From an uncultured Bacteroidota bacterium (GTDB lineage Bacteria > Bacteroidota > Bacteroidia > B-17B0 > Aurantibacillaceae), in NCBI GenBank assembly GCA_937873155.1, contig CALMVZ010000011.1, positions 310,001 to 374,000 of the forward strand: a DNA stretch of 64,000 nucleotides. The letters run 5' to 3'. The notes under the pieces are model-generated. The model saw nothing but the letters and a program-made list of their open reading frames with translations, did not search any database and was not told the DNA's origin. The position numbers were made by a program, and so were the translations under genes. Below, one piece after another: positions 1-64,000 of the stretch; the stretch's first letter is position 1; each line of letters opens with the position of its first letter.

Positions 1-3000
1 AATGATTTTCAGGCTGCGAATATCGAGTACATTCAGTTCTGGTTAATGGATCCGTTCAATGAGGATTATGATGTAGCCACTCATCCGGATATGGACAAAA
101 ATAATACACCATCCGGAGATCTTTATATTAACCTTGGTAACGTATCGGAAGATATTTTGAAGGACGGGCACATGGCTTACGAAAATGGTATTCCCGGAAA
201 TTCGGCCAACACTTCTAACTTACCTGTTGTTTCAACTAATCTTGGTGTTACTCCTACTTTACCTCCGATCACTAATTCATTTGCTTCAGATGAGAATGAC
301 CGCGTGAAACAAGACGTTGGTTATGACGGTATGGATAATGAGGCAGAGAATAACAAATTCGGCGCAGCTCTTGCCGCTATGCAAACTTTGCCCGGGTTTG
401 ACGCGAACTCTGAATTAAATCAAAGATTTTTTACCGATCCTTCTTCTGATGATTATAATTTTTTCCGGGATGATGATTTTGACAATGCCAGTTTAAAAAC
501 CTTAGACCGTTATAAATATTATAACAATACACAGGGTAACTCACCAACCGAAGCTCAATATAACAGCGCGAATCCTTCAGGTGGGAACTACCCGACTTCA
601 GCAACCAATAACCCTAACATTGAGGATATCAATAAAGATAACACTTTAAGTGAAACAGAGAACTACTATCAATATCGTATTAAGATTTCTAAACAGGATC
701 TTGATCCGAATAACGTTGGAAGCAATTTCATAGTTAATTCATTTGAAGGAACCGGTGACATTGAAGGCATTAAAAAAACAGTGCGCTGGTATCAATTCAA
801 AATTCCTGTTACGCAATTTGAAACTGCGATCGGCGGAATTGAAGGGCTCAACTCTATCCGTTTCATGCGCGTTTATATGAAAGGGTTTAGTAAGCCTGTT
901 GTTTTACGTATGGCACGTTTAGAAATGGTGCGCAGTGATTGGCGCCGGTATTTATTTGATCTTACTAAACCCGGTGAATTCTTGGGAAATGAGGATAACA
1001 CGACTTCATTCGACGTATCTGCAGTCAGTGTACAGGAGAACGGTGAAAAAACTCCGGTGAACTATGTGATCCCTCCTGGCATCCAGCAACAACAAAATAT
1101 TCAGACCACCAATTTGGTTTTACAGAACGAACAGGCTTTACAGCTCCGTACAACTAATTTGAAAGATGGTGATAGCCGCGCTGTTTTCAGAAACCTTGAC
1201 CAGGATATGCGTATGTTCAAGAATCTTAAAATGTTCGTGCATGGCGAAAAACTTGGTTCAAATCCATTGAAGGATGGTGATCTGACAGTGTTCATCCGTT
1301 TAGGTTCTGACTACAACAATAACTACTACGAATATGAGATCCCGTTACAATTAACTGCGCCGGGTTATTATGATCCGAATAATGAGAACGACAAAAGCAT
1401 TGTTTGGCCGGGCGCTAACGAAATAAACATTGCATTTGATGAATTAACAAGCGCTAAAGAAACAAGGAACAGTGTTACCGGAAAAGATCTTTCACAAAAT
1501 CAAAAGCCATATTCCATTGCATCAGGCAATAACACAATTACTATTGTAGGTAACCCGAATTTAGGCGGTGTAAAAAGCATCATGATCGGGATCCGGAACC
1601 CTAAAGATGAAGGCGCTTTACCTTACAGTGCGGAAGTTTGGGTAAATGAATTACGCTTAACTGATTTCAATAATAAAGGCGGGTGGGCAACAACAGGGCG
1701 TATTCAGGCCAAGCTCGCCGATCTCGGACAAGTATCGCTTGCAGGAACTTACAGCAAACCATTTTTCGGAAGTGTAGAAAAGAAGATCAACGAACGGAGT
1801 AAAGAAACTACTTTGAATTGGGATTTCACTTCTCAATTCCAGATCGGGAAATTCTTCCCTGCTAAATGGAAAGTAAGTTTGCCCGTTTATTACTCTTACG
1901 GTGAAACGCGCATCAAGCCATTGTTCAATCCTTACGAACCTGATGTTGCCCTGGATAATTTAAAGGAGAATGAACATTTTACTTCAGAGGATATTAAAAA
2001 ATTAAAATTCAACGCGCTTGATTATTCCAAACGCAAAGGGATAAACTTTACTAACGTCCGCATTGATGGATTAAAACGTTCAGGCACAAAACCAATGCCC
2101 TGGGATATTTCCAACTTTGCGATCACTTATGCCTACACCGAGCAGTTCAGAAGGAACGTGAACATTCATCATAACATCCTGAAACAATATCGCGCCAATA
2201 TTACTTATGGTTTCCAACTCCAGTCAAAACCATGGAGGCCATTCAATAAAATGAAACTATTTGAAAATAAATGGTTCGCGCTTATCAAAGATTTCAATCT
2301 TCAGCCGTTGCCGAACCGTTTTGGAGTATCGATGGATGTGACAAGAAATTATTCTGAATTATTGAACCGTGATATCACCAGCTTCTATACAAATAGCGAT
2401 GATCGCACGCTTACTCAATACAACAAGCAGTTCCTGATTACCCGTGTTTATGATTTCAGATGGGATTTCTCGAAAGGGCTTAAATTTGATTATACAGCCA
2501 ATAATGACGGAAGGATCTTAGAGCCTTACGGAGCGATTGATACCAAAGAAAAGAAAGATACTGTGAAGCAGAATCTGCTTGGCTTCGGTGAGAATATGAC
2601 ATTCCGCCAGCAATTTAATATCAATTACACAGTGCCTGTAAATAAGATCCCGATCCTTGATTTTGTAACATTCACGTACCGTTATGGAGGAACTTATACC
2701 TGGAACAGAAAACCATTTGCAGCAAGTGAACAGATCGGGAACACTATTCAAAACACAAACACTAAAAATTATACGGCCAACCTGAGCATGATCAGTTTGT
2801 ATAATAAGATCCCTTACTTCAGAAAAATAAATACAGGACAAACATCAAGTGCCGGTAAGAAAAAAGCTGCCGGAAAAGCAGTATCGGCATCCGAAAAAGG
2901 AGGCGACTCAACCGCTGTTGATGAACCAAAGAAAGAGAATTTTAAAGACATCGGCGAATTCCTGGCCCGCGCTGTAATGATGATAAAAACAGTGAATTTT

Positions 3001-4371
3001 GTCTGGCAGGAAACTAACGGTACAGGTATGCCGAATTTCCGCCCGAAATCAGAGTACATGGGTATGGACTGGGGACAAAACAATGCTCCCGGAGTTCCTT
3101 TTATTGCCGGCTACCAGGATCCGGATTACCCGCAATATGCATATCAACAAGGCTGGCTAACACTCAATCCGAATCAAACAACGCCGTTCACACAGAACAA
3201 GACCAAAACAATAACATACCGTACAAGCATTGAACCACACGGCAGTTTAAAAATAGAATTGAACGGGTCTCAAAACAGGAGTCATAACGTTACTTCATAC
3301 ATGCGATGGGATTCTATTTCAAATACCTATGCTTTTGGTGAAAGCCCGAATGAAACAGGAAATTTCAGCACCAGTATCTTCTCTCTTGGCAGATCTTTCA
3401 CTGATAAAGGTAAAGGTATTGAATCAGATCTGTTCAGAGAGTTTTTAGTTAACCGCGGGGATTACGCCAGTCGTTTGAGTGCTGAAAATCCAAACTCTTC
3501 CGGTTTGCAGACAAATGGTTTAGGTAAACCATATTATGATGGTTATAACCCGACACAACAAGACGTTCTTATGGGGACTTTCTACGAAACTTATAGCGGA
3601 AGAAAGATCAGGGGATATAATACAAAGAATATTTTCCCAGGTATTCCTTTACCGAACTGGACTGTTACATGGGATGGTTTAGGCAAGATAAAATCTTTAC
3701 AAAAGATCTTCCGGTCGATCACATTGCGTCATAGTTACAAATCAACTTATTCTATCGGCGGTTATTCGAACAACCTCTTATTCATTCAGGATGGCCGCGG
3801 AAATACCGTTTCACGTTCACCTGTTCAGAATCCTGTGATCAATGGTACGGCAGAGAGTGCAAACTTTACGCCATATTATAACGTTGCCTCAGTGGTTATA
3901 AGTGAAGGCTTCCAGCCATTAATTAAATTAGATCTTCAATTCGTTAAACCGGGATGGCAAGGTAATTTCGAGATTAAACGTGATAAAACCGTAACCCTCA
4001 ACTTTACCGGCCCGCAGATCATTGAGACCAAAGGACAGGAATATGTAATTGGTGTAGGTTACCGCTATCCTAAATTAACTATTAAACGTTTAAGCATCCA
4101 GGGCAAGCCATTACAAAGCGACCTCAATATTAAAGTTGACGTAAGTTACAGGCGGAACGTTTCTGTGATCAGGAGGATAGTTGATGAGATCAGTACCCCA
4201 ACAGGAGGAACAAATATCATCACTTTACGTTCAGCTATTGATTATCAGTTAACTCAAAATATTAACCTTCGTATCTTCTATGATTGGATCAGAACCACGC
4301 CTCAAACTTCAGCTTCGTTCCCAACCTCGAATACTAACGCAGGGTTCAGTTTGCGGATTAATCTGCAATAA
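1..4371 (+). CDS. sprA: Cell-surface protein SprA, C-terminal part (5' truncated by window)
   Basis: The frame is open from base 1 (it reads NDFQAANIEYIQFWLMDPF before the first internal Met at 46), so the gene starts upstream and about 1,456 residues are present. SprA is the very large outer-membrane barrel that forms the translocon of the type IX secretion system and is needed for gliding in motile relatives; full-length proteins are about 2,400 residues. The repeated aromatic/Asn-rich beta-strand segments, the SprA-like phrases around SVWVNELRLTDF and the terminal strand GFSLRINLQ fit the end of an outer-membrane barrel. A Lys/Ala/Ser-rich low-complexity insert (about residues 945-980 of the visible part) probably is a periplasmic or surface loop. 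Several genes in the window encode proteins with T9SS sorting domains, its expected cargo. The family assignment is recognition by eye, but strong. Confidence 0.93.
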   Translation, partial: NDFQAANIEYIQFWLMDPFNEDYDVATHPDMDKNNTPSGDLYINLGNVSEDILKDGHMAYENGIPGNSANTSNLPVVSTNLGVTPTLPPITNSFASDENDRVKQDVGYDGMDNEAENNKFGAALAAMQTLPGFDANSELNQRFFTDPSSDDYNFFRDDDFDNASLKTLDRYKYYNNTQGNSPTEAQYNSANPSGGNYPTSATNNPNIEDINKDNTLSETENYYQYRIKISKQDLDPNNVGSNFIVNSFEGTGDIEGIKKTVRWYQFKIPVTQFETAIGGIEGLNSIRFMRVYMKGFSKPVVLRMARLEMVRSDWRRYLFDLTKPGEFLGNEDNTTSFDVSAVSVQENGEKTPVNYVIPPGIQQQQNIQTTNLVLQNEQALQLRTTNLKDGDSRAVFRNLDQDMRMFKNLKMFVHGEKLGSNPLKDGDLTVFIRLGSDYNNNYYEYEIPLQLTAPGYYDPNNENDKSIVWPGANEINIAFDELTSAKETRNSVTGKDLSQNQKPYSIASGNNTITIVGNPNLGGVKSIMIGIRNPKDEGALPYSAEVWVNELRLTDFNNKGGWATTGRIQAKLADLGQVSLAGTYSKPFFGSVEKKINERSKETTLNWDFTSQFQIGKFFPAKWKVSLPVYYSYGETRIKPLFNPYEPDVALDNLKENEHFTSEDIKKLKFNALDYSKRKGINFTNVRIDGLKRSGTKPMPWDISNFAITYAYTEQFRRNVNIHHNILKQYRANITYGFQLQSKPWRPFNKMKLFENKWFALIKDFNLQPLPNRFGVSMDVTRNYSELLNRDITSFYTNSDDRTLTQYNKQFLITRVYDFRWDFSKGLKFDYTANNDGRILEPYGAIDTKEKKDTVKQNLLGFGENMTFRQQFNINYTVPVNKIPILDFVTFTYRYGGTYTWNRKPFAASEQIGNTIQNTNTKNYTANLSMISLYNKIPYFRKINTGQTSSAGKKKAAGKAVSASEKGGDSTAVDEPKKENFKDIGEFLARAVMMIKTVNFVWQETNGTGMPNFRPKSEYMGMDWGQNNAPGVPFIAGYQDPDYPQYAYQQGWLTLNPNQTTPFTQNKTKTITYRTSIEPHGSLKIELNGSQNRSHNVTSYMRWDSISNTYAFGESPNETGNFSTSIFSLGRSFTDKGKGIESDLFREFLVNRGDYASRLSAENPNSSGLQTNGLGKPYYDGYNPTQQDVLMGTFYETYSGRKIRGYNTKNIFPGIPLPNWTVTWDGLGKIKSLQKIFRSITLRHSYKSTYSIGGYSNNLLFIQDGRGNTVSRSPVQNPVINGTAESANFTPYYNVASVVISEGFQPLIKLDLQFVKPGWQGNFEIKRDKTVTLNFTGPQIIETKGQEYVIGVGYRYPKLTIKRLSIQGKPLQSDLNIKVDVSYRRNVSVIRRIVDEISTPTGGTNIITLRSAIDYQLTQNINLRIFYDWIRTTPQTSASFPTSNTNAGFSLRINLQ

Positions 4372-4377
4372 AAATCA

Positions 4378-4408
4378 TTTGTAAATATTAACTAAACATA
4401 TACATTTG
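4378..4408 (+). promoter_or_regulatory. Bacteroidetes-type promoter of gcvH
   Basis: TTTG at 4378-4381, a 19-bp spacer, then TACATTTG at 4401-4408 match the Bacteroidota sigma-ABfr consensus (TTTG, about 19 bp, TAnnTTTG) exactly. The ATG of gcvH follows 13 bp later, so the transcript would have a very short leader. It separates gcvH transcriptionally from sprA. Confidence 0.8.
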
Positions 4409-4421
4409 TAAAAAAAGAATT

Positions 4422-4802
4422 ATGAATTTTCCTTCAGACCTTAAATACACAAAAGACCACGAGTGGGTAAAAGTTAACGGCGGCGAAGCTACTATTGGCA
4501 TCACTGATTTCGCACAAAAAGAATTAGGCGATATCGTTTACGTGGATATTTCTACCATTGGCGAAACTGTTGAAAGAGAACAGGTGTTCGGTACCGTAGA
4601 AGCCGTAAAAACAGTTTCTGATCTTTTTATGCCTGTTTCAGGTAAAGTATTAGAGGCAAATAAAGCTATTGACTCGGCTCCTGAAAGCGTTAACTCAGAT
4701 CCGTACGGAAAAGGATGGATCATTAGGATCGCTATCACCGATGCAAAACAACTTGATGATCTTTTGACAGCCGATGCTTACAAAAAATTAATTGGTGCTT
4801 AA
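4422..4802 (+). CDS. gcvH: Glycine cleavage system H protein
   Basis: A 126-residue lipoyl carrier that shuttles the aminomethyl group between P, T and L proteins of the glycine cleavage system in the cytoplasm. The length is normal for the family. The hallmark is visible: YTKDHEW near the N-terminus, [16 protein letters not shown], and the lipoylated lysine K63 in [10 protein letters not shown]. It is monocistronic by appearance, with its own promoter 13 bp upstream and a rho-independent terminator 21 bp downstream. The P and T protein genes are not in the window. Confidence 0.97.
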
Positions 4803-4823
4803 TTTCAACTAAGAAAATATTGC

Positions 4824-4852
4824 AACCGTCTCTGAAAAGGGGCGGTTTTTTT
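4824..4852 (+). terminator. Rho-independent terminator after gcvH
   Basis: A 9-bp stem (4824-4832 AACCGTCTC with 4839-4847 GGGGCGGTT, two G-T wobbles), a TGAAAA loop and a T run ending at 4852. The T run ends directly at the ATG of the next gene. Confidence 0.85.
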
Positions 4853-5239
4853 ATGGTCATATCCCTGCTAAAAAAATATTCATACACACTTGCCATACTA
4901 TGGGCATTAGTAATTTTTGGCTTGTGCTCAATGCCGGGGAAACTTATTCCAACCATAAGCTGGCTTGAATTATTAAGTTTTGATAAATGGGTTCACGCAG
5001 GTGTGTTCTTTGTTTTAGTTTGTTTGTTTGTTGTTGCGGTTAGCGCTCATCAACAAAATAAAAATCTGATCTACGTTTATTTTCTGCTTGCGGTTTTGTA
5101 TGGAGGTGCCTTAGAGGTCATGCAGGCTACAGTTTTTAGTGACCGCAGTGCGGATTGGCTGGATATGATAGCAAATTCCTTCGGCTGTTTAATGGCCTTA
5201 CTTTTAAAAAATAAAACTGCCGGGTTGGTTTTTAAATAG
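4853..5239 (+). CDS. VanZ-like family membrane protein
   Basis: A 128-residue protein with about four hydrophobic segments. The motif WALVIFGLCSMPG near the N-terminus, FDKWVHAGVFFVL, and the C-terminal ALEVMQATVFSDRSADWLDMIANSFGCLMALL are the VanZ-like (PF04892) pattern, including the buried charged/aromatic residues of FDKWVH and the R-S-A-D-W-x-D signature. The family is named after the teicoplanin-resistance protein VanZ; most members have unknown function. I prefer the ATG at 4853 over a TTG at 4820, because the earlier start would translate the gcvH terminator hairpin. The gene therefore begins at the end of that terminator, and expression by read-through or an internal promoter is implied. 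Confidence 0.85.
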   Translation: MVISLLKKYSYTLAILWALVIFGLCSMPGKLIPTISWLELLSFDKWVHAGVFFVLVCLFVVAVSAHQQNKNLIYVYFLLAVLYGGALEVMQATVFSDRSADWLDMIANSFGCLMALLLKNKTAGLVFK

Positions 5240-5378
5240 AGCCCTTACTTGACTTTTTAACTTTTTTCTTTTGTGCCGGACAGCCGTCGCATTTGTTCGA
5301 CCTGCACTCCTGAAAAGCAATAGCAGAGACCAGTAAGATGACTATTACAAAAACCCGGCTTTTAAATATTGTTTTCAT
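5232..5378 (-). CDS. Small Cys-rich exported protein (48 aa), unrecognised
   Basis: A short reading frame from ATG at 5378 to TAA at 5232. The product has a basic start (MKTIFKSR), a hydrophobic stretch VFVIVILLVSAIAF, then a Cys cluster CRSNKCDGCP followed by a lysine-rich tail KKKVKKSSKG. This looks like a signal peptide or anchor followed by a tiny Cys/Lys domain; the residues before the first Cys (AFQEC) do not make a good lipobox. A perfect TATCTTTG -7 element lies 20 bp upstream on the same strand. Its last 8 bases overlap the end of the convergent vanZ-like gene. Function unknown; coding status inferred from start, signal-like segment and promoter. Confidence 0.6.
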   Translation of the reverse strand: MKTIFKSRVFVIVILLVSAIAFQECRSNKCDGCPAQKKKVKKSSKGSI

Positions 5379-5397
5379 TGGCTATAATTCTATATAC

Positions 5398-5405
5398 CAA
5401 AGATA
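5398..5405 (-). promoter_or_regulatory. -7 promoter element for the small Cys-rich protein
   Basis: On the minus strand the bases read TATCTTTG, a perfect TAnnTTTG element, ending 19 bp before the ATG at 5378. No clear TTTG is seen at the -33 position, so the assignment is partial. Confidence 0.45.
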
Positions 5406-5433
5406 TAATTTAGTACTTTAGTATCATTATTAA

Positions 5434-6177
5434 ATGACGCTTTTTTTCCATATAGGCCGCTATTTTATGCTTTTATTCAGGGTTTTCAGCAAACCTGAAA
5501 AGTTCTCGGTTTATGGACGCCAGATCATTTATGAAATATACTCACTTGGTATCGGATCTTTAAGTATTGTAAGCATTATCTCTGTGTTCATGGGAGGTGT
5601 AATTACTATTCAGGCTGCCTTTGGATTTTCAAGCCCTTGGATTCCTTTATACGCCGTTGGTTTTACAACACGCGAATCTATGCTATTGGAATTTTGTCCG
5701 ACTATCGTTAGTCTGATCTTAGCTGGAAAAGTAGGTTCGAATATTGCATCAGAGATTGGCGCTATGCGTGTGACCGAGCAAATTGATGCATTGGAGATCA
5801 TGGGCGTGAATTCAGCAGGTTATTTAATTCTCCCGAAGATTTTAGCGGCGATGCTGATCAATCCGTTCTTAATTGCCATCAGCATGTTCTTAGGCTTAGT
5901 TGGCGGTTACCTTATGGGGATTTCTTCAGGTGCATGCACATCGTACGAATACATTTTTGGGATTCAGGCATTCTTTGAACCATGGAAATTATATTATTCA
6001 TTCACAAAAGTTGTTGTATTTGCTTTCTTAATTACTTCGGTTGCTTCTTACTTTGGTTATTTTACGAATGGCGGGGCATTAGAAGTTGGGAGATCAAGTA
6101 CACGTGCTGTTGTGATCACAAGTATCCTCATCCTGATCTTTAATTTAATCCTAACGCAATTATTTTTGGCGCGTTGA
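5434..6177 (+). CDS. mlaE: MlaE-type ABC transporter permease
   Basis: A 247-residue inner-membrane permease of the MlaE/YrbE family, which pairs with an MlaF ATPase to move phospholipids between the two membranes. Visible features are an amphipathic N-terminus, the family segment GGVITIQAAFG, the conserved stretch LEFCPTIVSLILAGKVGSNIASEIGAM followed by VTEQIDALEIMGVN, and about five hydrophobic helices. Its stop overlaps the start of the ATPase gene by 4 bases (TTGA), so the pair is translationally coupled. No MCE (MlaD) substrate-binding gene follows, which is the usual third component. Confidence 0.93.
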   Translation: MTLFFHIGRYFMLLFRVFSKPEKFSVYGRQIIYEIYSLGIGSLSIVSIISVFMGGVITIQAAFGFSSPWIPLYAVGFTTRESMLLEFCPTIVSLILAGKVGSNIASEIGAMRVTEQIDALEIMGVNSAGYLILPKILAAMLINPFLIAISMFLGLVGGYLMGISSGACTSYEYIFGIQAFFEPWKLYYSFTKVVVFAFLITSVASYFGYFTNGGALEVGRSSTRAVVITSILILIFNLILTQLFLAR

Positions 6178-6932
6178 TCGAGATCAAGAACATATCTAAA
6201 AGTTTTGGCGACCGTAAAATAATTAACGACGTATCGTTCACGTTCTATCCGGGCAAAACCAATTTAATGATCGGGGAAAGCGGCTGCGGAAAAACAACCA
6301 TCTTAAAATTAATGGTGGGGCTTCATTCAGTAGATGAGGGACAGATCTTATATTCAGGCAGGAATTTTCCTGCATTAGCCCCAAGAGAAAAACAAGATGT
6401 GCGCAAAGAGATCGGCATGTTATTCCAGGCCGGCGCCTTATTTGATTCGCAAACACTCGAAGAAAACGTTCGTTTCCCTTTAGATATGTTCACACATTTA
6501 ACAAAAGCGGAAAAACTGGACCGGGTTAATTTTTGTTTGGAACGAGTTAAACTAGAAGGCAGAAATAAACTGTATCCCTCCGAATTATCAGGTGGTATGA
6601 AAAAACGGGCGGCTCTCGCACGCGCCATTGCCAATAATCCAAAGTATTTATTTTGTGATGAACCTAACTCAGGGCTGGACCCGAAAACATCAATCGTTAT
6701 CGATGATCTTATACAAGATATCACACGCGAGTATAATATAACTACAGTTGTTATCACTCACGATATGAATTCGGTTCTTGAGATCGGGGAAAACATCATG
6801 TTCATTTATAAGGGGCAGAACTGGTGGGTAGGAACCCGTGAAGAAATTTTAAAAGCGACAAATAAGGAACTTTATGATTTTGTATTCGCTTCTGAATTCA
6901 TGCAGCAAGTCTTTAAGGCGTCCAGATCATAA
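6174..6932 (+). CDS. mlaF: MlaF-type ABC transporter ATP-binding protein
   Basis: A 252-residue ABC ATPase that would energise the MlaE permease encoded just upstream. Walker A is GESGCGKTT (residues 34-42), the signature is LSGGMKKR, Walker B is KYLFCDEPNSGLDP and the H-loop is VVITHDM, all intact. The GMKKRAALARAI phrasing is typical of the Mla subfamily. The start is the TTG at 6174, overlapping the permease stop by four bases; no better start is available. The 3' end overlaps the convergent Cys-cluster gene by 6 bases. Confidence 0.93.
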   Translation: MIEIKNISKSFGDRKIINDVSFTFYPGKTNLMIGESGCGKTTILKLMVGLHSVDEGQILYSGRNFPALAPREKQDVRKEIGMLFQAGALFDSQTLEENVRFPLDMFTHLTKAEKLDRVNFCLERVKLEGRNKLYPSELSGGMKKRAALARAIANNPKYLFCDEPNSGLDPKTSIVIDDLIQDITREYNITTVVITHDMNSVLEIGENIMFIYKGQNWWVGTREEILKATNKELYDFVFASEFMQQVFKASRS

Positions 6933-7415
6933 TTTTAATTTCCGCTTCGCTTCTTCAGTTATTCTCAGAACAGCCGGACAAACCAAAGTGTTCTTAAATG
7001 TGAGATCAAGTATCTGTTGTATCTTTTTCCTGTCTGTATGCGGATATTCCCTGCAGGCATTCGGACGGTCATTATAAATACTACAATAATTATCGGGGTT
7101 CAAGAACGGGCATGGTGCAACCTGCAACACATAATCGTTGTCTTCATCCAAACGTAAATATTTTTCAATGAATGCTCCCGGCTTTAATTTTAACGCCTTA
7201 GAAACACGTTCAATGTCTTTCTGATAAAATATCGGTGAAGTTGTTTTGCAGCAATTCGCACAAGTTAAACAATCTATTTTTGCAAATGCTTCTTCATGGG
7301 CTTCATGAAAAACATTATCCAGTTCTTTTGGCTTGCGTAATTTAAGTTTGTTAAAGAATTGTTGGTTTCCCTTTTTGAGCTTCTCGGCTTGCTTTCGGAA
7401 TTGTTCGAGATCCAC
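6927..7415 (-). CDS. YkgJ-family cysteine-cluster protein
   Basis: A 162-residue cytoplasmic protein of the YkgJ (UPF0153, PF03692) family, thought to bind zinc or iron through a Cys cluster; the biochemical role is unknown. The Cys motifs are CLTCANCC (about residues 49-56), then CPFL, CSIYNDRPNACREYP, spaced as in the family. It lies 4 bp downstream of the DivIC-like gene on the same strand, so the two are probably co-transcribed. Confidence 0.87.
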   Translation of the reverse strand: MDLEQFRKQAEKLKKGNQQFFNKLKLRKPKELDNVFHEAHEEAFAKIDCLTCANCCKTTSPIFYQKDIERVSKALKLKPGAFIEKYLRLDEDNDYVLQVAPCPFLNPDNYCSIYNDRPNACREYPHTDRKKIQQILDLTFKNTLVCPAVLRITEEAKRKLKL

Positions 7416-7419
7416 AGCT

Positions 7420-7704
7420 TTATTTTTTTACGATAACGTAAACATCTTCGTTATCCTTTTTCATGTGGTATTTTTCGCGTGCGAATTTTTCGAGACTTTT
7501 TTTATTCGTCTTTAATTCTTCTATCTCGCGTTTGTTGTTCTCTATTTCCGTGATGTAGTAATTACGGTCTGCTTTCAATTCATTCAATTTTCCCATCAGT
7601 TCCGCCTGGCTGAACACATCATTCTTATCAAAGAACAACAGCCAAACTACAATGCCAATTGTTGTTAAAAGGTATTTGTTCTTTATGAGTTTTAAGAATT
7701 TCAT
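7420..7704 (-). CDS. Septum formation initiator family protein (DivIC/FtsB-like)
   Basis: A 94-residue bitopic membrane protein with one hydrophobic helix (about residues 11-26, LTTIGIVVWLLFFD) followed by a heptad-rich coiled coil (about 35-75) and the ending EKFAREKYHMKKDNEDVYVI. REKYHMK near the C-terminus is the family signature. Such proteins form the FtsQ-FtsL-FtsB (DivIB-FtsL-DivIC) division complex. It is 4 bp upstream of the YkgJ-family gene. I do not decide between FtsB and DivIC naming. Confidence 0.88.
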   Translation of the reverse strand: MKFLKLIKNKYLLTTIGIVVWLLFFDKNDVFSQAELMGKLNELKADRNYYITEIENNKREIEELKTNKKSLEKFAREKYHMKKDNEDVYVIVKK

Positions 7705-7753
7705 TTTACTTTAGTATAAAAGTAATTCAAAAATCAACCGCCCCCCATTAAGT

Positions 7754-8509
7754 TTGAAAGCAATTATTAATATAGCATTGTTAGTTTGTTTAGGAATTCC
7801 CAATGCCTTGCTTTCCCAGGAAAACGGCACTTTTAAAGCACAACAAATGAAGAATAAGAGGGTAAAAGACGCTTATTCTACTAAATGGCCTGCCTTACAA
7901 GCAGAATTAAAGGCCAAAAATGTGAGTGCTTCTACAATGGAGGTGTTTGTCCGTATTTTTAAAAAGGAAAAAGAGCTTGAACTATGGGTGAAGAATAAGG
8001 CCGACGCTAAATTTATTCTCCTTAAAAAAATAGCTGTTTGTGCTTCCAGCGGCGAACTTGGGCCAAAACGGAAAGAAGGCGATTACCAGGTGCCGGAAGG
8101 GATTTACGATATTGCTTCGTTCAATCCTAGTAGTTCATACTATTTGGCGTTAAAAGTAAGTTATCCCAATAAAAGTGATAGGATATTAGTAGATGGCAAA
8201 CGTACCGGCGGAGATATTATGATACACGGGAATTGTGTAACTATCGGCTGCATTCCTCTTCAGGATGATCCTGTAAAAGATGTGTATATACTGTGTGTTG
8301 AAGCAAAGAACAATAATACTTCACCAAGGATCGAGATCTATCCCTGTAAATTTACAACCGAGAACTCGAAATATTTAGAAGAGAATTTTGATACAGGTAA
8401 AAATAATTTTTGGGCAAATATAAAGCCGGCTTATACTTACTTTGAAGCAAATAAAACACCGGCTAAATACAGTATCAATAGTAAAGGCGCTTACGTTTTC
8501 AGCAATTAA
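7754..8509 (+). CDS. Exported L,D-transpeptidase (YkuD/ErfK domain)
   Basis: A 251-residue protein with a signal peptide (MKAIINIALLVCLGIPNALLSQ). The YkuD catalytic motif is present as H158-G159, T163-x-G165-C166 within HGNCVTIGCIPL, C166 being the nucleophile. L,D-transpeptidases cross-link peptidoglycan (3-3 links) or attach proteins to it; the YafK-like layout (short, with no LysM) fits members whose exact reaction is variable. The start is the TTG at 7754, directly before the signal peptide; no ATG fits. The 3' end overlaps the convergent ferritin gene by 4 bases. Confidence 0.85.
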   Translation: MKAIINIALLVCLGIPNALLSQENGTFKAQQMKNKRVKDAYSTKWPALQAELKAKNVSASTMEVFVRIFKKEKELELWVKNKADAKFILLKKIAVCASSGELGPKRKEGDYQVPEGIYDIASFNPSSSYYLALKVSYPNKSDRILVDGKRTGGDIMIHGNCVTIGCIPLQDDPVKDVYILCVEAKNNNTSPRIEIYPCKFTTENSKYLEENFDTGKNNFWANIKPAYTYFEANKTPAKYSINSKGAYVFSN

Positions 8510-9030
8510 GCCTTTTCTTCTTTTCCACCACCTGATGCTTTTCCGGCGATGCCTTCAAGATCGCGGTCGAAGAAATATAATCCGCCTTTATCATCACCAA
8601 CTAACTTCAATTTGTCAACGATCTGGCGCGCTAGTGATTCCTCTTCGATCTGTTCGCTTACATACCATTGCAAGAAGTTATGCGTAGTGTAATCTTTTTC
8701 CTTTAAGGTGATTTCAACCAGCTTGTTGATTTCTGAAGTTACTTTGATCTCGTGTTTCAATACTTCTTCAAAAACATACTTTACCGATTTGAAATTAGCA
8801 GGTGGTTGTTTTAATGAAGGCACTAATCCGTGGCCTCCTCGCTCGTTCACAAACTTGATCAGTTTAAGCATGTGCATCCGTTCTTCATCGGCATGCTTAT
8901 ACAAAAATGATGAAATGCCGTTTAATCCCTGGGTCTCTGCCCAGCTGGCCATTGCAAGGTAATATTGAGATGACGAAGCTTCAAGCTCTATTTGCTTGTT
9001 TAAAGCTGTTGTTACTTTTGAACTTAACAT
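8506..9030 (-). CDS. ftnA: Non-haem ferritin
   Basis: A 174-residue four-helix iron-storage protein that assembles into 24-mer cages and oxidises Fe(II). Ferroxidase ligands are visible: E17 (IELEASSSQYYL), E50 and H53 in DEERMHM, and E in LKHEIKVTSEIN. The sequence closely follows bacterial FtnA (ASWAETQGLNGISSFLYKHADEE; HNFLQWYVSEQIEEE). The length is normal. It is transcribed toward the L,D-transpeptidase gene. Confidence 0.95.
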   Translation of the reverse strand: MLSSKVTTALNKQIELEASSSQYYLAMASWAETQGLNGISSFLYKHADEERMHMLKLIKFVNERGGHGLVPSLKQPPANFKSVKYVFEEVLKHEIKVTSEINKLVEITLKEKDYTTHNFLQWYVSEQIEEESLARQIVDKLKLVGDDKGGLYFFDRDLEGIAGKASGGGKEEKA

Positions 9031-9086
9031 AGTTTTTTGTTTTAGAATGATAGTATAAAGTTATATCTTTATTTTCACTTATAAAA

Positions 9087-11090
9087 ATGAAGAAAAGCGG
9101 ACTTTATACTTTTTACAGATTTGGCGCAAAAGGCTTATGGGCGGCGTTATGCCTGCTTTTCTTTCATCGTTCATTCGCACAAAGCGATATACAAAAGATA
9201 ATTCGCCTGAATAAGATATCCGACAGCGTTGTTCATACCGATATGACTAAAGCGAAGGCGGCAGCTAATGAAGCCCTTGAGCTTTCAGTCAAAATAAAAA
9301 ACGATTCTTTAGAATATACCAGTCGCTTGAGCAGGGCTATTGCTGATTATTACCTTGGGAATTTAAATGTTGCTTTATCAGATTTTATTACAAACAAAGA
9401 ACTGGCTAAAAAGCTCAATAATCCTAAAAAAATAATTGAAAGTCTTAATGCGATTGCGAACGTTTACAAACAAAATGAAAAATACGATCTCGCCCTTCAG
9501 TCATATAAGGAGGCTATTGACGTGTGCAATAAAAGCGGAAACACGGGAAAAAGCTACCTGATTATGTCGAATGTAGCAATGGTTTTAAATTTAAAACGGG
9601 AGCCTGATTCCGCGATAGCAATTTGCAACCAGATCTTGCATTCCATGCAGATCAACAAAAAAAACGACAAACACTTTTTGTCGGGTTTATACGGAACTAT
9701 TTTATCCTCTTATCTGGATAAGGAAGACAACGATTCCATTGAAAAATATGTGCCCTTGTCTTTAAATTTAAAAGAAGAGCTTGGTGAAAAAATGAATTAC
9801 GCCGGATTTCTTTTCAATTTAAGTAATTACTATTATAGAGCAGATGACTTTAAAAAAGCGGCGGAATACTCGGCTAAAGGGCTTGAAACTAACCAGGAGA
9901 ATATAGAACTGACATTAGATCTTAAATATCAATTGGGTCTGTCACTTTATGAATTGAAAGATTTTAAGAAGGCTGCGGAATTATTCCGTCAGTGCAGTCT
10001 TTTAAAAGATAGTTTGAATAAGATACAGAATGTGGAGATGATGAGCGAGATGGAAGTGAAATATGAGACAGGAAAAAAAGAAGAAGAATTAAAACGTCTC
10101 AGCGCGGAAAAAGAGGTAACTGATCTGAAAGCAAAGCAATCACAGATCTGGCTGATAGCAACATCAGTGGGGATTCTGTTAGTTATCATAATTGCCATTG
10201 TGCTATTTAAACAAAGCCAAAACAGGAGGGAGGCCAATAAATTATTACAGCATCAGAACGAAGAGATCATCCTACAGAAAAAAGAGATCACCGATAGTAT
10301 CAATTACGCGAAAAGAATTCAACTCGCTATTCTTCCTCCGGATAAAATGGTACAGAAATTATTGCCAAATGCTTTTGTGTTGTATAAGCCGAAAGATGTT
10401 GTTAGCGGTGATTTTTACTGGATGGAAGAAAAGAACGGCAGGATCATGTTTGCCGCAGTTGATTGTACCGGACACGGTGTACCGGGAGCAATGATGAGTG
10501 TTGTTGGCTTGAATCTATTGAACCAGGCTGTTAAAGAAAAAGGTTTGACCGTTCCTTCAGACATTTTGCAACATTTGGATACAGGGGTTACTGATACCTT
10601 GCGGCAAAGTGCAGATAAGGACAGTATAAAGGATGGAATGGATCTTTCGCTTTGCTCTTATGATCCGAAAACCTTAGAGCTGCAATACGCCGGTGCTTTT
10701 AATAATTTGTGGGTGATCAGAAAAAACATTTCTTCTTCTTACAAGCCGACTTCAAAAAATGAGGTGTTCTTTGAAGAACATTTATTAGAAATAAAAGCTG
10801 ATAAGTTTCCGATTGGAAGTAATTTAGATGGTGTTGCCGATAATTACACCAATTGGAAGTTGCAATTACAAAAAGGCGATTGCGTGTATTTATACTCCGA
10901 TGGTTTTGCCGATCAGTTTGGCGGGCCAAAAGGAAAGAAATTTAAATATAATGCCCTTAAAAAATTCCTGGTCTCTGTTCACCATTTGCCTCCCGCCGAA
11001 CAGCGTGAAAAATTATTATCAACGTTTGAAAATTGGAGGGGAAATTTAGAACAGGTAGATGACATCCTGGTTGTTGGTGTTTGTGTTTAA
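9087..11090 (+). CDS. Exported TPR sensor with SpoIIE-type PP2C phosphatase domain
   Basis: A 667-residue protein with a signal peptide (cleavage near residue 31, RSFAQ), TPR helices at about 40-330, a single transmembrane helix at 354-374 (WLIATSVGILLVIIIAIVLF), a short coiled-coil/linker (ITDSINYAKRIQLAILP) and a cytoplasmic SpoIIE/PP2C phosphatase domain from about 415. Metal-binding acidic residues are present: D442 in GDFYW, D459 in DCTGHGVPG, and the C-terminal DDILVVGV. Such proteins probably sense a periplasmic signal with the TPRs and dephosphorylate an anti-anti-sigma-like partner. A paralogue with the same architecture lies at 26812-28938. The downstream RNA ligase gene starts on the next base after the stop. 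Confidence 0.9.
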   Translation: MKKSGLYTFYRFGAKGLWAALCLLFFHRSFAQSDIQKIIRLNKISDSVVHTDMTKAKAAANEALELSVKIKNDSLEYTSRLSRAIADYYLGNLNVALSDFITNKELAKKLNNPKKIIESLNAIANVYKQNEKYDLALQSYKEAIDVCNKSGNTGKSYLIMSNVAMVLNLKREPDSAIAICNQILHSMQINKKNDKHFLSGLYGTILSSYLDKEDNDSIEKYVPLSLNLKEELGEKMNYAGFLFNLSNYYYRADDFKKAAEYSAKGLETNQENIELTLDLKYQLGLSLYELKDFKKAAELFRQCSLLKDSLNKIQNVEMMSEMEVKYETGKKEEELKRLSAEKEVTDLKAKQSQIWLIATSVGILLVIIIAIVLFKQSQNRREANKLLQHQNEEIILQKKEITDSINYAKRIQLAILPPDKMVQKLLPNAFVLYKPKDVVSGDFYWMEEKNGRIMFAAVDCTGHGVPGAMMSVVGLNLLNQAVKEKGLTVPSDILQHLDTGVTDTLRQSADKDSIKDGMDLSLCSYDPKTLELQYAGAFNNLWVIRKNISSSYKPTSKNEVFFEEHLLEIKADKFPIGSNLDGVADNYTNWKLQLQKGDCVYLYSDGFADQFGGPKGKKFKYNALKKFLVSVHHLPPAEQREKLLSTFENWRGNLEQVDDILVVGVCV

Positions 11091-11630
11091 ATGAATCAAA
11101 AATATTTTATAGCTATTATTCCGCCTGAACCTGTTTTCTCAGAAGTTGAAAAAATAAAGCTGGAGATCTCACAAAAATACAATAACAAAAGCTCATTGCG
11201 TTCTCCGGCACACATAACTCTTCACATGCCTTTCGAAATGAAAGCGGAAAAAGAAGAAGGGCTTCTTGAAAAAATTTCAGAGTTTAAATTTTCTCCTTCT
11301 TTTAAAGTGCGGCTTAAAGATTATTCCTGTTTTGAACCGAAAGTCATTTTTATTGATGTAGAAAAAAATGAAACTTTGAATGTGCTTCAAAAAGAATTAG
11401 TGTTCCACATAAAAAGTAATCTGAATATTTTTAATCAGTACGAAGATGTAAGGGCTTATCATCCGCATGTCACAATAGCTTTCCGCGACTTAAAAAAACA
11501 GGATTTTTATTTGGCTTACCAAGAATACAAAACACGGTCTTTCGGCGCGGAGTTCTCTGTCAATTCTTTTTTTCTTTTAAAACATACAGGAAAGGTCTGG
11601 TTGCCGCTTAAGGAGTTTTCTTTTTCTTAG
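11091..11630 (+). CDS. 2'-5' RNA ligase / 2H phosphoesterase family protein
   Basis: A 179-residue cytoplasmic protein with the two HxT catalytic motifs of the 2H phosphoesterase superfamily: H41-I-T43 (PAHITLHMPF) and H126-V-T128 (HPHVTIAF). ThpR-like enzymes hydrolyse 2',3'-cyclic phosphates or act on 2'-5' linked RNA; the real substrate is unknown. The ATG abuts the stop of the upstream SpoIIE gene, so they are co-transcribed. Its 3' end overlaps the end of the convergent TonB receptor gene by 23 bases. Confidence 0.85.
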   Translation: MNQKYFIAIIPPEPVFSEVEKIKLEISQKYNNKSSLRSPAHITLHMPFEMKAEKEEGLLEKISEFKFSPSFKVRLKDYSCFEPKVIFIDVEKNETLNVLQKELVFHIKSNLNIFNQYEDVRAYHPHVTIAFRDLKKQDFYLAYQEYKTRSFGAEFSVNSFFLLKHTGKVWLPLKEFSFS

Positions 11631-14052
11631 TATAATCCACTTTTACAGCTAACTGAACCGTGTGCAAAGTTGGCGGTCTTACATCCCCGGGGCGCGAACT
11701 ATACTCTTCATTGAATACATTACTGCAGATATATGATAGCTTTATCCATTTCACAACCTGGAATCCAATTCTCAGATCATGAACCCACGACCCAGCCCTA
11801 TCCTTTTCGCGGTATCTTGGCAATCCCGGTAAAACATAGGTGAAGTCGTAGTAATCAAATCCTGCCTGTATATCGTGTAATAAACTTTCATCGAATTTCC
11901 TGTCGATGTTCTCCATGAAACTCTGGTAGCGGGTACTGAAACCTAATGAAACAAATTTATACTCTAACTGGATATCGTTCTTAAATAAATGACGGTTACG
12001 GTATTTAAGAATATTTAAATAAGCAAGTCCTAATGTATCAACCGATGGATTATAATCCGGATTTATCGGATCAATAAATGTATAGCCCGAAAACAAAGTG
12101 ACACCTACCGGACCGATCTTCCCGCCACCGGTAATAGACCCTTCAACACCTTTTATCTGTGCGCGGCCCATGTTCTGCGATTTGAATCCTGCATGAGCTA
12201 ACAAGGTTGGAAGCGGAACTGTTGGTCCCGGTTGTTGTCCGTCAGGTAAAAAGAAGTCGAATGTAAATTCAACCATATTGTAATATTCCATCCAGAACCC
12301 GGAAACATCCACAAAGCCTTTGAATTTTCCAAGCGAGAATCCTTGTTTAACACCAACTTCCGTACTCCATCCTCTCTCAGGTTGTAAAGAAGGATTTGGA
12401 TAAATTTTTAAAGCGCTTACGCCTGTGCTAACATATTTTTCCGCTACACTAGGAAAACGATAGCCTTGTCCGAACGACGCCCGCAAAAAAGTATAATTTA
12501 ATAATTGATAGTTCAAGCCTGCACGGAATACCGGTTGAAACGGCATGTTCTTATATTCGGTCTTCCCGATTTTCATATAGCCACGCGTATAGGCAGTATC
12601 CACCACATAACGCTCTAAACGCATGCCTAAGGACGTTGTTAATCTTTTTATTTTTTTATCTAATTGTAAATAACCCGCGTAGTTTTTTCCGGTGTGTCTT
12701 CCAAACAATGAGTCAGAGAAGATCTGTTGTTCCATATACACTAATCCTGTTGAAATAGTAAGATCCTTTTTGAAACGTTTCTGGTACTGTAACTCATTAT
12801 AATATAACTCCGCTGTTGATTCCTGCGCTTTATCATTTGTATTTAGGGTCATGTAATAACGGCTTCGTAAACTAAGCTTATGTTCATCGCCAAAGAAATA
12901 CGTTACGAAAGGATCGATATTAAAACGCTTATTCTTGTATTGCTGAATGTCGTTTGGACATAAAGCGCTGTCGGCATTTTTCCACAAGAAAAATAATCCG
13001 CCCTTCACATCCATCATGTTCGTATTAACGCCTATAGATAATCCCGGAATTTTTTTGAAGTTGTACCGCAGATTCATATTGAAACGGGCGCGGTCTTCTT
13101 TTTCTGTTTTTAAAACATTTTCAGTATAAGTTCCTGTTCCTACGCCTAAAGTATTTGTTACAATACCTCCTCTGTAACCATCATCCTGGAACCAGTGACC
13201 GCCCAACACAAGATCTAATTGCCCGAATTTTTGTGCGTGGGAAAAATTAATTCCTTGCTGCATCTGGCTGGAACCTTTCCACCATTTGTATTGGTATTTT
13301 GGCGCGTCATATCCACCTGCAAAAATAATTACAGAAGTCATTGGCTTATCTTTTGCATAAGCTGTACGTAAATTTATCACGCCGTTCAAGGCAGACGATC
13401 CGAACAAAGCTGAAGAAGCGCCTTTGATGACTTCTACTTGTTCTAAATTCTCTAACGGTAAATAATTCCACTTTACATCTCCTGCATCAGCGCTGATCAT
13501 CGGCATTTCATCAACCATCATTAATACGCGGCTTCCGGCGCCATAAGCAAAACCGCTTCCTCCTCTTATACTTGCCTGTCCATCAGAAACTGTTACTCCC
13601 GGCACCTGGTTCATGATCTGATCTAACGCTGTTGTATTTTTATTTTCTATTAATTGGGATTTGATCACCTCCATGCTTACAGTAACATCTGATAATTTTT
13701 GTTCGAATTTTCCTGCTGATACTACTACCTCTTCCAACATCGTATTCGCGTCCATTAAAACGAAATTCATTTTTAAAGAATCTCCGGCAACTATAGTAAC
13801 TGTTTGCTTTTGGGTTTTGTAACCGACCATCGAACATTCTAAAGTATAAGTACCGGCCGGTACTGCAAGAATATAATCCCCATTAATATCTGTGGAAGCC
13901 CCTGTTTTTGATCCGGCCGAAATAACTGCCCCAGGCAACACATCCCCTTTGTCTCTTACTTTCCCTTTTACATAGCCATTATCCTGTCCGTAAAAATTTA
14001 TTTTTAACAGGATGAAGCAAATTATAAAAAGTAATGTAATTTTGTTATGCAT
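11608..14052 (-). CDS. TonB-dependent outer-membrane receptor with carboxypeptidase-like regulatory domain
   Basis: An outer-membrane transporter of about 814 residues. It has a signal peptide, an N-terminal CarboxypepD_reg-like beta domain (GYVKGKVRDKGDVLPGAVI ... TLECSMVGYKTQKQTV), a TonB-box/plug region (LEEVVVSAGKFEQ; DQIMNQVPGVTVSDGQASIRGG; VEVIKGASSALFGSSALNGVINL) and a C-terminal beta barrel ending in an aromatic-rich strand. The substrate cannot be read from the sequence; there is no SusD partner, so a metal-chelate or vitamin-type cargo is more likely than a glycan, but that is inference. I chose ATG 14052 (MHNKITLLF) over a TTG at 14070 because the former makes a clean signal peptide. 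Confidence 0.92.
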   Translation of the reverse strand: MHNKITLLFIICFILLKINFYGQDNGYVKGKVRDKGDVLPGAVISAGSKTGASTDINGDYILAVPAGTYTLECSMVGYKTQKQTVTIVAGDSLKMNFVLMDANTMLEEVVVSAGKFEQKLSDVTVSMEVIKSQLIENKNTTALDQIMNQVPGVTVSDGQASIRGGSGFAYGAGSRVLMMVDEMPMISADAGDVKWNYLPLENLEQVEVIKGASSALFGSSALNGVINLRTAYAKDKPMTSVIIFAGGYDAPKYQYKWWKGSSQMQQGINFSHAQKFGQLDLVLGGHWFQDDGYRGGIVTNTLGVGTGTYTENVLKTEKEDRARFNMNLRYNFKKIPGLSIGVNTNMMDVKGGLFFLWKNADSALCPNDIQQYKNKRFNIDPFVTYFFGDEHKLSLRSRYYMTLNTNDKAQESTAELYYNELQYQKRFKKDLTISTGLVYMEQQIFSDSLFGRHTGKNYAGYLQLDKKIKRLTTSLGMRLERYVVDTAYTRGYMKIGKTEYKNMPFQPVFRAGLNYQLLNYTFLRASFGQGYRFPSVAEKYVSTGVSALKIYPNPSLQPERGWSTEVGVKQGFSLGKFKGFVDVSGFWMEYYNMVEFTFDFFLPDGQQPGPTVPLPTLLAHAGFKSQNMGRAQIKGVEGSITGGGKIGPVGVTLFSGYTFIDPINPDYNPSVDTLGLAYLNILKYRNRHLFKNDIQLEYKFVSLGFSTRYQSFMENIDRKFDESLLHDIQAGFDYYDFTYVLPGLPRYREKDRAGSWVHDLRIGFQVVKWIKLSYICSNVFNEEYSSRPGDVRPPTLHTVQLAVKVDYTKKKKTP

Positions 14053-14103
14053 TCCGGGTTTTAAAATCAAAGCACAATATAGAAAAAGATATTTTTAAAA
14101 CAA

Positions 14104-15210
14104 ATGCCCTCCGACGAATTATTGTATCAAATCGGCCTGACGCTTATCAATGGAATTGGTGATCATCATGCTAAAAATCTTTTAGCTTATTACGGCAGCG
14201 CGGGAGCTGTTTTTGAAACCAACAGATCGACACTTCTAAAAATTCCCGGCATAGGCGAAATGCACGCTAATTCATTGTTAAATGGCAAAAATGTTTTGCG
14301 TGAAGCGGAACAGGAGGCCCGCTTTATCGAAGACAATAATATTCAGCCTTTGTTCTTTACTGATGAAGATTATCCCCAACGTTTAAAGTTCTGTCATGAC
14401 AGTCCGACCTTATTATACTACAAAGGAAATGCGAATTTAAACGCGCTCAAAGTTGTTGCAGTTGTCGGCACCCGTCAACCTACTGAATATGGTAAACAAC
14501 TGACAGAAAAATTCATTTCAGAGTTAAGAGGTACAGGTATTTTAGTCGTTAGTGGATTAGCTTACGGAATTGATGTTCTTGCTCACAAAAAAGCAATGGA
14601 AAATGACCTTGATACTGTGGGCGTGGTTGCGCATGGGTTAGATAGGATATATCCGCAATTGCATGAACCGATTGCCGACAGAATGCAAAAAATGGGCGGG
14701 CTTTTAACTGATTTCCGAAGTGGTACCAACCCTGATGCCGTCAATTTTCCGAAGAGGAACAGAATTGTAGCCGGGATGTGTGATGCATTAGTGGTTGTGG
14801 AGAGTAAACGCGATGGCGGCAGTTTGATCACAGCAACAATTGCCAATAGCTATAACAAAGATGTATTCGCGTTTCCGGGACGAACAAACGATCCGCTTAG
14901 CGAAGGTTGTAATGCATTCATAAAAATGAACCGTGCTTCATTAATGGAAAGCGCTGCGGATCTTTTTTATATTATGGGATGGGATACCGAACCCAAGCCG
15001 AAAGAAACTGCTCAAATACCTTCATTACTGAAGCTTAACGCGGAAGAACTGAAAATTGTGAACGCTTTTTCCAACAAAAAACAGCTTCATATGGATGAGA
15101 TCAGCTATGTTAGCAGTTTCCCGATCAGTAAGGTTTCCTCCCTTCTTTTACAGTTGGAATTCTCAAATGTAATTAAATCGCATCCGGGCAAAATGTACTC
15201 GCTGGTTTAA
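14104..15210 (+). CDS. dprA: DNA-processing protein DprA
   Basis: A 368-residue protein that binds incoming single-stranded DNA and loads RecA during natural transformation. An N-terminal helix-hairpin-helix region (LLKIPGIGEMHANSLL), a Rossmann-like core (VVAVVGTRQPTEYGKQL; VVSGLAYGIDVLAHKKAM; RNRIVAGMCDALVVVESKRDGGSLITATIAN; VFAFPGRTNDPLSEGCNAFI) and a C-terminal winged-helix domain (DEISYVSSFPISKVSSLLLQLE) are all visible, in the usual order and length. It is divergent from the TonB receptor gene with a 51-bp spacer. Confidence 0.95.
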   Translation: MPSDELLYQIGLTLINGIGDHHAKNLLAYYGSAGAVFETNRSTLLKIPGIGEMHANSLLNGKNVLREAEQEARFIEDNNIQPLFFTDEDYPQRLKFCHDSPTLLYYKGNANLNALKVVAVVGTRQPTEYGKQLTEKFISELRGTGILVVSGLAYGIDVLAHKKAMENDLDTVGVVAHGLDRIYPQLHEPIADRMQKMGGLLTDFRSGTNPDAVNFPKRNRIVAGMCDALVVVESKRDGGSLITATIANSYNKDVFAFPGRTNDPLSEGCNAFIKMNRASLMESAADLFYIMGWDTEPKPKETAQIPSLLKLNAEELKIVNAFSNKKQLHMDEISYVSSFPISKVSSLLLQLEFSNVIKSHPGKMYSLV

Positions 15211-15230
15211 GGTTCCGGGTTTCTTTTGTG

Positions 15231-15264
15231 CCTTGTTTTCCGTTAAAAACAACAAGAAACAAGG
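15231..15264 (+). repeat. Hairpin downstream of dprA, terminator-like without T run
   Basis: CCTTGTTT at 15231-15238 is complementary to AAACAAGG at 15257-15264. It lies 21 bp after the dprA stop and could end transcription or stabilise the 3' end. There is no U tract, so calling it a terminator would be speculative. Confidence 0.4.
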
Positions 15265-15301
15265 AATCAGAAATATAGAAACTTTCAATTGAAATTAAAA
15301 G

Positions 15302-15341
15302 GTAAATATGCTTTTTTTCATTCGCAAAAGCATATATTTAC
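15302..15341 (+). repeat. Long inverted repeat directly before holB start
   Basis: GTAAATATGCTTTT (15302-15315) is the complement of AAAAGCATATATTTAC (15326-15341) except for an AT insertion in the right arm; the loop is 10 bases. The right arm ends three bases before the GTG at 15345, so in RNA it would bury the ribosome entry region. No family recognised. Confidence 0.6.
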
Positions 15342-15344
15342 TTC

Positions 15345-16466
15345 GTGTTTCTAGCAGATATAGTCGGGCAAAAAGAGGTAAAAGATCGCTTGCTGAAAAT
15401 GGTGAACGAGAACCGTTTGCCTCATGCTTTATTATTTACCGGCGTAGATGGTTCAGGGAATTTACCGACGGCTGTTGCTTTTGCGCAATATTTATTTTGT
15501 ACCAAGAGACAGGAGAATGATTCCTGCGGAGTTTGTCCTTCGTGTATGAAGACAAGTAAACTGGTTCATCCTGATCTTCATTTTGTTTTCCCGATCGCTA
15601 AATCAAAAGACGTAAAACGGAGTAATGATGTTATTGGTGAATTCCGGGAAGCGTTTTTAGAAACCCCTTATTTAACTTTAAATAATTGGTTCGACAGTTT
15701 GGGCGCAGAGAATAAACAACCAATTATTCCTGTTGAAGAAAGCGGACACATTATCCGCGAATTAAGTTATACGAGTTACGAAGGCCTATACAAAATGATG
15801 GTGATCTGGCAGCCGGAAAAAATGAATACGGAGGCTGCCAATAAACTATTAAAGGTTTTAGAAGAGCCGCCTGAACAAACTTTATTCATTTTGGTTTGCA
15901 ACAATCCTGATGCGTTATTGTCAACTATTATTTCGCGCGTGCAACAAATTCCATTTACACGTTTACAGGAAAGCGAGATCACTGATGCGTTAATGAAAAA
16001 GTTTGGCGTGAACCGTGATAATGCGACTCAGGCTTCTTATTTATGCGATGGCAATTTTAATGAGGCCATAAAACTGTTGACGCAAAATGATGATCAGCTC
16101 TCCTTCTTACAACATTTTCAATCATTCATGCGCTTAGCTTTAAAATTCGATTGCGGTAAAGCTTTAGCCTGGATAGATGATAATGCCGCGCAAGGACGCG
16201 AAAAACAAAAACAATTCTTGCAATATTCATTGGAGATCTTCAGGGATTGTTTAATGATGAATTTTGGTTCAAAGGATCTTGTCCGCCTCGGAGGAAATGA
16301 AAAACAATTCTTAGAGAAGTTTGCTCCGTTCATTAACCAACGTAACTACGAAAGACTCGTGGAAGAATTTAACGGCTCTTATTATTATATAGAACGTAAT
16401 GCGAATCCTAAGATCTTGTTCATGGACCTGCTTCTTAAAACGAACGAATTAATTAATTTAAAGTAA
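15345..16466 (+). CDS. holB: DNA polymerase III delta-prime subunit
   Basis: A 373-residue clamp-loader subunit of the replicative polymerase. The start MFLADIVGQKEVKDRLL from a GTG at 15345, the zinc-binding Cys cluster CGVCPSCMKTSKLVHPD, the partner motif EKMNTEAANKLLKVLEEPPEQTLFILV and the sensor segment STIISRVQQIPF identify delta-prime. The P-loop position is degenerate (GVDGSGNLPTA), as expected for the non-hydrolysing delta-prime subunit. Its stop overlaps the ATG of the CHAT protein gene by one base. Confidence 0.9.
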   Translation: MFLADIVGQKEVKDRLLKMVNENRLPHALLFTGVDGSGNLPTAVAFAQYLFCTKRQENDSCGVCPSCMKTSKLVHPDLHFVFPIAKSKDVKRSNDVIGEFREAFLETPYLTLNNWFDSLGAENKQPIIPVEESGHIIRELSYTSYEGLYKMMVIWQPEKMNTEAANKLLKVLEEPPEQTLFILVCNNPDALLSTIISRVQQIPFTRLQESEITDALMKKFGVNRDNATQASYLCDGNFNEAIKLLTQNDDQLSFLQHFQSFMRLALKFDCGKALAWIDDNAAQGREKQKQFLQYSLEIFRDCLMMNFGSKDLVRLGGNEKQFLEKFAPFINQRNYERLVEEFNGSYYYIERNANPKILFMDLLLKTNELINLK

Positions 16467-19306
16467 TGAAGAAAATTATATTCTTGTTATCGCTGACGTG
16501 CGTTTGTACAATAAGTATTGCACAAATAAATATCGGCGGACTAAAAGATAAATTAAAAGACAAAACCGATAATGCTGTTGCCGACAAATTGAAAAACAAG
16601 GCCAAGAGTCAATTGAATGAATCTCTTGATAAATCCCGCAAAGAATTTGATGAAAGTAACTTTAATTACGCTATTTCTTTTATTGATAACAGCGGCACTT
16701 TTGAAAATGATGAAAAAGGAAGCTCGGTTGGAAATTCAATTGCCAGTGCTAAAAAATTCTCAGAAGGGAATGATATTTCTGCCGCAGATAAAGCATACAT
16801 GAATAATCATAACGGAGAAATGTTCATGGCTACGAATAAATTCAGGATGGCCGAGTCCAGTTTCAAGCAGGCTAAATTCTGGTATGAAAGTGATGGAACC
16901 AAAAGCGGGTTGAATTATTCTCAAGTGATCAGCAATTTAAGTTTATTATATCAATCGAATGGCCGTTATACAAAAGCAAAACCATTCAGCGACCAGGCCC
17001 TGGAATTACGAAAGGACGAAAGCAACAAGAACATGTATGCGGTTTCGCTGAATAACAGGGGTGTGCTTCTGAAAGAGACGGGAGAATACATACAAGCTGA
17101 AAAATATTTGAATGAAGCGTTAACGATCTTAAAAGAGGCCAATGATGAATTAGGACAGGCGTTAGTTCATAATAATTTAGCAATGACTCACGCTGACATG
17201 GCTAAGCTGAATGTGGCCGAATCCGATATGCAATCGTGTTTGGAACATGCTGTAAAAGCTATGAAAGATAATTCTGCAAACTTCATTAAGCTACAGATCA
17301 ATCATGCTAACATCTTACGTTTACAGAAAAAATACACTGAAGCAGAGAAATTATACTTATCAGCCATTGCGATCAAAGAAAAGAAACTAGGCACTCATCC
17401 TGACTTAGCACATTTAAAACGTGGCCTTGCCGGCCTGTATATGGAAATGGGCAAAACGGCTGACGTGGAAAAATTATTGACGAGTGCTGTTGATATTGAT
17501 AAGCGTAAATTGGGCGATAGTCACCCCTCTACTCTATCTGCCATGCAGGATCTTGGGAATTTTTATCGCTACAATAATAACAACGCAAAATCATTGGAGT
17601 TGTTAAAATCAGTTTCTGATAAGAAAAAAACAATTTACGGAGAAAAGCATCCGAATTACATTCAATCGTTGGAAGATCTTGCGCTAACACAATGGCACAA
17701 CAACCAGATCGCGGAAGCAAAAACAAATTACCAGGCAGTAATTGATAATACGCAAAATTACATCAATACGTTTTTTAATTCATTGAACGATAACGAAAAA
17801 ACGTTGTATTGGGAAAAGACAAACTCCTTATTACACCGCTATTATTCTTTTGTCGCGGCTAATTATGGAAAAGATGCCGGTCTTGTGAATTCATTGTATA
17901 ATACGCTTGTAAACACAAAGGGGTTTCTATTAAATACATCTTCAAAGATCCGCAATGCCATTGCAAGCAGCGGCGATGCCGAATTACAGGAAACCTATAA
18001 TCACTGGCTCGAGACCAAAGAACAATTGAATACCGCTTACCAATTATCGAAAGCTGAGTTAACAGAAGAACACATTAATGTGGATAGTTTAGAAAATAAA
18101 GCCAATGAGTACGAGCGAATCCTTTCTCAAAAAAGCGCATTGTTCAATGAAAGTAAAACAGCAAGTGTTTTTAATTTTGAAACTATTTCTAAATCATTAG
18201 GTGCCGGTGAAGCCGCCGTTGAAATCGTAGAGATCAATGAATACAACAATGGTTTTACAGGAAAATCGAAATACCTTGCTGTTGTTGTGAGTAATTCAAA
18301 GGCAACTATGGTCGAATTGGCCGATGCACAATTGATCCAGGAAACTGTAAAAACATTCCGTGATAAGACCATTAACCGCAAACCGGAGAACGAAGCTTAC
18401 GCAATTGTTTGGAAAAATTTAGACGCACAATTAGGCGGTGTTAAGAAATTATATTTGTCACTCGATGGCTTGTATCACCAATTAAGCATTAACTCCTTGA
18501 AAGATGCAAGCGGGGCCTATTTAATCGATAAATACACGATCTCGTTCTTAGGAAACACAAAAGACATTCTTGACGTAAAACAAAATTTAGCGGCGGCTAA
18601 AAAACCTGCGTCTGCTTTTTTAATTGGCAATCCCGCTTATGGAAAGAACGGTGTAGTAGCACAATTACCGGGAACAGAAGCGGAGGTAAATAATATTAAA
18701 AAAATCCTGAATGCTTCTCAGGTTCAAAACACAGTATTGATCGGAAACACCGCGACTGAAGCGGCGGTTAAAAATGTGAAGTCGCCAAGTATTTTACATA
18801 TTGCAACGCACGGTTATTTTTTAGCCGACCTCAGCGAAGTGGAAGTGAATAAAGTTCTAGGCGTTGATGTTACGGTTGCCAAACAAAATCCATTATTACG
18901 CAGTGGTGTGTTATTAGCAAATTGCGAAAATGTTTTTGATGAGAATTACCATCCAACAGCAGGAACCGACAATGGAATCCTTACTGCTTATGAAGCTTTG
19001 AGTTTGAACTTAGATAAAACAGACTTAGTAGTATTAAGCGCTTGCGAAACCGGATTAGGAAGTGTGAAACAAGGCGAAGGTGTATTTGGTTTACAGCGCT
19101 CATTTTTAATTGCAGGAGCAAAATCCATCATCATGAGTTTATGGAGCGTGAGTGATGCGGCCACCATGGAATTAATGACTTTGTTTTACAGCAATTACAG
19201 CAAAAGCGGAAACAAAGAACAGGCCTTTGTCCAAGCCCAAAAACAATTAAAGACAAAATACAAAGAGCCTTTCTATTGGGCGGCTTTTGTGATGTTGAGT
19301 AAGTAA
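16466..19306 (+). CDS. Exported TPR protein with C-terminal CHAT (caspase-like) protease domain
   Basis: A 946-residue protein with a signal peptide (MKKIIFLLSLTCVCTISIAQ), a Lys-rich amphipathic segment, kinesin-light-chain-like TPRs (about residues 100-440; LGDSHPSTLSAMQDLGNFY is a TPR_12-type unit), and a CHAT domain at about 660-946. The caspase-like dyad is intact: H782 in LHIATHGYFL and C860 in VVLSACETGLG; the following SFLIAGAKSIIMSLWSVSD is also typical. CHAT domains are peptidases related to caspases/separase; the substrate is unknown. It starts on the last base of holB, so it is probably co-transcribed with a replication gene although functionally unrelated. Confidence 0.9.
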   Translation: MKKIIFLLSLTCVCTISIAQINIGGLKDKLKDKTDNAVADKLKNKAKSQLNESLDKSRKEFDESNFNYAISFIDNSGTFENDEKGSSVGNSIASAKKFSEGNDISAADKAYMNNHNGEMFMATNKFRMAESSFKQAKFWYESDGTKSGLNYSQVISNLSLLYQSNGRYTKAKPFSDQALELRKDESNKNMYAVSLNNRGVLLKETGEYIQAEKYLNEALTILKEANDELGQALVHNNLAMTHADMAKLNVAESDMQSCLEHAVKAMKDNSANFIKLQINHANILRLQKKYTEAEKLYLSAIAIKEKKLGTHPDLAHLKRGLAGLYMEMGKTADVEKLLTSAVDIDKRKLGDSHPSTLSAMQDLGNFYRYNNNNAKSLELLKSVSDKKKTIYGEKHPNYIQSLEDLALTQWHNNQIAEAKTNYQAVIDNTQNYINTFFNSLNDNEKTLYWEKTNSLLHRYYSFVAANYGKDAGLVNSLYNTLVNTKGFLLNTSSKIRNAIASSGDAELQETYNHWLETKEQLNTAYQLSKAELTEEHINVDSLENKANEYERILSQKSALFNESKTASVFNFETISKSLGAGEAAVEIVEINEYNNGFTGKSKYLAVVVSNSKATMVELADAQLIQETVKTFRDKTINRKPENEAYAIVWKNLDAQLGGVKKLYLSLDGLYHQLSINSLKDASGAYLIDKYTISFLGNTKDILDVKQNLAAAKKPASAFLIGNPAYGKNGVVAQLPGTEAEVNNIKKILNASQVQNTVLIGNTATEAAVKNVKSPSILHIATHGYFLADLSEVEVNKVLGVDVTVAKQNPLLRSGVLLANCENVFDENYHPTAGTDNGILTAYEALSLNLDKTDLVVLSACETGLGSVKQGEGVFGLQRSFLIAGAKSIIMSLWSVSDAATMELMTLFYSNYSKSGNKEQAFVQAQKQLKTKYKEPFYWAAFVMLSK

Positions 19307-19438
19307 TAAAACCTTACTATTCTTCATTTTATGTTTAATGTTTTGCGTTATGGTGGCATGGCCGATGAAATAATAAATATTGAACACTAGAGTGATAAAC
19401 GGTAGGATATGTCGGGACATCGAAATTAAATCGAGATC

Positions 19439-19948
19439 ATGATAAAAAACAAGTTGACATATCGCAATGGGACAATTAATGATGTCGGACAACTACAAAA
19501 ACTTGGCATAATTTCGTACGGACAATTTCAAAATGTTTTAACGCCCGACAACTGGGCAATATTCAATAAGAACTTACAAGACCAACAAAGGCTTCTAGAC
19601 CTTCTTAAAGTGGCTAAGTGTTTTGTATGCCTTAACAACGACGAAATAATTGGCATGGCTTATATAATTCCGAGCGGTAATCCAACAGAGCTTTTCAAAG
19701 CAGAATGGGCATACATTAGAATGGTAGGTGTTAAACCTGACTATCAGGGCCAAGGTATTGCGAAAGCACTGACAAAAATGTGCATTGACTTTGCGAGACA
19801 AAATAATGAACAGACAGTTGCTTTACATACTTCAGAGTTCATGGATGCCGCGCGACATATTTATGAAAGCTTCGGCTTTAAAATCCTAGAAGAAATTAGC
19901 CCGTTGTTTGGCAAAAAGTATTGGCTTTATACTCTAGACCTAACTTAA
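19439..19948 (+). CDS. GNAT family N-acetyltransferase
   Basis: A 169-residue single-domain acetyltransferase. The acetyl-CoA-binding motif A is VGVKPDYQGQGIAKALTKMC (pattern V-x-P-x-Y-Q-G-Q-G-I-A), followed by the family's C-terminal IYESFGFKIL. The substrate is unknown. Codon use differs from its neighbours: GAC is preferred over GAT, and ATA, CTA and CTT are frequent, which suggests acquisition from elsewhere. It sits alone, 132 bp after the CHAT gene and 59 bp before a hydrolase gene. Confidence 0.9.
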   Translation: MIKNKLTYRNGTINDVGQLQKLGIISYGQFQNVLTPDNWAIFNKNLQDQQRLLDLLKVAKCFVCLNNDEIIGMAYIIPSGNPTELFKAEWAYIRMVGVKPDYQGQGIAKALTKMCIDFARQNNEQTVALHTSEFMDAARHIYESFGFKILEEISPLFGKKYWLYTLDLT

Positions 19949-20007
19949 AAAGCTATATGCCGCTATCAACCAATAACACAAGTTACTCACAGCAGGCCTA
20001 ATTAAAA

Positions 20008-20805
20008 ATGACAAAAATCTTTATCAGATCATTACAAATAATTAGTACCCTTATTATTCTCGCATGCGGGTTGCTTTATTCTTGCCAGGAAAAACTGATC
20101 TTTTTTCCTGAAAAATTAGATAAGGATCACACCTTCCAATTTGATCAAAAATTTGAAGAACGAAATATCCCAACAGCGGAAGGAGTAAAACTAAATTGCT
20201 TGTTCTTTAGAGCAGATGCATCGAAAGGCGTTATTTTATATTTACACGGGAACGGAGGATCACTAAGGAGATGGGGAACAGTTGCAAAAAGATATACTGA
20301 TCTCGGCTATGATGCTTTCATTGTTGATTACCCCGGCTACGGAAAAAGCGAAGGCAAAATTCACGGACAAGAAAAATTGTATGAGAATCTGCAAACAGTT
20401 TACGATACAATAAAACATATCTATCCTGAAAATAAAATTGTTCTTCTGGGTTACTCTATCGGTACAGGCCCTGCCGCCAAACTTGCTTCTACAAACAACC
20501 CGAAATTATTAATACTGCAAGCCCCTTATTATAGCTTAAAAGACCTGGTGAAACATTTGTATCCTGTTATTCCGGGTTTTCTGCTCAAATACAAATTCCA
20601 AACCAACGAGTACATTCAAAAATGTAAAATGCCGGTTGTTGTTTTTCATGGCGATAAAGATGAAGTGATCTATTATGGATCCTCGGTTAAACTAAAACAA
20701 CATTTTAAAAAGGGAGATACTTTAATTACACTTCCCGGCATGACCCACAATGGAATGACAGATAATCTGAATTATAAAGTAGCAATTAAAGTAATTTTGA
20801 AATAA
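20008..20805 (+). CDS. Alpha/beta hydrolase, membrane-anchored or exported (serine aminopeptidase-like)
   Basis: A 265-residue alpha/beta hydrolase of the BEM46/ABHD13-like type (HGNGGSLRRWGTVAKRYTDLGYDAFIVDYPGYGKSEG). The nucleophile elbow is GYSIGTG with S150; D in FHGDKDEVI and H in MTHNGM complete the triad. The N-terminus (IISTLIILACGLLYSCQEKLIFFPEKL) is a hydrophobic anchor or lipoprotein signal with Cys near residue 26. The substrate is unknown. Its stop is back to back with that of the convergent OmpA gene, the junction being a 14-bp palindrome (GAAATAATTATTTC). Confidence 0.87.
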   Translation: MTKIFIRSLQIISTLIILACGLLYSCQEKLIFFPEKLDKDHTFQFDQKFEERNIPTAEGVKLNCLFFRADASKGVILYLHGNGGSLRRWGTVAKRYTDLGYDAFIVDYPGYGKSEGKIHGQEKLYENLQTVYDTIKHIYPENKIVLLGYSIGTGPAAKLASTNNPKLLILQAPYYSLKDLVKHLYPVIPGFLLKYKFQTNEYIQKCKMPVVVFHGDKDEVIYYGSSVKLKQHFKKGDTLITLPGMTHNGMTDNLNYKVAIKVILK

Positions 20806-21993
20806 TTATTTCGAGAATTTAAACTCTACTCTTCTGTTCTGCTTTCTTCCTTCTTCAGAATCGTTTGGGGCAATCGGTTGAGAGCTTCCGAAGCCTTTAT
20901 GTGTCATTCGTCCGGGGTCTATACTTTTTGAGATAAGCTGATCACAAACAGCTTTTGCACGCGCTTCAGATAATTTTGTGTTGACTGTTTCGTTACCAAC
21001 ATTATCTGTGTGTCCTGTGATCTCCACTTTTAGAGTAGGATTATCCTTTAGATGTTCAGCCAGCAGATCCAATTCAGGAAAAGACTGAGGAAGCAAAACA
21101 GCTTTACCGGTTTCAAACAAAACATTTTTCAGAATAAGGGATTTTTCTAAAGCAGTTTCAAGAGCTAAAGAATTCCCTGAAGTATCAGTTGTTGGACGTG
21201 AAATAACGGTAGGTTTTAAGGTATCGATCTTTGGTTTTACGATCGTATCAAAATATGCAGTATACACAGCGGGTTGTTTTCGTAAGCTAACATCATCAAT
21301 ATAATAATAAGCATCGCGGTCAGTACGTTGATTTATCCGTGTATGTGCCGATTTCGGAGCTAAAACATTTGTGGCTTCTATCAGGCCTTCATCCCAACTT
21401 CCTATAACTAGAAACTGTTCGCCTCCTTTTGCTTTATATTCGAGATAGATCTTGTGCCATTCTACCGTATCCGTTCCAACTTCTTCTTTGATCTTAATAT
21501 GTATTGGTTTTAATCCTGTCATATATCCGGAACCCGTGTAAGTGATTTTGCTTTTCAAAAAGCATACACCGATCTGCTCAATAGTTGCGCGCGAATAATC
21601 GGCCAGGCTTAAATAAAAAGTAAGATCGTATTTAACTCCTCCTGTTAACGGAGACATCAACTGCGTGATCATGTATTCATGATAATCATGATGTGAGAAT
21701 AAATAAAATCCACCGTAACATTTTCCGCTATTTGGTTTTTGAATTCCCATTGGATTTTTCGGGGCCTGGGCCTCAGAAGATTCTTTTTGTTTTTTATCGC
21801 ACTCGCAGAACAGATCTGTTGTGCCCATTGTCGGTGAACTCCACGAACCATTCAATCCTAAAGAGGAAAGTACGATCGGAACACTACTGTTTCGTTCGAA
21901 GCTGGAATCGGCGACAAAATTCTGCGCCTTTGCATAAGAAATACAAAGTACAGCTAAACAAATAAAAAGTAAACGTAAAGTTCTTTTGTTCAT
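20806..21993 (-). CDS. OmpA-family outer-membrane/peptidoglycan-binding protein
   Basis: A 395-residue exported protein. After a signal peptide (LRLLFICLAVLCISYAKAQ) comes a jelly-roll-like domain (about 25-250: NFVADSSFERNSSVPI, SGKCYGGFYLF, AYYYIDDVSLRK) of the carbohydrate-binding type often seen in Bacteroidota surface proteins, then a linker and a C-terminal OmpA domain (about 285-395: VEITGHTDNVGNETVNTKLSEARAKAV, RMTHKGFGSSQPI, NRRVEFKF). The OmpA domain binds the meso-diaminopimelate peptide of peptidoglycan. The role is structural or adhesive; no closer function is apparent. Confidence 0.9.
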   Translation of the reverse strand: MNKRTLRLLFICLAVLCISYAKAQNFVADSSFERNSSVPIVLSSLGLNGSWSSPTMGTTDLFCECDKKQKESSEAQAPKNPMGIQKPNSGKCYGGFYLFSHHDYHEYMITQLMSPLTGGVKYDLTFYLSLADYSRATIEQIGVCFLKSKITYTGSGYMTGLKPIHIKIKEEVGTDTVEWHKIYLEYKAKGGEQFLVIGSWDEGLIEATNVLAPKSAHTRINQRTDRDAYYYIDDVSLRKQPAVYTAYFDTIVKPKIDTLKPTVISRPTTDTSGNSLALETALEKSLILKNVLFETGKAVLLPQSFPELDLLAEHLKDNPTLKVEITGHTDNVGNETVNTKLSEARAKAVCDQLISKSIDPGRMTHKGFGSSQPIAPNDSEEGRKQNRRVEFKFSK

Positions 21994-22047
21994 CCGGGTC
22001 TTATAATGGGATAAATCTACGAAAGATACGGTCGTTTTGAAAATGTC

Positions 22048-22212
22048 ACCCTTTCAGGGTTTTGAATTTTTATTGCTGTTCTTTCTAGAATAATTACATC
22101 CCTTCGGGATTTTATATTAAACTCGTTTTGACGGCGTGTGCAATGACAAAGTCCGAAGGACTGAAATTATTATAACAGGTCATTACATTAACATTCAAAA
22201 TCCCGAAGGGAT
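22048..22212. repeat. Cluster of CCCTTCGGG-type short palindromes
   Basis: Four palindromes with 3- to 5-base loops: ACCC/GGGT at 22048-22060, ATCCC/GGGAT with TTC loop at 22098-22110, AGTCC/GGACT at 22150-22162 and ATCCC/GGGAT with GAA loop at 22200-22212, in alternating orientation. Flanks such as TTCTAGAATAATTACATCCC resemble the copies at 25.2 kb. This is a REP-like intergenic repeat family between the OmpA gene and the SBBP gene. Confidence 0.7.
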
Positions 22213-22232
22213 GGCATTGTCTGCCATAGGAT

Positions 22233-23885
22233 TTATTGTACGATAACCTTTCCTGTAGAAACAGTTTTTTTATCAGAGATAATCCTATACAAATAAACAC
22301 CGGACTCTAAAGCAGAAAGATCGAATTCTGTTTTGCCCTTTTTAATTGTGTTTTGCTTGTAGTTATGTACTTCTTCACCAAGAGCATTATAGAAAACAAC
22401 TTTCCCTTCTGCTTCAATTGTGAATTTGCCGGATGCAGGATTCGGATATGCTTTTAATTTATCAGCTAAAGTATTTTCTTGAATACCAACAGCCCCACCC
22501 ACTAATTTTGCTACCAAAACATCTTCACCACAGCCTTTAAAAACAGTAGATGGCCCGAAAGTTAAAGAAGGGCTATCGAAAGAACCTCCCATGATAATAT
22601 CTGTACCTCCCAAACTTACGGCCATACCGTTACCTGTTTCTGTGGCTGAACCTCCGGCAGCAATTCCCCACAAATCAACTCCTGTTCCATTATAAGCTAC
22701 TACAAAAAGATCTTTTGTTCCGAACGTTGAATTGTTTACCATATTAGCGCCAAAATTTAAACTGCTGCTTACAAAATATCCTGTCACATAAACATTGCCT
22801 AAAGAATCACAAGCCACCGCGTTTCCTCCATCATAATCCGAACCGCCGGCTCTTTTCGCCCATCCCGGATTTCCGCCCAGATCATATTTCGCTAATAGAA
22901 AATCACTTGTGCCAGCGCTTGAATTTGTTAAGGTTGTTGTTCCGAAAACAATTGTTGCGCTGTTAAATGCTCCTGTTACATATACGTTATTCTTACTAAC
23001 AGCAATTCCCGTTCCCGGATCGTCCATGCTTCCTCCGCTTCTTGCAGACCAAACCGCAGTTCCTGCTGAAGTATATTTTACAACATATAGATCTTGTGTT
23101 CCTGATGATGCATTGGTCAGACTTCCTGTTCCGAAATTAATTGCGACGCTTGAAAAGGATCCGGTAACATAAACATCACCTACAACGTCTATTGCAATTC
23201 CATTACCTGCATCGTCACCAGGACCACCTACATTTTTTGACCACAACGCTGTCCCGTTCTGATCGTATTTCACAATAAAAATATCCTGTAGTCCTCCATT
23301 TGCCATAGCGCCCGCTCCAAAATTTATAATTGAACTGCTAAAGTTTCCTGCTACAAAAACGTTTCCGGTAGCGTCAACAGTTATCGCATTTCCTTTTTCC
23401 CCTGCGGTACCGCCAGCGCTTTTCGCCCAGATCGTATTCCCTGAAGGGTCGAGTTTTGCAACAAACACATCGCTGCCTGTTGTTGAAGTATTTGTTAGAG
23501 TAACCGTTCCAATTGTCATAACCGAACTTGTAAATAATCCTGTTATATAAACGTTACCACTTGCATCAGTAGCAATTGCGTTTCCTACTTCGCCACTCGC
23601 TCCGCCAAATGTCTTTGCCCATAGTACATTTCCTGATGCATCATACTTTACCAAAAAAATATCGCTGGTCCCTACTCCGGGATTGATCAGGTTAGTTGCT
23701 CCGAAAACAATATTAGAACTGGTATATCCGCCGGTGCCAAAAACATTTCCGCTTGCGTCTATTGCAACAGCCGAAGTAGATTCGTTTCCGCCATATCCCG
23801 CACTTCTTCCCCATTGCCACGAAGGCGTTTGGGCTAATGTGATTTGAAATGTTGTCACTAAAACTAAAAAAGTAAATTTTTTCAT
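22233..23885 (-). CDS. Secreted SBBP beta-propeller repeat protein with T9SS sorting domain
   Basis: A 550-residue secreted protein. After a signal peptide (FTFLVLVTTFQITLAQ) it consists of about eight or nine repeats of roughly 48 residues built around G-N-x-Y-V-T-G-x-F and K-Y-D-x-x-G-N-x-x-W-A-K (SBBP, PF06739), which should form a beta-propeller. The last 80 residues (LKAYPNPASGKFTIEAEGKV ... FDLSALESGVYLYRI) are a type-A T9SS C-terminal sorting domain. It is the last gene of a three-gene minus-strand cluster with two lipoprotein genes (20-bp spacing). Its ligand or activity is unknown. Confidence 0.9.
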   Translation of the reverse strand: MKKFTFLVLVTTFQITLAQTPSWQWGRSAGYGGNESTSAVAIDASGNVFGTGGYTSSNIVFGATNLINPGVGTSDIFLVKYDASGNVLWAKTFGGASGEVGNAIATDASGNVYITGLFTSSVMTIGTVTLTNTSTTGSDVFVAKLDPSGNTIWAKSAGGTAGEKGNAITVDATGNVFVAGNFSSSIINFGAGAMANGGLQDIFIVKYDQNGTALWSKNVGGPGDDAGNGIAIDVVGDVYVTGSFSSVAINFGTGSLTNASSGTQDLYVVKYTSAGTAVWSARSGGSMDDPGTGIAVSKNNVYVTGAFNSATIVFGTTTLTNSSAGTSDFLLAKYDLGGNPGWAKRAGGSDYDGGNAVACDSLGNVYVTGYFVSSSLNFGANMVNNSTFGTKDLFVVAYNGTGVDLWGIAAGGSATETGNGMAVSLGGTDIIMGGSFDSPSLTFGPSTVFKGCGEDVLVAKLVGGAVGIQENTLADKLKAYPNPASGKFTIEAEGKVVFYNALGEEVHNYKQNTIKKGKTEFDLSALESGVYLYRIISDKKTVSTGKVIVQ

Positions 23886-23904
23886 GCTTTTGTTTTTAAA
23901 TTCA

Positions 23905-24285
23905 TTATTCCAATACCATATTTACTTCGGCTTCTTTTTTGCGATGGCTGAATGTAATCACAGATCCTGCGTTCGAATATTTAAATCCGTGTTCATCCGT
24001 AAAAGTTGCTTTAATAAAATAATCGCCTTTGCGGAGGGCTTCAAATTTGTAAGTGCCATCACTCCCTGCTAAAATAGTTTGATCGAATGTAGAAGTAGAT
24101 GCGTTACTTCCATAAGCGATCGAAATTTGTGCCATAGCTGCAGGATCATTAGTTCCGCTAGCCCCATTTTTAAATTGAACCGTTCCTTTGATCGTATTCT
24201 TTCCTCCCGGGCCTGCCGGTTTTTTACAAGCCACAAAAAGAAATGTTGCCAAAAAACAAAACGCTATGATGTGTTTGATCTTCAT
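23905..24285 (-). CDS. Small lipoprotein with carboxypeptidase-regulatory-like fold
   Basis: A 126-residue lipoprotein: signal and lipobox FLFVACKKPAG (Cys about residue 20), Gly/Pro linker, then a beta-rich domain reading IKGTVQFKNG ... YKFEALRKGDYFIKATFTDEHG, the pattern of a transthyretin-like/CarboxypepD_reg domain. Its start overlaps the stop of the upstream YceI-like gene by one base, so the two are translationally coupled; the SBBP gene follows 19 bp downstream. No specific function recognised. Confidence 0.75.
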   Translation of the reverse strand: MKIKHIIAFCFLATFLFVACKKPAGPGGKNTIKGTVQFKNGASGTNDPAAMAQISIAYGSNASTSTFDQTILAGSDGTYKFEALRKGDYFIKATFTDEHGFKYSNAGSVITFSHRKKEAEVNMVLE

Positions 24286-25106
24286 TAATGATTCTTATAG
24301 AACTGAGCATTAAAATTAAAATACATTTCATCAGCAACATTTGTGGTCCACACGCCATAAGTTTTATTATTGGCGGCAGCAGTATTTCCTGCCTGATCAG
24401 CCAGACTTGGAACAGGCACCCATTGAATTACAGAGTTTACATCCATATGATCGGAGCGTTTGAACCTAAGAGTTGCGCTGAATGAAGTGCGGTAACGGTC
24501 GGTGATAAGATCGCCGTTCGTATCAAAATCGCTGGTACCATTGTACGTTAAATACATAATAGCCGGTCTGATAATTGGTGTTCCGTCCGGATTTCCGCTT
24601 GGAGCGCGGTAACGGTTGAATCTTAAATTTCCGAATACAGCGTAACCGGTGCCTGATCTCACAAAACGGGTACTATTGAACCATGCCGAATCACTAATTG
24701 GATCCGTAACAGTTTTTAGTGTATCGAGATAAGTAACGCCCATATAACTCCTCAAACATTTTCCAACGCCATCTCTTCCGGGCTCGCCTGAATCAACTGA
24801 AGATAATTGTACCCACGCATTAAGGCTGCAGGCATTAAGGTCCGTTTCATTGAACATGAACTTTGGCATAAAACTAAAATTATTGAAACGGCCGGTTAAC
24901 ATGCCGGAAGAATAATCCATGTACTTCGATTGCCAATTCACATTGCTGTGAGGTTTGTCGAATGTCCATGAAAGATCAACAACTCCGTTTCCTGTTACAA
25001 GGGTTCCTTCAAGATTTGTGACCTGATCTTTCTTCTTACAGCTTAAAAAAACGGCTGTAACTATAAGGACTGTTCCAAGTGCTGTTTTCAGACTTTTAAA
25101 ATTCAT
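24285..25106 (-). CDS. YceI-like lipoprotein
   Basis: A lipoprotein of about 273 residues (lipobox VFLSCKKK). The body resembles the YceI lipocalin-like family: VDLSWTFDKPHSNVNW at the N-terminus, LTGRFNNFSFMPKF, ACSLNAWVQLSSVDSGEPGRD and SAWFNSTRFVRSGTGYAVFGNLRFN follow the YceI order (W-x-x-D-x-x-H-S, G-x-F, V-x-x-S-V-x-T, G-x-L-x-x-x). YceI proteins bind isoprenoid-type lipids in the periplasm. I start at ATG 25106 rather than an upstream in-frame codon at 25145, because the latter lies within the promoter (25116-25146). The match is by eye and distant. Confidence 0.6.
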   Translation of the reverse strand: MNFKSLKTALGTVLIVTAVFLSCKKKDQVTNLEGTLVTGNGVVDLSWTFDKPHSNVNWQSKYMDYSSGMLTGRFNNFSFMPKFMFNETDLNACSLNAWVQLSSVDSGEPGRDGVGKCLRSYMGVTYLDTLKTVTDPISDSAWFNSTRFVRSGTGYAVFGNLRFNRYRAPSGNPDGTPIIRPAIMYLTYNGTSDFDTNGDLITDRYRTSFSATLRFKRSDHMDVNSVIQWVPVPSLADQAGNTAAANNKTYGVWTTNVADEMYFNFNAQFYKNH

Positions 25107-25115
25107 AATCAAACT

Positions 25116-25146
25116 TAAAGATACTCCATTCTTATATATATTCAAA
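25116..25146 (-). promoter_or_regulatory. Promoter of the YceI-like/lipoprotein/SBBP operon
   Basis: On the minus strand TTTG (25146-25143), 19 bp, then TATCTTTA (25123-25116). The last base of the -7 element deviates from the consensus. It sits 9 bp before ATG 25106, giving a nearly leaderless transcript, and argues against the longer frame. Confidence 0.55.
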
Positions 25147-25210
25147 AATCAAGGTGTTTGTTCTTTTCAAGCATATTCCGTGCCAAAATGTTTGATTTAT
25201 GATAACAAAG

Positions 25211-25361
25211 CCTGAAAGGATGGCATTATTATAGAAAAAACAAAATAAACATAACAAACCCCGAAGGGGTGAAATTTTGGGCGGCCCGATTATTTCACCC
25301 CTTCGGGGTTTTTAAATTTTACTCCTGATTGCTTCTATAATCATATCATCCCTTCGGGGAT
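25211..25361. repeat. CCCCTTCGGGG-type palindromes including a 20-bp perfect inverted repeat
   Basis: CCTGAAAGG at 25211-25219 followed by ATGGCATTATTATAG; a 20-bp perfect inverted repeat with arms 25256-25275 and 25292-25311 (each containing ACCCC/GGGGT) and a 16-base spacer; and ATCCC/GGGAT at about 25348-25361, preceded by TTCTATAATCATATC. Same REP-like family as at 22.1 kb. It lies between divergent genes (YceI-like and radA), so it is not a simple terminator. Confidence 0.75.
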
Positions 25362-25381
25362 TAAAAGGAATTTTTTAAAAA

Positions 25382-25398
25382 TGCTACAATCTGTAGCA
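25382..25398. repeat. TGCTACA-atc-TGTAGCA palindrome upstream of radA
   Basis: A perfect 7-bp inverted repeat with a 3-bp centre, 22 bp before a TAACTTTG -7-like element (25420-25427) and 34 bp before the radA GTG. Size and position suit an operator, but no regulator is identified. Confidence 0.35.
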
Positions 25399-25432
25399 AG
25401 CAATGCCTGTACTTTGACCTAACTTTGATTTC

Positions 25433-26812
25433 GTGAGTAAAGTAAAAACAACATATTTTTGTCAAAGTTGCGGAACAGAACATAACAAATGGGTTGGAAA
25501 ATGTAACAGCTGCAATGAATGGAACACTTTAGTTGAAGAAAAGGTTCAAAAGGAAACAAAGAACAATAGACTTCAGGTATTTTCTTCCAATAAAACAGTT
25601 GGGGGAACCAATAAATCCGTTTTATTACAAGAAGTAGGGTTACAGGAATATCCGCGCATTGCCGTACCCGGAAAAGAATTGACAAGGGTTCTGGGCGGCG
25701 GAATTGTTCCCGGCTCTTTAGTATTGTTTGGTGGAGAACCGGGGATTGGCAAATCTACTTTAATGTTGCAGCTCGCTTTGCGGCTGAAGAATTTAAAAGT
25801 TCTGTATGTTAGTGGTGAAGAAAGCGAACAACAAATAAAAATGCGTGCCGAACGTATCGGTATCACAACAGAAACATGTTTTATTTTACAGGAAACAAAC
25901 ACACAAAATATTTTTTCGCAGATCGAACAGATCCAACCGCAATTAGTGGTGCTGGACTCTATTCAGACATTACATACAAGTTATGTGGAAAGCAGTCCGG
26001 GAAGCGTTTCGCAGGTTCGCGAATGTGCTGCTGAATTTTTACGTTTTGCTAAAGAAACTAATACGCCCGTGTTCATGATCGGGCACATTACAAAGGAAGG
26101 CAGTTTGGCCGGACCAAAAGTTTTGGAACACATGGTGGATACCGTTCTTCAGTTTGAAGGCGACACCAATCATGTATACCGTTTATTGCGCGCTACAAAG
26201 AACCGTTTCGGCAGCACGAACGAAATGGGTATTTACGAAATGAATGGTGATGGCCTGCGCGAAGTGACCAACCCTTCAGAAATATTAATTACACAAAGGG
26301 ATCACGCTACAAGCGGTGTTGCGATTGCCGCTACTATGGAAGGGAACCGCCCGATGTTAATTGAAACACAGGCATTAGTTAGCAGCGCAGCTTATGGTAC
26401 ACCTCAACGTTCTTCTACAGGATTTGATTTGCGAAGATTATCGATGTTATTAGCAGTTTTAGAAAAGCGTTGCGGATTCAGATTAGCGGTTAAAGATGTA
26501 TTCATCAATATTGCTGGTGGAATTAAAGTGGAAGACCCGGGTATTGATCTTGCCCTGGTATGCGGAATTTTATCCAGTAACGAAGATCTGCCGATCCCTC
26601 AAAATGTTTGTTTCGCGGGCGAAGTTGGTTTAACCGGTGAGATCCGTCCTGTAAGCCGCATCGAACAGCGGATCTCAGAAGCACAAAAGTTAGGATTTGA
26701 GAAAATTTTTATCTCATCCTATAATAAAAAAGGCTTAGATTTGAAGCAGTTTTCTATTGAGGTTATAACGGTAACCAAAATGGAAGAAGTGTTTCAAAAA
26801 CTATTTGCCTGA
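25433..26812 (+). CDS. radA: DNA repair protein RadA (Sms)
   Basis: A 459-residue RecA-like helicase that promotes branch migration during recombination. It has the N-terminal zinc finger (FCQSCG ... GKCNSCNEW), Walker A GEPGIGKST (residues 101-109), the RadA-specific KNRFGSTNE motif, and a C-terminal Lon-like domain (AVKDVFINIAGGIKVEDPGIDLA; GEVGLTGEIRPV). Length is normal. The start is the GTG at 25433, five bases after a TAACTTTG -7-like element (25420-25427), so a leaderless transcript is possible. The stop overlaps the next ATG (TGATG), coupling it to a TPR-SpoIIE gene. Confidence 0.96.
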   Translation: MSKVKTTYFCQSCGTEHNKWVGKCNSCNEWNTLVEEKVQKETKNNRLQVFSSNKTVGGTNKSVLLQEVGLQEYPRIAVPGKELTRVLGGGIVPGSLVLFGGEPGIGKSTLMLQLALRLKNLKVLYVSGEESEQQIKMRAERIGITTETCFILQETNTQNIFSQIEQIQPQLVVLDSIQTLHTSYVESSPGSVSQVRECAAEFLRFAKETNTPVFMIGHITKEGSLAGPKVLEHMVDTVLQFEGDTNHVYRLLRATKNRFGSTNEMGIYEMNGDGLREVTNPSEILITQRDHATSGVAIAATMEGNRPMLIETQALVSSAAYGTPQRSSTGFDLRRLSMLLAVLEKRCGFRLAVKDVFINIAGGIKVEDPGIDLALVCGILSSNEDLPIPQNVCFAGEVGLTGEIRPVSRIEQRISEAQKLGFEKIFISSYNKKGLDLKQFSIEVITVTKMEEVFQKLFA

Positions 26813-28938
26813 TGAAAAAAATTATTGCGCTTTTCTTTTTTCTTCTTTATTGCAGCATTTCTTTTTCACAGAATAAAAGAGCTATCGATAGTCTTTTAGC
26901 TTTAACAAAAGCGGCCAACGATACCACAAAAGCTAATCTTTATAATATGATCGCTGCTCTATGGGCGGCCTCTGATCCCGAAAAAAATAAAGAATACGGT
27001 GAGAAAATATTAAACATCGGGGAAACAAGCGGGATCGGAAAATATAAAGCGCTGGGGTTTTTCAAGCTCGGCATTTATTATTACACTATCGGGCAAATGG
27101 ATTCCGCAACCCTGTATTATTCAAAAGCTCTTGATCTTGCCAAAATCAATAACCGGGTTGTTTTAGAAGCATTCATACACCAGAACCGGGGATTGGTTTA
27201 CGAGCGCATAGGTGAATATGAAAATGCCATCAAAGAAAATATTCTTTCACTTAAGCTCTTTGAAAAGGTTAAGAGTGATTTTTCGGTGGCTAACCTTAAA
27301 AACAATATAGGTATCATTTATCTTAAACAACACGATTTCGTTTTGGCCGAAAAATATTTCCTGGAATCGTATGACTATTTAAAAAAGACCGGAAATCCCG
27401 GAGCCTTATGTTATGTTTATCAAAACCTCGGACTAATCGAAAGTAATAAGGAAAATTATGAAAAGAGCGACTCCCTTTACAAATTAGCTCTTTCAGAATT
27501 TATTTTTCTGAATGACATATCCGGGCAAGTAGGCTGCCTTCAAAATCTTGCGATGAATTTTTTAAATCTGAATCGTCCTGATTCTGCAAATCTTTATAAC
27601 ATCAGATCAATACAACTTTCAAGGGCCGTTGACAACCTCAACGGCATTTATTCTGGTTATTTAAATCAGGCAAGTGTTTATTTACGTTTCCTGAATTCCC
27701 CGAAAATTGCTTTAGCCTATCTTGACTCTGCCGCATCCATAAAAGAGTTGAACGAACTGCCTGAATATAAAATTGCTTACCTCCAGAGCTTATCTGAATA
27801 CCATTTATGTTATGGCGATAAACAAAAAGGGTTTTTATTAATGGACAGGTACTTGACCTTAAAAGACTCTCTCCTCTCTGAAGAAAATCGCGAAACGATC
27901 AAAACCCTCAACACGAAATACGACACGGAGAAAAAAGATCTCCAGATCAAAAACCAATCACTTGAGATCGATGCAAAAGAAAAAGAGAATGCGGCAAAGA
28001 ATAAGATCTTACTGTTAGGCGCTTTTGCCTTATTGATCGTTGCTGTGTTTGGTTTTATTGCCTTCAGCAATTTCAAGAAAACCAAACGGGCAAACATTAT
28101 CATCAGCAATCAGAAAGAAATGGTAGAATTGCAGAAAGAGGAGATCTCCTTACAAAAAGTCCTGGTTGAGGTAAAACAAAAAGAGATCATTGATAGCATC
28201 AACTACGCACAAAAAATTCAATCAGCCGTTCTGACCAGCGAAGAAGTGTGGAAAAAAATATCCCCGGAATATTTTATTATTTTCCAGCCGAAAGATATTG
28301 TGAGCGGTGATTTTTACTGGGCGTATAACACAACTAATAACCGTTCTGTTTTTGCTTTAGCCGATTGTACAGGCCATGGTGTTCCGGGCGGGTTCATGAG
28401 CATGTTAGGAAATAGTTTTTTAAATGAGTTAGTTGTGGAAAATAAATTATTTAAAGCAGATGTTATCTTAAACAAACTCCGAGAAAAAATAATTAAAGCG
28501 CTCGGACAAAAAGGGGCGGAAGACCGTAAAGACGGTATGGATATGGGTCTTTGTGTGTGGAATAAATTAGATAATACACTGGAATTCTCCGGGGCAAATA
28601 ATAGTTTATGGCTGATCCGAAACGGCGAACTTGTAAATTATGCGGGCGATAAAATGCCGATCGGACAATATGCCGACGAATTAAAACCGTTTTCTTCTCA
28701 TAACATCTCTTTACAAAAAAATGATCTTATTGTTTTATGCACGGATGGATTTGCGGATCAGTTCGGAGGAGAGGGCGGTAAAAAATTGAAATCAAAGAAC
28801 CTGAAAGAATTCATTGTAAAGAATTCAGGCAGCCCTCTGCCACAACAAAAATCGGATCTCACCGCACTTTTCTCAAATTGGAAGGGGCAGCATCAGCAAG
28901 TTGATGATGTGAGCTTGATCATGATAAAAGTTGTTTAA
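26812..28938 (+). CDS. Exported TPR sensor with SpoIIE-type PP2C phosphatase domain (paralogue)
   Basis: A 708-residue protein with signal peptide (IIALFFFLLYCSISFSQ), TPR units at about 30-370 (including LGIYYYTIGQMDSATLYYSKALDLA), one transmembrane helix at about 399-420 (ILLLGAFALLIVAVFGFIAF), a coiled-coil linker ending IIDSINYAQKIQSAVL, and a SpoIIE/PP2C domain (GDFYWAY; ADCTGHGVPGGFMSMLG; CTDGFADQFGGEGG; VDDVSLIMI) with its metal ligands. Same architecture as the protein at 9087-11090, including the QKEIxDSINYAxxIQ linker. Predicted to dephosphorylate a cytoplasmic partner in response to a periplasmic cue. It overlaps radA by one base. Confidence 0.9.
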   Translation: MKKIIALFFFLLYCSISFSQNKRAIDSLLALTKAANDTTKANLYNMIAALWAASDPEKNKEYGEKILNIGETSGIGKYKALGFFKLGIYYYTIGQMDSATLYYSKALDLAKINNRVVLEAFIHQNRGLVYERIGEYENAIKENILSLKLFEKVKSDFSVANLKNNIGIIYLKQHDFVLAEKYFLESYDYLKKTGNPGALCYVYQNLGLIESNKENYEKSDSLYKLALSEFIFLNDISGQVGCLQNLAMNFLNLNRPDSANLYNIRSIQLSRAVDNLNGIYSGYLNQASVYLRFLNSPKIALAYLDSAASIKELNELPEYKIAYLQSLSEYHLCYGDKQKGFLLMDRYLTLKDSLLSEENRETIKTLNTKYDTEKKDLQIKNQSLEIDAKEKENAAKNKILLLGAFALLIVAVFGFIAFSNFKKTKRANIIISNQKEMVELQKEEISLQKVLVEVKQKEIIDSINYAQKIQSAVLTSEEVWKKISPEYFIIFQPKDIVSGDFYWAYNTTNNRSVFALADCTGHGVPGGFMSMLGNSFLNELVVENKLFKADVILNKLREKIIKALGQKGAEDRKDGMDMGLCVWNKLDNTLEFSGANNSLWLIRNGELVNYAGDKMPIGQYADELKPFSSHNISLQKNDLIVLCTDGFADQFGGEGGKKLKSKNLKEFIVKNSGSPLPQQKSDLTALFSNWKGQHQQVDDVSLIMIKVV

Positions 28939-28967
28939 AGTTTAAAATTGTTAATTCACAGCCTCCC

Positions 28968-30014
28968 GTGAAAAAAACAGCCGTTTTTATTTCAATCCTT
29001 TCTATTTTATTCGTAACTTATGCTTCCATAAGAACCATGAAATTTTTAGCCTTTATACTATTTATCCCCGGCGTGTTTGCAGACGGCGGTGGCGATACTA
29101 TTAAACCTGCTTTCACTAACAACAAAGACCTTTGCGGCGATGTAGTGGGCGTTTGCAAATCCGGCGATACGTATTGCCATAATTATGTTTTTGATAAACA
29201 ACTATACGACTTCAGATGCGATACTTTAGCCCAGGTAAAATTCTGGCGCCAGATCATGAACCTGCATAAAGATTCAGCGTTGATCAACCTCAGCCATAAC
29301 AGAACGGTTGTTGAGAAAACTTATACAAGGAACTGGTCGCATAAAGACGACCTTACTAAACAATTATATAGGGATAGCGTAAGAGCTGCACATGGATTAG
29401 ATTCCTCTTATCGGGTTCTGTTAACGGACGGCAAACAATTCTTCTACGATTTTGATAAGGCCTTCGTTAATTTCGACAGGGGAATAAATGATTTTGTGGC
29501 AAATGGTGTTGATCCCTGGTATGCACAAGCTATTTTATTGATCGAAAGTCCGAACAAATTACAAAAATCAAATGTTGGCGCTTATGGCCCTTTCCAATTA
29601 ATGAAACCTGTCGCAAGATTATTTGGTTTAAAAGTGAATAAGCAATTGGATGAGCGTGCGGATTTCGACAGAGCGGCATACGCAGCTTCAAGTCTTATCA
29701 AAACCATTTGTATTCCGAATACAAAACAAATTCTTGATTCGTTACATATTACCTATAACGAAAACGACCTTTGGTTCAAATTACTGGTGATGCATTCGTA
29801 TCACGCCGGTTCGGGGAACGTACGTCAGGCCTTATATACATTTATGCCGACACAAGGCGATATGACCCTGATCTACAATTTGTGGCATGCACAAACGAGA
29901 CATTTCCGCTCGGCGTCACAAAATTATTCCCAATTAGTTTTAGCTGCAATGCTCGAAATGAATTCGCGCATTAAATTAGAGCCGGCAGACATGGTTTCAG
30001 TACAAAAACCTTAG
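28968..30014 (+). CDS. Exported lytic transglycosylase-like (SLT-fold) protein
   Basis: A protein of up to 348 residues; GTG 28968 gives two successive hydrophobic segments, whereas ATG 29037 (MKFLAFILFIPGVFADGGGD) gives a clean signal peptide, so the shorter start is plausible. The C-terminal half has the lysozyme-like SLT order: WYAQAILLIESPNK (candidate catalytic E193 in long numbering), GAYGPFQLMKPVARLFGL, RADFDRAAYAASSLIKTI, MHSYHAGSGNVRQAL. The E-S-P and Y-G-P-F-Q variants differ from the usual E-S-x-F and A-x-G-L-M-Q, so activity is likely but not certain. It would cleave peptidoglycan glycan strands. It overlaps the convergent flavoprotein gene by 4 bases. Confidence 0.8.
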   Translation: MKKTAVFISILSILFVTYASIRTMKFLAFILFIPGVFADGGGDTIKPAFTNNKDLCGDVVGVCKSGDTYCHNYVFDKQLYDFRCDTLAQVKFWRQIMNLHKDSALINLSHNRTVVEKTYTRNWSHKDDLTKQLYRDSVRAAHGLDSSYRVLLTDGKQFFYDFDKAFVNFDRGINDFVANGVDPWYAQAILLIESPNKLQKSNVGAYGPFQLMKPVARLFGLKVNKQLDERADFDRAAYAASSLIKTICIPNTKQILDSLHITYNENDLWFKLLVMHSYHAGSGNVRQALYTFMPTQGDMTLIYNLWHAQTRHFRSASQNYSQLVLAAMLEMNSRIKLEPADMVSVQKP

Positions 30015-31267
30015 ATATTCTTTACAGCGTCCTGCGACTTTCCGATCCTGATCACCTCGGCCAAAGTTTTAAGCGCGCGGGCATGTTTTTTAACGAACGG
30101 ATTTGTTGTGTCCCAAACATATCCTGCGAGCACAGAACAAATCTGTTTTTTGAAATCCGGGTTTATTTCTTTCGCGAAGAATATTTCATAAAGCGTTCCA
30201 TCGTACCAACCCATTACATAACTCTTGAAGGTTTCTACACCGATCATGGTTGGCTTCATATATTCTTCTTCCCAATCTACTTTAGTCCCTTTCAATTGCT
30301 TCACAACTAAATTAGCGGCCCGCTGACTTGAAGCCGCCGCCAGGGTTACGCCCGAAGAAAATACAGGGTCTAAGAATTCTGTTACGTTTCCTGTGAGAAC
30401 AAATCCGTCGCCGTAAAATTTATCTGTTGTCACGCTCCATCCCTGGATCGTTCTTGGCTCAAATAAAAATTCTTTATCGCCAAATCGTTCTTTAATATGA
30501 GGCTCGCTATCTATTAACTTTCTTAACGCTTGTTCAGGAGAAAGATCTTTTACCTGATCATAGAATTCCGGATTCCCGACAAAACCAACTGAAGTTGTTC
30601 CATTAGAAAAAGGAATTACCCAGATCCAAGTTGTTGGTGTATGAACAACTACCATGATGCGATTAGGCTCGCTATATTTCAAACGGTCCGGATCTTTAAT
30701 ATGTGCGAATAAAGTTTTACGTGGGGGCAAATTACTCGGACGGTCCAAATTGAATAATCTTGGGATCACGCGGCCGTAACCGCTTGCGTCCACAATGAAT
30801 TTTGCGTTGATAGTGTCAATGCTGCCGTCTTTGTTTTTGACGATTGTTGCAGAGTCTGTCCCCTCGAATTTTATTGCAGTAACTTCTGTTTCAAAACAAA
30901 CATCAACACCTTGACGTTTTGCTTCTTCTGCTAATGTCATATCAAAATCTGCGCGCTGCACTTGCCATGTCCATTTCCATCCCTGCGTGAATTGTTCTGT
31001 AAAATTAAAATCACATACTTCTTCGCCTCTTACAAATTTCGCTCCGAATTTTTCCTGGAACCCTTTTGCTTTTACGGCCTCTAACAACCCTGCTTCTTCC
31101 AATGCCTCCATACTTCGCGGCAACAAACTTTCACCGATAACAAAACGGGGGAATTTTTCTTTCTCTACTATTTTAGTTTTGAATCCGGCTTTATTAATAA
31201 TGCTTGCGGCAATTGTTCCTGCGGGTCCTGCGCCAATTACTAATACGTCTACGTTTTGTGTTGCCAT
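30011..31267 (-). CDS. Flavin-dependent oxidoreductase of the tryptophan-halogenase-like family
   Basis: A 418-residue FAD enzyme from ATG 31267 (MATQNVDVLVIGAGPAG). The dinucleotide motif GAGPAG is at residues 12-17, followed by PRFVIGESLLPRSMEALEEAGLLEAV, and the halogenase signature W-x-W-x-I-P is present as WIWVIP at 214-219; FLDPVFSSGVTLAAASS is the second FAD motif. Members are flavin-dependent halogenases or related hydroxylases/reductases such as geranylgeranyl reductase-like enzymes. No biosynthetic cluster surrounds it, so substrate and even halogenation are open. An upstream Met at 31291 adds eight residues without motif and is not preferred. Confidence 0.82.
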   Translation of the reverse strand: MATQNVDVLVIGAGPAGTIAASIINKAGFKTKIVEKEKFPRFVIGESLLPRSMEALEEAGLLEAVKAKGFQEKFGAKFVRGEEVCDFNFTEQFTQGWKWTWQVQRADFDMTLAEEAKRQGVDVCFETEVTAIKFEGTDSATIVKNKDGSIDTINAKFIVDASGYGRVIPRLFNLDRPSNLPPRKTLFAHIKDPDRLKYSEPNRIMVVVHTPTTWIWVIPFSNGTTSVGFVGNPEFYDQVKDLSPEQALRKLIDSEPHIKERFGDKEFLFEPRTIQGWSVTTDKFYGDGFVLTGNVTEFLDPVFSSGVTLAAASSQRAANLVVKQLKGTKVDWEEEYMKPTMIGVETFKSYVMGWYDGTLYEIFFAKEINPDFKKQICSVLAGYVWDTTNPFVKKHARALKTLAEVIRIGKSQDAVKNI

Positions 31268-31359
31268 CGGGAATGGGGTTAAAGAGCACACAAAAGTAAA
31301 AATAAATAAACAGGCCGGAAAAATATTATGGCCAAATGAGGAAAATCATTGCTGTATTA

Positions 31360-32712
31360 CTACAACAAGTCGTTTGCCAGATTCGCCAGATCACTTCTTT
31401 CGCCTTTTTGCAGAGTTATGTGCGCATAAAGCGGCTGCCCTTTAACTTTATCAATTAAATAGCTTAACCCGTTACTTTGCGCGTCAAGATAAGGTGTATC
31501 AATTTGGTGAACATCGCCTGTGAAAATGATCTTTGTATTTTCTCCTGCACGCGTAATAATGGTTTTTACTTCGTGGGGCGTTAGGTTTTGTGCTTCATCC
31601 ACAATAAAGAAAACGTTACTTAAACTACGGCCACGGATGTAGGCTAAAGGACAAACAACTAATTTCTGGCTTTCCACCATTTCATTCAGTTGTTTGTGTT
31701 CTTTATCTTTTTCGTTGAATTGGCTACGGATGTATTTTAAATTATCCCAAAGCGGTTCCATGTATGGATTCAATTTTGAGTTCACGTCTCCCGGCAAATA
31801 ACCAATGTCTTTATTACTAAGCGGAACTATTGGACGTGCTAAATAAATTTGATGGTAATTTCTTCGTTGCTCCAGCGCGCCGGCTAATGATAGTAATGTT
31901 TTTCCTGTTCCGGCAACGCCTTGTATCGTTACTAATTTTATTTCCGGATTCATGATCGCATCGAGTGCAAAAGACTGCTCGGCATTCTTCGGGATCACCC
32001 CGAAAGCAGCGCTTTTTATCACGCGCTGAAAACTTTCATCTTCTTTATTATAACGTGCTAAAACAGACTGTGACCCGTTCTTTAAAATATAATAATGGTT
32101 TGGGGTGGCTTCTCCGCGTTTCAAAACATCTTTCGAGGGACTTGAACCTTTCTGGTAAATGCTTGCTATCTTTTCTGCGGAGACTTTTTGAACCTCGCTC
32201 ATGCCGGTATATAATTCATCAACCGTTTTAATCTTTCCGGTCTCGTAATCTTCGGCTTGTAAACTGAGTGATTTGGCTTTGATGCGCAGGTTAATATCTT
32301 TAGTAATTAAAACTACTTTGCGCCCGGGATGCTGTTCTGCAACATATAATGCAGTATTTAAAATTTTATGGTCCGCTTTTCTGTCATCGAAAATACGCTC
32401 AGCATTTACTTTGCTATTGGTATTCATTTCGATCTTGAATTTTCCGCGAGTCGGGCCATTAATAGAGGTCCAATCCTGTAAGGTGTTCTTGCCTGATAGT
32501 TTATCTATGTATCGTGTAAATTCGCGGGCTGCGTAATTTTTAGTGTCGTTTCCCTTCTTAAAGTTGTCTAGTTCTTCTAAAACTGTTATAGGTATCACAA
32601 CATCGTGTTCTTTAAAGTTCTTTATAGCTGTGTGATCGTAGATGATTACTGAAGTGTCGAGTACAAATATCTTTCTGTTTTCGGCCGAACGGGGTGCTTT
32701 CTTTTTTATCAT
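31360..32712 (-). CDS. PIN domain-PhoH family ATPase (PhoH2-type)
   Basis: A 450-residue fusion of an N-terminal PIN ribonuclease domain (about 14-130: KIFVLDTSVIIYD, ITVLEELDNFKKG, DHKILNTALYVAE, VVLITKDINLRIKA) and a C-terminal PhoH ATPase domain (Walker A GVAGTGKT at 265-272; NVFFIVDEAQNLTPHEVKTIITRAGENTKIIFTGDVHQIDTPYLD). PhoH2 proteins couple ATP hydrolysis to RNA unwinding and cleavage. The PIN acidic residues look intact. It is a single gene, 93 bp from the flavoprotein. Confidence 0.93.
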   Translation of the reverse strand: MIKKKAPRSAENRKIFVLDTSVIIYDHTAIKNFKEHDVVIPITVLEELDNFKKGNDTKNYAAREFTRYIDKLSGKNTLQDWTSINGPTRGKFKIEMNTNSKVNAERIFDDRKADHKILNTALYVAEQHPGRKVVLITKDINLRIKAKSLSLQAEDYETGKIKTVDELYTGMSEVQKVSAEKIASIYQKGSSPSKDVLKRGEATPNHYYILKNGSQSVLARYNKEDESFQRVIKSAAFGVIPKNAEQSFALDAIMNPEIKLVTIQGVAGTGKTLLSLAGALEQRRNYHQIYLARPIVPLSNKDIGYLPGDVNSKLNPYMEPLWDNLKYIRSQFNEKDKEHKQLNEMVESQKLVVCPLAYIRGRSLSNVFFIVDEAQNLTPHEVKTIITRAGENTKIIFTGDVHQIDTPYLDAQSNGLSYLIDKVKGQPLYAHITLQKGERSDLANLANDLL

Positions 32713-32875
32713 AGAAGGAACTGGAGTTTAATTTTAATAAAACTATTTCATTAATTGCTTACATTTTAAGACTACTTTTTTTTTAATAAACAGGCTTATG
32801 TTAAATGGTTAAACCCCTATTTTTAAGGCTGACGGTTTTTTAGATTTATTTAGATGTTAAAGTGCGCCTGTTTTA

Positions 32876-32891
32876 GGGGGCTAAAGCCCTC
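32876..32891. repeat. GGGGGC-TAAA-GCCCTC palindrome (GGGCTAAAGCCC-type)
   Basis: A 6-bp stem with TAAA loop in the 209-bp spacer (32713-32921) between phoH and the large T9SS gene. CCCCTA at about 32814 and TTAGGGG at 32873 could form an outer closing stem. I see no small gene in this spacer. A TATATTTG element at 32911-32918 just precedes the next ATG. Confidence 0.5.
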
Positions 32892-32921
32892 ATAATTAAA
32901 TTATTTGGCTTATATTTGATC

Positions 32922-35900
32922 ATGAAAAATTTCGCGCATTTACTCGGTTTATGTTTATTAACTGCGTCACCGGATCTGAACGCACAACAATTCAATAAAC
33001 AACCTACGCCCCAGGATTCGAATAAGAGTTTTTACGATATCAAAAAAGATTTCGAAGAGTTTTGGAAAGATAAGGAGCCGCCGCGCGGATCGGGTTATAA
33101 AGTGATGCAAAGGTGGATCCATGACATGGAGCCGCGTGTATACCCAAGTGGCGACCTTAAAACAGCCGGTGCAAAAAGATCTTTTGAAGAATATCAAAAA
33201 TATCTTCAAAGTAATTCAACTGCCAAACAAATAATTACTGCTGCTCCTTCAGCAACAACGGCCAATTGGACAGCTTTAGGCCCTTTCGGTTCACCTATCA
33301 ATACAGGCGCAGGACGGTTACAATGTGTGCGTTTTCATCCTGCAGGCACATCAACCGTTTATGTTGGCGCGGCTTCCGGTGGTTTATGGAAATCTACAAA
33401 TGCAGGGGCGTCATGGTCAACTACAACCGATCAGATCTCATCGCTTGGTGTCTCTGATATCGCTATCAATCCTGCCAATCCTAATATAATGTACATTTCT
33501 ACAGGTGATTTCGATGGAGCGCCTACCGGTTATACGCAGGGCGATTCGAAGTCGGTTGGTGTTTTAAAATCTACAGATGGCGGAAACACGTGGAATACTA
33601 CAGGTTTAACATGGACAACAAGCCAATCACGTTTTATTTCTAAATTATTGATCAACCCGCTTAATACAGTTGAGGTTTTTGCATTTACTTCAGCTGGTAT
33701 TTACCGTACACGTAACAGTGGCACAACATGGTCGTTAGTAACGCCGGGATATTATAAAGACGCTGAATACAAGCCGGGCGATACTACAACTATTTATTGT
33801 GTGAATAATTCTAACATTTACCGTTCAACAAATGGAGGCCAAACTTTTTCGAATACATCATTTACATCAAGTTTTGGAAACGTAAGGATCGCTGTAACCC
33901 CGGCAGATCCAAATTACTTATATATTGTTGGCACCAACGCTACTGATGCGTTTGGCGGGCTGGTTCGTTCAACAAATTCAGCCGCTACATTCAGTACTAT
34001 GTCTACAACTCCTAATATTTTAGGCGGTACCCAGGGATGGTATGATCTGTCAATAGCCGCATCGCCTACAAATAAAGACGAGGTTATTGTTGGAGGTATT
34101 GATATTTGGAGATCAACGAATGGCGGCGTAAACTGGACACAACGTACTTTCGGTTACGGCGGCGGCCCATACGTTCATCCTGATCAGCATGATGCGGTTT
34201 ATGAGAACGGAACAACCATCTGGTTAGCGCATGATGGCGGTGTTGACAGAAGCACTAACAGCGGAAGTACATGGACAAGTGTTAATGGCAATATGAATAT
34301 TGCTCAGCCTTATTTCTTAGGCGTATCAAATACAGGCGCAGCTAAAATTGTTGCCGGCTTGCAGGATAACGGAAGCATTGTTAATAATATTACATCATGG
34401 TTCGAAGGAAAAGGTGGTGATGGAATGGATTGTTTTATTGATTGGAATAATTCAAATATCATTATAGCTTCATCTCAAAACGGAGGACACGGAAGAAGCA
34501 CAAACGGAGGCACTTCTTTTTCAAATATTGTAACCGGGTTAACCGGTACAGCTGATTGGGTGGCCCCCATTTGCCAGGACCCTAATACGGCAACTACATA
34601 TTATGCGGGCCGCCAGGAAGTTTTCAGATCTACAAATTCCGGAGCAAGCTGGTCTCAGTTAGGAACTCTCGGAGGATCAGGAAGTGTTCTACTTATTAAT
34701 CCTGCACCTTCGGCGCCGGGAACGATCTATGCAGGACGCGCCACTACAATTTATAAAACAACAAATAACGGAGCAAGTTGGACCAACATTACTGCCGGCA
34801 TTCCTGCAACAGGGCGCATCACCGATATTGATGTTGATAATACGAATGCCAACAATGTGTACGTTACATTATCAGGATATTCTGCAGGTAACAAGGTTTA
34901 TTATTCAACCAACGGAGGCTTAACATGGACGAATTACTCAACAGGGTTACCAAATCTTCCGGCAAATTGCATTGTGTTCAAAAAGAATAGTCCGGGTGCT
35001 GTTTACGTGGGAATGGATTATGGCGTTTATTATCGTGAATTGAGTATGAGTTCATGGGTGCCTTATATGACAGGTTTACCAAATGTTTGGGTGAACGACA
35101 TGGAGATCTATTATCCTACTAATAAATTGAGAGCTGCAACTTATGGTCGTGGTATTTGGGAAACCGATCTTTACAGTCAGCCCGGCGTTGCGCCAAATGC
35201 GTTTTACAGCACTACAAGCAATACTATTTGTGTCGGCAGTTCAGTTAACTTTTTCGACGCTTCGTCTAATACACCAACAGCCTGGGCATGGACATTCAGC
35301 GGCGGAAGTCCGGCAACATCAACAGTAAAAAACCCTCCGAGCATTACTTATAGTACAACGGGCACATATACAGTTTCTCTTGTAGCCACAAACTCTGTTG
35401 GTGCCAGCGCGCCATATACGACTACCGTATATGTAATAAATACACCGACTTCGGTTTCTACGAGCACGGGTACTTGCGCCGGACAAAACAAGCCTTTGGT
35501 TGTAACATCAAACGCATCAAGTATCATCTGGCAAGGCGGACAAAATACATTTACCGCTTCTTTCGGACCAACAGTTACAACAGTATATAGTTATACTGTT
35601 TATACAGGAGCTTGTCAATCTACAGGAACCTCAACAATGACCGTTGGAACAGCTCCTCCAACCCCATCTTTCACGCAAGCAGGAAATATTCTGACCTCCT
35701 CTTCTGCCGTTAATTATCAGTGGTATTTAAATGGCAGCCCTATTCCGGGAGAAAACAGCCAAACCATTGATATTTCGGTTCATGGACCTGGTTTCTATTC
35801 GGTTTGGGTGGATAATGGATCCGGGTGTCAGGCCTCCTCTTCAGTTACTTTTTTAACGCCGGGCCCAAACAACATCATTCAATTATCTGTTTTTGCAGGC

Positions 35901-36140
35901 GCTCAGATCTCACCAAATCCTGCCTACGAGGTGCTGAATGTTTTGTTCAAATCGGCAGTAGAAAAAGACATTAACTATACGGTTATAAACGCATTAGGCC
36001 AAACTGTCAGAACCGGCAAAATTAAGAGCGGAACTGCTGAGAAAATCAGTATTGAACTGGACGGGTTTGCGAATGGCTTATACACTTTGAACTTATATTC
36101 AGGTTCAAATTCTTCAAATTATAAGTTTATCAAACAATAG
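32922..36140 (+). CDS. Large secreted BNR/sortilin-repeat protein with PKD domain and T9SS sorting domain
   Basis: A 1,072-residue secreted protein from ATG 32922 (signal peptide MKNFAHLLGLCLLTASPDLNAQ). Residues about 100-750 carry many BNR/VPS10-type beta-propeller units (S-T-N-x-G-x-x-W pattern, e.g. LWKSTNAGASWS, VLKSTDGGNTWN, VFRSTNSGASWS). A PKD-like domain follows (FFDASSNTPTAWAWTFSGG ... TYTVSLVATNSVG), then an Ig-like segment, and a type-A T9SS sorting domain at the C-terminus (ISPNPAYEVLNVLFKS ... ISIELDGFANGLYTLNLY). Similar propellers occur in glycosidases such as exo-sialidases and xyloglucanases, but no catalytic signature is obvious, so an adhesin or carbohydrate-binding role is equally possible. 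Confidence 0.9.
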   Translation: MKNFAHLLGLCLLTASPDLNAQQFNKQPTPQDSNKSFYDIKKDFEEFWKDKEPPRGSGYKVMQRWIHDMEPRVYPSGDLKTAGAKRSFEEYQKYLQSNSTAKQIITAAPSATTANWTALGPFGSPINTGAGRLQCVRFHPAGTSTVYVGAASGGLWKSTNAGASWSTTTDQISSLGVSDIAINPANPNIMYISTGDFDGAPTGYTQGDSKSVGVLKSTDGGNTWNTTGLTWTTSQSRFISKLLINPLNTVEVFAFTSAGIYRTRNSGTTWSLVTPGYYKDAEYKPGDTTTIYCVNNSNIYRSTNGGQTFSNTSFTSSFGNVRIAVTPADPNYLYIVGTNATDAFGGLVRSTNSAATFSTMSTTPNILGGTQGWYDLSIAASPTNKDEVIVGGIDIWRSTNGGVNWTQRTFGYGGGPYVHPDQHDAVYENGTTIWLAHDGGVDRSTNSGSTWTSVNGNMNIAQPYFLGVSNTGAAKIVAGLQDNGSIVNNITSWFEGKGGDGMDCFIDWNNSNIIIASSQNGGHGRSTNGGTSFSNIVTGLTGTADWVAPICQDPNTATTYYAGRQEVFRSTNSGASWSQLGTLGGSGSVLLINPAPSAPGTIYAGRATTIYKTTNNGASWTNITAGIPATGRITDIDVDNTNANNVYVTLSGYSAGNKVYYSTNGGLTWTNYSTGLPNLPANCIVFKKNSPGAVYVGMDYGVYYRELSMSSWVPYMTGLPNVWVNDMEIYYPTNKLRAATYGRGIWETDLYSQPGVAPNAFYSTTSNTICVGSSVNFFDASSNTPTAWAWTFSGGSPATSTVKNPPSITYSTTGTYTVSLVATNSVGASAPYTTTVYVINTPTSVSTSTGTCAGQNKPLVVTSNASSIIWQGGQNTFTASFGPTVTTVYSYTVYTGACQSTGTSTMTVGTAPPTPSFTQAGNILTSSSAVNYQWYLNGSPIPGENSQTIDISVHGPGFYSVWVDNGSGCQASSSVTFLTPGPNNIIQLSVFAGAQISPNPAYEVLNVLFKSAVEKDINYTVINALGQTVRTGKIKSGTAEKISIELDGFANGLYTLNLYSGSNSSNYKFIKQ

Positions 36141-36162
36141 CCCTTTTTTGAGCTAAAATTTA

Positions 36163-36207
36163 GTTGTAAGATTTGACGATTTACCCAAAAATCGTTAATC
36201 TTACAAC
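36163..36207 (+). repeat. Long hairpin between T9SS gene and nuoA
   Basis: Left arm GTTGTAAGATTTGACGATTT (36163-36182) pairs with right arm AAATCGTTAATCTTACAAC (36189-36207), with one unpaired base and one mismatch; the loop is ACCCAA with flanking A. No U tract follows. The arms share the words GATTTAC/AATCGT with the inverted repeats around the four-helix gene at 48.0-48.4 kb. It may end the T9SS gene transcript or be a remnant of a related element. Confidence 0.6.
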
Positions 36208-36208
36208 C

Positions 36209-36228
36209 TAATTTAATGCATTAAATTA
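36209..36228. promoter_or_regulatory. 20-bp perfect palindrome overlapping nuoA start codon
   Basis: TAATTTAATGCATTAAATTA is self-complementary over all 20 bases, and its last base is the A of the nuoA ATG (36228). It could be an operator or a hairpin over the ribosome binding site. There is no recognisable promoter between it and the preceding hairpin. Confidence 0.45.
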
Positions 36229-36602
36229 TGGGTTCTACAAATTCACCGGTTGATTATTTACCAATTGTTTTAATGTTCTTAGTTGCGCTTGGTTTTGTGG
36301 TGACCACCATGGTAGCAACTCATCTTTTAGGGCCGAAACGCAAAACCAAAATTAAATTAGATTCATTTGAGTGCGGGATTGAGAGTCATGGTAACGCCCG
36401 TTTACCTTTTTCAATTAAATATTTCTTAGTTGCTATATTATTTGTGTTGTTTGACGTGGAAGTGATCTTCATGTATCCGTGGGCTGTGAATTTTAAAGAA
36501 CTAGGTGTTTTAGGGGTGATAGAAGTGTTTTCTTTCATCGCGTTATTATTAGTTGGCTTTTATTATATGCTCTCTAAAAAGGCGCTGAAGTGGGAAGAGT
36601 AA
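36228..36602 (+). CDS. nuoA: NADH-quinone oxidoreductase subunit A
   Basis: A 124-residue membrane subunit of complex I, first gene of a complete nuoA-N operon. Three transmembrane helices (about 9-32, 68-89, 95-115) and the conserved loop KIKLDSFECGIESHGNARLPFSIKYFLVAILFVLFDVEVIFMYPW identify it; the Cys and the acidic residues of FDVEVIF are family hallmarks. The start overlaps a 20-bp palindrome. nuoB follows after 60 bp. Confidence 0.96.
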   Translation: MGSTNSPVDYLPIVLMFLVALGFVVTTMVATHLLGPKRKTKIKLDSFECGIESHGNARLPFSIKYFLVAILFVLFDVEVIFMYPWAVNFKELGVLGVIEVFSFIALLLVGFYYMLSKKALKWEE

Positions 36603-36662
36603 GCTTAACAATTGTTGCATTTACAAAGCCTTACGTATACGTAACTTTGCATAAAAATTAAA

Positions 36663-37226
36663 ATGGGAAAAGAAATTAAGAAGCGGACAAAGTTGGAGAT
36701 GGCGAAATTACCCGAAGGCCTGGAGGGTCCCGGATTTTTTGCTACGAAGCTGGAAGATGTGATCGGGTTGGCCCGGGCTAATTCATTATGGCCGCTTCCT
36801 TTTGCAACATCTTGTTGTGGAATTGAATTCATGGCCACAATGGCTTCTGATTATGATTTAGCGCGTTTTGGTTCTGAGCGTTTAAGTTTTTCTCCACGCC
36901 AGGCAGATATGTTAATGGTAATGGGAACCATCGCAAAAAAAATGGGGCCTACTTTACGCCAGGTTTACGAACAAATGGCTGAACCAAAATGGGTTCTTTC
37001 AGTTGGGGCTTGTGCGAGCAGCGGCGGTATATTTGATACTTATTCTGTTTTACAAGGTATCGACAGAATTATTCCGGTTGACGTTTATGTGCCGGGTTGT
37101 CCTCCCCGTCCGGAGCAAATTATCGAGGGTATTTTAAAAATTCAGGAATTGGCTAAGAACGAATCTTTCAGAAGAAGAAATTCGGATGAATATAAAAAAT
37201 TATTGAACAGCTACGGCATGGAATAA
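36663..37226 (+). CDS. nuoB: NADH-quinone oxidoreductase subunit B
   Basis: A 187-residue peripheral subunit carrying the terminal cluster N2. The tandem-Cys motif SCCGIEFMA and the further ligands in GACASSGG and VPGCPPRPEQ are present. Electrons pass from here to quinone at the NuoB/NuoD interface. The stop overlaps the nuoC ATG by one base. Confidence 0.97.
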   Translation: MGKEIKKRTKLEMAKLPEGLEGPGFFATKLEDVIGLARANSLWPLPFATSCCGIEFMATMASDYDLARFGSERLSFSPRQADMLMVMGTIAKKMGPTLRQVYEQMAEPKWVLSVGACASSGGIFDTYSVLQGIDRIIPVDVYVPGCPPRPEQIIEGILKIQELAKNESFRRRNSDEYKKLLNSYGME

Positions 37227-37729
37227 TGGAGAATCAAGAGTTATTAAATAAAATTACGGCGAAGCTAAATGAATTATTTCCCGGTGCGATTGAAAAATCA
37301 GAAGTGACTTTCGGTTTTCCCGTATTGTATATCAACAAAGATAAAATTCACGAAGCTTTAGCTGTTCTGAAAAATGAACCTGAATTTAATTTTCATTTCT
37401 TAACTGATCTTACAGGATTTCAAACCGCTGATGAAAAACAATTAGGCGTTATTTATCATTTACATAACATGCAAAAGAATTTCCGTGTTCGTGTAAAAAC
37501 TTTTTTCGATATCAATAAACCGGAAATTCCGACCGCAACTGATCTTTGGGCCGGCGCGAATTGGATGGAAAGAGAAACTTATGATTTTTACGGAGTGAAG
37601 TTCAAAGGTCACCCTAATTTAAAACGCATTTTGAATGTTGACGAAATGGATATTTTCCCTCTCAGAAAAGAATATCCTTTAGAAGATCAATCACGCGAAG
37701 ATAAAAGCGATAAAATGTTTGGACGATAA
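37226..37729 (+). CDS. nuoC: NADH-quinone oxidoreductase subunit C
   Basis: A 167-residue peripheral-arm subunit (30-kDa subunit family). The conserved segment WAGANWMERETYDFYGVKFKGHPNLKRIL, followed by FPLRKEYPL, is diagnostic. It is separate from nuoD, unlike the fused NuoCD of enterobacteria. It is coupled to nuoB by one-base overlap, and the nuoD ATG is the next base after its stop. Confidence 0.97.
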   Translation: MENQELLNKITAKLNELFPGAIEKSEVTFGFPVLYINKDKIHEALAVLKNEPEFNFHFLTDLTGFQTADEKQLGVIYHLHNMQKNFRVRVKTFFDINKPEIPTATDLWAGANWMERETYDFYGVKFKGHPNLKRILNVDEMDIFPLRKEYPLEDQSREDKSDKMFGR

Positions 37730-39022
37730 ATGGCGAAGAAAACTAAAAATACAAAAGCTAACGATACCGCTGTTGTTGAAGAAACAGTTGTAAAAAATAA
37801 AAAAGCGGAGAAGGTTGCGCCTGAAAAAAAACAGGAGAACAGTGATGAGGAAGAAAAAGAATATTCCATTCTGAATCTTGGTCCAACTCACCCGGCGACT
37901 CACGGTATCTTCCAGAACGTTTTGAAAATGGACGGCGAGATCATTCATGAAGCTACGCCAACTGTCGGATACATTCACCGTGCTTTCGAAAAATTAGCAG
38001 AACGCCGTCCTTATTATCAAATTACTACTCTTACCGATCGTTTAAATTATTGCTCATCCCCTATCAACAACATGGGATGGCATATGACGGTAGAAAAATT
38101 ATTAGGCGTTCAAATTCCGAAGCGTGTAGATTATATGCGCGTTATCATTATGGAATTGTCGCGTATTGCCGATCACTTAATTTGCAATTCCGTTATTGGT
38201 GTAGATACGGGAGCTATGACCGGCTTCCTTTACATTTTCCAATGGCGTGAAAAAATTTACGATATCTACGAAAGTATTTGCGGTGCGCGTTTAACAACGA
38301 ACATCGGGCGTATTGGCGGGTTTGAAAGAGAGTGGAGTCCGAAAACATGGGAGCTTATCAATGCGTTTGTTGAAGGCTATCCAAAAGGATTAAAAGAATT
38401 CGCGAATCTGTTAGAGCGCAATAAAATATTTATGGACCGCACAGTTAATTGCGGGCCTATCAGCGCAGAGATGGCGTTGCAATACAGTTTCACCGGCCCG
38501 AATTTGCGTGCGGCAGGCGTTGATTACGACGTTCGCGTTCATACGCCGTATTCATCTTACGAAGATTTTAATTTTATAATTCCTGTTGGAACGAGCGGTG
38601 ATACTTACGATCGCTTCATGGTTCGCCAGGAAGAAATGTGGCAAAGTTTAGAGATCATCAAGCAAGCAATAAAGAACATGCCGAAAGAAGGTTCGTTCCA
38701 TGCTGATGTTCCTGATTTTTATTTGCCGCCGAAAGAAGAAGTTTATAACAACATGGAAGCGTTGATCTATCATTTTAAAATTGTGATGGGCGAAACAGAT
38801 GTTCCGGTTGGAGAAGTTTATCATGCAGTAGAAGGTGGTAATGGAGAGTTAGGATATTATTTAGTGAGTGATGGCGGAAGAACGCCGTTCCGTTTGCATT
38901 TCCGCAGGCCGTGTTTCATTTATTACCAGGCATATCCTGAAATGATAAAAGGAAGCATGTTAAGTGACGCAATTATTACAATGAGTAGCATGAATGTGAT
39001 CGCAGGAGAACTTGATGCTTAA
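37730..39022 (+). CDS. nuoD: NADH-quinone oxidoreductase subunit D with extended charged N-terminus
   Basis: A 430-residue 49-kDa subunit, which with NuoB forms the quinone site. Core motifs: LNLGPTHPATHG, HRAFEKLAERRPYYQITTLTDRLNY, GLYIFQWRE-like GFLYIFQWREKIYDIYE, and the C-terminal LSDAIITMSSMNVIAGELD. Residues 1-45 are a Lys/Glu/Ala/Val-rich low-complexity extension (MAKKTKNTKANDTAVVEE onwards) before YSILNLGPTHPATHG; homologues usually start just before this motif. The start is firm because it abuts the nuoC stop and no in-frame ATG lies near the core. Confidence 0.96.
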   Translation: MAKKTKNTKANDTAVVEETVVKNKKAEKVAPEKKQENSDEEEKEYSILNLGPTHPATHGIFQNVLKMDGEIIHEATPTVGYIHRAFEKLAERRPYYQITTLTDRLNYCSSPINNMGWHMTVEKLLGVQIPKRVDYMRVIIMELSRIADHLICNSVIGVDTGAMTGFLYIFQWREKIYDIYESICGARLTTNIGRIGGFEREWSPKTWELINAFVEGYPKGLKEFANLLERNKIFMDRTVNCGPISAEMALQYSFTGPNLRAAGVDYDVRVHTPYSSYEDFNFIIPVGTSGDTYDRFMVRQEEMWQSLEIIKQAIKNMPKEGSFHADVPDFYLPPKEEVYNNMEALIYHFKIVMGETDVPVGEVYHAVEGGNGELGYYLVSDGGRTPFRLHFRRPCFIYYQAYPEMIKGSMLSDAIITMSSMNVIAGELDA

Positions 39023-39049
39023 AATTAATTTAGAGTAGAAAAACAACAT

Positions 39050-39631
39050 ATGGGTGCTGAGGTTCACGGAACACAAAGCTTTGACAAGAAGAAGCGCGCT
39101 GAGATAAAATTCAGTGATGCTGCTATGGCAGAGGTGAAAGAAATTATTTCTCATTATCCTCCTGAAAGGATTAAATCTGCATTGCTTCCTGTATTACATA
39201 TTGCACAAGCAGAGTTTGGCGGATGGTTGAGTCCTGAAACAATGGATTACGTTGCTGAAGTGTTGAGAATAAAACCAATTGAAGTTTTTGAAGTGGCTTC
39301 GTTCTATACAATGTTCCATTTAAAACCAGTTGGTAAATGTACGTTTGAAGTTTGTCAAACCTCATCCTGCTGGTTGAACGGCGCTGAAGACATCGTGAAA
39401 TATATTGAGAAGAAATTAAATATTAAAGTTGGCGAAACAACGCGCGACGGCATGTTCACTTTAAAGACTGCCGAGTGTTTGGGTTCTTGCGGAACGGCTC
39501 CGATGCTACAATGCGGCGCTTCATTCCACGAAAATTTAACTTACGATAAAGTAGATAAGCTGATTGAAAAATATAGAAGCGAGAACCGCTTAAGAAGTTA
39601 CACTGATAAAGATTATCAAAACACATTGTAA
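39050..39631 (+). CDS. nuoE: NADH-quinone oxidoreductase subunit E
   Basis: A 193-residue thioredoxin-fold subunit holding the [2Fe-2S] cluster N1a. The four ligands are in VCQTSSCWLNG and AECLGSCGTAPM. PPERIKSALLPVLHIAQAEFGGWL and EVASFYTMFHLKPVGK are the usual helical and core motifs. The stop overlaps the nuoF ATG by one base. A 27-bp spacer separates it from nuoD. Confidence 0.96.
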   Translation: MGAEVHGTQSFDKKKRAEIKFSDAAMAEVKEIISHYPPERIKSALLPVLHIAQAEFGGWLSPETMDYVAEVLRIKPIEVFEVASFYTMFHLKPVGKCTFEVCQTSSCWLNGAEDIVKYIEKKLNIKVGETTRDGMFTLKTAECLGSCGTAPMLQCGASFHENLTYDKVDKLIEKYRSENRLRSYTDKDYQNTL

Positions 39632-40968
39632 TGGGAAGAAAGCTCTTAATACATAACGATAAAGTTCCGAACATTCACACGCTTGAAGTATATCGCGCTC
39701 ATGGCGGTTACGCTTCGGTGGAGAAAGCTTTAAAGAACATGACGCCTGACCAGGTAACTGATGAAGTAAAAAAATCAGGATTGCGCGGTCGTGGAGGCGC
39801 AGGTTTCCCTACAGGGTTAAAATGGAGTTTTCTTGCAAAACCGGAAGGCGTTCCACGTTATTTAGTTTGTAACGCCGACGAATCAGAGCCGGGAACATTT
39901 AAGGATCGTTATTTAATGGAAGTTATTCCTCATGCGTTGATCGAAGGCATGATCACTTCTTCTTATGCATTAGGCGCAAAAGCATCTTACATCTATATCC
40001 GCGGGGAGTACTTTTATGTAGCGCGTATTGTTGAAGCTGCAATTAAAGAAGCATACGCTGCAGGCTGGTTAGGAAAAAATATTTTAGGAACTGATTTCTC
40101 TCACGATTGTTATGTTCAGGTTGGCGGCGGCGCTTATATCTGCGGAGAAGAAACTGCATTATTAGAATCATTAGAAGGAAAACGTGGTAACCCGCGCATC
40201 AAACCTCCATTCCCTGCTGTTGCCGGTTTGTGGGGTTGTCCGACTGTTGTAAATAACGTTGAAACAATTGCTGCTGTTTGTCCGATCGTTATGATGGGCG
40301 GAGAAGAGTATGCAAAGATCGGCATTGGAAAATCTACGGGAACAAAATTAATTTCTGCTTCGGGCCATATCAACAAACCCGGTGTTTATGAAATTGAATT
40401 AGGTATTCCTGTTGAAGAGTTTATTTATAGCGAAGAATATTGCGGCGGAATCCGTAATGGAAAGAAAATGAAAGCGGTTGTTGCGGGAGGGTCTTCTGTT
40501 CCGATTCTTCCAACTGAATTGATCTTAAAGACCGCCAAAGGTGAGCCTCGTTTAATGACTTACGAAAGTTTAGGCGATGGCGGCTTCCAAACAGGAACCA
40601 TGTTAGGTTCGGGCGGATTCATCGTTATGGATGAAGACACAAGTATTGTGAAAAATCTATTTACGTTCACGCGTTTTTACCATCACGAAAGTTGTGGACA
40701 ATGTTCGCCTTGCCGTGAAGGAACAGGTTGGATGGAAAAAATATTAAAGAAGTTCCTGAATGGAACAGCAAATGAAAGTGATGTTGAATTGTTGTGGGAT
40801 ATCCAAAGCAAGATCGAAGGAAAAACAATTTGTCCTTTAGGTGAAGCGGCGGCCTGGCCTGTTGCAGCAGCTATCCGTCATTTCAAGCATGAGTTCTTAG
40901 AAATAGCAAGAAACAAAAAGTTTGTTGACGTAAGTCATTATAATAGATTAAATAAAGTCACAGCATAA
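39631..40968 (+). CDS. nuoF: NADH-quinone oxidoreductase subunit F (NADH/FMN site)
   Basis: A 445-residue 51-kDa subunit, the NADH entry point. The FMN/NADH glycine-rich motif [16 protein letters not shown], the [12 protein letters not shown] motif, the second Gly-rich segment [23 protein letters not shown], and the [4Fe-4S] N3 ligands [10 protein letters not shown] plus TICPLGE are all intact. Coupled to nuoE and nuoG by one-base overlaps. Confidence 0.97.
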
Positions 40969-41951
40969 TGAAAGTTACAATAGACGGAGTAGAAATTGAT
41001 GTGCCTAAGGGGACAACCATTTTGCAAGCGGCGAGAATGATCGGGCCAAGTGTTGCTCCGCCTGCCATGTGCTATTATACCAAATTAAAAACATCCGGCG
41101 GTTATTGCCGTACTTGTATCGTAAAAGTTACTAAGGGCTCAACCGCTAATCCAAACCCAATGCCAAAACCTGTCGCTTCGTGCAGAACAGAAGTAATGGA
41201 CGGTATGGAAGTACAGAATTTTACTTCTCCTGAAATTGTTGAAGCAAGAAAAGGCGTTGTTGAATTTTTATTGATCAATCATCCTTTGGATTGCCCTGTT
41301 TGCGACCAGGCCGGTGAATGTAAATTACAAGACTTAGGTTACGAGAACGGATCTGCAAAAACGCGCTACGAATTTAAACGCCGCGAGTTCGAAGGAATTG
41401 ATATCGGAGATAAAATTAAATTACACATGACGCGTTGCATCTTATGTTACCGCTGTGTGAAAACTGCTGAACAGATCACAGAAAAACGTTTACATGGTGT
41501 TGTTCATCGTGGTGATGCTTCTGAAATTTCTACATATATCGAACAGGTTATTGATAACGATTTTTCAGGAAACGTAATTGACGTTTGCCCTGTTGGAGCT
41601 TTAACTGACAGAACATTCCGTTTCAAACAACGCGTATGGTTCACAAAACCGGTAGATGCGCATCGTAATTGTGATAAGTGTTGTGGTAAAACACGTGTTT
41701 GGTTAAAAGGGGAAGAAGTGGTTCGTGTTACTGCGCGTAAAGATATGTGGGATGAAGTGGAAGAGTTCATTTGTAACTCTTGCCGTTACGATCACAAGAA
41801 AAAATCGGATTGGGTAATTGAAGGGCCATCGCACATTAGCCGCGCTTCGGTTATTTCACAAGGGCATTACGAACATTTGAATGAATTAAAAGTTGAAGCG
41901 ATGAAGCATCAAAAAGCTTTGGGTTTCATGGATATAGATAAGAGGCCATAA
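40968..41951 (+). CDS. nuoG: NADH-quinone oxidoreductase subunit G, short form
   Basis: A 327-residue iron-sulfur subunit. It has the N-terminal plant-ferredoxin-like [2Fe-2S] domain (MCYYTKLKTSGGYCRTCIVKV), the His/Cys cluster region (HPLDCPVCDQAGECKLQDLG), a ferredoxin-like pair of [4Fe-4S] motifs (CILCYRCVK; VIDVCPVGALTD) and a further Cys group (CDKCCGKTRVW ... FICNSCRYD). The long molybdopterin-oxidoreductase-like domain of NuoG from E. coli (about 900 residues) is absent; short forms are common in Bacteroidota. The stop is followed directly by a REP-like palindrome and then nuoH. Confidence 0.95.
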   Translation: MKVTIDGVEIDVPKGTTILQAARMIGPSVAPPAMCYYTKLKTSGGYCRTCIVKVTKGSTANPNPMPKPVASCRTEVMDGMEVQNFTSPEIVEARKGVVEFLLINHPLDCPVCDQAGECKLQDLGYENGSAKTRYEFKRREFEGIDIGDKIKLHMTRCILCYRCVKTAEQITEKRLHGVVHRGDASEISTYIEQVIDNDFSGNVIDVCPVGALTDRTFRFKQRVWFTKPVDAHRNCDKCCGKTRVWLKGEEVVRVTARKDMWDEVEEFICNSCRYDHKKKSDWVIEGPSHISRASVISQGHYEHLNELKVEAMKHQKALGFMDIDKRP

Positions 41952-41995
41952 CCCTTCGGCTAGCTCAGGATGACATTTTGTTGTCAGATTGAGAT
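41952..41995. repeat. Degenerate REP-like palindrome between nuoG and nuoH
   Basis: The stretch beginning CCCTTCGGCTAGCTCAGGATGACA right after the nuoG stop, with the partial complement TGTCAGATTGAG (9 of 12 bases complementary to CTCAGGATGACA), resembles the widespread CTTCG(..)GCTCAGGATGACA repeat found as intergenic hairpins in Bacteroidota. A spurious ATG at 41970 lies within it. Confidence 0.5.
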
Positions 41996-42026
41996 TGCCA
42001 AGAGTAATAAAGAAGAAAAAGAAATT

Positions 42027-43085
42027 ATGATAAGTTTTTTAATATATAAAGCAATTGTTTGCGTTTGCGTATTCGGTCTCTCTTTAGGGGTTGCCGCCTA
42101 CTCTACTTGGTGGGAACGTAAATTTGCTTCGTTCTTACAGGATCGTGTTGGTCCGGATCGCGCAGGACCTTTTGGTTTATTACAACCATTAGCCGATGGT
42201 GGAAAGATGTTCTTTAAAGAAGAGATCATTCCAAATGTGTCGAATCGTTTCTTGTTTATTTTGGGTCCAAGTTTATTTATGATAACAGCGCTTATGACAG
42301 GGTCTGTTATTCCTTGGGGACCTGACGTTGTAGTTGGCGGAAAAACCTATGCATTACAAATAACGGATATCAATATTGGTGTTCTTTATTTATTAGGCGT
42401 TGCTTCTATTGGTGTTTATGGTATTATGATCGGAGGCTGGGCGTCGAACAACAAATTCGCATTACTTGGTGCGATCCGCGCTTCATCACAAATGATCAGT
42501 TACGAGATCGCAATGGGCATTTCCATTATTGCGTTAATTATTACGGCTGGGGGAACTTTAAGTTTACGTGAGATCATTGCCCAGCAAGATGCCGGTTTTG
42601 CAAATGTTGTTTACCAGCCATTAGGCTTTTTAATTTTCTTCATCTGCGCATTAGCGGAAACGAATCGTGCGCCATTTGACTTGCCGGAATGTGAAAGCGA
42701 ATTAGTTGGGGGTTATCACACGGAGTATTCCTCAATGAAATTAGGATTATTCTTGTTCGCTGAATATATCAATATGTTCGTTTCATCTGCGATCATGGCC
42801 GGATTTTATTTTGGCGGCTACAATTTCCCTTTCGCACAGGAATTGTATAGCGCCCTTGGATTAGAACAAGGCAGCTGGGTTATTTCATTGATCGGCTTCG
42901 GTGCTTATTTTACCAAGACCTGTATTTTCATTTCAGTATTCATGTGGGTGCGTTGGACCTTACCGCGTTTCCGTTATGACCAGTTAATGAATTTAGGCTG
43001 GAGGATATTATTGCCCCTGTCATTATTGAACTTAGCGATCACGGTTGCGGTTGAATATTTTATTAGAGGCACAATACATTTTTAA
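42027..43085 (+). CDS. nuoH: NADH-quinone oxidoreductase subunit H
   Basis: A 352-residue membrane subunit that contacts the quinone site. The start ATG 42027 (MISFLIYKAIVCVCVFGLS) is preferred over 41970, which lies in the repeat and adds a charged segment absent from the family. Hallmarks are WWERKFASFLQDRVGPDRAGPFGLLQPLADGGKMFFKEE and FFICALAETNRAPFDLPECESELVGGYHTEYSSMKLGLFLFAEY, with about eight transmembrane helices. Its stop overlaps the start of a 32-codon ORF. Confidence 0.97.
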   Translation: MISFLIYKAIVCVCVFGLSLGVAAYSTWWERKFASFLQDRVGPDRAGPFGLLQPLADGGKMFFKEEIIPNVSNRFLFILGPSLFMITALMTGSVIPWGPDVVVGGKTYALQITDINIGVLYLLGVASIGVYGIMIGGWASNNKFALLGAIRASSQMISYEIAMGISIIALIITAGGTLSLREIIAQQDAGFANVVYQPLGFLIFFICALAETNRAPFDLPECESELVGGYHTEYSSMKLGLFLFAEYINMFVSSAIMAGFYFGGYNFPFAQELYSALGLEQGSWVISLIGFGAYFTKTCIFISVFMWVRWTLPRFRYDQLMNLGWRILLPLSLLNLAITVAVEYFIRGTIHF

Positions 43086-43183
43086 TGTTAAAGAAAGGAA
43101 TTGATATAGTAGTAAAATTAGCAGAAGGAGCAGAACTCTATTTTGTGATTGTAATAGCTATACTATCAATATTTAAAAATTAG
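43085..43183 (+). CDS. Membrane microprotein ORF between nuoH and nuoI (32 aa)
   Basis: ATG 43085 overlaps the nuoH stop by one base (TAATG), the frame runs 32 codons to TAG at 43183, and nuoI starts three bases later. The product begins MLKKGIDIVVKLAEGAEL and ends in a hydrophobic stretch YFVIVIAILSIF with KN at the C-terminus, consistent with a single transmembrane helix. The tight fit in a translationally coupled operon suggests it is translated. I recognise no homologue; it could be a small complex I accessory protein, a leader that sets nuoI translation, or a chance frame. Confidence 0.5.
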   Translation: MLKKGIDIVVKLAEGAELYFVIVIAILSIFKN

Positions 43184-43186
43184 AAC

Positions 43187-43792
43187 ATGCAATTAACGAA
43201 CAGAAGCAAAGTAGTATCGAATAAGGAGCAAAGCTTTATGGAAAGCCTTTACCTTCCTGCTATTGCAAAAGGCATGGCTATTACATTTAGTCACTTGTTT
43301 AAAAGAACTCCAACCGTAAAATATCCTGAACAAAAACGGCCGCGCGCCGCTGTATACCGCGGACAACACGTCTTAAAACGTGACGAGAACGGAGCAGAAC
43401 GTTGTACGGCTTGCGGATTATGTGCTGTTGCTTGTCCTGCAGAAGCTATTACGATGGAAAGTGCAGAACGCAAAAAAGGAGAAGAAGGATTATACAGGGA
43501 AGAAAAATACGCCAAGATCTACGAAATAAACATGTTGCGCTGTATATTTTGCGGATTATGTGAAGAGGCTTGTCCGAAAGAGGCTATCTTTTTAACTGAC
43601 AGAATTGTGGATACAGAATTTGAGCGTGATGATTTTGTTTACGGTAAAGATAAATTAGTTGAAAAAGTAACTGAGCGAATTGATGTGAGTAAGCGTCAAA
43701 CTCTAGAAGTTGCTGAATTCAAAAAGAAACCAGGGCTTAAACACAACGAATTATTCGAAGGAAAATCATTAGGAAAAGGTAAAAAGCATTAA
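43187..43792 (+). CDS. nuoI: NADH-quinone oxidoreductase subunit I
   Basis: A 201-residue subunit with clusters N6a and N6b. The two eight-Cys ferredoxin motifs are CTACGLCAVACPAEAI and CIFCGLCEEACPKEAI, each followed by a family-typical segment (ESAERKKGEEGLYREEKYAKIYEI; FLTDRIV). It starts with an N-terminal amphipathic helix that lies on the membrane arm. The C-terminus is a lysine-rich tail. Confidence 0.97.
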   Translation: MQLTNRSKVVSNKEQSFMESLYLPAIAKGMAITFSHLFKRTPTVKYPEQKRPRAAVYRGQHVLKRDENGAERCTACGLCAVACPAEAITMESAERKKGEEGLYREEKYAKIYEINMLRCIFCGLCEEACPKEAIFLTDRIVDTEFERDDFVYGKDKLVEKVTERIDVSKRQTLEVAEFKKKPGLKHNELFEGKSLGKGKKH

Positions 43793-43800
43793 ATAGATTT

Positions 43801-44313
43801 ATGTTAGGATATACAATTACACAATGGCTTTTCGGGATTCTTTCTTTCCTGGCCATTATGTTTGCTTTAATGGTAGTGTTCAGCCGTAATCCGGTTAGCA
43901 GCGTTTTGTATTTAGTATTAACCTTCTTCTGTATTGCAGGACATTATTTATTATTGAACGCGCAGTTCTTAGCAGTTGTACATATTGTTGTATATGCAGG
44001 CGCCATTATGGTTCTTTTCCTCTTCGTTATAATGTTAATGAATTTGAATGAGGACACAGAACCTCAACGTACCTGGTTAAGTAAAATTATCGCCGCTATA
44101 GCGGGCGGTATGTTGTTATTTGTAATGGTTGGCTCTTTAAAAGGTGCAGGCGAATTAGGATTGGCGCAATACGGGCATTCACAAATAGGCCTTGTAAAGA
44201 ATTTAGGAACGGTTTTATTCAAAGAGTTTTTATTTCCTTTTGAGATCGCGTCTATATTGTTGCTTGCGGCTTTAGTTGGAGCTATTATGATAGGAAAGAA
44301 AGAAATTAAATAG
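43801..44313 (+). CDS. nuoJ: NADH-quinone oxidoreductase subunit J
   Basis: A 170-residue membrane subunit with five hydrophobic helices. The conserved segment RNPVSSVLYLVLTFFCIAGHYLLLNAQFLAVVHIVVYAGAIMVLFLFVIMLMN, which includes the pi-bulge helix, is intact. It starts eight bases after nuoI, and nuoK begins four bases after its stop. Confidence 0.96.
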   Translation: MLGYTITQWLFGILSFLAIMFALMVVFSRNPVSSVLYLVLTFFCIAGHYLLLNAQFLAVVHIVVYAGAIMVLFLFVIMLMNLNEDTEPQRTWLSKIIAAIAGGMLLFVMVGSLKGAGELGLAQYGHSQIGLVKNLGTVLFKEFLFPFEIASILLLAALVGAIMIGKKEIK

Positions 44314-44317
44314 ATTT

Positions 44318-44629
44318 ATGCTGAACGGAATTTCCATTAACTATTACTTACTGCTGAGTGCGGTATTGTTTATTATCGGTGCGGTTGGTGTTATGGCGCG
44401 CCGTAATTCAATTATCATTTTCATGTGCATTGAGTTAATGCTTAATGCGGTTAATTTATTACTGGTTGCATTCTCGACCCTACACAACGATGCGGCCGGA
44501 CAAGTATTTGTGTTCTTTATTATGGCCGTGGCTGCCGCTGAAGTTGCTGTGGGGCTTGCTATTTTAAGTATGATCTACAGGAATGTAAAAAATATTGATA
44601 CAGACGTACTGACCAACTTAAAGAATTAA
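44318..44629 (+). CDS. nuoK: NADH-quinone oxidoreductase subunit K
   Basis: A 103-residue membrane subunit with three helices. The conserved glutamate segments (IIFMCIELMLNAVNLLLVAF and AVAAAEVAVGLAILSMIYRN) needed for proton transfer are present. Length is typical. nuoL follows after nine bases. Confidence 0.97.
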   Translation: MLNGISINYYLLLSAVLFIIGAVGVMARRNSIIIFMCIELMLNAVNLLLVAFSTLHNDAAGQVFVFFIMAVAAAEVAVGLAILSMIYRNVKNIDTDVLTNLKN

Positions 44630-44638
44630 AAATATTAT

Positions 44639-46525
44639 ATGATCAAATTAATTGCATTAGTTCCTTTATTTCCTTTGATCGGCTTTTTGATCAATGGGTT
44701 TTTCGGGAAGAAAATGAGCAAAGGCTTATCGGGTGGAATTGCCTGCGTGAGCGTTCTGGGTTCTTTTATTATTTCTGTCCTGGCATTTGTTGAATTACAT
44801 CATTCCGCAAATAAATCCCATGTTATTAATTTATTCACCTGGATCAGCGCTGATACATTAAAGATCAATTTTGATTTCTTATACGACCCACTCTCTTCTT
44901 TATTCTTATTGATCATTACCGGTATCGGTTTCTTAATTCATGTTTACTCTACCGGATATATGCATGATGACGCGGGCTTCTCGCGTTTTTTCACTTATTT
45001 AAACCTATTCGTGTTCTTCATGTTGTTACTTGTAATGGGAAACAACTACCTGATCATGTTTGTTGGTTGGGAGGGCGTTGGCTTATGTTCTTATTTATTG
45101 ATCGGTTTCTGGTTTAAAAACCAAGCATACAACGATGCGGCAAGAAAAGCATTTGTGATGAACCGTATTGGTGATTTAGGTTTCTTATTAGGCATCATTT
45201 TAATTTTCGTTACGTACGGATCCATTTCTTATGGTGATGTGTTTGCTAAAGCAGGAGTAAGCAGTGAATCGGTTGTGACTTGTATTGCTCTTTTATTATT
45301 TATTGGTGCAATGGGTAAATCGGCGCAAATTCCATTATACACCTGGTTGCCTGATGCGATGGCAGGACCAACTCCTGTATCTGCATTGATTCACGCTGCA
45401 ACGATGGTGACTGCCGGTATTTATATGGTTGTGCGCTCGAATGTATTCTATTCTATTTCTGAAGTTGCTGCTGAAACAGTTGCGATCGTTGGAATTGCAA
45501 CAGCATTATTCGCAGCAACAATTGGATTATTACAAAACGATATCAAAAAAATTCTTGCCTACTCTACAGTATCACAATTAGGGTTGATGTTCTTAGGATT
45601 AGGCGTTGGCGCTTACAGTTCTTCTGTATTCCACGTAACAACGCACGCATTCTTTAAAGCGTTGTTATTCTTAGGCGCGGGTTCTGTTATTCACGCGATG
45701 GGCGGAGAACAAGATGTAAGAAAAATGGGTGGTTTGAAAGGAAAAATAAAAATCACTTATATCACCATGTTATTAGGAACGATTGCGATCAGTGGCATTC
45801 CACCTTTCTCCGGTTTCTTTAGTAAAGATGAGATCCTTGCTCATGTTTACGAACACAGCAAAGTTCTTTGGGTGTTAGGAATGATCGCTTCTATGTTAAC
45901 CGCTTTCTATATGTTCCGTTTATTATTCCTTACCTTCTTCGGCAAATTCCGCGGCACTCACGAACAAGAACATCATTTACACGAATCGCCAAAAAGTATG
46001 ACAGTTCCTTTAATGGTGCTTGCTGCATTATCTGTTATTGGCGGTGTACTAGGCTTACCTGAATTCTGGCATCAAACCAATTGGATAGGAGAACATTTGA
46101 GTCCGCTTATCTTACACAAAAATCCTACAACATTAAGTCACGAAACCGAATGGACGCTAATGGGCATTGCGGTTCTTTCGGCTTGTGCTGTAATTTACTT
46201 CGCGCATTCAATGTTCATCACCAATGGTGTTCTTCCCGTTAACAGTGAAGACAAATTAAAACCTTGGCAAAAATTGGTTGCGAATAAATATTATGTGGAC
46301 GAACTTTATGACAATCTTATCAGAAAGCCTCTGGATCTTATTTCTGTTGCGTTCTATAAATTCTTAGACCTACAAGTAATTGACGGTATCGTTAACGGGG
46401 TTGGAAGCGCTGTGACAGGAACAGGAAGTTTAGTGCGCCGTTTGCAAACAGGAAATATTGGGTTTTACATTGTGAGCATGGTATTAGGTGTTGTATTGAT
46501 CTTATTATTCACATTTATTATATAA
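44639..46525 (+). CDS. nuoL: NADH-quinone oxidoreductase subunit L (antiporter-like)
   Basis: A 628-residue distal proton-pumping subunit with about 16 helices. Core motifs: NNYLIMFVGWEGVGLCSYLLIGFWF, PLYTWLPDAMAGPTPVSALIHAATMVTAGIYMVVR, STVSQLGLMFLGLG, HAFFKALLFLGAGSVIHAM. The C-terminal part contains the lateral helix region characteristic of NuoL. Family length and order are normal. Confidence 0.97.
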   Translation: MIKLIALVPLFPLIGFLINGFFGKKMSKGLSGGIACVSVLGSFIISVLAFVELHHSANKSHVINLFTWISADTLKINFDFLYDPLSSLFLLIITGIGFLIHVYSTGYMHDDAGFSRFFTYLNLFVFFMLLLVMGNNYLIMFVGWEGVGLCSYLLIGFWFKNQAYNDAARKAFVMNRIGDLGFLLGIILIFVTYGSISYGDVFAKAGVSSESVVTCIALLLFIGAMGKSAQIPLYTWLPDAMAGPTPVSALIHAATMVTAGIYMVVRSNVFYSISEVAAETVAIVGIATALFAATIGLLQNDIKKILAYSTVSQLGLMFLGLGVGAYSSSVFHVTTHAFFKALLFLGAGSVIHAMGGEQDVRKMGGLKGKIKITYITMLLGTIAISGIPPFSGFFSKDEILAHVYEHSKVLWVLGMIASMLTAFYMFRLLFLTFFGKFRGTHEQEHHLHESPKSMTVPLMVLAALSVIGGVLGLPEFWHQTNWIGEHLSPLILHKNPTTLSHETEWTLMGIAVLSACAVIYFAHSMFITNGVLPVNSEDKLKPWQKLVANKYYVDELYDNLIRKPLDLISVAFYKFLDLQVIDGIVNGVGSAVTGTGSLVRRLQTGNIGFYIVSMVLGVVLILLFTFII

Positions 46526-46537
46526 GTATAAAAAGAT

Positions 46538-48004
46538 ATGTTAACCGGATTATTAATTGTTATACCTCTTGTTGCTTCGCTTCTTGTCTTTTTATTGAAG
46601 GGAAAAGCAGCGCGTTCGTTAGCTCTTGGAGCGGCGCTTGCTGAGCTTGCCTTTTCAATTGGTGTTTACTTTCACTTTATTAATCACCCCGGCGATACTC
46701 ACGCTTTGTCGTTGAATTGTTCCTGGATAAAATCAATGGGCATTCATTTTGCGGTTGGATTAGATGGGATTGGTTTATTATTAGTTCTCTTAACTACCTT
46801 CTTAGTTCCTCTTATTATTCTTTCAGCTTTCCGATATGACTACGATAAACCAAATGCATTCTACGGTTTGATCCTGTTAATGCAAATGGCTTTGATCGGC
46901 GTGTTCACGGCAAACGACGGGTTTTTATTTTATGTGTTCTGGGAGTTAGCGCTCATTCCCATTTATTTCATTTGTTTATTGTGGGGTGGTGAGAACCGAG
47001 CAAAGATCACTTTCAAGTTTTTCGTTTATACTTTATTCGGATCACTATTCATGCTGATCGGTTTAATTTATTTATACAACCACACCGGATTTGGCAGTGG
47101 CATCAAATCGTGGGCGATCAATGATCTTTATACAGCGGGAAGAAGTTTAACGGTTGATCAGCAAAGCGCGGTGTTCTGGATGATCTTCTTAGCATTCGCA
47201 ATTAAAATGCCCGTTTTCCCTTTACACACATGGCAGCCGGATACTTATGTTGTTGCGCCTACACAAGGGACAATGTTATTGTCAGGCATCATGTTAAAGA
47301 TGGGAACCTTTGGTGTGATCAAATGGTTATTGCCTGTTGTTCCTTTAGCTTTAGAGAAATGGGGCGGTACCGCAATTCTTCTTTCATCAATAGGAATTGT
47401 TTATGCTTCTTGTATCGCTATCGTACAAAAAGATTATAAACGGTTGATCGCCTACTCTTCTATCGCGCACGTTGGATTAATTTCTGCGGGTATTTTATCA
47501 GCGAACCAACAAGGTGTACAGGGCGCAGTAATTCAAATGTTAAGTCATGGCGTGAATGTTGTTGGTTTATTTTTGATCGCTGATATTTTATTCCGTCATA
47601 CCGGAACACGTAATATCGATAGCTTGGGCGGCATCAGAAACATGAACGGACAATTTTCTGTTCTGTTTTTAATAATTTTATTAGGATCTGTTGCTCTTCC
47701 TTTAACCAATGGTTTCATTGGTGAATTCTTGTTAATTAATGGCGTTTACCAATACAGCGCGGGCATTGCGGCGTTTGGCGGATTAAGCGTGATCCTCGGT
47801 GCGGTTTATATGTTGCGCTCTTATCAAAAAATTATGTTAGGCGAAAAACCAAATAACGCAATGGAGTTTGGTTCATTAGCATCAAGCGATAAAATTGTTT
47901 TAATTACTATTTGCGTTGTGATCATAGCTTTCGGTGTTTATCCAAAACCATTAAATGATCTAGCTGAACCTGCTGTAAAAGCATTATTAAGTAATTTGAA
48001 GTGA
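46538..48004 (+). CDS. nuoM: NADH-quinone oxidoreductase subunit M (antiporter-like)
   Basis: A 488-residue proton-pumping membrane subunit. Motifs: GLDGIGLLLVLLTTFLVPLIIL, FYVFWELALIPIYFICLLWGGENR, MPVFPLHTWQPDTYVVAPTQGTMLLSGIMLKMGTFGV, YSSIAHVGLISAGI, QMLSHGVNVVGLFLIADILFRHTGTRNI. It ends at 48004, three bases before the left inverted repeat of the four-helix element. Confidence 0.97.
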   Translation: MLTGLLIVIPLVASLLVFLLKGKAARSLALGAALAELAFSIGVYFHFINHPGDTHALSLNCSWIKSMGIHFAVGLDGIGLLLVLLTTFLVPLIILSAFRYDYDKPNAFYGLILLMQMALIGVFTANDGFLFYVFWELALIPIYFICLLWGGENRAKITFKFFVYTLFGSLFMLIGLIYLYNHTGFGSGIKSWAINDLYTAGRSLTVDQQSAVFWMIFLAFAIKMPVFPLHTWQPDTYVVAPTQGTMLLSGIMLKMGTFGVIKWLLPVVPLALEKWGGTAILLSSIGIVYASCIAIVQKDYKRLIAYSSIAHVGLISAGILSANQQGVQGAVIQMLSHGVNVVGLFLIADILFRHTGTRNIDSLGGIRNMNGQFSVLFLIILLGSVALPLTNGFIGEFLLINGVYQYSAGIAAFGGLSVILGAVYMLRSYQKIMLGEKPNNAMEFGSLASSDKIVLITICVVIIAFGVYPKPLNDLAEPAVKALLSNLK

Positions 48005-48007
48005 AAT

Positions 48008-48439
48008 GATTTACAATTTAGTAAGTGACAATTTACAATTGGAAGATGAAAATTAGTGCTGATATATTGAAGAAAAGAACTTTTGACTTTGCTTTAACAA
48101 CATTAAGAACAGTGTATAAATTAAACAAATCTGCATCAAATGAGGTTATGGGAAGGCAACTAATTCGTTCTGCGACCTCTGTTGGGGCAAATTATAGGGC
48201 CGCATGTAAAGCTAAGTCAACTGCTGATTTCATTAATAAACTTAAAATAGTTGAAGAGGAGTCTGATGAATCTGTCTATTGGTTGGAATTAATAAAAGCT
48301 TATAATGAAATTGAACAGCCGAATTTTGAATTGGTTTTAAAAGAGGCTAAGGAGCTGGAAAAAATATTCGCTGCTTCTGCAATAACAGCAAAAAATAATT
48401 TCAAAAAATCGTAAATCGTAAATAAAAAAATTGTAAATC
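48008..48439. mobile_element. Putative insertion element: four-helix-bundle gene with 33-bp inverted repeats
   Basis: Left arm 48008-48040 and right arm 48407-48439 are inverted repeats with 26 of 33 matching positions. The outer 12 bp (GATTTACAATTT) are perfect, a 9-base middle matches at 4, and the inner 12 (CAATTTACAATT versus CGATTTACGATT) match at 10, with equal spacing in both arms. The element fills the nuoM-nuoN gap, leaving 3 and 4 bases at its ends; removing it would leave a gap of about 7 bases, as between the other nuo genes. I see no clear target duplication. In RNA it would fold as a stem enclosing the gene, as in 23S rRNA intervening sequences that encode the same protein family. 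Confidence 0.6.
48046..48414 (+). CDS. Four-helix bundle protein (23S rRNA intervening-sequence / S23 family)
   Basis: A 122-residue all-helical protein. FDFALTTLRTVYKL, MGRQLIRSATSVGANYRAACKAKSTADFINKLKIVEEESDESVYWLELI is the family pattern (R-T-x-x-F-A, Q-L-x-R-S-x-T-S-x-G-A-N-Y, S-x-x-D-F-x-x-K-L, E-E-x-x-E-x-x-Y-W-L). ATG 48046 is chosen over GTG 48025, which lies in the left inverted repeat; the stop codon lies in the right repeat. Relatives are encoded in intervening sequences of 23S rRNA genes and as free-standing genes, and the fold is shared with the Avd accessory protein of diversity-generating retroelements. Function unknown. It has no role in complex I that I know of. Confidence 0.85.
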   Translation: MKISADILKKRTFDFALTTLRTVYKLNKSASNEVMGRQLIRSATSVGANYRAACKAKSTADFINKLKIVEEESDESVYWLELIKAYNEIEQPNFELVLKEAKELEKIFAASAITAKNNFKKS

Positions 48440-48443
48440 TTAG

Positions 48444-49838
48444 ATGAAAGGACTTTTAATTATAAGTGGATTGGGGATTTTGGCAATGCTTGCTGAGATC
48501 TTCAAATTCAAAAAAATAATTTTTCCATTAGTGCTGCTTGGCGTGTTAGGTGCTTATGTAGCTAATTTCATGGAATGGAATACACCGTTAAGTATTTCAT
48601 CATTCGACAACATGATCGCGTTCGATAAAGTGGCTTTAGCGTTCAGTGGCGTTATCCTGGCAACCATTTTCTTCTGGTTCATTATGGCCAACGACTATTT
48701 CGAGAACAATTCGAACATGATCGATCACATTACTTTAGTGTTATTTGCTGTTGTCGGCGCGTTAATGCTGACGGCTTTCAAGAACATGACGACTTTGTTT
48801 TTGGGTATTGAGATCATGAGTATTCCGCTTTATGTTTTAGCTGCAAGTAAAAAGAAAGACATTAATTCTAATGAAGCCGGGTTCAAATACCTGATCATGG
48901 GTTCTTTTGCAAGCGCCTTCTTATTGTTTGGTATCGCATTGATTTATGGCGCAACAGGAAGTTTTGACCTTATGCAGATCCGCGCATTTATTTCTGCGCA
49001 CTCTGCCGGTACAATGCCGTTGTTCTTTTATGCAGGCGTTGTCATGTTATTGATCGCTATGTTATTCAAAGTATCAGCCGCTCCCTTCCATTTCTGGGCA
49101 CCGGATGTTTATCAGGGTTCCCCCACAGTAATTACAGCATTAATGAGCACTGTTGTAAAAACCGCTGCGTTCGCTGCTATTTTACGTTTATTCCTTGTTG
49201 GCTTCGGTGGTGTTACAGAAGTGTGGACGATGATCTTAGTTTCTGTAATTGCATTATCGTTAGTAATTGCAAACTTCAGCGCAGCCGCGCAAAGCAATGT
49301 AAAACGAATGCTTGCGTATTCAAGTATCAGCCACGCAGCGTTTATGTTAATGGTTGTCCTTGCTAATTTACGCAGCAACGCAACGCTTGGCGCTTTATTA
49401 TATTATTCATTAGCCTACTCTATTGGCTCAATTGCGGCTTTCGGTGTTTTATATAACGTAACCAAAAAAGGTGATGAAAGTTTTGAAGCATTTAACGGTT
49501 TAGCAAAACGTAATCCTTTAATTGCGGCCTGTATGACGGTGGCTATGTTGTCGCTTGCAGGAATTCCAATAACAGCAGGTTTCTTCGCTAAATATTTTGT
49601 GTTGATCACAATGATCGGTACGGCTTACAAATGGTTGATCATTTTAGCCATTCTTACTTCGGCTATTGGCGTTTATTATTATTTCAAAGTGATTATTGCC
49701 ATGTATTTTAAGCCTCCTGTTGAAACAGAAGAGGTTCCTGTTGAGCTATCACAAAAAATGGTGATAATTCTTACAACAATCATAACGCTTGCATTAGGTG
49801 TTGTTCCCGGGTTTGTAGCTGAGATGTTTTCGTTTTAA
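48444..49838 (+). CDS. nuoN: NADH-quinone oxidoreductase subunit N (antiporter-like)
   Basis: A 464-residue proton-pumping subunit, last gene of the operon. Motifs: TLFLGIEIMSIPLYVLAA, SNEAGFKYLIMGSFASAFLLFGIALIYG, AAPFHFWAPDVYQGSPTVITALMSTVVKTAAF, LAYSSISHAAFMLMVVLAN, LAGIPITAGFFAKYFV. The length is at the lower end of the family. Its ATG is 4 bases after the right arm of the four-helix element. Confidence 0.97.
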   Translation: MKGLLIISGLGILAMLAEIFKFKKIIFPLVLLGVLGAYVANFMEWNTPLSISSFDNMIAFDKVALAFSGVILATIFFWFIMANDYFENNSNMIDHITLVLFAVVGALMLTAFKNMTTLFLGIEIMSIPLYVLAASKKKDINSNEAGFKYLIMGSFASAFLLFGIALIYGATGSFDLMQIRAFISAHSAGTMPLFFYAGVVMLLIAMLFKVSAAPFHFWAPDVYQGSPTVITALMSTVVKTAAFAAILRLFLVGFGGVTEVWTMILVSVIALSLVIANFSAAAQSNVKRMLAYSSISHAAFMLMVVLANLRSNATLGALLYYSLAYSIGSIAAFGVLYNVTKKGDESFEAFNGLAKRNPLIAACMTVAMLSLAGIPITAGFFAKYFVLITMIGTAYKWLIILAILTSAIGVYYYFKVIIAMYFKPPVETEEVPVELSQKMVIILTTIITLALGVVPGFVAEMFSF

Positions 49839-49887
49839 TCGGGCTCTTTCTTGTTGCCAATAAGTCGTCCGTAAAGGAATCCACAGA

Positions 49888-50907
49888 TCAATTGTCTTTT
49901 ACAAATTTTATAATTTGTTTTTCTTTTGTTCCTGACAGGTTTATTTCTGCGAAATAAATTCCTGCGCTTAGATCGGCAATATTTAAATTTTTGAATTCCT
50001 TTTCTTCTGTTCGTACTGTTTGCCCGATAGAATTTCTAATGAACACTTTCGTTGTTTTGTAAGGCGAATAATTTAAAACTGATATTACTGTGTTCGACGG
50101 ATTCGGAAATATCCCTATACTTCCTTTGATCGAATTTTCTTTTATACCGGTTGTAATAGAGCATAGGTTAATTCCATTCGCTATAGTTTGCAGCGAATCT
50201 ATCGGTTCAATAAACGAATTCGTTGGGGTGCGGACCCCAATGCTAATATATGGATTTCCATAAGCGTCACTTGGTTTAGAAACTTTTAAGAAAGCGAATA
50301 ACGAAGATGAATTATTCGGCGCGCATCTTGTATCCGCCCCCACCATTTTTGCGCCTTGTAATGCAGCCATTAATTTACAGGCCAGGGTTCCGTTGGTTCT
50401 CTTGAATTTTGATTCCATTGAATCTAATACAACTTGTCCTAATAAAATATTTCCCTGTATACAGTAATTCTTTCCTGCCACATGGCTTTTATAGTTCATA
50501 CAATTAGTGCCTGTATACGCTGCGGTTTGTGCCGACCCGCTAACAATAGCCGCAACGCCATATTGTCTGACGTGCGGATTGCTCCCCACATCATTAGCCT
50601 GCAGCCACGAAGTTATTTGTGAAGGAGTGTCGCCTAAGTTCATCCTGTTTCTTGCGTTGGTTTGATTGGCGGCCAAATACGCGGCCTGTGTATTGATCGC
50701 GCCTTTCCCCGGAATGAGGTCGCCTAAAAAAGACGGGTCCAAAATTCCAAATGCTATCAAGTCAACGCATGATGCGCCGGCGCTGCCTACCTCCCCTGTT
50801 ATTGTATCAACGCCTACAATAGAAAAGGTGTCCTGCGCCATTCCGCTGCGTTTATCAAAGAATAATAACGAGACAATAGTTACATAAAAGAATAAATGTT
50901 TTTTCAT
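49888..50907 (-). CDS. Secreted DUF1028 (Ntn-hydrolase-like) protein with T9SS sorting domain
   Basis: A 339-residue secreted protein. After a signal peptide (HLFFYVTIVSLLFFDKRSGMAQ) comes a DUF1028 domain (about 26-250: TFSIVGVDTITGEVGSAGASC, GLGDLIPGKGAINTQAAY-like IPGKGAINTQAAYLAANQTNA, CIQGNILLGQVVLDSMESKF, GAKMVGADTRCAPNNSSSLFAFL), whose fold is that of N-terminal-nucleophile hydrolases, function unknown. The C-terminus (GIFPNPSNTVISVLNYSPYKTT ... IADLSAGIYFAEI) is a type-A T9SS sorting domain. It is convergent to nuoN and has its own promoter. Confidence 0.88.
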   Translation of the reverse strand: MKKHLFFYVTIVSLLFFDKRSGMAQDTFSIVGVDTITGEVGSAGASCVDLIAFGILDPSFLGDLIPGKGAINTQAAYLAANQTNARNRMNLGDTPSQITSWLQANDVGSNPHVRQYGVAAIVSGSAQTAAYTGTNCMNYKSHVAGKNYCIQGNILLGQVVLDSMESKFKRTNGTLACKLMAALQGAKMVGADTRCAPNNSSSLFAFLKVSKPSDAYGNPYISIGVRTPTNSFIEPIDSLQTIANGINLCSITTGIKENSIKGSIGIFPNPSNTVISVLNYSPYKTTKVFIRNSIGQTVRTEEKEFKNLNIADLSAGIYFAEINLSGTKEKQIIKFVKDN

Positions 50908-50926
50908 GATCTGCTGTTTATACTAC

Positions 50927-50956
50927 TAAAGGTATAAAAATTACGCTAAAATCCAA
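50927..50956 (-). promoter_or_regulatory. Promoter of the DUF1028 gene
   Basis: On the minus strand TTG (50956-50954), 19 bp, then TACCTTTA (50934-50927), close to the TAnnTTTG element apart from the last base, 19 bases before the ATG at 50907. Confidence 0.5.
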
Positions 50957-50994
50957 GTGTAACAAAACCCTCGTTTTTTCGTTATCTTTAAACT

Positions 50995-51849
50995 ATGTTT
51001 AAGCGGGTTGTTGTTGCGCTTTATTTTTTAAGTGTTGCTTGTTTCTCTCAGAAGAAAGCCGACACCCTGCGCTTATACTTTGCAATTAATGAAATAGTAT
51101 CCCCAACTAATTTTTCCCGCGTCGATTCTGCAGTTAATGCTTTGAATAAAAATGTTGATGTCGCCGTTTTTGGTTTTGCAGACTTCCTGAGTAATGACGA
51201 CTATAATTTAAAGCTTTCTCAAAAGCGTGCAGATGCTATTAAGGCGCGTATTTTATCAAAGAAGTCTTCTTATATCAATGTTTACGTTTGTGAAGGAAAA
51301 GGGGAAAAACTTTCCAGGGATACTTTTTCTCCTGACGGAGAGCCAAAGTTGCGCCGTGTTGATGTTTATTTTGAACCTGTCGTAACCCTGAATGTTGCGG
51401 AGTCCTTTTTAGAAACGCCCAAGGACTCGGTTGCGATAGAGCCAAAATCAACCAATAAAAAGAGTATTGAAGAACTTGACAAAGGCGAATCTATGTCGGT
51501 GGAGGGATTAAGTTTTGTTCCCGGAAGACATTTGATCTTAAAATCTGCTGTTCCGGTGTTGCAAAAGTTATTAAAGGCCTTAACGGATAATCCGAATCTT
51601 AAAATTGAAATCCAGGGACACGTTTGCTGTACTAATGGCGCCGATGGCCTGGATTATGATACACAGGAAAGGAATTTATCGGAAGCCCGGGCTAAAGCGA
51701 TCTATGATTACCTGGTATCAAAAGGGATCAGCGCAGGCCGATTAAGTTATAAGGGCTTCGGCCACTCCAGGCCAAAAGAGATCATAGAAGATACGCCTGA
51801 AAAAGAACAGGCCAACCGAAGAGTTGAGATCATGATATTGGAAAAGTGA
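50995..51849 (+). CDS. OmpA-family protein (DUF-like N-terminus)
   Basis: A 284-residue exported protein. The signal peptide (VVVALYFLSVACFSQ) is followed by a first, OmpA-like small domain (LYFAINEIVSPTNFSRVDSAVNALNKNVDVAVFGFADFLSNDDYNLKLSQKRADAIKARIL) and a second, classical OmpA domain (LKIEIQGHVCCTNGADGLDYDTQERNLSEARAKAIYDYLVSKGISAGRLSYKGFGHSRPKEI ... NRRVEIMIL). Both halves show the S-x-x-R-A-x-A-[VI] helix, so it may be a tandem. It probably binds peptidoglycan. The barrel-like gene follows 49 bp downstream and may be co-transcribed. Confidence 0.87.
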   Translation: MFKRVVVALYFLSVACFSQKKADTLRLYFAINEIVSPTNFSRVDSAVNALNKNVDVAVFGFADFLSNDDYNLKLSQKRADAIKARILSKKSSYINVYVCEGKGEKLSRDTFSPDGEPKLRRVDVYFEPVVTLNVAESFLETPKDSVAIEPKSTNKKSIEELDKGESMSVEGLSFVPGRHLILKSAVPVLQKLLKALTDNPNLKIEIQGHVCCTNGADGLDYDTQERNLSEARAKAIYDYLVSKGISAGRLSYKGFGHSRPKEIIEDTPEKEQANRRVEIMILEK

Positions 51850-51898
51850 TCTTCTAAAGATTTGTTCCTGATACCAATTTTTCTATATTTGGTATAAC

Positions 51899-52771
51899 TT
51901 GAAAAAACATTTTTTACTTTATTTTTTTGTTTTGTGTTTTAGCGGCTGGTCTCAGCCCAATATTGATATCATCAGTTTTAATTCACAGCATTTTATTTCT
52001 AATTACAGCGATAGCACCAAAAATCCATTCTACGCGCAGGATCATTTTTTTAGTTTGTTCGTTCCGAAAAAATTTGGGAAGGAACATGTTCTTATGATAC
52101 GGCTTAATGCTGAACAATTAACAGCCAGGAGAACATCAACTTTATCTCAAAGCTATAATTTGTATTCTCTCGGTTTGCCAATTGGCCTTCAGTTGCAAAG
52201 TAAAAATGAACGGTGGAAGTATACGGGCGTTTTGATCCCAAAAATAAATTCAGATTTTGCTGATAATTTAGATTATGATTTTCAGCTGGGTGGCATTGGC
52301 TTAATTACACGCGTTTTCAGCCAAACATGTCAGGTCCGCGCAGGGCTATATTATAATACAGAATATTGGGGGCATTTTTTTATGCCGCTGTTCGGTGTCG
52401 ATTGGAAAGTGAATGAAAAATTCCGGATGTACGGAACGCTTCCGGGTAATTACAGGTTCGAATATCGATTAGGACAAAGATTTTATACAGGGATCGGTTT
52501 CCGTTCGGCTCAACGCTCCTTCCGTATTCAAAAAAAATACCATGATGATTTCGTGCGCGTAAGAGAAAATCAATTAAAAGTTTTTTTCGAGGGCTTTGTT
52601 GTCGGCAAAATACTCGTTGGTGTTGATGTTTATCGCAGCCTCAATTACAACCTGATCAGTTATGATTATTTCGAAACCAAGGCCGCTACTTACCGGCCGA
52701 TCCTCTTCTCTAAAACAAAAGATGCCTGGGGCGTTACTTTGAATTTGGCGTATAGGATCAGAACCGACTAA
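51899..52771 (+). CDS. Outer-membrane beta-barrel protein of unknown function
   Basis: A 290-residue exported protein from TTG 51899 (the only suitable start; signal peptide MKKHFLLYFFVLCFSGWSQ). The rest has alternating hydrophobic/polar strands ending in aromatics (FQLGGIGLITRVFSQTCQVRAGLYYNTEYWGHFFMPLFGVDWKVNEKFRMYGTLPGNYRFEYRLGQRFYTGIGFRS; final strand WGVTLNLAYRIR), typical of a small outer-membrane barrel of the DUF6268 kind. No substrate is evident. It follows an OmpA-family gene and could form part of one envelope complex with it. Confidence 0.7.
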   Translation: MKKHFLLYFFVLCFSGWSQPNIDIISFNSQHFISNYSDSTKNPFYAQDHFFSLFVPKKFGKEHVLMIRLNAEQLTARRTSTLSQSYNLYSLGLPIGLQLQSKNERWKYTGVLIPKINSDFADNLDYDFQLGGIGLITRVFSQTCQVRAGLYYNTEYWGHFFMPLFGVDWKVNEKFRMYGTLPGNYRFEYRLGQRFYTGIGFRSAQRSFRIQKKYHDDFVRVRENQLKVFFEGFVVGKILVGVDVYRSLNYNLISYDYFETKAATYRPILFSKTKDAWGVTLNLAYRIRTD

Positions 52772-52773
52772 GA

Positions 52774-53184
52774 TTACCGAATGTTTAGTTGTACGCCTTC
52801 AGAAATTATTCCGTTACTGTAATTGATAAAATATGTTCCGCGCGTAAGTGCGTTCGCTTTAAAAACAGTTTTTGGCTCGGCAGAAACTTTTTCATAGATA
52901 GTGTTGCCGTTTATATCCCACACTTCTACTTCTCCTTTTTTTGTAGTTCCGTCAACCGTTAATAGTTTTTTGACGTTGTTGTAAGATGCGCTGATCTGAT
53001 TTTCTGCTTCCCCGGATTCGTCAAATCCTGCGACGCGTTCCCAAACAGAGAGGTCGGGCGTCATGGTGTGTTTCAGATGCTCTTTTCCTGTTAAAGTGCT
53101 AAGCATTTCGCTGCTTTGTGCGCTTGCGGCAATACTTAAAATGACCAAAAGTATAACCCAAAAGTAAGTAAAGATCGTTTTCAT
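52774..53184 (-). CDS. Small exported protein with T9SS-like C-terminal beta domain
   Basis: A 136-residue exported protein: signal peptide (FTYFWVILLVILSIAASAQ), a short polar region, and a C-terminal segment (VEVWDINGNTIYEKVSAEPKTVFKANALTRGTYFINYSNG) with the pattern of a type-A T9SS sorting domain (V-x-D-x-x-G, hydrophobic, L-x-x-G-x-Y-F-[IV]). There is almost no passenger domain, so it is either a mini-cargo or a remnant of a larger protein. It is convergent to the barrel gene with a 2-bp spacer. Confidence 0.7.
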   Translation of the reverse strand: MKTIFTYFWVILLVILSIAASAQSSEMLSTLTGKEHLKHTMTPDLSVWERVAGFDESGEAENQISASYNNVKKLLTVDGTTKKGEVEVWDINGNTIYEKVSAEPKTVFKANALTRGTYFINYSNGIISEGVQLNIR

Positions 53185-53400
53185 TGTAATAGAATTTATA
53201 GTAAAGTTAGTTTTACAAAAAGGCTTGTTTTTTACTATTCGTTAAGCGACTAAAAGTATTGTTTAAAGGCCGCGAACGCTTACTCAGAAGGGATTTCGGG
53301 GCTTATGGAATTACCTTATTTTTTGTATCTTGCTGTAGTATAGAACATTCTTTTGTCAGCAGTATTTTAAATATCTATTTCTTTTTGTAGGCTTAAATTA

Positions 53401-53723
53401 TGTGACGCGCAACAAAAAACCGGAACGCTTTTGAAAGTTCTTAAAAATTCAAAAGAAGAATGGAGCCCATTTAAAGACGACAAAATGTTTTTTACCTTCG
53501 ACTAAAGAATTTATGATCTATTACCGCGTAGAGAACGTGGATAAGTTGATAGAACAATTGAAAAAAGATGACGTTACGGTTACAGACACCATTGAAAGAG
53601 TAGATTACGGTAAATTCGTTCACATCATGGATCCTGAAGGCAACAAAATTGAAATTGTGGGAGCCGAACGATATCGATTTTGATAAGCTTGGAAAGAAAA
53701 TGGGAAGCAAAACCACTAAATGA
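53401..53723 (+). pseudogene. VOC/glyoxalase-family protein, frameshifted pseudogene
   Basis: Three consecutive frames together spell one VOC (glyoxalase/bleomycin resistance) domain: KTGTLLKVLKNSKEEWSPFKDDKMFF (ending about 53493), then PSTKEFMIYYRVENVDKL through YGKFVHIMDPEGNKIEI (53495-53656), then WEPNDIDFDKLGKKMGSK (from 53658 to TGA at 53723). Two +1 shifts, near 53494 and at 53657, break the gene. Reading in the order W-S-P-F, Y-R-V-E-N, H-I-x-D-P-E-G-N-K-I-E-x-W-E-P is the usual order of these proteins. A start codon and the 5' portion are missing or decayed in 53185-53400, where I see no other gene. Confidence 0.8.
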
Positions 53724-53792
53724 TCGAGGCTTCAAATAAACCACATGATTTTATTTATAACACGTCTCAATTATTTTTCTTTATTTTAATGT

Positions 53793-54188
53793 ATGGAACT
53801 TGGTAAACACTATAAAACAAGCGTCAGTGAAATCTGGATGGACGAAGAGAGAATTATGCGCGTTGTGTTTTCGAAACACGTTACGCTAAAGCTTGAAGAT
53901 ATGGAAGAGGCGTATAAAATATTCAGGGACTTAGGTTTTGGTCCGGGTAAAAATAAAAGCCGCCAGCTGTTAAGCGGCGGCCCGATAATTATAAGCAAAG
54001 AAGCAAGAGATTATGCCGGTAAGAACGGAACAGATTTTTTTATTGCCGCTGCCATGGTTACCGATTCCATATTCATGCGATACATGATAAATTTGTTTAA
54101 TGCTGTTCAAAAACACAATGTTCCTTTCAAGGTCTTCGCAACCGAGAATCAAGCGATTGCCTGGCTCAGAACTTTTGTAAATAAATAA
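53793..54188 (+). CDS. STAS/SpoIIAA-like domain protein
   Basis: A 131-residue cytoplasmic protein. The alpha/beta order (EIWMDEERIMRVVFSKHVTLKLEDMEEAYKIFRDLG ... RQLLSGGPIIISKEARDYAG ... VTDSIFMRYMINLFNAVQKHNVPFKVFATENQAIAWLR) resembles the SpoIIAA-like/DUF7793 STAS group of Bacteroidota. A STAS protein would be a plausible phospho-acceptor for SpoIIE phosphatases such as those encoded in this window, but nothing links them physically. A methyltransferase gene starts 6 bp downstream, so they probably share a transcript. Confidence 0.65.
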   Translation: MELGKHYKTSVSEIWMDEERIMRVVFSKHVTLKLEDMEEAYKIFRDLGFGPGKNKSRQLLSGGPIIISKEARDYAGKNGTDFFIAAAMVTDSIFMRYMINLFNAVQKHNVPFKVFATENQAIAWLRTFVNK

Positions 54189-54194
54189 AAAGGA

Positions 54195-54827
54195 ATGGAT
54201 CTTTCTAAAGCCTCCGCAGATATATTTAATAAGTACGCTAACTTATACCAAGAGAAATTCATGGATGTAAGTTTGTACGAAGATTCTTTTAAATTTTTTT
54301 GTACGGCTATTTTCAAGCCAAAAGCTTCCGTTCTCGAATTAGCTTGCGGCCCGGGGAATGTTACAAAACGGTTATTGAACATTCGTCCCGATCTTAAAGT
54401 TTTCGGAACCGACCTTGCGCCGAACATGGTGCAGCTGGCCAAACAAAATAACCCATCCGCAACATTTGAAGTGATGGATTGCAGGGAAGTAAAACACCTA
54501 AACAAAAAATTCGACGCCATAATGTGTGGATTTTGTCTCCCTTACCTTTCGAAAGAGGAGGCGATAAAATTAATTTCTGATTGCGCAACCATATTAAATG
54601 AAAGCGGTATTTTTTATATCAGCACAATGGAAGACGATAATTCTAAATCATCTTTTAAAAAAGGCAGTAAGGGCGATGAGATCTTTATGAATTATCATGA
54701 AGAAGCTTATTTAAAAAAGGCGCTTGAAGAAAATGGTTTTAAAATAAAATTCACAGATAGAAAAAATTCAACGAGCAATAACGAGCCTGTAATTGATCTG
54801 ATCCTTGTTGCAAAAAGAGTCGGTTAG
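54195..54827 (+). CDS. Class I SAM-dependent methyltransferase
   Basis: A 210-residue Rossmann-fold methyltransferase with motif I VLELACGPGNVTKRLL, acidic motif II FGTDLAPNMVQLAK, motif post-II FEVMDCREV and IMCGFCLPYLSKEEAIKLISD (motif IV region). The substrate is not predictable. It is co-oriented with and 6 bp after the STAS-like gene, and overlaps the end of the convergent thioredoxin gene by 4 bases. Confidence 0.88.
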   Translation: MDLSKASADIFNKYANLYQEKFMDVSLYEDSFKFFCTAIFKPKASVLELACGPGNVTKRLLNIRPDLKVFGTDLAPNMVQLAKQNNPSATFEVMDCREVKHLNKKFDAIMCGFCLPYLSKEEAIKLISDCATILNESGIFYISTMEDDNSKSSFKKGSKGDEIFMNYHEEAYLKKALEENGFKIKFTDRKNSTSNNEPVIDLILVAKRVG

Positions 54828-55342
54828 TTCTTTTTGACTTCGGCTTTCTTCTCGTAGGTCTTAGGATCTAAAGCGGCGGGCGACCATTGATTAAAAAAAT
54901 CAACAACCTCTTTTGTATTGTATCCTTTTCCTTGCTCCAGGTAACCGCTGCTCTGTGTGTGAATTCGGTTTCCTTTTCCGTCGAGAATAACAAACACCGG
55001 AAAACCGAAGCGCTGAGGATACCCTAACGAAGCAAGAATTTCTTCATTCTGATTTTCTTTGCTGTAATTCAAATGATAGATCAAATAGTTTTTTTCGAAT
55101 GCAGTTTTTAAAGTATCGTTAGTCGTCAATTTATCATTAAAGCGAATGCACCAGCCGCACCAATTTCCTCCAACCTGTATCATCACATGTTTCCCTTCTT
55201 TTTCCGCTTTTTCAACCACTGCTTTTATGTCGGCCTTAGCATCTGCTTCCGGATGATATAATTTTGGCTTTTCTGCTGGGGTTTGTGCGAGTGCTGTTCC
55301 TAAAACGAATAAGCTAATCATACACGCTATTACTCTTTTCAT
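54824..55342 (-). CDS. Exported thioredoxin-family protein (CGWC)
   Basis: A 172-residue exported thioredoxin-fold protein: signal peptide (VIACMISLFVLGTALAQ), active site C62-G-W-C65 in GGNWCGWCIRF, and the cis-Pro region RFGFPVFVILDGKGNR. CGWC is typical of the DsbD/thioredoxin_7 type that reduces envelope proteins. It is divergent from a MORN-repeat gene across a 31-bp tandem duplication. Confidence 0.87.
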   Translation of the reverse strand: MKRVIACMISLFVLGTALAQTPAEKPKLYHPEADAKADIKAVVEKAEKEGKHVMIQVGGNWCGWCIRFNDKLTTNDTLKTAFEKNYLIYHLNYSKENQNEEILASLGYPQRFGFPVFVILDGKGNRIHTQSSGYLEQGKGYNTKEVVDFFNQWSPAALDPKTYEKKAEVKKN

Positions 55343-55360
55343 CTGTTAAATTTTAATAAC

Positions 55361-55422
55361 TAAATATAACATTTATTTTATTTGTTTCCCTTAAATATAA
55401 GATTTATTTTATTTGTTTCCCT
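55361..55422. repeat. 31-bp tandem duplication in divergent promoter region
   Basis: Two adjacent copies, 55361-55391 and 55392-55422, differ at one base (C55370 versus G55401). Each unit contains ATTTATTTTATTTG. It lies between the thioredoxin gene and the MORN protein gene and may have duplicated a promoter or spacer element. A third copy is not present. Confidence 0.85.
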
Positions 55423-55462
55423 AATGAGATTTGTTATTTTTACTATTCATAAATCCGATGTC

Positions 55463-55990
55463 ATGAAAAAATTATTTTTCTTAAGTATAGCCCTATTGGT
55501 TTCCATACTATCATTTGCTCAGGATGAAAAATTAAACCAGTTCGATGATAAAGGAAAAAAACATGGGAAGTGGGTGATCTACCTGGATAATAATTGGGGT
55601 AAACTGAAAGACAGCACAAAGGCGGTTTATTTCCGTTATAATTATTACGATCATGGCACTAGTTTATATCCGATGGGCCCTTGCGGAAAAAAAGGATATA
55701 GGCTGGAAGGACCGCAAGGAACAACCTCAAAATTCTTAAATGGTGAATATAAGTGGTACAACAAGAAGGGCGGGCTGTCTTCGGTTCATGTTTTAAAAGA
55801 CGGGCACTATGTTTCGTGTAAAGAGTATTTTCCGACCGGAGAGCTAAATCAACATTTTGATTACACTAAAAAATGTAAGGGCGAAGTTCACGGATGGGGC
55901 GTTTTTATTTATGATAAAACCGGCAAGCTTATAATGACAAGCTGGATGTGCCGCGACAAAGATGGTGTTTGGCCAACAACAAGAGGTTAA
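55463..55990 (+). CDS. Exported MORN/toxin-antitoxin YwqK-like repeat protein
   Basis: A 175-residue exported protein from ATG 55463 (MKKLFFLSIALLVSILSFAQ, clean signal peptide); an upstream in-frame Met at 55382 lies in the tandem duplication and adds a non-signal leader. MORN-like pieces: FDDKGKKHGKWVIYLD, FLNGEYKWYNKKGGLSSVHVLKDGHYVSCKEYFPTGELNQHFDY, VHGWGVFIYDKTGKLI. Function unknown. Its stop overlaps the start of the next gene by one base. Confidence 0.75.
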   Translation: MKKLFFLSIALLVSILSFAQDEKLNQFDDKGKKHGKWVIYLDNNWGKLKDSTKAVYFRYNYYDHGTSLYPMGPCGKKGYRLEGPQGTTSKFLNGEYKWYNKKGGLSSVHVLKDGHYVSCKEYFPTGELNQHFDYTKKCKGEVHGWGVFIYDKTGKLIMTSWMCRDKDGVWPTTRG

Positions 55991-56409
55991 TGAAAAAAAT
56001 AATTATTCTGGGTTTTGTTTTTCTTTTTTCGTGCGGCAGGAGGCAGGACGACAACCAAACTAAGCTAAATCATGAGTACCTGGACAAAGAGATCGCTGAC
56101 CGCGCCTTAGTACTAAATCAGGATACTTCTTTTGCAAAAGAGTTAGATGTGATCAGAAAAAACGTTCAGAATTTAGAATATCTTACGATCGATATTGAGA
56201 ATATTAACGCCTCCATTGTAAAATCAAATCGATATTTTAAAGAAGCTTCTAAACACTACAACATTGACACTTCCGGCTTTGTGCTTTTGTACAAGGGTGA
56301 TCCTTTACAGGATGTTGTTACGATCATAAAGAAAAACCACCTTAGCTTGTTAAACAAGATCATTCTTGAAAGAAATAAGAATGGTGACCTGATGTATACC
56401 GCTCAATAA
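55990..56409 (+). CDS. Putative lipoprotein of unknown function
   Basis: A 139-residue lipoprotein from ATG 55990 (IILGFVFLFSCGRRQDDN; lipobox F-S-C). The rest is mainly helical and charged (EYLDKEIADRALVLNQDTSFAKELDVIRKNVQNLEYLTI, VVTIIKKNHLSLLNKIILER). No family recognised. It is coupled to the preceding MORN gene by a one-base overlap, suggesting that the two act together at the envelope. Confidence 0.7.
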   Translation: MKKIIILGFVFLFSCGRRQDDNQTKLNHEYLDKEIADRALVLNQDTSFAKELDVIRKNVQNLEYLTIDIENINASIVKSNRYFKEASKHYNIDTSGFVLLYKGDPLQDVVTIIKKNHLSLLNKIILERNKNGDLMYTAQ

Positions 56410-56457
56410 TTTGTTTTACCTTAATTTATTTTTTATCTTCCAATTTTAAATTTGAAA

Positions 56458-58248
56458 ATGCGAGGGTTCCTTTTCTTATTCTTATTCCTTGGTTCGCTGC
56501 TTAATTCACAAACCCTGGTTAAAGGCCCGTATTTACAGGTTGGAACCCCAACAGGAATAACCGTCCGCTGGGAAACAAATATTCCAACTACTACAAAAGT
56601 CGAATACGGTACTAATGCTTCGGCGCTTTCTTTCTTTGCCGGGAATTTGATTTTAGACACCGTTCACGAAGTACAATTAACCGGACTTACTCCTTTTACA
56701 AAGTATTATTATAATGTAGGAACATCCACATCGGTTATCCAGGGCGACACTAATAATTATTTCTACACCTCTCCCCTGCCGAACTCAGAGGGAAAATATC
56801 GGTTTTGGGTAACGGGCGATTGCGGGAATTTATCAACGAACCAGATCAATTGTAAAAATCAATACAACTCTTATAACGGTAACCGCCTTACCAACGGCTG
56901 GCTGTTGCTTGGGGACAATGCTTATTTTTACGGGAGTAATGCCGAATACAACAATCAGTTCTTTGCTGTATACCAAACCGACGTGATGAAACATTCTGTG
57001 TTATGGCCCGCGCCCGGAAATCATGATTATCATAATACCTCGACAACAACACCAACGGTTCCTTATTTCAGTATTTTCTCAACGCCAACCGCGGCGCAGG
57101 CCGGAGGTGTTGCCTCAGGAACTAAAAGATATTATTCTTATGATTATGGAAACGTCCATTTTCTTTCCCTGGATTCTTATGGTGTTGATGGTAATTTAAA
57201 AATGTACGATACGAATAGTACACAAGCTATTTGGGTAAAACAAGATCTTGCTGCAAACACAAAACCGTGGACTGTTGCTTACTGGCACCATCCGCCTTAT
57301 ACTATGGGTTCACATAATTCGGATGTCGAGTTAGACCTGGACTCTGTTCGCTTTTATTTTATCAGGATGATGGAGCGTTATAAAGTTGACCTGATCATGT
57401 GCGGCCACACACACGCGTACGAGCGCTCGAAGCTAATGAAGGGTCATTACGGAAAAGAATTGTCTTTTAATAAAGCTTTACACCTGTTAGACACTTCGTC
57501 GGCTCTTTATGATAATTCACTGAACTCTTGTCCGTATTTAAAAGATACCATCAATAAAAAAGACGGTACGGTTTATGTGGTTGCCGGTTCGGCGGGACAG
57601 GTTGGCGGCATGCAGGCTTCTTTCCCGCACGATGCTATGTTTTATTCTGATGCAACTAATGGCGGTTCTGTAATCTTAGATATTGAAGCCAACCGCTTAG
57701 ACCTGAAATGGCTTTGCGCTGATGGCGTGATCCGCGATAAATTCACAATGTTCAAAAACGTGAATCAAATAAAGTCTTTTACTATCACTCCGACACAAAC
57801 CCTTTCGCTTAATGCCTCCTGGCCGGGAAATTATTTATGGAGCGGCGGTGATACATCGAGAAATACAATTGTTAGCGCAACCATAAACACAATTTATTGG
57901 GTAAAAGATAAATTCAATTGTATAGCAGATTCGTTTAAGGTTTTTATTTCTACCGTTGGCGTCAACGAATTCACTAAATCAAAAAATAAAACAGTTACGC
58001 TTTATCCTAACCCGACAAAAGATAATCTGGTTTTGCGTTTGTGCTTAGAAGAAAATTCTACCGTTGGTTTTAAAATTTATTCGGAAAGCGGCAAATTAAT
58101 AAAAGAATATCTACGGTCTGAATTTACTAAAGGAGAAAACAATATTTCGGTTTGGTTGGCCGAATTAAAACTAAATAATGGTCTTTATTTAATTGAAACC
58201 GAAATTAACGGCGCGCGGGTAACTGAAAAATTTATTTTGTATAAATAG
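56458..58248 (+). CDS. Secreted purple acid phosphatase-like metallophosphoesterase with T9SS sorting domain
   Basis: A 596-residue secreted enzyme from ATG 56458. Signal peptide (MRGFLFLFLFLGSLLNSQ), a fibronectin-like N-terminal domain (LVKGPYLQVGTPTGITVRWETNIPTTTKVEYGT), then a calcineurin-like phosphoesterase domain with the PAP motifs in order: WVTGDCG (GDxG), LLGDNAY (GDxxY), APGNHDYH (GNHD/E), HHPPYTMG (HxxxH-like) and GHTHAYERS. The tail (TLYPNPTKDNLVLRL ... ISVWLAELKLNNGLYLIETE) is a T9SS type-A sorting domain. It should hydrolyse phosphomonoesters or related esters at the cell surface, perhaps for phosphate scavenging. Confidence 0.93.
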   Translation: MRGFLFLFLFLGSLLNSQTLVKGPYLQVGTPTGITVRWETNIPTTTKVEYGTNASALSFFAGNLILDTVHEVQLTGLTPFTKYYYNVGTSTSVIQGDTNNYFYTSPLPNSEGKYRFWVTGDCGNLSTNQINCKNQYNSYNGNRLTNGWLLLGDNAYFYGSNAEYNNQFFAVYQTDVMKHSVLWPAPGNHDYHNTSTTTPTVPYFSIFSTPTAAQAGGVASGTKRYYSYDYGNVHFLSLDSYGVDGNLKMYDTNSTQAIWVKQDLAANTKPWTVAYWHHPPYTMGSHNSDVELDLDSVRFYFIRMMERYKVDLIMCGHTHAYERSKLMKGHYGKELSFNKALHLLDTSSALYDNSLNSCPYLKDTINKKDGTVYVVAGSAGQVGGMQASFPHDAMFYSDATNGGSVILDIEANRLDLKWLCADGVIRDKFTMFKNVNQIKSFTITPTQTLSLNASWPGNYLWSGGDTSRNTIVSATINTIYWVKDKFNCIADSFKVFISTVGVNEFTKSKNKTVTLYPNPTKDNLVLRLCLEENSTVGFKIYSESGKLIKEYLRSEFTKGENNISVWLAELKLNNGLYLIETEINGARVTEKFILYK

Positions 58249-58249
58249 A

Positions 58250-58696
58250 TCAGCCGAAATAATTGCCGATCCCGATCAGGAGACTCAATATTCCCATTAC
58301 TAAAACAAAAATGTAAAGTCCGATCCCTTCGCAAAAAATTACGGCTTCTTCGGGGTTTTGAGGATTAACGTGTAAATTAATTTGATCCGGGATCTTCTCG
58401 AGAAATTTTTCTGCTGCTTTTTCTAAAAAACCGCGTTCTCCTTTTATTAATTCAACTAAAAATATTTTATTACCGGAATACGATTTGGAATTATAAGTAT
58501 ATGAATAATCTACACTTGGTTTAAATCCCGCTCTTGAAGCTGAGGCTGATTTTCTTTCTATAACTGATCTTTGTGTAATTGTTGCTTTCACCCGCTCCCA
58601 TTTTTTTACACGGAAATACAGCTTAATTAATTTTAGGCCATACCAAAAGGCGGCCAGCGCAATGACTAAGCAAAAAATTAAAGTGAAAATTTTCAT
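58250..58696 (-). CDS. DUF3592-like membrane protein
   Basis: A 148-residue protein with an N-terminal helix (LIFCLVIALAAFWYGLKLI) and a C-terminal helix (IGLYIFVLVMGILSLLIGIGNYF) flanking a beta-rich domain (WERVKATITQRSVIERK ... YSYTYNSKSYSGNKIFL ... INLHVNPQNPEEAVI). This is the DUF3592 pattern, function unknown. Its start overlaps the stop of the gene upstream (58696-59247) by one base. Confidence 0.75.
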   Translation of the reverse strand: MKIFTLIFCLVIALAAFWYGLKLIKLYFRVKKWERVKATITQRSVIERKSASASRAGFKPSVDYSYTYNSKSYSGNKIFLVELIKGERGFLEKAAEKFLEKIPDQINLHVNPQNPEEAVIFCEGIGLYIFVLVMGILSLLIGIGNYFG

Positions 58697-59247
58697 TATT
58701 CAGCCGCGGCTTCCAGCTTATCCATTTTTTCTTCTTTGAACGCCCCGCTAACAACTTCAATTATCTTACCGCTGTCTTCAAGCACATAGAAGTAAGGAAT
58801 TTTTTCATCCTTTGCTTTTAAAGTTTCTTTTAGCTTTTTTATATCTGTTTTTTCTGTGTCCATAATATAAGGCCAGAATTCTTTATCGGTACTCGCCTTA
58901 AAATCAGCGATTACGTTCTTTAATCCCGCGATAACCGGAATAAAAATAAAGTTCACATCATAAATTTCTGCCACATCAAAATTCTTGCTGCTTCCTCCCT
59001 CTTTAACCATGAATGTATTGTAAAGCGGGTTCAACCATTTTTTAAGATCGCCCTCTGCTGCCCTGCTATAAGCAATACCTACAACTGTCTTCTTTCCGTT
59101 TTTAATTGGCAGCTCAATATATTTATCGGCCAGTGTCTTTCCAGAAATATCCGGGAACACCAGGCCTTTTGTCTCTAAAGCCGTAACTTGTGCCGATGCA
59201 TTAATTGCTGCAGCTGTAAAAATTGTACAAATGATTTTTTTGAACAT
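58696..59247 (-). CDS. Exported thioredoxin-like-fold protein without CxxC
   Basis: A 183-residue exported protein: signal peptide (FKKIICTIFTAAAINASAQ), then LVFPDISGKTLADKYIELPIKNGKKTVVGIAYS, WLNPLYNTFM, VNFIFIPVIAGL, IPYFYVLEDSGKIIEVVSG. The order resembles a TlpA/Atp10-like thioredoxin fold (F-P-x-[IL]-x-G-K-x-L near the start, x-P-x-x-x-[VI]-x-D-x-x-G-K at the end), but the redox cysteines are absent. It is coupled to the DUF3592-like gene. Function unknown. Confidence 0.6.
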   Translation of the reverse strand: MFKKIICTIFTAAAINASAQVTALETKGLVFPDISGKTLADKYIELPIKNGKKTVVGIAYSRAAEGDLKKWLNPLYNTFMVKEGGSSKNFDVAEIYDVNFIFIPVIAGLKNVIADFKASTDKEFWPYIMDTEKTDIKKLKETLKAKDEKIPYFYVLEDSGKIIEVVSGAFKEEKMDKLEAAAE

Positions 59248-59305
59248 GTTTTTCGTTTTTTAATTAATGAATATTCGAGCGTTTACGCGTTTCATGTTTT
59301 TTATT

Positions 59306-59737
59306 TTAACAGTTTTCGATTTTTTCAACTCTATCCTGGTGACGCCCTCCTTCGAAAACGGAATTTAAAAATGCGTCAGCGCATTTAAAAGCTTCTTCCT
59401 TCTCCATAAACCTTGCCGGTAAAGCCATAATATTTGCGTCGTTGTGTTGGCGCGCTAAAGCGGCCACCTCATGTTTCCAGCATAATGCGCCGCGGATGCC
59501 TTTGTGTTTGTTTACGCTCATATTAATACCGTTACCGCTTCCGCAGATCACAATTCCAAGATCACACTCTTTACCAAGAACTGAATTTGCTACGGCATGA
59601 CCATGATCGGGATAATCCGCCCGTTCTTCGCTGTAGCAGCCCTTATCTAACACTTTAATGTTTTTCCCTTGCAGGTAATTAATAACGTCTTGCTTTAAAC
59701 AAAACCCTGCGTGATCGCTGCCTATTGAGATGGTCAT
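59306..59737 (-). CDS. rpiB: Ribose-5-phosphate isomerase B
   Basis: A 143-residue enzyme of the pentose phosphate pathway that interconverts ribose 5-phosphate and ribulose 5-phosphate. From ATG 59737 it begins MTISIGSDHAGFCLK, the usual N-terminus; an upstream Met at 59773 adds a foreign leader. The phosphate/active-site segment is IVICGSGNGINMSVNKHKGIRGALCW (GSGNG in place of the more common GTGIG), followed by ARQHNDANIMALPARF. C in ICGSG and H in SDHAG are the catalytic candidates. Length normal. Confidence 0.93.
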   Translation of the reverse strand: MTISIGSDHAGFCLKQDVINYLQGKNIKVLDKGCYSEERADYPDHGHAVANSVLGKECDLGIVICGSGNGINMSVNKHKGIRGALCWKHEVAALARQHNDANIMALPARFMEKEEAFKCADAFLNSVFEGGRHQDRVEKIENC

Positions 59738-60232
59738 AATTTTATGCACTTTATTTATTACAAAAGTAAACAATGTTTGTAATTAGTAATTCACGTTAAT
59801 TAACACTTATAACTTATGTGGTTGAAACTAAGAGGCTCTTCATTAACAAAAACGTCTATTTTATGTGTTGATATGTTTATTCTGCGTTAAGAAAATAAGC
59901 ACATCTATTTCTAGGATGATGCTGTAAAGTTTATATACAAGCAGCGTTAATTCATCTGCAAACTTATTTTATAAAATTTTCTGGTTTTTATTGGTCAGTT
60001 TTAAGACTTTCCTGCTCTTGCTTTTTCTGAAACTTATCAGCGTTAATTACTATTAACGAATGTTAATGTTCTGAATTTTCCTTGAGAATCAACCTTTTAA
60101 AATCGTACCTTTGTTAATAGCTTGTTAGTGTAGAATGATAACCTGAAAATCCAAGTTTTAAACGTTTAAATTCTAACAGTACTAACACCTTATAATAATA
60201 CATTATAATTTATTTAAATAAAGATTATAGTT
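59738..60232. other. Long intergenic region between rpiB and nadA
   Basis: Almost 500 bases without a gene on either strand that I can support. It holds a probable promoter (60082-60113) and a possibly structured nadA leader (60120-60232), plus several short inverted words (GTTAATTAAC at about 59795; GCAG/CTGC around 59943-59960). No tRNA, no known riboswitch core and no terminator with U tract is recognised. Confidence 0.6.
60082..60113 (+). promoter_or_regulatory. Promoter for nadA
   Basis: TTG at 60082-60084, 21 bp, then TACCTTTG at 60106-60113, a perfect -7 element of the Bacteroidota type. It predicts a leader of about 110 bases before the nadA ATG (60233). The leader contains GTTAGT (60124-60129) and AGAAT (60132-60136) that can pair with ACTAAC (60181-60186) and ATTCT (60170-60174). 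Confidence 0.6.
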
Positions 60233-61219
60233 ATGTATAGTGAAGAATTGAAGAAAGGATACCTCGAAAAAAAAATTGATCCGTCGCTTGACCTGTTCAA
60301 AGAGATCAAGTACCTTCAACAAAAAAAGAATGCCGTTATTCTCGCACATTATTACCAAGACGCTGACATACAAGATATTGCTGATTATATCGGCGATAGT
60401 CTCGGATTAGCCCAGGAAGCCCAGAAAACGGATGCAAAAATAATTCTTTTTGCCGGTGTTCACTTTATGGCTGAAACGGCGAAAATTTTAAATCCTGCAA
60501 AAAAAGTTTTAATACCGGATCTCAAGGCCGGATGCTCTCTCGCTGATTCTTGTCCGCCCGAAAAATTTGCAGCTTTCAAACAACAACATCCGGATCATAT
60601 CGTTATTACTTATATAAATTGTACAGCAGAAATAAAAGCGTTGAGTGATATAATTTGTACAAGCAGTAATGCTGTTAAGATAGTAGAAAGTTTACCTAAG
60701 GATCAGAAAATTATTTTTGCTCCTGATAAGAATCTTGGCGCTTATATTAATAAAAAAACCGGACGAAACATGGTGTTGTGGGATGGGGCTTGTATGGTAC
60801 ATGAAATTTTTTCGTTAGAAAAAATTATAAAATTAAAGATCCAACATCCCGAAGCGGAATTAATAGCGCATCCGGAATGTGAAGCTGCTGTTTTAGAAAA
60901 AGCAGATTTTATTGGAAGTACAACAGCGCTTTTAAATTATTCGAAAAAAAGTAATAAGAAAGAATTTATAGTTGCCACCGAAACAGGGATATTACATCAA
61001 ATGCAAAAAGCGAGCCCTGGTAAAACGTTTATTCCTGCACCGCCTAATAACAGTTGCGCGTGCAATGATTGCCCTTACATGAAACTAAATACACTCGAAA
61101 AAATATACAACGCTTTAAAATACGAACAACCCGAACTTTTAATGGATGAAAGCCTGCTTTTATCAGCTAAAAAACCTATAGTAAAGATGCTGGAATTATC
61201 TTCCAGATTCGGTTTATAA
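60233..61219 (+). CDS. nadA: Quinolinate synthase NadA
   Basis: A 328-residue cytoplasmic [4Fe-4S] enzyme that condenses iminoaspartate with dihydroxyacetone phosphate to quinolinate in NAD synthesis. Core motifs: [64 protein letters not shown] (first cluster Cys), [22 protein letters not shown] (second) and [20 protein letters not shown] (third, with accompanying Cys). Length is normal. nadB and nadC are not in the window; a GTG-started MORN gene follows after 24 bp. Confidence 0.96.
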
Positions 61220-61243
61220 ATCTTATATTTAAGGAGATAAAAA

Positions 61244-62908
61244 GTGAGCTTTTTTAACAGACATATTCTTTTATTTTTTACTGTTCTTATAGTGAATTAT
61301 ATAACCGCTCAAACCAATCCGAACGGTTTTAATAAATTTTATTATGATAACGGGGCTTTATCATCTGAAGGATATATGAAAGATGGTAAACCGGATGGTT
61401 ATTGGAAAAATTACTTTAAGAATGGAAAAGTAAAAACAGAAGGTAACCGAAAAAATTTTTTATTAGATAGTATCTGGAAATTTTATTCTGAGAATGGAAG
61501 ATTAGCTAAAAGTATTTCTTATAAAGAAGGAAAAAAGGATGGTTATACCTGTGTATATGATACCGGACAAAAAATAGTATCACGTGAACTTTTCGTGAAT
61601 GATATAAAACAAGGTGTTACAAAATATTATCATAGGTCAGGAAAAGTAAAACAAACATTACCGTATATAGCAGGTAAACCGGAAGGTATTTCTTACGAGT
61701 TTAATGAAGATTCTGTTATAGTTGCTATTTTCCGTTATAAACAAGGTGTTCTGCAGGGATTGGAAAGAATAAACAGAACAGATCATGAAGGAAAAAAACA
61801 AGGAATATGGAAAGAGTTCTATGATGATGGAAAAGTAAAAAAGGAGTCACGTTTTAATGATGATGTTTTAGATGGATATGTGAAAGAATATGACACAAAG
61901 GAAAGCCTGGTTAAAATAAATAAATACAGTTTCGGAAAAGAAATTAAGAATGCTCCTGAATTAGCAGTAGTAGAAATATTCAAGCAATATTATGATGACG
62001 GAACTTTAAAATATGAAGGTCCTTATGCAGATGGTTACGCTGTAGGAACACATTACCATTATAAACAAAAATACCAGTGTGATTCTTTATTATTCCGTCG
62101 AGATGACAGTACTGAGGTCTGGATCCGTAAATGGGTTTGCAGGAATGTTCCTGTTCCTGATTCGGCAATCACATATTTCGAAGGAATTATTATTGAAAAA
62201 GGCCCGGTAGATAGTATCAGGCAAAAAACAGGTACGTGGATAGAATATCATAACACCGGAGAATTCAGGGCAAAAGGATTATGTGCAGGCGGAAACAGGA
62301 TAGGAGAATGGATATTCTATTATCCGAATGGAAAAATAGAACAAAGAGGATTGTATGATAAAAAAGGCAGGCCTAAAGGCGCGTGGAAATGGTTCTATGA
62401 GAATGAAGCTTTGATGCGCGAAGAATTTTATGTGAACGGAAAACGCGAAGGCCCTATGACAGATTACGGCGAAGACGGAAAGATCTTAACCAAGGGAGAA
62501 TATTTTGATAACATGCAGGAAGGAATTTGGGTATATGAAACGCCTGAATATAAAGAGATAGGAAAATACACTAATGACAAACAAGATAGTACCTGGAGGA
62601 GTTTTTATATGCCGAAAGGAAAACCGCGTTTTGAAGGAAAATTCCTGAATGGGGAACCGGAAGGATTACATACCTGGTATTATGAGAATGGACAAAGAAT
62701 GTTCTATGGAAATTATGCGGGCGGTATGAGGCAAGGCGACTGGTTCTTTTATGATGAGAATGGGTATAATTATTTACGTATCACTTATGACAACGACATT
62801 GAAATAAAATTCCAGGGACAAAAGATAAAACCAACCTACGAGGAAAGCCTTCGCGATTATTCCAGTACGATCAAGAAAAAGAAAAAAGACGAAGAGGGTG
62901 AGCAATAA
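61244..62908 (+). CDS. Exported multi-MORN repeat protein (YwqK-like)
   Basis: A 554-residue exported protein. The start is GTG 61244, confirmed by a strong AAGGAG (61231-61236) seven bases upstream, unusual for this phylum, and by a signal peptide (HILLFFTVLIVNYITAQ). The rest is a chain of about 15 MORN/toxin-antitoxin YwqK-like units (F-Y-x-N-G-x-x-x-x-E-G, e.g. FYYDNGALSSEGYMKDGKPDGYW, FYPNGKIEQRG-like YYPNGKIEQRG, WYYENGQRMFYGNYAGGMRQGDW). MORN proteins form elongated beta arrays, often binding lipid or partner proteins. Its end overlaps the PAS sensor gene by 11 bases, suggesting a functional link. Confidence 0.9.
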   Translation: MSFFNRHILLFFTVLIVNYITAQTNPNGFNKFYYDNGALSSEGYMKDGKPDGYWKNYFKNGKVKTEGNRKNFLLDSIWKFYSENGRLAKSISYKEGKKDGYTCVYDTGQKIVSRELFVNDIKQGVTKYYHRSGKVKQTLPYIAGKPEGISYEFNEDSVIVAIFRYKQGVLQGLERINRTDHEGKKQGIWKEFYDDGKVKKESRFNDDVLDGYVKEYDTKESLVKINKYSFGKEIKNAPELAVVEIFKQYYDDGTLKYEGPYADGYAVGTHYHYKQKYQCDSLLFRRDDSTEVWIRKWVCRNVPVPDSAITYFEGIIIEKGPVDSIRQKTGTWIEYHNTGEFRAKGLCAGGNRIGEWIFYYPNGKIEQRGLYDKKGRPKGAWKWFYENEALMREEFYVNGKREGPMTDYGEDGKILTKGEYFDNMQEGIWVYETPEYKEIGKYTNDKQDSTWRSFYMPKGKPRFEGKFLNGEPEGLHTWYYENGQRMFYGNYAGGMRQGDWFFYDENGYNYLRITYDNDIEIKFQGQKIKPTYEESLRDYSSTIKKKKKDEEGEQ

Positions 62909-64000
62909 GAAGAAAATATCTGAGCCATTCCGCACCGATGCTTTAGATAACTTACCGGTAGCTGTTATTATTTTCGACAATAGCAGGATCTATTATATAA
63001 ACAAACTGGGACAAGATATTTTAGGTTCAAAAAGATCTAAAGATTTTTTGAAAGAAAAAGTCTCGGTATTTGATTTTCTATTACCGGAGTACCGTAAGAT
63101 TATTAAAGCTAATAATGTAAAAATACTTAACGGTAAACCACACGAAAGATTAGAGTTCAAGATCAAGAACCTTAAAGGAAAAGTATTACATTTTGAATCA
63201 AGTTCTAACCGAATCGAATTCAATGGTAAGAAGGTAATTCAAACCACGCTGCAGGAAGTTACCGGTAGAAAAGCGCAGGAAGAAGAATTAAAGGAGATCC
63301 GAGAAAAATTCAAGATCATTTCTGATAACGCCCACGATGTAATTTATTTTTTTACATACTCTCCAAAACCAAAGTACCTTTACATCAGCCCTTCTGTTGA
63401 AAAAGTATTAGGCTATAAGGTTGAGAATTTTTACAAAGACCCTTTCTTTCTGAATAAAAAAACCATTGGCCAAAATAATGAATTAAAAAAACACGAGCGC
63501 TCTGCTTCCGCCCTTCAAAAGAAAAACACACTCAAGCAAAAGAAAGTGGTTTATCAGTTAGTAGGCAAAGACGGTAAAAAAATATGGATGGAAGACCATA
63601 TTCTGCCAGTAAAGGACGCAAAAGGAAAAATAAAATTTGTATTTGGGATTGTAAGAGATATCACAGACCTTAAGAGTAAAGAGGAAGAGATCAAGCAGAA
63701 GTGGGGCAACTATCAAACCATGTTGGATCAATCCCCGTTCGCGTTTTTCATTCACAGGAATGGAAACTGCGAGATGTGTAATAAAGAAGCCGCAAGGATA
63801 CTCGGCTACAATTCTCCTGAAAAAGTGTATGGCAAATACCTTATAAATTTTATCGTACCCGAGCAAAGAGAGAGGGCTTTGTTGCGCCTCAAGGATGCAT
63901 TGGCAGGAAAAGAATTGGATTTTATTCCTTACCAGATCACTAACATAAAAGGAAAAAAAGTCAGCGTGGAATTAAAATCAATGCCAATGATTTTTAGCGG
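62898..64000 (+). CDS. Multi-PAS-domain sensor protein, 3' truncated by window
   Basis: The frame is open from GTG 62898 to the window end (367 codons). It has no signal peptide, so the PAS domains are cytoplasmic. Three PAS domains are visible: residues about 15-120 (NLPVAVIIFDNSRIYYINKLGQDILG), about 130-260 (FKIISDNAHDVIYFFTY ... YISPSVEKVLGYKVENFY ... HILPVKDAKGKIKFVFGIVRDITD) and from about 275 (MLDQSPFAFFIHRNGNCEMCNKEAARILGYNSPE). The output domain, probably a histidine kinase or adenylate/guanylate cyclase type, lies beyond the window. The start overlaps the MORN gene by 11 bases. Confidence 0.85.
   Translation, partial: MSNKKKISEPFRTDALDNLPVAVIIFDNSRIYYINKLGQDILGSKRSKDFLKEKVSVFDFLLPEYRKIIKANNVKILNGKPHERLEFKIKNLKGKVLHFESSSNRIEFNGKKVIQTTLQEVTGRKAQEEELKEIREKFKIISDNAHDVIYFFTYSPKPKYLYISPSVEKVLGYKVENFYKDPFFLNKKTIGQNNELKKHERSASALQKKNTLKQKKVVYQLVGKDGKKIWMEDHILPVKDAKGKIKFVFGIVRDITDLKSKEEEIKQKWGNYQTMLDQSPFAFFIHRNGNCEMCNKEAARILGYNSPEKVYGKYLINFIVPEQRERALLRLKDALAGKELDFIPYQITNIKGKKVSVELKSMPMIFS

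Follow-up and report, generated by a model that had tools for sequence, protein, structure and literature searches.

The question raised by this locus is what a 430-base cassette, made up of a small gene and the repeats that enclose it, is doing in the spacer between the respiratory-complex genes nuoM and nuoN. Five features of the window (the whole stretch of 64,000 nucleotides analysed here) frame that question:

46538..48004, plus strand: nuoM, upstream host gene of the operon, from its open reading frame and sequence; it adjoins nuoN in 30 genomes
48008..48040, plus strand: left inverted arm, GATTTAC AATTTAG TAAGTGAC AATTTAC AATT, in degenerate 7-nt units
48046..48414, plus strand: S23p/IVP four-helix-bundle gene, from PF05635 and TIGR02436, an AF2 model and fold matches
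48407..48439, minus strand: right inverted arm, an inverse match to the left arm, overlapping the stop codon of the IVP gene
48444..49838, plus strand: nuoN, downstream host gene of the operon, from its open reading frame and sequence and from comparison of the junction

Our preferred answer, to which we give a probability of roughly 0.6, is that the cassette is a small mobile element of the type of the 23S rRNA intervening sequences (IVS), consisting of an S23p/IVP gene and two inverted 7-nt arrays and lodged in an mRNA spacer of the operon.

The gene and arms between nuoM and nuoN

The open reading frame is a clear member of the PF05635/TIGR02436 (S23p, IVP) family, scoring 60.4 bits against PF05635 (curated cut-off 33.8) and 77.6 bits against TIGR02436 (curated cut-off 24). 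Its AF2 model is a confidently predicted four-helix bundle (four helices, pLDDT 93.9) that matches the S23p structures 2RLD and 2GSC and, more weakly, Avd (4DWL); the weaker likeness extends to Avd within the DGR reverse transcriptase complex. A preliminary description of this DNA had placed both ends of the gene inside the arms. The stop codon (48412-48414) does lie in the right arm and an in-frame GTG (48025) in the left one, but the likelier start is the ATG at 48046, just outside the left arm, which gives a protein of 122 amino acids.

In inverse alignment the two arms agree at exactly 26 of 33 positions, as first described, and they leave 3 bases after the end of nuoM (48004) and 4 before the start of nuoN (48444). 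One of 2000 shuffles that preserved dinucleotide composition had a local inverse-match score as high as theirs (31), as did 4 of 7390 stretches of equal geometry in 464 kb of the source genome; the assignment of the left arm rests on the 26/33 match, the shuffles and the heptad pattern of the family as a whole. Taken alone, the arms of this copy show no 7-nt periodicity above chance (best 13/21 and 14/21), and in a scan of the window by itself for 7-nt arrays a period of 7 was no stronger than others. Compared with other copies this one is rather degenerate, and a weak case of the general arm pattern. Structure prediction for its RNA, which the description had suggested, pairs the arms as expected but gives an overall stability no greater than that of shuffles (z -0.87), so that the predicted stem is a weak one. 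The description had also proposed GATTTACAATTT termini as the mark of further copies. This sequence has five exact sites in the genome, two of them the window arms themselves, against two for the reversed control; it is of no use as a copy finder, there being no useful excess and the other five copies having other arm sequences.

Inverted heptad arms across the family

The source genome carries six IVP copies in six places with six different inverse arm sequences; most of the six arm pairs are visibly built of tandem 7-nt units, and one of 8-nt units. Of 60 related genomes, 52 have a member of the gene family, many of those compared being drafts or metagenome bins. Arms were tested by aligning each upstream flank against all downstream flanks in reverse complement. 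In a first set, 72 copies from the source genome and its relatives (Bacteroidia), a flank's own partner ranked first in 38 cases, with a median score of 29.5 against 16 for cross pairs, and the autocorrelation of the flanks peaked at 7, 14 and 21 nt, peaks that are absent from control DNA. The second set, loci from named genomes that resembled a consensus-like query (76 scored out of 80 fetched), includes, by record title, Acidobacteria, Ignavibacteriae, Nitrospirae, Anaerolineae, Gemmataceae, SAR324 and Betaproteobacteria, with many metagenome bins. Here the autocorrelation rose to 0.39 and 0.42 at lag 7, most other lags giving about 0.27-0.28, and the own partner came first in 29 of 76. The cleanest pattern is that of a third set of 14 plasmid-borne copies, mostly cyanobacterial (Nostoc, with AGTAGGG/CCCTACT, Geminocystis, Anabaena), with the own partner first in 11. 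A search of 50,697 GenBank phage records gave no match to IVP genes; 28 IMG/VR contigs classed as viral (L258-L285) have them, and the 23 that could be tested show heptad arms as a set. The heptads differ from element to element and match within the two arms of each, and the architecture of an IVP gene between inverted heptad arrays is well supported.

Gene and arms also go together. The more alike two proteins are, the more alike their arms tend to be, even across different junctions (Mantel r 0.175, with none of 500 permutations as high); thus the element at sdhA-sdhB of Mucilaginibacter and that in the fad operon of Daejeonella, whose proteins are 73% identical, have the heptads AGATTTG/AGATATG in common. 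Of nine usable pairs of related copies, eight have dN/dS values of 0.04-0.17, which indicate that the IVP protein is maintained by purifying selection; the ninth, a near-identical pair with a dS of 0.013, gives 0.54.

Operon context

Where both neighbouring genes point the same way, 133 copies are in sense and two in antisense (67:0 in the Bacteroidia set, 66:2 in the second set). Cyanobacteria follow this rule less closely, with antisense copies in Calothrix and, between ribonucleotide reductase genes, in Nostoc edaphicum. In the Bacteroidia set all 74 scored copies have a co-directional gene upstream, and 67 of 71 have one on each side. Certain sites recur, among them sdhA-sdhB, sufB-sufC, the fad operon and the iron-sulfur assembly gene before sufB, the last also in Riemerella, while cas6-cas4 is occupied by an IVP gene in two cyanobacteria; where a record was without annotation, gene names were assigned by reading the protein ends. 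The two cas6-cas4 copies are on plasmids of Pseudanabaena (L299, with no clear arms) and Anabaena (L301), and a further CRISPR-operon copy lies at cas10-cmr3 in Picosynechococcus (L302). The Riemerella record NZ_CP081938.1 (L136) is typed as a plasmid, but since lepA as well as the iron-sulfur assembly gene stands beside its IVP gene it may be a chromosomal piece.

Occupied, empty and swapped junctions

The nuoM-nuoN junction is occupied in two of the 30 genomes compared, the source genome and a congener, G002; the other 28 are empty sites of the kind that the description had proposed to look for. Those 28 spacers run from 2 to 96 nt, which does not agree with the uniform gap of about 7 bases first supposed; two further congeners, G006 and G007, have one 27-nt spacer in common. 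The gene at the junction in G002 is 28% identical to that of the window, has different arms and belongs to another clade. A separate origin of the two elements is nevertheless not certain, an AU test having failed to reject them as sisters (p 0.10).

In the comparison of G006 with G007, five junctions are occupied in one genome and empty in the other, with flanks that are mostly 95-100% identical. Four of the elements are in G007 and missing from G006, and one is in G006 and missing from G007. In each case the element replaces the whole short stop-to-start spacer (10-15 nt at four of the five sites), and none of the five occupied/empty pairs shows a target-site duplication. Within 30 nt of the edges, divergence between the two genomes amounts to 37/300, against 73/1860 at 31 element-free junctions (Fisher 5e-8; p 0.004 at the level of junctions, with five sites); this may be the trace of a conversion tract, on the base of those five sites. 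At another junction both genomes are occupied. They agree throughout the final 100 nt on the upstream side and show 97-100% identity in the gene that follows downstream, while the elements between differ widely, with proteins 66% identical and different arms. We read this as a cassette swap. At sdhA-sdhB of G020 there is an apparent decayed remnant of an element seen in G033, so that losses also seem to be part of the turnover.

The presence/absence and swap polymorphisms between close genomes, together with the recurrence of gene and arms at different junctions, support the suggestion already made for this locus that it could move as a DNA element, and on such comparisons mobility of the elements is well supported. 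No transposition event was observed in the genome comparisons, and as many copies at the same junction are related across families, much of the spread may have been vertical or by allelic recombination.

Gene-less arrays and other cargo

Strong 7-nt arrays with no gene are limited to two in 464 kb of the source genome. One (contig C11, L128:8550-8610) reads AATTCTT AATTCTT AACTCTC AATTCTT and lies in the spacer before the ATGGCACACAAAAAA start, at a junction read as rplU-rpmA; the other (L124:400-460) is CATTTTT three times over. The sdhA-sdhB spacers of G001 and G017 (L310, L311) have no gene and consist of 8-nt repeats in both orientations, that of G017 folding, as DNA, better than nearly all shuffles (z -2.3); they may represent the element in a decayed state or in one that lacks the gene. 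Among hand-picked gene-less spacers at nuoM-nuoN and sdhA-sdhB, lags of 7, 8 and 14 stood above all 300 shuffles. In three other genomes (G035, G034 and G014; L314, L321 and L326) the sdhA stop is followed by a frame whose beginning resembles that of an ATP-binding protein (KNFGPIK... GxxGxGK), which replaces sdhB and is a different cargo at this junction.

Relationship to the 23S rRNA intervening sequences

For more than 25 years the 23S IVS have been treated as oddities of rRNA, of obscure origin and with an open reading frame of no known purpose. One of the IVP copies found here, on plasmid AZO_p2 of Azospirillum lipoferum, lies inside a 23S rRNA gene (Rfam RF02541, 286-3342 of the locus) and has inverse arms of AGAGGAC GGATGAC AGAGGAC GGAGGAC, for which a long terminal stem is predicted (z -8.6). 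The published IVS of Coxiella burnetii, which is excised by RNase III in vitro, has tandem heptamers (GACAGAT) in strain-variable number, a 28-bp terminal stem and an open reading frame described as expendable (PMC4990558). The combination of the gene with heptad arms in both cases links the operon elements with the rRNA IVS, and the first reading of the window cassette as a protein-coding IVS-like element in an mRNA gains from this, as it does from a junction that is empty or differently filled in relatives.

The likeness to such 23S IVS takes in the gene family, the size of about 430 bp, the terminal inverted repeats of heptamers and an open reading frame in sense within a transcribed host gene (PMC4990558). 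Heptamer terminal inverted repeats with an S23p frame are found in the family and in the Azospirillum copy, though the heptads of the window copy are degenerate. Unlike the IVS, the window element is not inside a 23S rRNA gene but in the mRNA spacer between nuoM and nuoN, and the operon elements are present as many different copies per genome; their proteins are under purifying selection, whereas that of the Coxiella IVS is decaying.

Alternative explanations

A first alternative is that the element is kept mainly as a substrate of RNase III, with mobility secondary, the enzyme splitting the nuo mRNA between nuoM and nuoN and thereby altering its stability or the ratio of the proteins. IVS with arms of this kind are RNase III substrates in 23S rRNA (PMC4990558), the elements lie in sense in operons, the window arms are predicted to pair and the stem of the 23S copy is strong. 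Yet mismatches in the stems do not favour G-U over A-C (164 vs 182, p 0.36), which gives no sign as yet of selection for pairing in the sense RNA; the fold of the window element is no better than that of shuffles, and neither result backs the earlier idea that the hairpin could be cut out of the nuo transcript. So scattered a distribution among close relatives also gives no hint of a regulatory role that the host needs. We regard this explanation as unlikely, while taking it more seriously than the others.

A second alternative is that the repeats are independent or belong to the host, with an IVP gene that has simply come to rest among them or binds to them in order to regulate itself. The cyanobacterial STRR are heptanucleotide repeats of this general kind. 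Together with the repeats of the trnL intron P6b (PMC4476775) and the TAACTGA repeats of Beggiatoaceae (PMC4679880), they resemble the element arms in being short tandem repeats in spacers or hairpins, and in P6b complementary repeat classes are replaced as blocks (PMC4476775). The gene-less periodic spacers of 7 and 8 nt at nuoM-nuoN and sdhA-sdhB of relatives, and the gene-less arrays elsewhere in the source genome, would fit such an origin. None of these repeat families is reported to enclose an IVP gene, however, and the Beggiatoaceae repeat is one fixed sequence in direct orientation (PMC4679880), while the arms studied here are inverse around the gene, match their own partners, follow the similarity of the gene even at different junctions and differ among all six copies of one genome. 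We therefore consider this origin improbable.

Lower still we would place a retroelement-like route, in which the Avd-like protein and a reverse transcriptase acting in trans copy the RNA of the element into new junctions. Sense orientation would be expected of it, and the fold resembles that of Avd, both free and as part of the DGR reverse transcriptase complex (4DWL, 8UB7; TM-score 0.60-0.77), although at about 11% identity. There is, however, no reverse transcriptase (RVT_1) match in the source genome, nor any reverse transcriptase match in G001, G002 or G006, all of them carriers of elements, which argues against a retro route that needs a resident enzyme; in the relatives as a whole reverse transcriptase is found in only 21 of 60 genomes, against 52 of 60 for the IVP gene. 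That this is an ordinary operon gene with chance AT-rich repeats has in its favour the AT-rich, degenerate arms of the window copy and their non-significant periodicity, but is contradicted by the shuffle and real-genome tests, by the arms of the family and by the absence or replacement of the element in relatives, and is very improbable.

Classical insertion sequences and MITEs are likewise short mobile units with terminal inverted repeats. The elements described here differ from them in having no transposase, in the lack of target duplication at the five G006/G007 junction pairs, and in termini that vary from copy to copy, six copies in one genome having six arm sequences.

How the elements may spread, and implications

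In the reading that we prefer, that of a mobile IVS-type element, the IVP gene would be expressed from the transcript of the host operon, and operon spacers would, like rRNA loops, be tolerated homes, since additional or cleaved RNA would be nearly harmless there. The arms could pair in the transcript and, by analogy with the 23S IVS, may be cut by RNase III. The Avd-like protein might bind its own heptad arms and help the element to spread, with strand transfer by a host enzyme or by homologous recombination. We read the element as a selfish one of the IVS type, its protein probably acting on its own arms. A bolder proposal, which we put forward tentatively and with the odds somewhat against it, is that an Avd-like protein and inverted 7-nt arrays suffice, with host enzymes and with no transposase or reverse transcriptase of their own, for spread between operon spacers and rRNA loops. 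Such elements would then form a separate class of mobile element, of which the 23S IVS would be the rRNA-resident form and the gene-less heptad hairpins decayed or non-autonomous relatives.

The group is widespread and apparently undescribed: in the open-licence literature no account was found of IVP genes flanked by heptads outside rRNA, a search on which novelty is provisional. This work ties the 23S IVS to a gene family of 52 of 60 related genomes with a defining architecture, the inverted heptad arrays, and shows recent turnover in operon spacers, with close genome pairs supplying occupied, empty and swapped sites. Mobility, cutting by RNase III and binding of the protein to heptads thereby become directly testable, and the element type offers an explanation for the many small "four helix bundle" genes in operons and for some of the heptad repeats in spacers.
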